A stretch of DNA of 20,592 bases from a virus, in IMG/VR virus record IMGVR_UViG_3300037840_000329, positions 1 through 20,592 of that record; one strand, written 5' to 3'. A program made the position numbers and the translations under genes. Shown piece after piece: positions 1 to 20,592 of this stretch. The notes under the pieces were generated by a model. The model did not search any database, was not told the DNA's origin, and saw only the letters and a list, made by a program, of their open reading frames with translations. Each line of letters starts with the position of its first letter. Positions within the stretch are counted from its first letter, which is position 1.

Positions 1-1037
1 AGCCGGAGCCCGCGTCCGACCATCTGTGTCATAAGCAGATTGCTCTTAGTCGGGCGACCGAGAATAATGGCGCTAACGCTGGGAACGTCGAATCCTTCGG
101 TTAAAACACCAAAATTCGTCAAAATCTGGATTTCGCGATTACGGAACGCCTCAAGATCGGCAGCGCGATCCTCTTTCGGCATCGCTCCCCAGATGGGTTT
201 CGCCGAAAAACCGGCCGCGATCGCGAGGGAAGCAATTTCGTGCGCGTGCTCGACGCCGGCACAAAAGACGATTGTCTGTCGATTAGCGCAGTAGTCGCGC
301 AAGGCCCGCAGGATGATCCCGTTCCGCTCGTCGATATTCACGGCGCTCTGGAGCTCGCCGATCGCGAAATCGCCGGCACGCATCGTAACTCCAGAAATAT
401 CGATTGTGGTCTGGAGGCGGATTGCTTTCGGATGAACGAGCCAATCGCGTGCGACGAGCTCGCGGATTCCGTAATCGCACGCGATCCGCTGATAGACGTC
501 CCCAAGCGGTTTGCCATCGGTACGGTTCGGAGTAGCGGTCACGCCGACAAGCCTCGTCTCGCGTTCATCAAGGCACCCAAAGTACGTCAAAATATCGATA
601 TACGAGTCGGCGGTCGAATGGTGTGCTTCGTCGACAATAACGAGATCGAAGGCGTTCGGCTCGAAGTCTTTGCGGCGGCGTTCGTGGAGTGACGGAACAC
701 AGGCAACGACGACAGAGCGCTGCCCGGGATGCGAAAAAAGCCCGTTTTGGCGAGGCGCGCGCCGTTGCGCCTGCTCGATCTCTACGTGCAGGGCTGGGTC
801 GACCATCGCGATCTTCGCCGCAGCTTGGTCAAGCAATTCTTCGCGGTGGGCGAGGACGAGTGCGCGCTGGCCTGGAGCCAATAGACGCTCGATGAGAGCG
901 GCGAAGAGAATCGTTTTCCCTCCGCCGGTCGCCATAACCGCAAGATCGCGCGTGACATTAGCAGGCGGATTCAGGAGTTGTTCGAGTGCGTCGGCTTGAT
1001 AATCACGCAGAGAATCGAAACGTCCGATACTCAGCAT
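1..1037 (-). CDS. Superfamily II DEAH-box helicase, partial (C-terminus off the left edge)
   Basis: Minus-strand reading frame open from ATG at 1037 to the window edge, about 345 residues. It starts MLSIGRFDSLRDYQ (a Q-like motif). Helicase motifs appear in order: Walker A ATGGGKT, VLAHREEL (Ia), DEAH box VIVDEAHH, VTATP (III), IVFCAG (IV), TEGFDVPS (V) and QMVGRGLR (VI) near the edge. This is the layout of type III restriction/RAD25-like SF2 helicases, which phages often encode for replication or recombination; ATP-dependent duplex unwinding or remodelling in the cytoplasm is inferred. The start at 1037 overlaps the stop of a 32-codon upstream gene, suggesting coupling. In-frame upstream ATGs at 1064 and 1091 are alternatives. 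It is the last visible gene of an operon promoted near 1600. Whether an extra C-terminal domain follows cannot be seen. Confidence 0.9.
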   Translation of the reverse strand, partial: MLSIGRFDSLRDYQADALEQLLNPPANVTRDLAVMATGGGKTILFAALIERLLAPGQRALVLAHREELLDQAAAKIAMVDPALHVEIEQAQRRAPRQNGLFSHPGQRSVVVACVPSLHERRRKDFEPNAFDLVIVDEAHHSTADSYIDILTYFGCLDERETRLVGVTATPNRTDGKPLGDVYQRIACDYGIRELVARDWLVHPKAIRLQTTIDISGVTMRAGDFAIGELQSAVNIDERNGIILRALRDYCANRQTIVFCAGVEHAHEIASLAIAAGFSAKPIWGAMPKEDRAADLEAFRNREIQILTNFGVLTEGFDVPSVSAIILGRPTKSNLLMTQMVGRGLR

Positions 1038-1129
1038 TTCGCGTCTTTCTTTCGCGGGTTCCATCCCCGCCGTTGCAGATTCTTGGCGCATTCCTGGACC
1101 AGCAGGCGGAAGCGGTCGCTCTTGCTCAT
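1031..1129 (-). CDS. Small basic protein, 32 aa, unknown function
   Basis: A 32-residue frame starting MSKSDRFRLLVQE and ending RKKDAKC. I do not recognise it. It is supported mainly by its position. Its ATG overlaps the TGA of the 84-residue gene upstream (ATGA at 1126-1129), and its own TGA overlaps the ATG of the helicase by 7 nt, so it bridges the two genes in a coupled operon. It is rich in Arg and Lys with a short amphipathic N-terminal half, so nucleic-acid contact is conceivable but not shown. It could instead be only a translational coupler for the helicase. Confidence 0.5.
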   Translation of the reverse strand: MSKSDRFRLLVQECAKNLQRRGWNPRKKDAKC

Positions 1130-1380
1130 GCCGGAATCTCATCGGCCGCGTTCGCCGATTCCTCGGCAGGTTCGCGGCCCTCACGCGAAACAAACGGAGC
1201 CGCCTCGTAAACGTGGCGCAACTCGGAAAGCTGCTTGACTTTATCCCAGAAATACTCGGAGTTACGAGCGAAATCGGGGTTCGAGAATAGCTCCTTGGTG
1301 ATTTCGTCTTGCAAGGCGCGCATCGCCGCACAGTAAGCCTGCATCGTCACGACAATCTGAACGGAATCGTCAAGCGCCAT
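1126..1380 (-). CDS. Hypothetical protein, 84 aa
   Basis: Begins MALDDSVQIVVTMQAYCAAMRALQ and ends ANAADEIPA. I chose ATG at 1380 because an AAGGTGG-like ribosome site lies just upstream and the ATG follows the TGA of the preceding zinc-ribbon gene by one base. A start at 1398 would add six residues and overlap that gene. The chain looks helical and mostly acidic at the C-terminus, without membrane segments or Cys motifs. No family recognised. It sits in the four-gene minus-strand operon ending in the helicase, so a DNA-metabolism accessory role is an inference from position only. Confidence 0.7.
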   Translation of the reverse strand: MALDDSVQIVVTMQAYCAAMRALQDEITKELFSNPDFARNSEYFWDKVKQLSELRHVYEAAPFVSREGREPAEESANAADEIPA

Positions 1381-1381
1381 T

Positions 1382-1522
1382 TCAGGCCACCTTCCCATGC
1401 GTCATACAGGTATCGACGGGAATCTTCTGCCCCTTGGGCGCTTCCCACGGTGGGGTCGACGAGAAAAGTTGGCCACCGCATTGCGGGCACTTCGCGTCCG
1501 TATAACCTTTGGTCTTAGCCAT
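1382..1522 (-). CDS. Zinc-ribbon-like microprotein, 46 aa
   Basis: Starts MAKTKGYTDAKCPQCGGQLF and ends DTCMTHGKVA. The CPQC pair at residues 12-15 plus C39 and H42 could form a CCCH-type zinc site. The start at 1522 is fixed by a strong AAGGAGGA ribosome site about 9 nt upstream. A longer frame up to 1687 is open but crosses the promoter region, so I reject it. This is the first gene of the minus-strand operon, promoted by the TTTACT-N18-TAGACT element at 1569-1598. Small treble-clef or ribbon proteins are common in phage early regions; the binding partner is unknown. Confidence 0.75.
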   Translation of the reverse strand: MAKTKGYTDAKCPQCGGQLFSSTPPWEAPKGQKIPVDTCMTHGKVA

Positions 1523-1568
1523 CTGATTTCGAGTCCTCCTTGGGGCCCATTGGAACCCCGATAAACTA

Positions 1569-1598
1569 AGTCTAGCACGCCATGGCTCGCCAAGTAAA
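1569..1598 (-). promoter_or_regulatory. Minus-strand promoter with central dyad (helicase operon)
   Basis: Reading on the minus strand: -35 TTTACT (1598-1593), an 18-nt spacer, TG one base before the -10, and -10 TAGACT (1574-1569). The spacer holds a perfect GCCATGGC palindrome (1579-1586), a possible repressor site. Transcription would begin near 1562, giving a 40-nt leader with a strong ribosome site before the zinc-ribbon gene. About 40 bp around it resemble the promoter at 18705-18734. Confidence 0.7.
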
Positions 1599-1606
1599 GC
1601 CCTCTT

Positions 1607-1636
1607 TTGACAAGAGGAGTCCTCGCCTGCTATCTT
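1607..1636 (+). promoter_or_regulatory. Plus-strand promoter of the KGG-protein operon, apparently leaderless
   Basis: Consensus -35 TTGACA (1607-1612), 18-nt spacer, extended -10 TGC-TATCTT (1628-1636). The expected start of transcription at about 1643-1644 coincides with the ATG at 1644, so the mRNA should lack a leader. The -35 lies inside an inverted repeat, CCTCTT-TTGAC-AAGAGG (1601-1617). A second palindrome, GAGGA-G-TCCTC (1614-1624), fills the spacer. Both are operator candidates. The promoter is back to back with the minus-strand promoter, with -35 boxes 8 nt apart. Confidence 0.75.
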
Positions 1637-1643
1637 AAGAGGG

Positions 1644-1865
1644 ATGGACACGAAAAAGGCCGGTCGGATGGGCGGAAACGTCGTCAAAGAGCGCTACGGC
1701 CCCGAATTCTACGCCGAGATGGGCAAGAAGGGCGGCGAGGCCCTGCGGGATCGGTACGGCCACGACCACTACGTCGAGCTCGGCCGCAAAGGCGCTGCTG
1801 CTCGGGCGAAAAACGCCGCCAAACGCAAACGCCTCGCCAAAAAAGAGGAGAAAGCCAGCGCATGA
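1644..1865 (+). CDS. KGG-repeat (Em/GsiB-like) small protein, 73 aa
   Basis: Begins MDTKKAGRMGGNVVKERYG. It contains about three copies of a Gly-Gly/Lys-Gly-Gly unit: GRMGGNVVKERYGPEFYAEM, then GKKGGEALRDRYGHDHYVEL, then GRKGAAARA, followed by a Lys/Ala-rich tail. This is the signature of stress-induced KGG proteins (bacterial GsiB/YciG and plant Em relatives), which are very hydrophilic and linked to desiccation or stress tolerance. In a phage it may be a cargo (moron) gene or a basic DNA-associated protein; the function here is inferred. The ATG sits where transcription should start, with no Shine-Dalgarno. It ends in an ATGA overlap with the next gene, so the two are probably coupled. Confidence 0.85.
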   Translation: MDTKKAGRMGGNVVKERYGPEFYAEMGKKGGEALRDRYGHDHYVELGRKGAAARAKNAAKRKRLAKKEEKASA

Positions 1866-2119
1866 TCCGCGGATTCGTTCTCGGCGTGGCCCTGGTCCTG
1901 ATGGTCTACGGCGCGACCCCGGCCCCGAATGTCTCGCCAAGTCGATCGCCGGCCGTTCAGACGTCGCCGCTTCCCAAGCCCCCAGCGCCCTCCCCGAGCC
2001 CGGTCCCGCCGCCAACCCACAGCGCACAGCTCTACTGCCAAAATCAGACCTGCACGAGCGCCTACATCCTCCTGGACGGCCATTTCGTGTACCAGGCGAG
2101 CTTCGTCAAGCAGATTTAA
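1862..2119 (+). CDS. Small secreted or membrane-anchored Pro-rich protein, 85 aa
   Basis: Starts MIRGFVLGVALVLMVYGATPAP: a short positive N-terminus, a hydrophobic core (residues 4-17) and a small-residue region that could be a signal-peptidase site. Residues about 20-52 are a Pro/Ser-rich linker, and the C-terminal 33 residues (from HSAQLYCQNQTC) hold two Cys that could form a disulfide outside the cytoplasm. The ATG overlaps the stop of the KGG gene (ATGA), placing it in the same short operon. No family recognised. An exported cell-envelope role is inferred from the signal and linker. It may alternatively remain anchored by an uncleaved N-terminal helix. Confidence 0.75.
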   Translation: MIRGFVLGVALVLMVYGATPAPNVSPSRSPAVQTSPLPKPPAPSPSPVPPPTHSAQLYCQNQTCTSAYILLDGHFVYQASFVKQI

Positions 2120-2120
2120 G

Positions 2121-2321
2121 ATGCCCAAGCCCCGTAAACTCAAGCGATGCATCTGCGGTCATTCCCTCCCGATGCACAGTTTCTACGCCCCAAACCGCTG
2201 CTTGGGCGGCTGCGGCTGCGCTAGATTTACCATCCGCAAGGACAACGCACCCAGGCGTTTGCAGGTACCTAAATCTTTAAGTGCCCAAGACTCCTCGAAA
2301 ACGCTCGCTACGGCTCGCTAA
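2121..2321 (+). CDS. Cys-rich microprotein, 66 aa
   Basis: Starts MPKPRKLKRCICGHSLPMHS. It carries CxC at residues 10-12 and a CLGGCGC cluster near residues 31-37, plus His residues between them, suggesting a compact zinc-binding fold. The ATG lies one base past the stop of the preceding gene. A longer open frame reaching back to 1929 would overlap the secreted-protein gene and is rejected. The C-terminal 20 residues look unstructured. CICGH...CxxxGCGCxxF patterns occur in small proteins of phages and actinobacteria, but I cannot name the family. It closes the three-gene plus-strand accessory operon. Confidence 0.7.
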   Translation: MPKPRKLKRCICGHSLPMHSFYAPNRCLGGCGCARFTIRKDNAPRRLQVPKSLSAQDSSKTLATAR

Positions 2322-2483
2322 GACGAGCAAACCTGCGAAGCGAGAGAATCACGGATATACGGGCAGAACCTGCTTAGGCTCCTGAATACGGATGCCGGGC
2401 AGGTTAGAACCGGGCCCATTTTCGTAAATCCTAATCCACGAACCCCGGCGTATTGCTTTTACGGGGAACTACGACTCGCTTGC
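2322..2483. repeat. Repeat-rich noncoding gap before the terminase
   Basis: No credible gene. The segment holds an imperfect direct repeat (ACGGATATACGGGCAG at 2351-2366 and ACGGATGCCGGGCAG at 2388-2402). Long-range complements AACCTGC (2367-2373) and GCAGGTT (2399-2405) are also present. CTCGCT (2314-2319) can pair with AGCGAG (2339-2344) just after the preceding stop. Such repeats next to the small terminase gene could be a terminase recognition (cos/pac) site or an operator; neither is demonstrated. Confidence 0.4.
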
Positions 2484-2489
2484 TATAAT
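2481..2489 (+). promoter_or_regulatory. Extended -10 promoter of the packaging operon, apparently leaderless
   Basis: TGC-TATAAT, a perfect extended -10 box, with no good -35 at the standard distance (ACGGGG at 17 bp). The ATG of the small terminase gene at 2498 is 8 nt past the -10, so transcription would start at or within a base or two of the start codon. No Shine-Dalgarno precedes the ATG. Confidence 0.7.
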
Positions 2490-2497
2490 GCTTCCAA

Positions 2498-3034
2498 ATG
2501 GACCCGAATGAACAAAACTCGGAAAACGAGGGGGCACCGCTCGATAAAACCTCACGCGTGCGCGGGAAAGACGGAAGATTCCCGCCGGGAAACGGGGAGG
2601 GTGTTGGCGAGGGCTGGGGTGGTCCACCGAAAGGTGCAGGGCGTCCGACGCCTGCATTCGAGTTCATCGAGGCAGGGCCCGGCCGAGGCAAGTTCTCCGA
2701 AGCCGGCGAGGCGCGCAAAGAGGCGAACTACCGGCGCGCTGAATCGCTCATGCAACTTCTTTGGGATATCGCCTTCAAAGGGTCGAATGATCCCTCGCAT
2801 ACCGTTCCGACCCGAGTCCAAGCGGCAAATCACCTCTTAAACCGAATCCAAGGGATGCCCGTGCAGATGGTCGCCAGCGTCACAACCGACGACCTCTCAA
2901 TGATGACCGATGCAGAGCTCGCTAGAGAAATCAAGGGAAGAAGTCGAAAAGTCCGAGCGTTCCTCGAGGCTGTTGTGGACGAGGACCTGCCGGAAGAACT
3001 TAGCGGCTTGGACGATCGAAGCCTTAACCCCTGA
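2498..3034 (+). CDS. Putative terminase small subunit (DUF5681-like), 178 aa
   Basis: Begins MDPNEQNSENEGAPLDKTSR, followed by a Gly/Pro-rich basic stretch (about residues 20-52: GKDGRFPPGNG, then GGPPKGAGRP). That stretch resembles the FxPGxSGNPxGRP pattern of DUF5681 proteins found before large terminases. The middle (residues about 70-115) is helical with HTVPTRVQAANHLLNRIQG, and the C-terminus is acidic and helical. The role in DNA recognition for packaging is inferred from family pattern and from lying immediately upstream of the large subunit. The ATG is the natural end of an extended -10 promoter without a leader. The last 125 nt overlap the longest version of the large-terminase frame. 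Confidence 0.7.
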   Translation: MDPNEQNSENEGAPLDKTSRVRGKDGRFPPGNGEGVGEGWGGPPKGAGRPTPAFEFIEAGPGRGKFSEAGEARKEANYRRAESLMQLLWDIAFKGSNDPSHTVPTRVQAANHLLNRIQGMPVQMVASVTTDDLSMMTDAELAREIKGRSRKVRAFLEAVVDEDLPEELSGLDDRSLNP

Positions 3035-4472
3035 GGGCCACCTGCCGGCGCGGCACCATTTGGCGCTCCTTCGGCAGCTTAAGCGGGTGGCAGCCGGTGA
3101 AATCGATCGGCTCATGGTCTTCATGCCTCCGGGCTATGCGAAGACGCTCTATGCCTCGATTCTTTTTCCGACGTGGTTCCTCGCCCAGGGCGATCGGCTG
3201 AACGTCATCGGCTGCTCCTACGGCTCAGGGCTGGCCGAGGAAATCAGCGGCAAGATCCAGCGGTACATTCGCCAGAACACGCAGACCCTGGGCTACGGGC
3301 TGCTCACGGAGAGCGTCGAGCGTTGGACGACCACGAATGGCGGAGTCTACCTTGCGGCCGGCGTCGGCGGCGGTATCTCGGGGCACCGCTCCAACCTAAC
3401 GATTATCGACGACCCCTTGAAAGGTGCCGTCGAGGCCGAATCGATGACGACCCGGGACAAAGTGTGGAATTGGTATCTTGCGGAGGTCTATACCCGTAAG
3501 AAAGCCCTCACCCGGAACCGCATAATCCTGGTGCAAACACGCTGGAATTCCGACGATCTCGCCGGAAGGCTCTTGGAGGCGCAATCCGCCGGCGGCGACC
3601 AATGGACCGTCCTCCGGCTGCCGGCGCTCTGCGATAGCGTTGACGACCCCCTCAAGCGTGAGCTCGGGGAACCGCTTTGGCCTGAGCACGAAGACCGCGA
3701 AACGCTCGAGAAGGTGCGGGGAACGGTCGGGCCCTACGTCTGGGGCGCTCTTTACCAGCAGGACCCGAAGCCTCGTGGAGCAGCGTTCTTCAATACGGAC
3801 GACCTGCTCGTTCCAGCCGAAGATGGGCGTCTCGATCCTTACGGCAAGCCACTGCTCGTCCCCATGCCGATGCCGACCAAGTGCGATACGGTTTTCGCCG
3901 TTATCGATACCGCGATCAAGGCTGGGCAGAAGCATAACTCGACGGCGGTCGCCTGGTTCAGCTATAACACGCTCACCCATCCGCAAACCCTTATCTTAGA
4001 TTGGCAATTGATTCAAATCGAGGGCGCAGACCAAGCCGATTGGCTCCCGAGTGTTCACGCTCGAGGGGAGGAGCTCGCCCGGCAATGCGGAGCTCGGAAG
4101 GGCTACTCCGGGGCACTTATCGAGGACAAGGGGACCGGGATCGTCCTCATCCAGCAATCCCAGAACCTCGCGCGCAAGGAGGGCCGTCGATCCTTAGCGA
4201 CCGCGATCGATTCGAAACTGACGGCTCTCGGCAAAGAAGAACGGGCTATTGCCGCAAGTCCTTACGTCATTGCTGGCGATATCAAAATCACCGAGGACGC
4301 CTATAATAAGACGACGGTTCACAAAGGGCGCCCGGCGAACCACTTCCTCAGCCAGGTTGGGGGCTTCCGGCTTGGCTCGAAAGAAACTGACGGCCTGGAT
4401 TGTCTTGACGTATTCTGCTATGGCGTGGTGGTGACGCGGGGCACGGCGAGCGGCCAGCGAAAGGGGATTTAG
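2910..4472 (+). CDS. terL: Terminase large subunit, 520 aa
   Basis: The ATPase-nuclease motor that pumps DNA into the prohead through the portal. Numbered from ATG 2910: variant Walker A PPGYAKT at 73-79, Walker B LTIIDD at 163-168, and coupling motif QTRW at 209-212 followed by SDDLAGRL. The RNase H-like nuclease domain begins near residue 327 with FAVIDT (D333), then IEDKGTG (E405, D406) and DGLDCLD (D497/D500). The length is typical. The N-terminal 24 residues overlap the small subunit in another frame, so TTG at 2973 (499 aa) is a reasonable alternative start. It is followed after one base by the HicB-like gene. Terminase identity is secure; the exact start is not. Confidence 0.93.
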   Translation: MQSSLEKSREEVEKSERSSRLLWTRTCRKNLAAWTIEALTPEGHLPARHHLALLRQLKRVAAGEIDRLMVFMPPGYAKTLYASILFPTWFLAQGDRLNVIGCSYGSGLAEEISGKIQRYIRQNTQTLGYGLLTESVERWTTTNGGVYLAAGVGGGISGHRSNLTIIDDPLKGAVEAESMTTRDKVWNWYLAEVYTRKKALTRNRIILVQTRWNSDDLAGRLLEAQSAGGDQWTVLRLPALCDSVDDPLKRELGEPLWPEHEDRETLEKVRGTVGPYVWGALYQQDPKPRGAAFFNTDDLLVPAEDGRLDPYGKPLLVPMPMPTKCDTVFAVIDTAIKAGQKHNSTAVAWFSYNTLTHPQTLILDWQLIQIEGADQADWLPSVHARGEELARQCGARKGYSGALIEDKGTGIVLIQQSQNLARKEGRRSLATAIDSKLTALGKEERAIAASPYVIAGDIKITEDAYNKTTVHKGRPANHFLSQVGGFRLGSKETDGLDCLDVFCYGVVVTRGTASGQRKGI

Positions 4473-4473
4473 C

Positions 4474-4707
4474 ATGACGGTCGTTATCGAGAAAACCGCA
4501 ACCGGCTACAGCGCCTACGTCGAGGAAGTGCCGGGAATCGCGGCTGCTGGGTCGACGATGGAAGAAACGCAGCGGCTCATCCGCGAGGGGTTGGTGCTGC
4601 ACTTCGAGGCGAACCCGGAGGCGATTCCGCTGGTATTCAAGACGACGAACGGCAACGGAATAACGGCCTGGAGTTATTCCGGAACCATGTGTTTCGGAGG
4701 CGGGTAA
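4474..4707 (+). CDS. HicB-like protein, 77 aa
   Basis: Starts MTVVIEKTATGYSAYVEEVP and continues GIAAAGSTMEETQRLIREGL. This matches the HicB/DUF1902 RNase H-like beta-alpha fold (VIEKT-GY-AYVPDLPG-GDT-EET). The C-terminal 20 residues (NGNGITAWSYSGTMCFGGG) do not look like the helix-turn-helix or ribbon-helix-helix tail that full HicB antitoxins use to bind DNA. No HicA toxin lies beside it. It sits between terminase and portal, starts one base after terL, and its last codons contain the ribosome site for the portal. An orphan antitoxin-like decoy or a structural-module accessory are both possible; its role is unknown. Confidence 0.8.
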   Translation: MTVVIEKTATGYSAYVEEVPGIAAAGSTMEETQRLIREGLVLHFEANPEAIPLVFKTTNGNGITAWSYSGTMCFGGG

Positions 4708-4708
4708 G

Positions 4709-6208
4709 TTGTACGAGAGCAGCGTCTCCCAGGATTCGAGCTTTGCCTACCTCGGCGTCGACGGCTCGCCCGATTCGCCGCTGGTGCAAATGCTGATGGC
4801 GCCGGCGATCGTTCCGGGAACCGGGCCGAGTTACGAGCTTGCGAAAACCATTTTCTCATATCACCCGCTCGGCGGGCTCCTGGCTGCCGGGCCGATTACG
4901 CTCGCCCAATCGCAGCCCCGCGAGATCAACGTCGGTGCATTAGGTGCCGAGCGGATCGTCGAGCAGTTCGAGAACACGGCCAAAGGCATCGGCGTTCTCG
5001 GCGAAACGGTGCTGATTCATAACCTCATGACGCTTAGCCGCGTGTACGGGATCGCATCGCTGGGGATTGGCGAGCAGGGCGTCGACCCCGAGAAACCGCT
5101 CGATGTAAGCAAACTCGCGGATGCCGACCTCTTCTTCAACACGCTCGATCCGCTCAACACGGCGGGATCACTCGTTCTGAACCAAGACCCGAACTCGCCG
5201 ATGTATCTCAAACCGTCGGGCTTTCTCCATGTGAGCGGCAAGAAGTGGCACCCGTCCAGAGTGTTCGTGAAGATGAACGAGCAGCCGCTCTACATCGAGT
5301 GGTCGAGTTCGGCGTTTGGGTTCGTTGGGCGGTCGATCTATCAGCGCCCGCTGTTCCCGCTCAAGACGTTCCTGCAAACCATGATTACCGATCAAATGGT
5401 GACGCAAAAAGCGGGCCTGCTGGTCGCGAAGATGGAGCAGCCGGGAAGCATTATCGACAACGTGATGCAGGCGATGTTCGGGTGGAAGCGCGGCAAGCTG
5501 CGCGACGGCGTAACGGGCCAAGTGCTCGCGATCGGCGTGTCGGAAGAGATCGAAACGCTCAACATGCAGAACGTCGACAAAGCGATGACGACGCCGCGCA
5601 CCAACGTTTTAAAGAACATCGCTTCGGCTGCGGGGATGCCGGCGACCCTTATCGCTCAGGAAACCATGAGCGCGGAGTTTCACGAAGGCTCCGAAGATGC
5701 GAAGAAAGAGGCGGCCTACCTCACGTACATTCGAGCGGATATGCAAGGCGCATACGACTTTATGGACCGGATCGTCATGCGGCAGGCGTGGACGCCCGAG
5801 TTCTACGAGACGCTGTTTGTCGACTTCCCCGAGTACAAGAAGATTCCGTTCGAGACGGCATTTCACAATTGGGTGCGCTCGTTCAAAGCGACCTGGCCGA
5901 ACCTTCTGACTGAGCCCGACTCGGAAAAGAGCAAGACCGCCGACGTCAAACTCAAAGCCTTGGTAGCACTTGCCGAAACGATGGTTCCCGATATGGACCC
6001 CGAAAATAAGGCGAACTTTTTTGATTTTCTGGCGGCGAACGTGAACGAGCTTGAAGACCTGTTCGTTGGGCGGCTGGATATCGACAGCGAGAAGCTCAAG
6101 ACGTACCTGGAGGAGAATCGCGCAGAGGCGAGCGAGGCGCTGAAGCTCCAGGGCAAACAGGCGGAAGAACCTCCCGGGAAAGTGCGGCCGTTTTCCGCCG
6201 CATCCTAG
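4709..6208 (+). CDS. Portal protein (DUF1073-like), 499 aa
   Basis: The dodecameric ring at the capsid vertex through which DNA passes. The start is TTG at 4709, one base after the HicB-like stop, with GGAGG about ten bases upstream. The first ATG in frame is far inside, so TTG is well supported. Residues about 55-75 (PLGGLLAAGPITLAQ) begin the core. A stem/crown-like helical region follows, with KNIASAAGMPATLIAQ and then MSAEFHEGSEDAKKEAAYL around residues 303-342. These resemble the DUF1073/HI1409 portal motif (IAxxTGIPxTxLFGxSPxGxNATGE). The C-terminus (from about 400) is acidic and coiled. Length fits the family. Position after terminase and before the minor head protein supports the call. 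Confidence 0.85.
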   Translation: MYESSVSQDSSFAYLGVDGSPDSPLVQMLMAPAIVPGTGPSYELAKTIFSYHPLGGLLAAGPITLAQSQPREINVGALGAERIVEQFENTAKGIGVLGETVLIHNLMTLSRVYGIASLGIGEQGVDPEKPLDVSKLADADLFFNTLDPLNTAGSLVLNQDPNSPMYLKPSGFLHVSGKKWHPSRVFVKMNEQPLYIEWSSSAFGFVGRSIYQRPLFPLKTFLQTMITDQMVTQKAGLLVAKMEQPGSIIDNVMQAMFGWKRGKLRDGVTGQVLAIGVSEEIETLNMQNVDKAMTTPRTNVLKNIASAAGMPATLIAQETMSAEFHEGSEDAKKEAAYLTYIRADMQGAYDFMDRIVMRQAWTPEFYETLFVDFPEYKKIPFETAFHNWVRSFKATWPNLLTEPDSEKSKTADVKLKALVALAETMVPDMDPENKANFFDFLAANVNELEDLFVGRLDIDSEKLKTYLEENRAEASEALKLQGKQAEEPPGKVRPFSAAS

Positions 6209-6242
6209 ATACGCTATACATACGCCACGGGATACGCTATAC
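6208..6242 (+). repeat. 12-bp direct repeat, 23-bp period
   Basis: GATACGCTATAC occurs at 6208-6219 and 6231-6242, separated by 11 nt, so the copies lie on about the same face of the helix. The second copy contains the -10 box of the 6250 gene's promoter. The first supplies a weak -35 (TATACA, 6215-6220). It may be a duplicated -10 or a pair of operator half-sites. Confidence 0.75.
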
Positions 6243-6243
6243 T
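6215..6243 (+). promoter_or_regulatory. Internal promoter after portal, apparently leaderless
   Basis: TATACA (6215-6220, 4 of 6 matches to TTGACA), a 17-nt spacer, and TATACT (6238-6243). The ATG at 6250 is 6 nt past the -10 box, at the expected transcription start. The only purine-rich stretch (GAGG, 6244-6247) is too close to act as a Shine-Dalgarno site. This promoter would raise expression of the small-gene train relative to the packaging operon. Confidence 0.6.
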
Positions 6244-6249
6244 GAGGCG

Positions 6250-6462
6250 ATGGAACCACGCTCGGACTTCGAGATTATCAAAGAGATCGTAACCCGCGAA
6301 CCCTTGAAGTCTGCTGCGGGCTGGAAATCTCCAATCACGCCAAATATCGAAGAGACGGATGAAGGCAAGATTATCGAGGTTTCCGATGGGTACGTTGGCT
6401 TTGTTGCAGAGCTGACATTCGACAAGGACGGGAAGCTGGAGAGTATTGCCGCATGGGAATAA
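6250..6462 (+). CDS. Hypothetical protein, 70 aa
   Basis: Starts MEPRSDFEIIKEIVTREPLK and ends ELTFDKDGKLESIAAWE. It is acidic, with a likely helix followed by beta strands, and has no membrane segment or metal motif. I recognise no family. The start is set by the promoter geometry described just upstream. It overlaps the next gene by 10 nt, so the two are probably coupled. It is the first of a run of very small genes between portal and minor head protein, a place where phages often carry accessory genes. Confidence 0.7.
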   Translation: MEPRSDFEIIKEIVTREPLKSAAGWKSPITPNIEETDEGKIIEVSDGYVGFVAELTFDKDGKLESIAAWE

Positions 6463-6668
6463 GACCGACTTCACGGCACTATTACCTTCGGCTCGGCGGA
6501 AAGATTGAAGCCGTCAAGGCTCCGACTGCACGCCAAGCGATCATCTACGCTCTGCAACAATGGACGGACGAGGACTTCGACGCCCTACCGCGTTCGGAAG
6601 GAAACCAGCGGCTAACCTTGAGCATTGTGGAGTGTGATCCCGCCGAAATACGTGGCGGGATACAGTAG
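6453..6668 (+). CDS. Hypothetical protein, 71 aa
   Basis: Starts MGIRPTSRHYYLRLGGKIEA and continues VKAPTARQAIIYALQQWTDEDF. The beta-strand pair, then a helix with the TARQAIIYAL pattern, resembles small phage proteins that modify or inhibit host enzymes, but I cannot assign it. It starts within the end of the 6250 gene in another frame. It ends three bases before the GTG of the following zinc-finger microprotein. No signal peptide or Cys cluster (one Cys near residue 60). Confidence 0.7.
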   Translation: MGIRPTSRHYYLRLGGKIEAVKAPTARQAIIYALQQWTDEDFDALPRSEGNQRLTLSIVECDPAEIRGGIQ

Positions 6669-6671
6669 CCC

Positions 6672-6833
6672 GTGACCCGCCTCCAGCGCCTCAAACAGAT
6701 GCGAGAATTCGCCAAGGGCAAACGCGCCGCGGCCAAGCGCCTAGGGCTGTGCACGCGGTGTTACAGTGGTCCGGCGGTTACGGGGCGAACTAAGTGCCAG
6801 CCGTGCCTCGACTACCGCTCCGGCAAGGCGTAA
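6672..6833 (+). CDS. Zinc-finger-like microprotein, 53 aa
   Basis: Translates from GTG as MTRLQRLKQMREFAKGKRAA and continues with CTRC (27-30), a linker PAVTGRTK, then CQPC (42-45). CxxC-x11-CxxC is a classic four-Cys zinc site, and the N-terminal half is strongly basic, as in small DNA- or RNA-binding proteins. ATG at 6699 (residue 10) is an alternative start. The pattern CxxC...PA..G...CxxCL occurs in many phage-encoded microproteins of unknown role. The gene ends 11 nt before the next ATG, and its TAA is part of the next gene's ribosome site. Confidence 0.7.
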   Translation: MTRLQRLKQMREFAKGKRAAAKRLGLCTRCYSGPAVTGRTKCQPCLDYRSGKA

Positions 6834-6844
6834 AGGAGAAACCC

Positions 6845-7078
6845 ATGACCCCCGCCATGAAAGCCGCGCTGGATGCGCGCTGGACCAAAGGCCGCGATGC
6901 CGCAGCCGTTCCTGCAACATCGGCAATCGTCGAACCCGAGAAGCCCGCGGTTGCGTCGACGCCGATTCTGCCCGTTCCGGTAGCCCGCATTCCGACGATT
7001 TCCGTCGATCAGGACACCGAAGACGACCGCAAGCCGAGCGCCGGATCATATCCCGCTCAGGAGAAAGAAACGAAATGA
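6845..7078 (+). CDS. Hypothetical protein, 77 aa, low complexity
   Basis: Starts MTPAMKAALDARWTKGRDAA. A short basic N-terminal helix (residues 1-20) is followed by an Ala/Pro/Val-rich, probably disordered middle and an acidic tail (VDQDTEDDRKPSAG). The start at 6845 is set by an AAAGGAG ribosome site about 8 nt upstream; an upstream in-frame ATG at 6794 lies inside the zinc-finger gene and is rejected. No family recognised. It ends in an ATGA overlap with the following gene, the first of five consecutive 4-nt overlaps. Confidence 0.7.
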   Translation: MTPAMKAALDARWTKGRDAAAVPATSAIVEPEKPAVASTPILPVPVARIPTISVDQDTEDDRKPSAGSYPAQEKETK

Positions 7079-7296
7079 CCGACACGCTCACGCTCCATGA
7101 AAACGGCATGGCCGAAGGCACGCTCGCCCCGCGGATGCTTCTCCCACTTGCCGAGCACGGCACCGACGAGCACCGGGTACAGACCTCACGCTGGGTGCTC
7201 GAATGCGGCGTCTTTCCGCCGGATTCGCAGATTCACAAGCAAGCGCAAAAGGTGATTGCGGCCTACCTGGCCGGCAAGACGCTGCCGAAAGCATGA
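7075..7296 (+). CDS. Hypothetical protein, 73 aa
   Basis: Starts MTDTLTLHENGMAEGTLAPR and ends QKVIAAYLAGKTLPKA. Mixed helix, with VQTSRWVLECGVFPPDSQIH in the middle, no membrane segment, one Cys. No family recognised. The AGGAGAAA stretch before its ATG is a good ribosome site although it lies inside the previous gene. ATGA overlaps at both ends place it in a strictly coupled set leading to the minor head protein. Confidence 0.7.
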   Translation: MTDTLTLHENGMAEGTLAPRMLLPLAEHGTDEHRVQTSRWVLECGVFPPDSQIHKQAQKVIAAYLAGKTLPKA

Positions 7297-7436
7297 CGGA
7301 GGCTTCATCGATCTATCGCTGCAAGTGCGGCTTTACGGGCCTGCGCTGCCTGCGGGAACTCACGGTCTGCGCGTACTTCAATACGGGCAAGCGCCGCAAA
7401 GGAAACAAAACTTCGTTGAAAGCGAAAGCCGCATGA
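7293..7436 (+). CDS. Cys-rich microprotein, 47 aa
   Basis: Starts MTEASSIYRCKCGFTGLRCL. CxC at 10-12, a further Cys at 19 and another at 26 (TVCAYF) make a plausible zinc site, followed by a basic Lys-rich tail (GKRRKGNKTSLKAKAA). It is the second zinc-type microprotein in this train. Coupled on both sides by 4-nt overlaps. Basic tail plus Cys knuckle suggests nucleic-acid or protein binding; the role is unknown. Confidence 0.7.
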   Translation: MTEASSIYRCKCGFTGLRCLRELTVCAYFNTGKRRKGNKTSLKAKAA

Positions 7437-7615
7437 GCCAATGTAAAGGCGATGGAACCTGTTGCGACCGCAAACTCCCGGCGCACATGATGACGGGCGT
7501 CACCGAGCACTTCTTCAAGCCGAGACCCAAGCAGCGAGCCCCGGGAGACAAGCGTAAGGCGGCGCGGCGAGCGAAATCCAAAGCCGCAAAGGTCGCTCGA
7601 CGAGTTAACAGGTGA
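7433..7615 (+). CDS. Basic Cys-containing microprotein, 60 aa
   Basis: Starts MSQCKGDGTCCDRKLPAHMM, with three Cys in the first 11 residues and His at 18, then TEHFFKPRPKQRAPGDKRKA. The last 25 residues are almost entirely Lys, Arg and Ala. The very basic C-terminus suggests RNA or DNA contact. No family recognised. It ends in a GTGA overlap with the minor head gene, so its translation probably sets the rate of that gene's initiation. Confidence 0.7.
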   Translation: MSQCKGDGTCCDRKLPAHMMTGVTEHFFKPRPKQRAPGDKRKAARRAKSKAAKVARRVNR

Positions 7616-8424
7616 GCTCGCGTTTCCGCGCCCTGCTGCTTGAAGGCTTGAAACGCTTTGCCGAGTCGGGGCCACCCTCGGACGCCGAACTCCAGGAGTG
7701 GATGCTCCGCCTCCATGCCGCGCTTGACCTCGAAGCGCCGACCGACGCCGAATCCACCAAGCTCCTGCGGGACGTCCTCACCTCGATTTACGACCGCGAA
7801 GTCACACGCGGCGGAGTGAAAAAACGGGTCCCGGAGGTCCTGCGGTACACGATCGACCGGGTAGCGCCGCACTTGCGAGCCGAGCTTGACCGGCGAATCT
7901 TCGCGGCTGCCGACCTTATTAAAATCAACAAGCGGCAGCGCAAGGCGCAGACATTGCACCGGTTCGCCGGCTGGATTACGTCGGTTCCGATCGGCGGCTC
8001 GGCGGAGACCGACCTTCGCGCTGCGGCCTCGGAAATCGCCAAGCCGGTCGCTCAGGTGAAGTTCGAGGCCCGTCGCGTCGCGATCGATCAAGGGATGAAG
8101 CTCGCAGCCTCAGTCGCCCATGTGGTCGCTCAGGATTCGGGGGCGATCGCGGCAATTTGGCATGACCGCGGCGAGCAGGACCATTCTTACGATGCCCGTC
8201 CGATTCACCTCGCACGCTCAGGCAAACTGTTCTTGGTTCGCGACTCCTGGGCGATGAACGAGGGGCTGATTAAGCGCGGCGGGCCGTATATGGACGAAAT
8301 CGAACAGGTTGCCGAGCTTCCCTTCTGCTCGTGCTGGTACGAACACATATCGAGCCCTGGAAGACTTCCCGAAGACCTCTTGACGGCGAAAGGGCGGCTT
8401 TGGGTGAAAGGCGCGACCGCATGA
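7612..8424 (+). CDS. Minor head / head morphogenesis protein (Mu gpF or SPP1 gp7-like), 270 aa
   Basis: Begins at GTG 7612 as MSSRFRALLLEGLKRFAESG. The N-terminal two thirds are helical. The C-terminal part has WHDRGEQDHSYDARPIHLAR, then VRDSWAMNEGLIKRGGPYMD, and ends with AELPFCSCWYEH. This resembles the Mu gpF-like domain, where a Cys-rich end and conserved Asp/His follow a helical body. Proteins of this type sit with the portal in the prohead and help connector assembly or DNA entry. Its place between portal and capsid genes fits. It is preceded and followed by tiny genes joined with 4-nt overlaps. A few residues of the canonical motif differ, so an HI1407-type relative is possible. Confidence 0.8.
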   Translation: MSSRFRALLLEGLKRFAESGPPSDAELQEWMLRLHAALDLEAPTDAESTKLLRDVLTSIYDREVTRGGVKKRVPEVLRYTIDRVAPHLRAELDRRIFAAADLIKINKRQRKAQTLHRFAGWITSVPIGGSAETDLRAAASEIAKPVAQVKFEARRVAIDQGMKLAASVAHVVAQDSGAIAAIWHDRGEQDHSYDARPIHLARSGKLFLVRDSWAMNEGLIKRGGPYMDEIEQVAELPFCSCWYEHISSPGRLPEDLLTAKGRLWVKGATA

Positions 8425-8582
8425 CTCCGCAAGCCAAGCGTGCCCGCGACCGCAATCATCGCCGCCTCGCCGAAGAGGATTACGCGAAGATCATCCCGCG
8501 CGGCCTGCGTGTCGTGCCGATGCCCGAAGCTAAGGCTCGGCTGATGGAATCGCTACGGGCCAAAGGAACGCTCTCGGAGTGA
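8421..8582 (+). CDS. Hypothetical protein, 53 aa
   Basis: Starts MTPQAKRARDRNHRRLAEED and ends ARLMESLRAKGTLSE. Basic, helical, no Cys. The ATG overlaps the stop of the minor head gene (ATGA), and its TGA overlaps the GTG of the next microprotein. A longer frame from 8331 would lie inside the minor head gene and is rejected. No family recognised. The basic helix-rich sequence would fit a small scaffold-like or nucleic-acid-binding protein, which is speculation. Confidence 0.65.
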   Translation: MTPQAKRARDRNHRRLAEEDYAKIIPRGLRVVPMPEAKARLMESLRAKGTLSE

Positions 8583-8692
8583 GATTCGCCCGCTATCTCA
8601 TCGGCTGGCTGGTCATCATCCCCGGTTTCGTCTGCCTCTGTGGGGCGTCGGTTTGCGCGGCGATCCTGGCCTGGGCGTGGCCGGAGGACTAG
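8579..8692 (+). CDS. Membrane microprotein, 37 aa
   Basis: GTG start in a GTGA overlap. It reads MRFARYLIGWLVIIPGFVCL and ends LAWAWPED. One long hydrophobic segment (residues about 6-34) with a basic N-terminus and an acidic C-terminus predicts a single membrane span with the N-terminus inside. Too short for family assignment. It is immediately followed by another membrane-protein gene, so the two may act together at the envelope. Confidence 0.6.
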   Translation: MRFARYLIGWLVIIPGFVCLCGASVCAAILAWAWPED

Positions 8693-8743
8693 CGGGCGGT
8701 TTCTGGGTAAGTAGGGAGTGACGGCCCGAGGAGGGCCTCGCCG

Positions 8744-8935
8744 ATGCTTTCTCTGCTCGTCGCCTTCTTGATTTTCTTGGTCGTCGTCTGTGTCATCGCG
8801 GCGATCGTTAGCTGGATTCTCTCGATGATTCCCGGGGTTCCGCCCTTTGCTCCCCGGATCGTCTGGGCCATTGCCGGCATCGTGGTCTTGATCTGGCTCA
8901 TCGGCCACGTTGGGCCGCTTGTCGGGATTCACTAG
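8744..8935 (+). CDS. Small membrane protein (Thivi_2564-like), 63 aa
   Basis: Starts MLSLLVAFLIFLVVVCVIAA, with a second hydrophobic stretch near the end (IVWAIAGIVVLIWLIGHVG). Two spans around SWILSMIPGVPPFAP match the Thivi_2564 family of short bacterial and phage membrane proteins. The ribosome site GAGGAGG (8728-8734) begins in the loop of a GGCCC/GGGCC hairpin (8723-8737), so initiation may depend on that structure. It is separated from the preceding gene by 51 nt without promoter signals. Function in the family is unknown; a small holin-like role is possible. Confidence 0.75.
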   Translation: MLSLLVAFLIFLVVVCVIAAIVSWILSMIPGVPPFAPRIVWAIAGIVVLIWLIGHVGPLVGIH

Positions 8936-8947
8936 TCGCGCTATACT
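8919..8947 (+). promoter_or_regulatory. Promoter P1 before the capsid operon
   Basis: TTGTCG (8919-8924), 17-nt spacer, TATACT (8942-8947), preceded by CGC as in the 6238 box. Transcription would start near 8954 but no gene follows until 9180. A terminator-like hairpin at 9032-9055 would cut a product of about 100 nt. Confidence 0.55.
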
Positions 8948-8992
8948 CGACCCCGGGACTGACTCTGTGGTTCATCTGGTGATCGAGGGGAT

Positions 8993-9019
8993 AGCGGCGC
9001 TCGTTTAGACGGGGCCGCT
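8993..9019 (+). other. Hairpin AGCGGC/GCCGCT between P1 and the terminator
   Basis: AGCGGC at 8993-8998 can pair with GCCGCT at 9014-9019 around a 15-nt loop. It would form the body of the short RNA predicted between P1 and the terminator. It is not followed by a T-run, so it is not a terminator by itself. Confidence 0.4.
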
Positions 9020-9031
9020 ATTCGTTCTGTG

Positions 9032-9055
9032 AAAGCGGGGCCGTTTCGCTTTTCT
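9032..9055 (+). terminator. Rho-independent terminator-like hairpin
   Basis: AAAGCG (9032-9037), 9-nt loop, CGCTTT (9047-9052), followed by a short T-rich stretch (TTTTC). It ends whatever is read from the small-gene train or from P1 before the capsid promoter P2. The stem is short, so termination may be partial. Confidence 0.5.
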
Positions 9056-9064
9056 AACGCCCTT

Positions 9065-9073
9065 TGGTATAAT
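9065..9073 (+). promoter_or_regulatory. Promoter P2 of the capsid operon (extended -10)
   Basis: TGG-TATAAT, a perfect extended -10 box; the -35 position (TTCGCT) is poor. Transcription from about 9080 gives a leader of about 100 nt with stable hairpins before the scaffold/protease gene. Confidence 0.65.
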
Positions 9074-9107
9074 ACGTCCACTCCGATGAGTCAGGGGATT
9101 CACGCGC

Positions 9108-9160
9108 GAGGCCCGGTTAAAAAAGCCGGGTCTCGGCATTTCCGAGGGCCGGTTGCTCGG
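9108..9160 (+). promoter_or_regulatory. Structured leader with mutually exclusive hairpins
   Basis: Stem A pairs GAGGCCCGG (9108-9116) with CCGGGTCTC (9126-9134) around an A-rich loop. Stem B pairs CTCGG (9132-9136) with CCGAG (9142-9146). Stem C pairs the same CCGAG with CTCGG (9156-9160). A and B share bases, and B and C share bases, so only some combinations can coexist. The arrangement precedes the translation start of the scaffold/protease by about 20-50 nt. Confidence 0.5.
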
Positions 9161-9179
9161 GGTAGCGAAGGTCCGCGAC

Positions 9180-10784
9180 GTGCCGGTAGTGTCGGAAAAA
9201 CAGAGGCGAGCCTTCTATGCGGCCCTAGAGGGACATAGCAATCTCGGCATCCCAAAAGCTGTCGCTGAAGAATTTCTCAAACACGATAATGGCCCCAAGC
9301 CCGAACTCGGCGATCTCACGGACCACGAAGCCGCCGAAGCTATTCGCGACGGCGAACTTCCGAGCCCAACGAAGTACGGCGATTTTTGGTTGTTCGACGT
9401 CCGTGTGACCGGGACCGGAGCGGCCTGGCGTGACTCGCTCGGCGAATGGGCCTATCGCGACCCCGCGCTTTGGACCTCGCCGGAATTCGTAACGCGCTGC
9501 AACGGCCTGCAAGTCGTCGCGCTCCATCCCAAAGATTCGGGCCTCAATAGCAAGGAGTACAACGAGCGCGCCGCTGGCTCGATCGTGCTGCCTTACGTCA
9601 AGGGTGATGAGGTTTGGGGCATCGCCAAGATTTTCGATGCCGACACAGCCGAGGCGATGCAAAAGACGTTGCGCTCGACCTCGCCCGGTGTTACGGCCCC
9701 GAAAGGTTCTATCCCCGAAAAACTTGAAGGTGTCGCCGACCCGGTGCTCAACGAGGGGCTACCGCAAATCTTGGACCATTTGGCGGTCTGCGAAGCTGGG
9801 GTCTGGGACAAAGGTGGGCCACCCTTAGGGGTAAGACTCGACGCGATCGATACCGGGGCGGTTATCGGAAAGGGAGAAGTCGTGACGGACGAAGACAAGG
9901 CAGCCCTCGAAAAGGAAAAAAACGACGCGATGGCTCGCGCCGATGCCGCCGAGAAGGAGCTCGAGAAAGAGCGCGAGGACCGGCGCAAGAAAGACGCCGA
10001 GCGCCGCGACAAAGAGCGCCGGGACGGACGTCGCAAACACGAAGCCGTGCGCCGTATGGACGCCGGCGAAAAGGAAGAGTCCGAAGAAGAGGAGCGCGAG
10101 CGCGAAGATCGTCACAAGAAAGACCGCGCCGCTCGTCACGACAAAGCCAAGCACGACGGCGAGATGGCCGACTGTGCGAAGTGCGACTCGGCCGAAGACG
10201 AAGAGGCTGAGAAAGAGGAGAAAGATCGCAAGGACGCCGCAGCTGCGAAGGTTGCCGAAGTCAATGCGACGATCGCTTCGGAGATGAAAGATTCGAAGGA
10301 GCGGATGGATCAAATGGCGGCGACCATCAAGGCCCTGGAATCCAACCAGCAGCCGATGAACCACGAAGACGCCAACAAGATCGCGCAGATTTTCCACCGC
10401 GCCGATTCGCTGTTCGGAATGCTCGGTGAAAAAGCGCCGCAGCACTATCCGGGTGAGCGGCCGAACCGTTACGCCGCGCGTGTGGTAACGGGCTTGCAGA
10501 AGTTTCTGCCGGATGCCTCGCGCTACAAAAACGCCGTCTTCAACGACTCGATTCCCGAGCAAGCGTTCGGACTCATGGAAGACGCGGTCTATCAAGAGGT
10601 TCTCGCCGAGGCAAAGAATCCGACGCGAAACGACTCGGCGATGCTCGGACGATTGATCGCACGTTCTACCAAGGACGAACTCGGCAGAACGCGCACCGAG
10701 TACAGCGGCAGTTCGCGCGCGGGTCTGGGAATGTTCGTCGCTCCGTCATTCGTCGGCAAACTCGTCAAGCCGGAAAGGTTTTAA
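9180..10784 (+). CDS. Prohead protease-scaffold fusion (DUF2213-like), 534 aa
   Basis: From GTG 9180 it starts MPVVSEKQRRAFYAALEGHS and continues GIPKAVAEEF. That 40-residue unit is usually a separate small phage protein (MPVxSEKQRRAM...GIPKxVGEEF), here fused in front. Residues about 65-215 form a DUF2213-like domain with ALHP (H116) and the family motif DHLAV near 199-203 (H200, then VWDKGG). Residues about 236-385 are extremely charged (Lys/Glu/Arg/Asp) coiled coil, as in scaffolds. The C-terminus (395-534) is globular. It should build the prohead core and then be cleaved. A TTG at 9153 would add nine residues. The next gene follows at 10791. Confidence 0.75.
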   Translation: MPVVSEKQRRAFYAALEGHSNLGIPKAVAEEFLKHDNGPKPELGDLTDHEAAEAIRDGELPSPTKYGDFWLFDVRVTGTGAAWRDSLGEWAYRDPALWTSPEFVTRCNGLQVVALHPKDSGLNSKEYNERAAGSIVLPYVKGDEVWGIAKIFDADTAEAMQKTLRSTSPGVTAPKGSIPEKLEGVADPVLNEGLPQILDHLAVCEAGVWDKGGPPLGVRLDAIDTGAVIGKGEVVTDEDKAALEKEKNDAMARADAAEKELEKEREDRRKKDAERRDKERRDGRRKHEAVRRMDAGEKEESEEEEREREDRHKKDRAARHDKAKHDGEMADCAKCDSAEDEEAEKEEKDRKDAAAAKVAEVNATIASEMKDSKERMDQMAATIKALESNQQPMNHEDANKIAQIFHRADSLFGMLGEKAPQHYPGERPNRYAARVVTGLQKFLPDASRYKNAVFNDSIPEQAFGLMEDAVYQEVLAEAKNPTRNDSAMLGRLIARSTKDELGRTRTEYSGSSRAGLGMFVAPSFVGKLVKPERF

Positions 10785-10790
10785 CCGAGC

Positions 10791-11405
10791 ATGGCTATCA
10801 CGCTGAATCCAAACGCCACGACGAACATCTCGTCCGGCTTCCTCCTGCAAACGGAGGGCTACGTCCAAGGCTTCGCCCAAGACGATCCGGCCATGCGCTA
10901 TCAATGGGAAGGCGCTCAGGTCGGCGGGTCGACGGTTCTGTGGGGCGGCCTTGCGGTCCAAGTCAACCTCCAGGGCGTCGACTCGAACATGCTGGGGCCG
11001 GTCATCATCCCGTCCACTAGCGCCGCGACGATCAACGCCATTACGATCTTCAATCAATCGATGAACGGCATCATCACGCCGAGCTCCAACGTGCCGCAAT
11101 ACGCCGTCGGATCGTCGCTGAACATCGTTCGCTTCGGGTCGCTTGCGCGGGTTTGCGTTGCGGTAGAGAGCACTGCGATTCTCAACGGACTGGCGGATGC
11201 CGAGGCGAACGTCGCGCTCTATTGGGACACGACGAATCTCTGCATCACCACGACCTCCGGCGGGAACTACGCGCTGCCGAGCACGGTAAAACTCATTACG
11301 GTCAGTGCCAACGGAAAAACCGTCTACGCTACCGGCGGAAACGCGAATTGGAGCGTTTCCGGTGGATCCGGGACCGCTGGCTGCTGCGCGATCATCGAAA
11401 TCTGA
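10791..11405 (+). CDS. Head cement/decoration-like structural protein, 204 aa
   Basis: Starts MAITLNPNATTNISSGFLLQ, followed by EGYVQGFAQDDPAMRYQWEG, then VLWGGLAVQVNL and ITIFNQSMNGIITPSSNVPQ. Motifs such as QDDPAxRxxxxGG, WGGxAv and FNQ..x.I.TP..xVP are shared with a family of structural proteins located just before DUF2184 capsid genes in some phages. The sequence is beta-rich with a Gly/Ser-rich end and two adjacent Cys (GCCAII) at the C-terminus. I infer a capsid cement or decoration role from family pattern and position; no experimental role is known to me. It is followed after 14 nt by the major capsid gene. Confidence 0.7.
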   Translation: MAITLNPNATTNISSGFLLQTEGYVQGFAQDDPAMRYQWEGAQVGGSTVLWGGLAVQVNLQGVDSNMLGPVIIPSTSAATINAITIFNQSMNGIITPSSNVPQYAVGSSLNIVRFGSLARVCVAVESTAILNGLADAEANVALYWDTTNLCITTTSGGNYALPSTVKLITVSANGKTVYATGGNANWSVSGGSGTAGCCAIIEI

Positions 11406-11419
11406 CGAGGAGTTTGTAA

Positions 11420-12436
11420 ATGCCCATTTCAGCACCAGAGCGAATCCTGGTTCATCCCAGCGCCGTCGAGCCGAATCTCATCGTTACGACCGCGCAGGCT
11501 TCCGGCTTTGTTGAGGACTTGGGCGGCGGAGAGCTCCGCCAACTCCTGAGCGAAAACGATAAAGTCGTCTACCAGAATCACGTCGATATCCGAACGCAAG
11601 TCGCCGCGAACCAGGCTGCGGCAAACGTCCTGCCGGGTGCGACGATCACGCTCGACTATATCCAAACGCTCGCCTACCTTCTGCGGACGCGCCAAAACTA
11701 CAATCATCTCGACGTCGCCGACGCCGGCGAGTGGAACGTAAACCTTCCGCTAGCCTATCAACTTGGCGCCCGGCAAGGGATCGCTCAGGCGATCCGCGGT
11801 GCGAATCTCTACGGTTTCAACGCCTCGAATAACGAGGGGCTGCTCAACACGCCGAACGCCGTCGTCAACACCTTACCGCCGGACCAGTATGGGAATACGA
11901 CCGTCATTACCTACGACAACGGCGCGATGTACCTGTATCTCATGCAGCAGGTCCAGGAAATCCGGCAGGCGATGTTCGCGCTCGGCTTGCCGCAAAAGGT
12001 CGTCTTCCTGGCTCCGCAGCGGGTCATCGGCCAATGGCAGTATCAGGGCATCATCCAGGTCACGAGCTACCAGCGCCCAGGCGCCGGCACGGCAACGATC
12101 GGCCAAGCGACCGAAGCAACGGCCAAGGAGAACCTCGTCGATATCGTTTGGGCCTACGACGATACGCTGATTGGCAAAGCCTCAGGCGGAAACGATGCGG
12201 TTCTGCTGGTCGTTCCCGAAGCCGTCATTCCCGAGGCGCCGATCAACACGAACGTCTTCGCGAAACTCACCCCGCAAATGTCGGCGATGACGTTACAATA
12301 CACCGCCTCGGCGGCTCCGATCGAACTCACCGGACCGATTGGCGCAGAAGGCGTCGATTTCATCGCCATGCAGCGCGTAACGTCCGGCTGGGCTCCGCGT
12401 CCGCAGGCGATCGTGATCCTCTCCATGCCCTACTAG
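11420..12436 (+). CDS. Major capsid protein (DUF2184-like), 338 aa
   Basis: Starts MPISAPERILVHPSAVEPNL. N-terminal region to about residue 60 (SENDKVVYQNHVDIRTQ), then LRTRQNYNHLDVADAGEWNV and LAYQLGARQGIAQAIRGANL. The C-terminal half has KVVFLAPQRVIGQWQYQGI and ends APRPQAIVILSMPY. These agree with DUF2184 major capsid proteins, which adopt an HK97-like fold. Length is typical. A GAGGAG ribosome site lies about ten bases upstream. It is the last gene before a strong terminator, consistent with high expression from P2 and isolation from downstream genes. Confidence 0.85.
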   Translation: MPISAPERILVHPSAVEPNLIVTTAQASGFVEDLGGGELRQLLSENDKVVYQNHVDIRTQVAANQAAANVLPGATITLDYIQTLAYLLRTRQNYNHLDVADAGEWNVNLPLAYQLGARQGIAQAIRGANLYGFNASNNEGLLNTPNAVVNTLPPDQYGNTTVITYDNGAMYLYLMQQVQEIRQAMFALGLPQKVVFLAPQRVIGQWQYQGIIQVTSYQRPGAGTATIGQATEATAKENLVDIVWAYDDTLIGKASGGNDAVLLVVPEAVIPEAPINTNVFAKLTPQMSAMTLQYTASAAPIELTGPIGAEGVDFIAMQRVTSGWAPRPQAIVILSMPY

Positions 12437-12456
12437 GGACTGCTCCTCGTAAAACC

Positions 12457-12491
12457 GAAGGGTCTCGGCATCGCCGGGGCCCTTCTTGCTT
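12457..12491 (+). terminator. Strong terminator after the capsid gene
   Basis: A 13-bp stem with a 3-nt loop (12457-12469 pairs with 12473-12485, two G-T pairs) followed by TTGCTT. It lies 20 nt past the capsid stop and before the ribosome site of the next gene. The left arm contains GGGTCTCGGCAT, the same 12 bases as in the leader of the protease-scaffold gene at 9128-9139. Confidence 0.8.
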
Positions 12492-12508
12492 CCGGTAGGA
12501 GTGAATAA

Positions 12509-13051
12509 ATGCAAATCCTCGTCGCGAATCCCAGCTACCAACTCGTCCGGTTCGAGTATCGCGTCCCCGAACATGCGCGATCGTTCCGAGCAGCGATCTA
12601 TCCGGGAAGCCAAGTACGCCTTGCCCCCGGCGACTTTTCCGAAGCGCAGAAAGATTCGGTCGTCGAGCAACTCGAACGCTATGGCGCGGTTCCCGATTCC
12701 GAGGTTCGTGGAATCAAGATCGTCGTTCCCGGTACGAGCCCGGTGCGCCGGACGCTCGTCTTTTCGATTCAAACACCGATTAAATCCGACAAGATCGACG
12801 AAGCTCGCGAGGCCGACGAAACGATTCGTCAGGCGATCTCGGATCGTGAAGCCGAGGCTGCCGGCTGCGCGACCATCCCGCCGAACATTCAGCCGGAAGT
12901 CGCGCGCGTTCTGCGCCAGACGCAGCAAGAATCGACGTTGCATATCGAGCAAATCCAAAGTCTTGAGACCGAACGCGGCCAGAAGGGCGGGGTCAACAAG
13001 ACGATTACCGTCAGCAAGAAGGCCGGCAAGCGGGAGCGCCGGGTCGGGTAA
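12509..13051 (+). CDS. Hypothetical structural protein, 180 aa
   Basis: Starts MQILVANPSYQLVRFEYRVP; the first 90 residues look beta-rich (YPGSQVRLAPGDFSEAQKDS). The C-terminal half is helical and charged, with a coiled-coil-like segment (VARVLRQTQQESTLHIEQIQ) and a very basic tail (VSKKAGKRERRVG). Position directly after the capsid gene suggests a head-completion or vertex protein, but I recognise no family. The ribosome site TAGGAGTG precedes the ATG. The next ATG follows its stop codon immediately. Confidence 0.75.
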   Translation: MQILVANPSYQLVRFEYRVPEHARSFRAAIYPGSQVRLAPGDFSEAQKDSVVEQLERYGAVPDSEVRGIKIVVPGTSPVRRTLVFSIQTPIKSDKIDEAREADETIRQAISDREAEAAGCATIPPNIQPEVARVLRQTQQESTLHIEQIQSLETERGQKGGVNKTITVSKKAGKRERRVG

Positions 13052-13597
13052 ATGAGCGTCACGGGAGCGGGAGCGGTCTTCCAGGCGCCTGCGACCGTTA
13101 CGGCGGTCGGGGACGAGCAGCCAAGTAACGGCGGCTTTCTCTGGCCGAACACCCCGAACATCGTCGACTTCTGGGGATTCCTCAATACGTCAGTTCAAAT
13201 CCCGACTTCCGCCCTGCCGACGACCTCTCCCTGGCCCCAATACGCGCTCACGCAGGCGCTCACGCTCGTCCTCAATCCGCCTTGCGGGGTGGGGATTCTC
13301 TACACTCTGGCGGTGTATAATGCGGCGACTCACCTGCTGTTTATGATTACGCCGGACCAAACTGGGCAGAAGTACTTCGAAGACGCTCGCTCACCGAATA
13401 CCGGATACAATCTCATCCAGCCGTCGACGGGACTCATCATTTCGACCTCCGACGTTACGGACAGCTCGACGATCGCGCAACCGAAGTGGGCCGCAGGTCT
13501 AACGATTACGCAACTCGGCTTCTTCAAGACGCCTTGGGGGCGAGAGTATCTTGGCTATCAGCAGAGCTACGGGCCAACTGTGTGGGGTTTATCGTAG
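13052..13597 (+). CDS. Head-completion/adaptor-like protein, 181 aa
   Basis: Starts MSVTGAGAVFQAPATVTAVG and continues PNIVDFWGFLNTSVQIPTSALP. A middle segment reads GVGILYTLAVYNAATHLLFM, and the end TPWGREYLGYQQSYGPTVWG. The closing motif (LKTPWGRxYLGxxQSxGxxWGL) and the initial NxxDFxxFL recur in a structural protein set that follows DUF2184 capsid genes. Its place corresponds to connector adaptor proteins of other tailed phages, so that role is inferred. It begins right at the stop of the previous gene and is followed at once by the next. Confidence 0.7.
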   Translation: MSVTGAGAVFQAPATVTAVGDEQPSNGGFLWPNTPNIVDFWGFLNTSVQIPTSALPTTSPWPQYALTQALTLVLNPPCGVGILYTLAVYNAATHLLFMITPDQTGQKYFEDARSPNTGYNLIQPSTGLIISTSDVTDSSTIAQPKWAAGLTITQLGFFKTPWGREYLGYQQSYGPTVWGLS

Positions 13598-14080
13598 ATG
13601 CCGACGCTCCAATTCGGAACCCTCGACGTTGCATATTCTCAGGCATCGCTACGGAAAGCTGGAATCAATCCAGGAGCGTTCAAGAGCAGTAGCGTTACGA
13701 CCGGCGACGTCGCTGAGATTCTCGAGAGCCAATATCACGTGATGCAGACGTTCTACATCTTGAAGCAAGAACGGATCGCGGGATTTCTTGCTAACAGCAT
13801 GGCGAATGCGCTCCAGGATCGACTCAATGGGCGAACGGTCGGACGGAATCCGATGTTCGACGCCGAGCAGCAGATCGAAGCAGCTTTCCGCGGATTCCTC
13901 GATGCGAACGAAATGAACCGGCTCTCGGTCGCACTTACGGGGACGCCCGTTTCTGCGGCTGCGGTTGCAGGCGTGAACCCGCGCAAGAAACACCCGTATG
14001 CGAAGAAGAACAAGGCCCGGCCGAGTTTTATTGCGACTGGCCTCTATCGAGCCTCATTCCGTGCCCTGTATAAACCATGA
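13598..14080 (+). CDS. Neck/tail-completion-like protein, 160 aa
   Basis: Starts MPTLQFGTLDVAYSQASLRK, followed by TTGDVAEILESQYHVMQTFY, a recurring motif in this neck-gene position (TTGDVAExLExxYHVMExF). The centre is helical with DAEQQIEAAFRGFLDANEMN, and the C-terminus is basic (NPRKKHPYAKKNKARPSFIA), ending YRASFRALYKP. The order and size are like HK97 gp10-type completion proteins, but I do not assign that family. It ends in an ATGA overlap with a 50-residue gene. Confidence 0.7.
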   Translation: MPTLQFGTLDVAYSQASLRKAGINPGAFKSSSVTTGDVAEILESQYHVMQTFYILKQERIAGFLANSMANALQDRLNGRTVGRNPMFDAEQQIEAAFRGFLDANEMNRLSVALTGTPVSAAAVAGVNPRKKHPYAKKNKARPSFIATGLYRASFRALYKP

Positions 14081-14229
14081 CGGCAGGCTTGCGGGTGTTT
14101 AGATCGCTCAAAGAGGCTCTCGCAGAGGGGTTCCAAGTCTACGACCGGACACCAACCGGATACCTCGTCCGGGCGATGATCGGCGGGCGCTGGCAACTTG
14201 CAATCGTTGACCTTCGAGCGGCGGTCTAA
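14077..14229 (+). CDS. Small structural-region protein, 50 aa
   Basis: Starts MTAGLRVFRSLKEALAEGFQ and ends RWQLAIVDLRAAV. A compact helix-strand-strand layout with RTPTGYLVRAMIGGRWQLAI, no Cys and no membrane segment. It is joined by ATGA to the gene before and by TAATG to the gene after, so it is firmly in the structural operon. No family recognised. Small genes in this position are common and of unknown role. Confidence 0.7.
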   Translation: MTAGLRVFRSLKEALAEGFQVYDRTPTGYLVRAMIGGRWQLAIVDLRAAV

Positions 14230-15287
14230 TGCCAAGCGCAGCGGAAGGCTTCGGTCAGCAGAGCCAACAGCAGGCCGTTCTCGATGCCGGAATCGAGCTC
14301 ATCTCCGCGCACGAGCAAGTCCAATTCGTGCAGTATCAGAAGTGGCAGTTCGCCGTCGATGGGTCGGTCTTTTGGGTCAAGACGAATAATGCTCCACTTA
14401 CGGCGACCGGAGCTCTGCATTATGCGACCGATCGCATCGTCGACGAGGACCAAACCCTGGGGGCGAACCAGGTCATCCTCAATAGCGAAGTCGAGATAAC
14501 GCAATTCAATAACGTAAATCCACAGACCATGTGGATAGGCTCGTGGCCGATTTCCGGATCAGGCGAAACGCTTCAAGTCGCCTTCGCGCAGCGCGGGAAC
14601 TATTTCCAAGAGGCCGATATTTGGCACTACAATGGATTCGCGGTGTACCCAGCCCTCAAGACGCAGATCATCGCGAGCGCAGCGGACCTGCCGGCGGGAC
14701 CGATCGTCTCGAACAGCCTGCCGATCTGGCTCTCGCAAACGGTCTACAATGGCTTGACGGTTAGCGTCTACCCGAGTTTTTTGGTGCCGGACAATATCAG
14801 CCCGCCCTACGTCGTCGCCCACGTTGAGCCAAGCGGGACGATTACACTTGGAGCCTTCCCGGTCATCGGTCCCTGGCCCGGACAGACCATCTCAGGCTCG
14901 GGAAGCGACCCGCTTCACGCCCTTGCGAGCTCGCAGCTTTGCCGAGACCGGGTGATTCTGACGCTCTACGGCTTCAATAACCAAATGGCGATCTCGTACC
15001 TTCAGCAGCTTATCGAAACCTCGACGGACTTCGAACTCTTTGGCTTTGCGAACTCGCCGAGCATTCAAGATGCCAAACGGGTCCAGGTCGAAATCGCGGC
15101 GTTGGCTCAGAAGAAGACGATCGAGATACTCGCCAACTACTACCAGGGAACGAGTGATGCCGTCGCGCGTCGGCTTCTGCTCTCGCCCTCGGTCTCGAAT
15201 TTCTATATCCTGGGTGGGGCGTCGAACTTCGGGCAAGCCGCTATTACCCAGGCCGAATCGACGGTAGCGGGGACCGGGACGGGCTAA
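14229..15287 (+). CDS. Conserved structural protein (neck/tail), 352 aa
   Basis: Starts MPSAAEGFGQQSQQQAVLDA. Landmarks: FAVDGSVFWVKT near residue 41, GALHYATDRIVDEDQT near 61, NYFQEADIWHYNGFAVYPAL near 123, YPSFLVPDNISPPYVVAHVE near 181. The C-terminal third has CRDRVILTLYGFNNQMAISY, then DAKRVQVEIAALAQKKTIEI. These recur in a family found after the neck genes of phages with DUF1073 portals and DUF2184 capsids. A virion protein near the tail junction is inferred; no enzyme motif is visible. The ATG overlaps the previous stop (TAATG). Confidence 0.7.
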   Translation: MPSAAEGFGQQSQQQAVLDAGIELISAHEQVQFVQYQKWQFAVDGSVFWVKTNNAPLTATGALHYATDRIVDEDQTLGANQVILNSEVEITQFNNVNPQTMWIGSWPISGSGETLQVAFAQRGNYFQEADIWHYNGFAVYPALKTQIIASAADLPAGPIVSNSLPIWLSQTVYNGLTVSVYPSFLVPDNISPPYVVAHVEPSGTITLGAFPVIGPWPGQTISGSGSDPLHALASSQLCRDRVILTLYGFNNQMAISYLQQLIETSTDFELFGFANSPSIQDAKRVQVEIAALAQKKTIEILANYYQGTSDAVARRLLLSPSVSNFYILGGASNFGQAAITQAESTVAGTGTG

Positions 15288-15306
15288 GAACGAACGTGGG
15301 AGCGGT

Positions 15307-16140
15307 ATGAGCCTCGTCGCCAACCTGTCAGACGGCACCGCCAATACGCAGGCCACGGCCTTCGCCCCACTCTGTAACAGCGGCCCGATCAAGATTTACT
15401 CCGGTCCACAGCCGGCCAATGCGAATACGGCGACCGGAGGCAGCAATACGCTGCTCGCGACCTTGACCTTCGGGGCGACGGCTTTCGGCGCTCCTACGGC
15501 CGGGGTCTTGACCGCCAACACCATCACCTCGGGAACCGCCGGGGCGAGCGGGACGGCGACCTTCGCTCGAGTGTTCAAAAGCGACGGGACGACCGTGGTC
15601 ATGGATCTTCCGGTCGGTATTTCGGCGACGTTCGCGCTGGTCCTAAATACGGTTTCGATCACGATGGGGGATTCGGTCGGGATCGTGAGTCTGACGTATA
15701 CCATCCCGGAAGTGTATTCCGTCGTTCCCCCGACGCAGATCGCGAACATCTCCGATACAGCAGCGAATGCTCAGGCAACGGCCTTTGCACCGCTTTGCAA
15801 TAACGGGAGCATCCAGGTTTTTTCGGGCAGTCAGCCCGTGAACGCCAACACGGCACTCTCGGGGAATACGCTTCTCTCGACATTGCGGTTTAGTGCGACG
15901 GCTTTCGGGCCGCCTACAGGTGGGGTTCTTACGGCCAATCCGATCGCCTCGGGAACGAATGTCGCATCCGGCACCGCTAGCTTCGCCCGCATCTATCAGA
16001 GCGACGGAATGACGGTCGTCATGGATGTGCAGGTGGGGCTTGCTGGGGGCGGTTACGGCATCGGTCTGAATACCGTCAACATGGTCGATGGGGCCGCGCT
16101 CTCGCTCACTTCGTTCTTGTATTCCGTTTTGGAAACGTAG
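15307..16140 (+). CDS. Tandemly duplicated beta-rich structural protein, 277 aa
   Basis: Two homologous halves. Unit 1 (residues 3 to about 137) starts LVANLSDGTANTQATAFAPL; unit 2 (about 144-277) starts QIANISDTAANAQATAFAPL. Each then has IKIYSGPQP/IQVFSGSQP, LLATLTF/LLSTLRF, ATAFGxPTxGVLTAN, an Ala/Gly-rich stretch and FARxxxSDGxTVVMD. The unit resembles short phage structural domains of the xIYDGTQP...LATLTFxxxAF type. An Arg-poor, Thr/Ser/Gly-rich composition suits a beta-sandwich exposed on the virion. A GGGAG site precedes the ATG, and the next gene's AGGAGG straddles its stop. The tail-region role is inferred. Confidence 0.75.
   Translation: MSLVANLSDGTANTQATAFAPLCNSGPIKIYSGPQPANANTATGGSNTLLATLTFGATAFGAPTAGVLTANTITSGTAGASGTATFARVFKSDGTTVVMDLPVGISATFALVLNTVSITMGDSVGIVSLTYTIPEVYSVVPPTQIANISDTAANAQATAFAPLCNNGSIQVFSGSQPVNANTALSGNTLLSTLRFSATAFGPPTGGVLTANPIASGTNVASGTASFARIYQSDGMTVVMDVQVGLAGGGYGIGLNTVNMVDGAALSLTSFLYSVLET
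15313..16137 (+). repeat. Internal tandem duplication (about 420 bp units)
   Basis: Unit 1 begins near 15313 and unit 2 near 15736, offset 141 codons. The protein similarity is clear, while the DNA has diverged (for example CAGGCCACGGCCTTCGCCCC against CAGGCAACGGCCTTTGCACC), so the duplication is old rather than an assembly artefact. Confidence 0.8.
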
Positions 16141-16147
16141 GAGGCGT

Positions 16148-18253
16148 ATGAAACTCTTCGCTGCGATCTTTGCGATAGTCGCGGTAATGCTCGGGTCGCT
16201 GGTAGCCGCCCAGGCGCAGATCGTTGGTCCTTCGACGTTCAGTTTCACCGCCGGCAGCCAAAGCAATACGTGGAATTGTACGAGCGGACAGAGTACGTTT
16301 CAGCTTACGATGCCGACCGGCATGACGGGCGTTCTTACGGTGACGGTCGCTCAAACCTCCGGCGGGACCTATGTGAATCCGCCGTGGGCCTACGCACCAG
16401 GAGTCCCAACGTATGCGAATACACTTACGAACTCCGGTTCCCTGACGGTCATCCTCGGATCGAACTATTACGTTAAGGTCGCAGATACGACCTATTCTTC
16501 CGGGAGCGTGACGGTAACGGGAAGTTGCAGTAACGGGGTATCGGCAATCCCACCGCAGGCGACGAATTCGCCTCTTCCGGTGCCCGTAAGTGTGCTCAAT
16601 GGTGGAACCGGAACCTCATCTCCGAATCCGGTCGTCACGGCAACCGCTTGCGCGGCCTCCCCTGCGTGGTCGAATGCGTTTCCATCCGGGACGCTTCAGG
16701 TTCCCGCCGGATGCGCTACCCCCAGCGCGACGAATTCTCCACTGCCGGTTCCGGTAACGGTTGCCAACGGAGGCACCGGCACGGCCTCTCCAAACCCTAC
16801 CGTAACGGCGACGGCTTGCGCCGCTTCGCCCGCCTGGTCGAACGCCTTCCCCTCGGGAACGCTTCAGATTCCCTCGGGATGCGCGACACCTAGCGCAACG
16901 AACTCGCCTTTGCCGGTCCCGGTGACGGTTGCCAACGGCGGCACGGGAACGTCTTCTCCCAATCCGAGCGCGACGGCGACAGCCTGCGGAGCAGCGGTAG
17001 CCGATACAGGCTCATTCCCTTCGCAAGTCGTCAACGTCCCGGTTTGCCCGACCGCATCGCCTGGACCGTCGCTGCCGCTCTCGGTCGCGAACGGCGGCAC
17101 CGCGACCGCCCAGCCCTCTCCCGCAGCCACGGCGACGGCCTGCGGTGCGGCTCCCGCCTATACGGGCACCTGGCCCTCGCAAACCCTCGATGTTCCCATC
17201 TGCGCGACTTCTACGGGCATTACGAGCATTGGCGCGGGGAACGATATCGTCGTGACCGGCGCGGCGCCATCGCCTTCAGTTGCAGTGACGAATCAGCCGA
17301 CCTTCTCAGGATCATTAGCGGTTGACGGTGCTTCTGCTCCGACGAATGGCTATGGCGGCGGCGTGGCCGGTTCGACGGCCTTAACCTTTACCGCCACGAC
17401 AAACTCGACGACGACGACCGGGTTTGTTTTCAATACCTCGACGGCATGCCACCTCGCAACCGATACGCTCTTTAACGTCAAGGTAAACAGCACGACGAAG
17501 TTCTCGGCAACCTGCGGCGGAGCGATTGCAGGGCTCGGTTATATCGAAGCGGGCTCGGGGAATTCACCCTCGTCGAGTGTTGCGGCTGGGGACTTGAGCG
17601 GCTCTGAATCGTCGACACAGGGCGAACTTTGGCTCGGCGGCTCCTCGAAAGTCTATACGCAGGACCTTGGGGTTACGACGGCGAGCACCGCAACTTATAA
17701 TATTCCATCGGGCGATACCTACGCCTGGGATATAAACAGCAGCAAGGTCCTTGGGTTATCTTCAACCACCCTGACGGCAAGCACCGGGCTCATAAATATG
17801 GGAACCGCGAATGCACAAATGGAATTTGCTGCTGGGACTATGAGTTGGGCGGTTCCATCGAGCGACAATTATGCTTGGAATGTGAATCTAACGCAGGTCG
17901 CTAGTCTTTCATCTGCTGGCGTATTCGCAACCTCCGCGCAGATTGAATCCGCCGCCCTTTCGAACTCCACTACCACGCAAGGCTATCTTATGCCCACCTA
18001 CACGCATACAGGGGTCGCGTCCAACTCTACCGTTCATTGCATCGTTGATACCGTCGTAGCAGGAGGTGCGAGCACAACTATTACACTTACCGCCGCTACG
18101 GCAGCGATCTTTTCCACGGGCGTTTCAATGGCAACGGCTAACGACGTAACTACGGGAGCAACTAGCACAGTCACGGGCGTTAGCGGCAACTCAATGCTCA
18201 TTTCCCCAACGGTAAACGGGCAAACGTATGCCTATCAAATGTGCGGCTACTAA
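16148..18253 (+). CDS. Fibre/appendage-like protein with signal peptide and 56-aa repeats, 701 aa
   Basis: Starts MKLFAAIFAIVAVMLGSLVA and continues AQAQIV, a textbook Sec signal peptide (cut after AQA likely). Residues about 25-135 form a beta-rich domain. Four repeats start at 138, 194, 250 and 305, each with PLPVPVxVxNGGTGT, SPNPxxTATAC and a closing Cys-containing segment. The NGGTGT motif and a following ITSIGAGNDIVVTGAAPSP segment (from 358) are typical of phage tail fibres. The region 400-701 is Thr/Ser/Gly-rich and repetitive, ending TVNGQTYAYQMCGY. AGGAGG lies four bases before ATG 16148; a longer frame from 16088 overlaps the previous gene. Virion fibres normally have no signal peptide, so an exported or hybrid role is possible. 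Confidence 0.7.
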   Translation: MKLFAAIFAIVAVMLGSLVAAQAQIVGPSTFSFTAGSQSNTWNCTSGQSTFQLTMPTGMTGVLTVTVAQTSGGTYVNPPWAYAPGVPTYANTLTNSGSLTVILGSNYYVKVADTTYSSGSVTVTGSCSNGVSAIPPQATNSPLPVPVSVLNGGTGTSSPNPVVTATACAASPAWSNAFPSGTLQVPAGCATPSATNSPLPVPVTVANGGTGTASPNPTVTATACAASPAWSNAFPSGTLQIPSGCATPSATNSPLPVPVTVANGGTGTSSPNPSATATACGAAVADTGSFPSQVVNVPVCPTASPGPSLPLSVANGGTATAQPSPAATATACGAAPAYTGTWPSQTLDVPICATSTGITSIGAGNDIVVTGAAPSPSVAVTNQPTFSGSLAVDGASAPTNGYGGGVAGSTALTFTATTNSTTTTGFVFNTSTACHLATDTLFNVKVNSTTKFSATCGGAIAGLGYIEAGSGNSPSSSVAAGDLSGSESSTQGELWLGGSSKVYTQDLGVTTASTATYNIPSGDTYAWDINSSKVLGLSSTTLTASTGLINMGTANAQMEFAAGTMSWAVPSSDNYAWNVNLTQVASLSSAGVFATSAQIESAALSNSTTTQGYLMPTYTHTGVASNSTVHCIVDTVVAGGASTTITLTAATAAIFSTGVSMATANDVTTGATSTVTGVSGNSMLISPTVNGQTYAYQMCGY
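16559..17212 (+). repeat. Coding tandem repeats, 168-bp period
   Basis: Unit starts at 16559, 16727, 16895 and 17060. The first two spacings are exactly 168 bp; the third is 165 bp. Units 1 and 2 are the most alike (both contain CAASPAWSNAFPSGTLQ), units 3 and 4 more diverged. Synonymous differences dominate between units 1 and 2, suggesting selection on the protein. Confidence 0.85.
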
Positions 18254-18258
18254 AGCCT

Positions 18259-18681
18259 TTATCGCAACGTGAACGTGTAGACCGATTCCGCTGGCAGATT
18301 GGTAAAACGCGTATCCCCCTTCGACTTCCCATTGATCCATAACCGCCCGACGACGAGCTTCCACGGGCGCAAGGCGAAGCGCATCGTCCACTGACACCCA
18401 TACTCGGAACCTTGATGCAGATTGCAACCTGCATAGGTCGTTAGTCCCTTTTGCTCGGCGATGCCGGTTTGCCAAAAACCATGAGGTGTATAAAAGGTGA
18501 ACACAACCATCTGCGCCCGTTCGATCTCTGCCTGCGTCATCCAAACAGTGAAGGTCACAGCGGTCTCGGTTTGCGGTTCGAAGCTTAAAGCGGCGCGCGA
18601 AGGAGCCAGTGGAAGCGCGCTCGGCTGGGCACAGGCGGCCAGCGAGATCTCAAGCCCGAGGGCGGCAAGTAGGCGGTTCAT
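18259..18681 (-). CDS. Putative lipoprotein, 140 aa, opposite strand
   Basis: Starts MNRLLAALGLEISLAACAQP: short positive N-terminus, hydrophobic core and lipobox LAAC with Cys17, so lipidation and membrane anchoring are likely. A Glu within the core (residue 11) is unusual. The mature part is beta-rich, with FEPQTETAVTFTVWMTQAEI and Cys pairs (AGCNLHQGSEYGC), ending SVYTFTLR. No family recognised. The AAGGAG site 9 nt before the ATG fixes the start. It lies between fibre and lysis genes, convergent with the former (5 nt apart), and is driven by a promoter nearly identical to that of the helicase operon. A lysogenic-conversion or superinfection-exclusion role is an inference. Confidence 0.8.
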   Translation of the reverse strand: MNRLLAALGLEISLAACAQPSALPLAPSRAALSFEPQTETAVTFTVWMTQAEIERAQMVVFTFYTPHGFWQTGIAEQKGLTTYAGCNLHQGSEYGCQWTMRFALRPWKLVVGRLWINGKSKGDTRFTNLPAESVYTFTLR

Positions 18682-18704
18682 AAGAGGCTCCTTCCGATAA
18701 CTTT

Positions 18705-18734
18705 AGTTTAACACCCTAGGGCTTGCCGAGTAAA
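18705..18734 (-). promoter_or_regulatory. Minus-strand promoter of the lipoprotein gene, with dyad
   Basis: On the minus strand: TTTACT (18734-18729), 18-nt spacer, TG one base before the -10, TAAACT (18710-18705). A CCCTAGGG palindrome (18714-18721) lies in the spacer. GATAA at 18696-18700 is placed as in the helicase promoter, and 12 of 18 spacer bases are identical to it. Transcription would start near 18698, leaving a short leader with an AAGGAG site. Confidence 0.7.
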
Positions 18735-18815
18735 CCCTCTCAAGGCGGGCGAGCGGCCCTTCCCGAATGAGCCTGGCGATGGATTCTGTGGCGGGGGCGT
18801 AGGATAGGAGCCGTG
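18735..18815. other. Short noncoding stretch before the lysis cassette
   Basis: GC-rich interval upstream of the plus-strand lysis genes. I see no convincing plus-strand promoter; GTAGGATAGGAG near 18800 serves as the ribosome site. The lysis genes may be read through from the fibre gene. Confidence 0.4.
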
Positions 18816-18929
18816 ATGCCGGACGCCAGCATATCGCTCGTCATTGGGCTGGGGATTCTCGGCCTGGTGTCGCTCTTTGCCATGCTGGCGTTCTTCTTCG
18901 CGCTTGCCATACGGAACGGTCAGAAATGA
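18816..18929 (+). CDS. Membrane microprotein, 37 aa (lysis cassette)
   Basis: Starts MPDASISLVIGLGILGLVSL and ends FFFALAIRNGQK. One long hydrophobic span (residues about 6-31) with an acidic, short N-terminus and a basic C-terminus, implying N-out topology. AGGAG lies six bases upstream of the ATG; a GTG immediately before is an alternative. It overlaps the next gene by ATGA. First gene of the lysis module, so a pinholin- or antiholin-like role is possible, but a 37-residue protein cannot be assigned by sequence alone. Confidence 0.65.
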   Translation: MPDASISLVIGLGILGLVSLFAMLAFFFALAIRNGQK

Positions 18930-19228
18930 GCGATAGCGTATGGTTGCTCCTGATTCAAGGCGGTATCGCGCTTATGGTGGGGTATGCGATCCACGTCCTC
19001 ACGAAGGCGAAAAATACCATCCAAACGATCGAAGTCAATACCAACTCACGTGTGAGCCGGCAAGACGAGAAGATCGACAGGCTCGAAGCCGCACTCAGAG
19101 CCCAAGCTACAGATATCGGCACGCTAAAAGAGACACTAGCGAGCGAGCGCGCAACGTCACTTTCGTCACAAGCCGCGGTCTCTATTGCTGCGGCAACCAC
19201 TCCACCGGAGGGAACCGGTGTCGGATGA
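18926..19228 (+). CDS. N-terminal TM plus coiled-coil protein, 100 aa (spanin- or holin-associated)
   Basis: Starts MSDSVWLLLIQGGIALMVGY, a membrane segment (about residues 5-25), followed by a long heptad-rich helix (VNTNSRVSRQDEKIDRLEAA, continuing to ATDIGTLKETLASERA), then an Ala/Thr/Pro tail. One N-terminal anchor plus coiled coil is the layout of inner-membrane spanins (Rz-like) and of some holin partners. No Cys or outer-membrane partner gene with a lipobox lies within it. It overlaps the next gene by 11 nt. Confidence 0.65.
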   Translation: MSDSVWLLLIQGGIALMVGYAIHVLTKAKNTIQTIEVNTNSRVSRQDEKIDRLEAALRAQATDIGTLKETLASERATSLSSQAAVSIAAATTPPEGTGVG

Positions 19229-19517
19229 GAATGTGGGTTCACGACGTTGGAGCGACCCTCTGACGATCTTTGAAAATCGGGTGTTACGACTTGAACGTCA
19301 AGCGGATACGCTGGAGGACAGAATGCGTACACTCGAAATTAGCCAGGCGGAGATAAGCATCAAGTTAGATACGGTAATCGAGAATACGTCCGAGATTCGC
19401 TCCGAAGCTCAGGCTGCGAAAGCGGTGGCATGGCGTAACTTCTGGAGCGTAGCTATCGGAATCTTCATCGTCGTCTGCACGACCGTCGGCGAACATATCT
19501 GGAAGGTGGTCCCATGA
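19218..19517 (+). CDS. XhlA-like coiled-coil protein with C-terminal TM, 99 aa
   Basis: GTG at 19218 gives MSDENVGSRRWSDPLTIFEN. A coiled coil follows (RVLRLERQADTLEDRMRTLE, then ISQAEISIKLDTVIENTSEI). A C-terminal membrane segment (FWSVAIGIFIVVCTTVG) precedes IWKVVP. This is the arrangement of XhlA-type lysis proteins, which work with a holin and an endolysin. GGAGG six bases upstream fixes the start; a longer frame from 19185 would lie inside the previous gene. Its topology mirrors the preceding gene, so the two might pair through their coiled coils. Confidence 0.7.
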   Translation: MSDENVGSRRWSDPLTIFENRVLRLERQADTLEDRMRTLEISQAEISIKLDTVIENTSEIRSEAQAAKAVAWRNFWSVAIGIFIVVCTTVGEHIWKVVP

Positions 19518-19537
19518 AACTTCGGAGGAAATCATAA
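19514..19537 (+). CDS. Possible 7-codon minicistron linking lysis genes
   Basis: ATG AAA CTT CGG AGG AAA TCA TAA encodes MKLRRKS. Its ATG overlaps the TGA of the XhlA-like gene, and its TAA overlaps the ATG of the lysozyme gene (TAATG). The CGGAGGAAA within it is also the lysozyme ribosome site. It may be a coupling device or chance. Confidence 0.3.
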   Translation: MKLRRKS

Positions 19538-20112
19538 TGCAGATCGTCCTCGACGTCAGCGAGTATCAGTCAGTCGGCCAGCTCAACGAGCTTTTGACGA
19601 ACGCCGACGACGAAATCGTAGGCGTCTTTATCAAGGCAGCGCAGGGGATCACCTATATCGACTCGCTCGCAACAGCCTTTGCGAAGTGCTGCGCCAGCCA
19701 TAATACCGCCTTCGCCTATTACGACTTCCTGACGAACGACCAGGCCAACGCGCAGGCGCTGACCTTCGCGCAGTTCGTCAAGACGCTTCCGCCCGCAACC
19801 ATTCTTCCGATGGTCGATTGCGAAGGGTTTTATGCCAAGTACGAACTCGGAGTCGAGCATTGGGAGACGGCCTACGGCAAGAACGCGATTACTTACGCCC
19901 AGCTATCCAATATGCCGAACTACGCCGACCTGACGACGCCGAAATGGGTGGCTCAGTACGACGAGGCGGGGGAATACTACCGGCCGAGCGAGGTCGAGAT
20001 CGACTCGTACCGAGCACAGGGGTACGCCCTTTGGCAATGGACCGACGCGTATATGGGCTACGTCCAGGATGCAAGCGTGCTACTTGTTGACTTCTCGGTA
20101 CTCCGGGCATGA
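19537..20112 (+). CDS. Endolysin, GH25 lysozyme-like muramidase, 191 aa
   Basis: Cleaves the beta-1,4 bond between N-acetylmuramic acid and N-acetylglucosamine. Starts MQIVLDVSEYQ, the beta-barrel opening motif with D6. Then FIKAAQGITYID near 31, FAYYDFL near 59, and MVDCEGF near 92 with the catalytic D94 and E96. KWVAQYDEAG and YALWQWTDAYMGYV are the family's late strands. It is about 190 residues, a catalytic domain without an added wall-binding domain and with no signal peptide, so it needs a holin. GGAGGAAA precedes the ATG. ATGA overlap joins it to the holin-like gene. Confidence 0.88.
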   Translation: MQIVLDVSEYQSVGQLNELLTNADDEIVGVFIKAAQGITYIDSLATAFAKCCASHNTAFAYYDFLTNDQANAQALTFAQFVKTLPPATILPMVDCEGFYAKYELGVEHWETAYGKNAITYAQLSNMPNYADLTTPKWVAQYDEAGEYYRPSEVEIDSYRAQGYALWQWTDAYMGYVQDASVLLVDFSVLRA

Positions 20113-20417
20113 AAACGTTATCTAAACTCGATTGGTACGCGCTCGCTTCGTATATCGTCGGTGGAGGGCTCTCGGGCATCTGCGCCTTCCTCGCCCTGCT
20201 CGACCCGAAGCACGCCGCTATCTATGCCGGCGGCGCGGGGATGGCGGTATCGGTAGCTGGCGTCATCCGTATCGTCGCCAAGCCGTCGAACGCGCCGGCT
20301 CCATCGATCATCCCCGATGCGCCAATTGTTCGACCGAACGGCGTTCCGACCGGGGCCACGAATGTCTCGGATACGTCGTCGATCCTCACGAACGGCGGAG
20401 CAGGTGTCGGGCCTTAG
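20109..20417 (+). CDS. Holin-like membrane protein, 102 aa
   Basis: Starts MKTLSKLDWYALASYIVGGG. Two membrane segments (about residues 10-29 and 35-57: HAAIYAGGAGMAVSVAGVIR) are followed by a long Pro/Ser/Thr/Gly-rich tail. The size, two spans and position after the lysozyme fit a class II-type holin. Its ATG overlaps the lysozyme stop (ATGA), so the two are produced together. The tail after residue 60 is probably disordered and is longer than in many holins. The holin call is from context and topology. Confidence 0.7.
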   Translation: MKTLSKLDWYALASYIVGGGLSGICAFLALLDPKHAAIYAGGAGMAVSVAGVIRIVAKPSNAPAPSIIPDAPIVRPNGVPTGATNVSDTSSILTNGGAGVGP

Positions 20418-20484
20418 ACGAAGGGTGCCTAGGCCGTCCCTGCCGAAAGGCCCTCAACACAGAGCCCCGTGGAGGAAAATCTAA
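20418..20484. other. Short intergenic gap
   Basis: A 67-nt spacer with a weak GGCC...GGCC hairpin (about 20433-20455) and no T-run, so not a convincing terminator. A GGAGGAAAA ribosome site lies at its right end. Confidence 0.5.
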
Positions 20485-20592
20485 ATGGCGCAGAACCCGA
20501 TCGGATACTTTAGTTCTCAGTGGCGCGGGCGTTACTATCAGCCGACGAATGCCAGCCGCCTATTTTCCGGCAGTAACCAGGCTCCGGCCACG
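20485..20592 (+). CDS. Start of a further phage gene, partial
   Basis: Starts MAQNPIGYFSSQWRGRYYQP and runs off the window after 36 codons. GGAGGAAAA about seven bases upstream fixes the start. The sequence seen (aromatic, Arg-rich, then TNASRLFSGSNQAPAT) is too short to identify. Its position after the lysis genes suggests another tail or structural gene, but that is a guess. Confidence 0.7.
   Translation, partial: MAQNPIGYFSSQWRGRYYQPTNASRLFSGSNQAPAT

Follow-up and report, generated by a model that had tools for sequence, protein, structure and literature searches.

What connects two closely similar promoter-like elements that lie some 17 kb apart in a phage genome, each upstream of a minus-strand unit? 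The window, by which we mean the whole stretch of DNA analysed, is an IMG/VR contig of 20,592 bases. Its plus strand codes for terminase, portal, head and structural proteins and an endolysin, and two units were recognised on its minus strand, a helicase unit at the left end and a lone lipoprotein-like gene. The original prediction saw in the pair an element through which a common regulator would control these two units together, as for genes expressed early or in lysogeny. Our analysis favours a different reading. The two elements are probably genuine sigma70/SigA-type extended –10 promoters of a single class, employed across this phage and in one relative, and as part of that reading the spacer bases that they share would mark promoters of the whole lineage rather than form an operator private to two units.

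The two minus-strand elements

The elements, their positions and their conservation are seen directly in the DNA. The features concerned are:

3..1331, minus strand: DNA helicase gene (PHROG 16, E = 2.7e-80; domain from about residue 105), overrunning the left end of the contig
1126..1398, minus strand: ORF of 90 amino acids without a family match
1382..1522, minus strand: first gene of promoter 1, translated as a 46-amino-acid protein with one CxxC (Zn-ribbon-like) motif
1598-1558, minus strand: putative promoter 1, TTTACT-TGGCGAGCCATGGCGTGC-TAGACT-TAGT-TTATCGG, heading the CxxC gene, the 90-amino-acid ORF and the helicase gene; –35 at 1598-1593, 18-nt spacer at 1592-1575 ending in TGC, –10 at 1574-1569, TTATCGG at 1564-1558
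1607..1636, plus strand: putative divergent promoter, TTGACA-18-TATCTT with TGC before the –10, from a hexamer-consensus scan in which the spacer was not used
1644..1865, plus strand: gene for a KGG/LEA_5-like small protein, downstream of the promoter at 1607 (Pfam LEA_5, E = 6e-9, just under the cut-off)
2466..2489, plus strand: weaker extended –10 site, TGC-TATAAT with a poor –35, 8 nt before ATG 2498 of the ORF preceding TerL; spacer signature 4/6
18259..18681, minus strand: predicted lipoprotein of 140 amino acids with an LAAC lipobox, from translation
18734-18694, minus strand: putative promoter 2, TTTACT-CGGCAAGCCCTAGGGTGT-TAAACT-AAAG-TTATCGG, heading the lipoprotein-like gene; –10 TAAACT at 18710-18705, TTATCGG at 18700-18694
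18816..18929, plus strand: ORF of 37 amino acids with a hydrophobic segment, from translation, divergent from promoter 2

Both elements are present on the minus strand with the hexamers, 18-nt spacer and extended –10 originally described, and the claimed agreement at 12 of 18 spacer positions was reproduced. The module common to promoters 1 and 2 consists of a TTTACT –35 box, the 18-nt spacer, TGn, TARACT and TTATCGG, the TTATC lying at the same distance from the –10 in both, as claimed (4 nt, TAGT or AAAG). The –35 and –10 hexamers of each site match the sigma70/SigA consensus at 4/6 positions, and in hexamers, spacing (16–18 nt) and TGn the sequences conform to an extended –10 promoter. Transcription is predicted to start at the A of TTATCGG (A1562 for promoter 1, near A18698 for promoter 2). 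The leader from promoter 2 to ATG 18681 is 17 nt and carries AAGGAG, and that of promoter 1 is about 40 nt and carries AAGGAGG; a 5′ leader hairpin at 1562-1520 is not stronger than in shuffled sequence. The AGAGGG reported before each –35 box is indeed found at both sites, but at different offsets, being one base farther away at 1598 than at 18734. Near 1598 it sits between two back-to-back –35 boxes.

More than a chance resemblance

Counted from the –35 box, promoters 1 and 2 are identical at 31/44 bases. The best 44-base frame reaches 33/44 and is the top ungapped direct match in the window between sequences separated by over 2 kb; in 32 dinucleotide shuffles of the window the maxima were 29–32/44. 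Taken by itself this is moderate evidence, since the pair exceeds the best shuffle by just one base, as might be seen if two GC-rich promoter-like stretches resembled each other by chance. Two further findings make the case against chance strong, namely the position of each copy directly ahead of a minus-strand unit and the outcome of a matrix test in a related phage. Built solely on promoters 1 and 2, a 30-bp weight matrix ranks positions 9032-9061 of IMGVR_UViG_3300047324_000048 (47 kb; L001, L057, L058; hereafter L001) first of the 97,882 positions in that record, a confirmation after the fact because the site had first been noticed by eye. This site, TTGAAC-AAGCGAGGCCTGGTGTGT-TATGAT, precedes a leftward helicase operon whose first gene codes for a small CxxC protein, the same role as that of the element at 1598, and the L001 helicase is the closest found to that of the window (79% identity). 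A chance similarity is thus very improbable, and is already largely refuted by the repeat, spacer-score and leave-one-out tests. The similarity beyond the hexamers is non-random, as the original prediction held.

The search pattern offered with that prediction, CCGATAA-N8-AGTYTA-N18-AGTAAA, has the wrong gap and matches nothing in the window. With N4 in place of N8 the pattern, which was derived from the two sites themselves, finds exactly these two with no mismatches, and none in 100 shuffles.

A spacer signature in five predicted promoters of two phages

The bases A(–25)G(–24).C(–22)C(–21)T(–20).G(–18)..TG(–15,–14) recur in five extended –10 promoters of two phages. All five have A(–25), C(–22), T(–20), G(–18) and the TG at –15/–14, and G(–24) and C(–21) are each found in four. 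We scored spacers on the six bases AG.CCT.G from –25 to –18. When promoters were picked by their hexamers and TG alone, the five in the two phages all scored 5–6/6, and the same picks in other phage loci scored 1–3. Among the 28 TGnTAnnnT sites of the two phages, scores of at least 4 fall only at promoter positions and the remainder score at most 3. A score of 5/6 is not attained by any of 324 such sites in the 17 loci taken from other related phages; in all other collected loci it is attained by 10 of about 1,380 sites, of which four are a coding match preselected by our own relaxed pattern. The five spacers have a mean pairwise identity of 8.5/16 over the non-TG positions, compared with a null of 4.4 ± 0.5 (0 of 100,000 random sets reach the observed value), and on leaving one out every spacer falls within the top 0.03–1.8% of the positions of its genome. 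The six-base consensus was built from four of the five promoters, so that only 11025+ of the L001 record is fully independent; it scores 5/6 and is the weakest in the leave-one-out test.

The corresponding helicase unit in L001 carries the same spacer signature upstream, as a shared promoter class would. That phage has two extended –10 promoters, one at the start of the helicase operon and the other ahead of the KGG gene. We regard the signature as general, and not as an operator of two units, because it is also present on the KGG-gene promoter of the window and on both of these L001 promoters. For the same reason a regulon confined to the helicase and lipoprotein units is not supported.

Among the sequences covered, the signature is narrowly distributed. 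Relatives by capsid, TerL and PHROG 6216 protein were added to the comparison, and L001 is the only one of 26 records screened that carries it. Neither the exact nor the relaxed element patterns gave a full-element match in the viral and genome collections; over all viral contigs the relaxed pattern found only the L001 site and one coding match in four near-identical phages. A 41-bp matrix run over 592 kb of sequence gave strong matches at the two original elements only. The Acidobacteriota phage Tunturi_3, which has the best helicase bit score among the listed phages, was considered as a further carrier and rejected, since no site there scores above 4/6. A limited search of part of the literature found no paper describing the spacer signature.

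The putative divergent promoter and short leaders

The plus-strand promoter at 1607-1636 lies back to back with promoter 1 and carries the spacer signature at 6/6. Its spacer agrees with those of promoters 1 and 2 at 11/18 and 9/18 bases (counted by hand). The –10 ends 7 nt before ATG 1644 of the KGG gene, whose transcript is predicted to be leaderless or nearly so. L001 has a homologue of this gene (58.5% identity over 41 amino acids) with its own promoter, TAGACA-17-TATAAT with TGG before the –10, and the 7-nt distance from –10 to ATG is exactly the same in both phages. The KGG-gene promoters resemble in this the leaderless promoters of Zheng et al. (2011, PMC3160421), where a TA-like signal precedes the start codon by about 10 bp; promoters 1 and 2 differ in having leaders with Shine–Dalgarno sites. 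Near-leaderless promoters may be common in these phages, given the TATAAT before the ORF that precedes TerL and, in the phage locus L028, a TATACT that is separated by 6 nt from the ATG with which the ORF at 756 begins; this ORF overlaps a TerS-like match.

A perfect dyad, CCTCTT-TTGAC-AAGAGG, spans 1601-1617, centred on the –35 box of the plus-strand promoter and abutting that of promoter 1. It may serve the two divergent promoters as an operator or a weak terminator, and is absent at 18734.

Genomic setting

Matches of the 46-amino-acid CxxC protein to Pfam zinc ribbons are weak and sub-threshold. A search for relatives of the predicted lipoprotein found none, and its single-sequence model, all-beta and of low confidence (pLDDT 63), has no fold match below E = 0.001. 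A scan of the genome collection for the helicase returned a distant helicase only.

The genome is mosaic, as seen at 11420-12436 and in the helicase gene (3-1331). The nearest named phages for capsid, portal and head genes are those of Shewanella, Klebsiella and Yersinia (about 37–49%), and the structural genes of the phage with the 79%-identical helicase are mostly unrelated to those of the window. A small HicB-like ORF (4474-4707; Pfam HicB_lk_antitox, E = 0.00046, below the cut-off) lies between the terminase and portal genes. Internal direct repeats (33–37/44) occur at 15324-17126, in a structural gene (15307-16140) and a large tail-fibre-like gene (16088-18253). The region 8930-9160 is apparently non-coding and contains TATACT and TATAAT motifs and a GC-rich hairpin, GGCCCGG-TTAAAAAA-GCCGGGTC; the Rfam search gave no match, for this region or otherwise, and the tRNA search found none.

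What might read the spacer?

Lytic phages carry repeated host-type early promoters, several similar sigma70-type promoters to a genome. The promoters described here are of this known kind, and what distinguishes them is the spacer signature, found also in a phage whose structural genes are mostly unrelated. Regulators are known that bind within the spacer: promoters of the MerR family have a 19–20-nt spacer with a central dyad, and Arc-type operators lie between –35 and –10. A recognition site in our promoters would fall in the same place, but their spacers are 17–18 nt and have no in-register dyad, and we therefore rejected a MerR-type promoter.

The extended –10 promoters of bacteria resemble ours in their hexamers, 17–18-nt spacer, TGn and A at the predicted start, and differ in lacking the extra conserved bases from –25 to –18. 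Conservation there is unusual because the open complex of Thermus aquaticus polymerase has no protein–DNA contacts from –29 to –18 (PMC4593229). Either a further factor reads these bases, or the shape of the spacer has been selected.

It is this absence of contacts that lends interest to the regulator originally proposed, a phage or host repressor or activator that would bind the shared element, at +1 and between –35 and –10, and co-regulate the two minus-strand units specifically. Conserved bases that polymerase does not touch suggest another reader, and the exact TTTACT and TARACT boxes and the TTATCGG over +1 are common to the two minus-strand promoters only, the last a feature for which a general signature does not account. 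In addition, L001 encodes at 6000-6836 (minus strand) a possible LexA-type winged-helix protein, a weak candidate regulator (Pfam LexA_DNA_bind, E = 0.0017, below the cut-off). Yet the signature is equally a property of the divergent plus-strand promoter and of the promoters of another phage, and no regulator was recognised in the window. Each spacer does contain an 8-bp palindrome, as noted originally (expectation 0.03 per spacer), but measured from the promoter the two centres are offset by one base, and the copies have no in-register dyad in common, the best shared axis having 4/13 symmetric pairs. This argues against one symmetric operator, and on these grounds a palindromic site for a dimeric repressor of the cI/Cro, Arc or TetR type was rejected. 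The suggested link with lysogeny also lacks support, as neither the window nor the L001 ORFs scanned or inspected yielded a recognisable integrase or cI-type repressor, both records being possible fragments. We consider a regulator dedicated to the two units unlikely. A trans-acting factor may read the spacer.

Common descent offers another route to the resemblance. One promoter could be a fairly recent copy, moved with the lipoprotein gene as a moron-like cassette, so that the similarity would reflect descent more than function. The similarity covers the entire module from –36 to +5, TTATCGG included, and the lipoprotein gene stands alone in antisense orientation, flanked by tail-fibre-like and endolysin genes. 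Against this, the similarity ends abruptly outside the promoter, and the bases retained include spacer bases that recur in another phage, which descent alone would not predict. A recent copy seems to us improbable, more so than a dedicated regulator.

Returning to the promoter class shared by this phage and its relative, host RNA polymerase would start at the A of TTATCGG and so bring about expression of the lipoprotein gene, which stands alone, and of the leftward helicase unit. The signature might be read by an extra DNA-binding factor of host or phage, or act through the conformation of the spacer. A bolder and rather doubtful extension is that AGnCCTnG (–25 to –18) is a third promoter element in phages of an uncharacterised host lineage, recognised by a dedicated host or phage factor placed between the –35 and –10 contacts of sigma. 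In any event the analysis yields a short and testable promoter signature for these phages. Should a factor read the spacer, the signature would be a promoter element at a place where the known polymerase structure shows no contacts; failing that, these are ordinary host-type promoters of phages, whose value lies in annotation.
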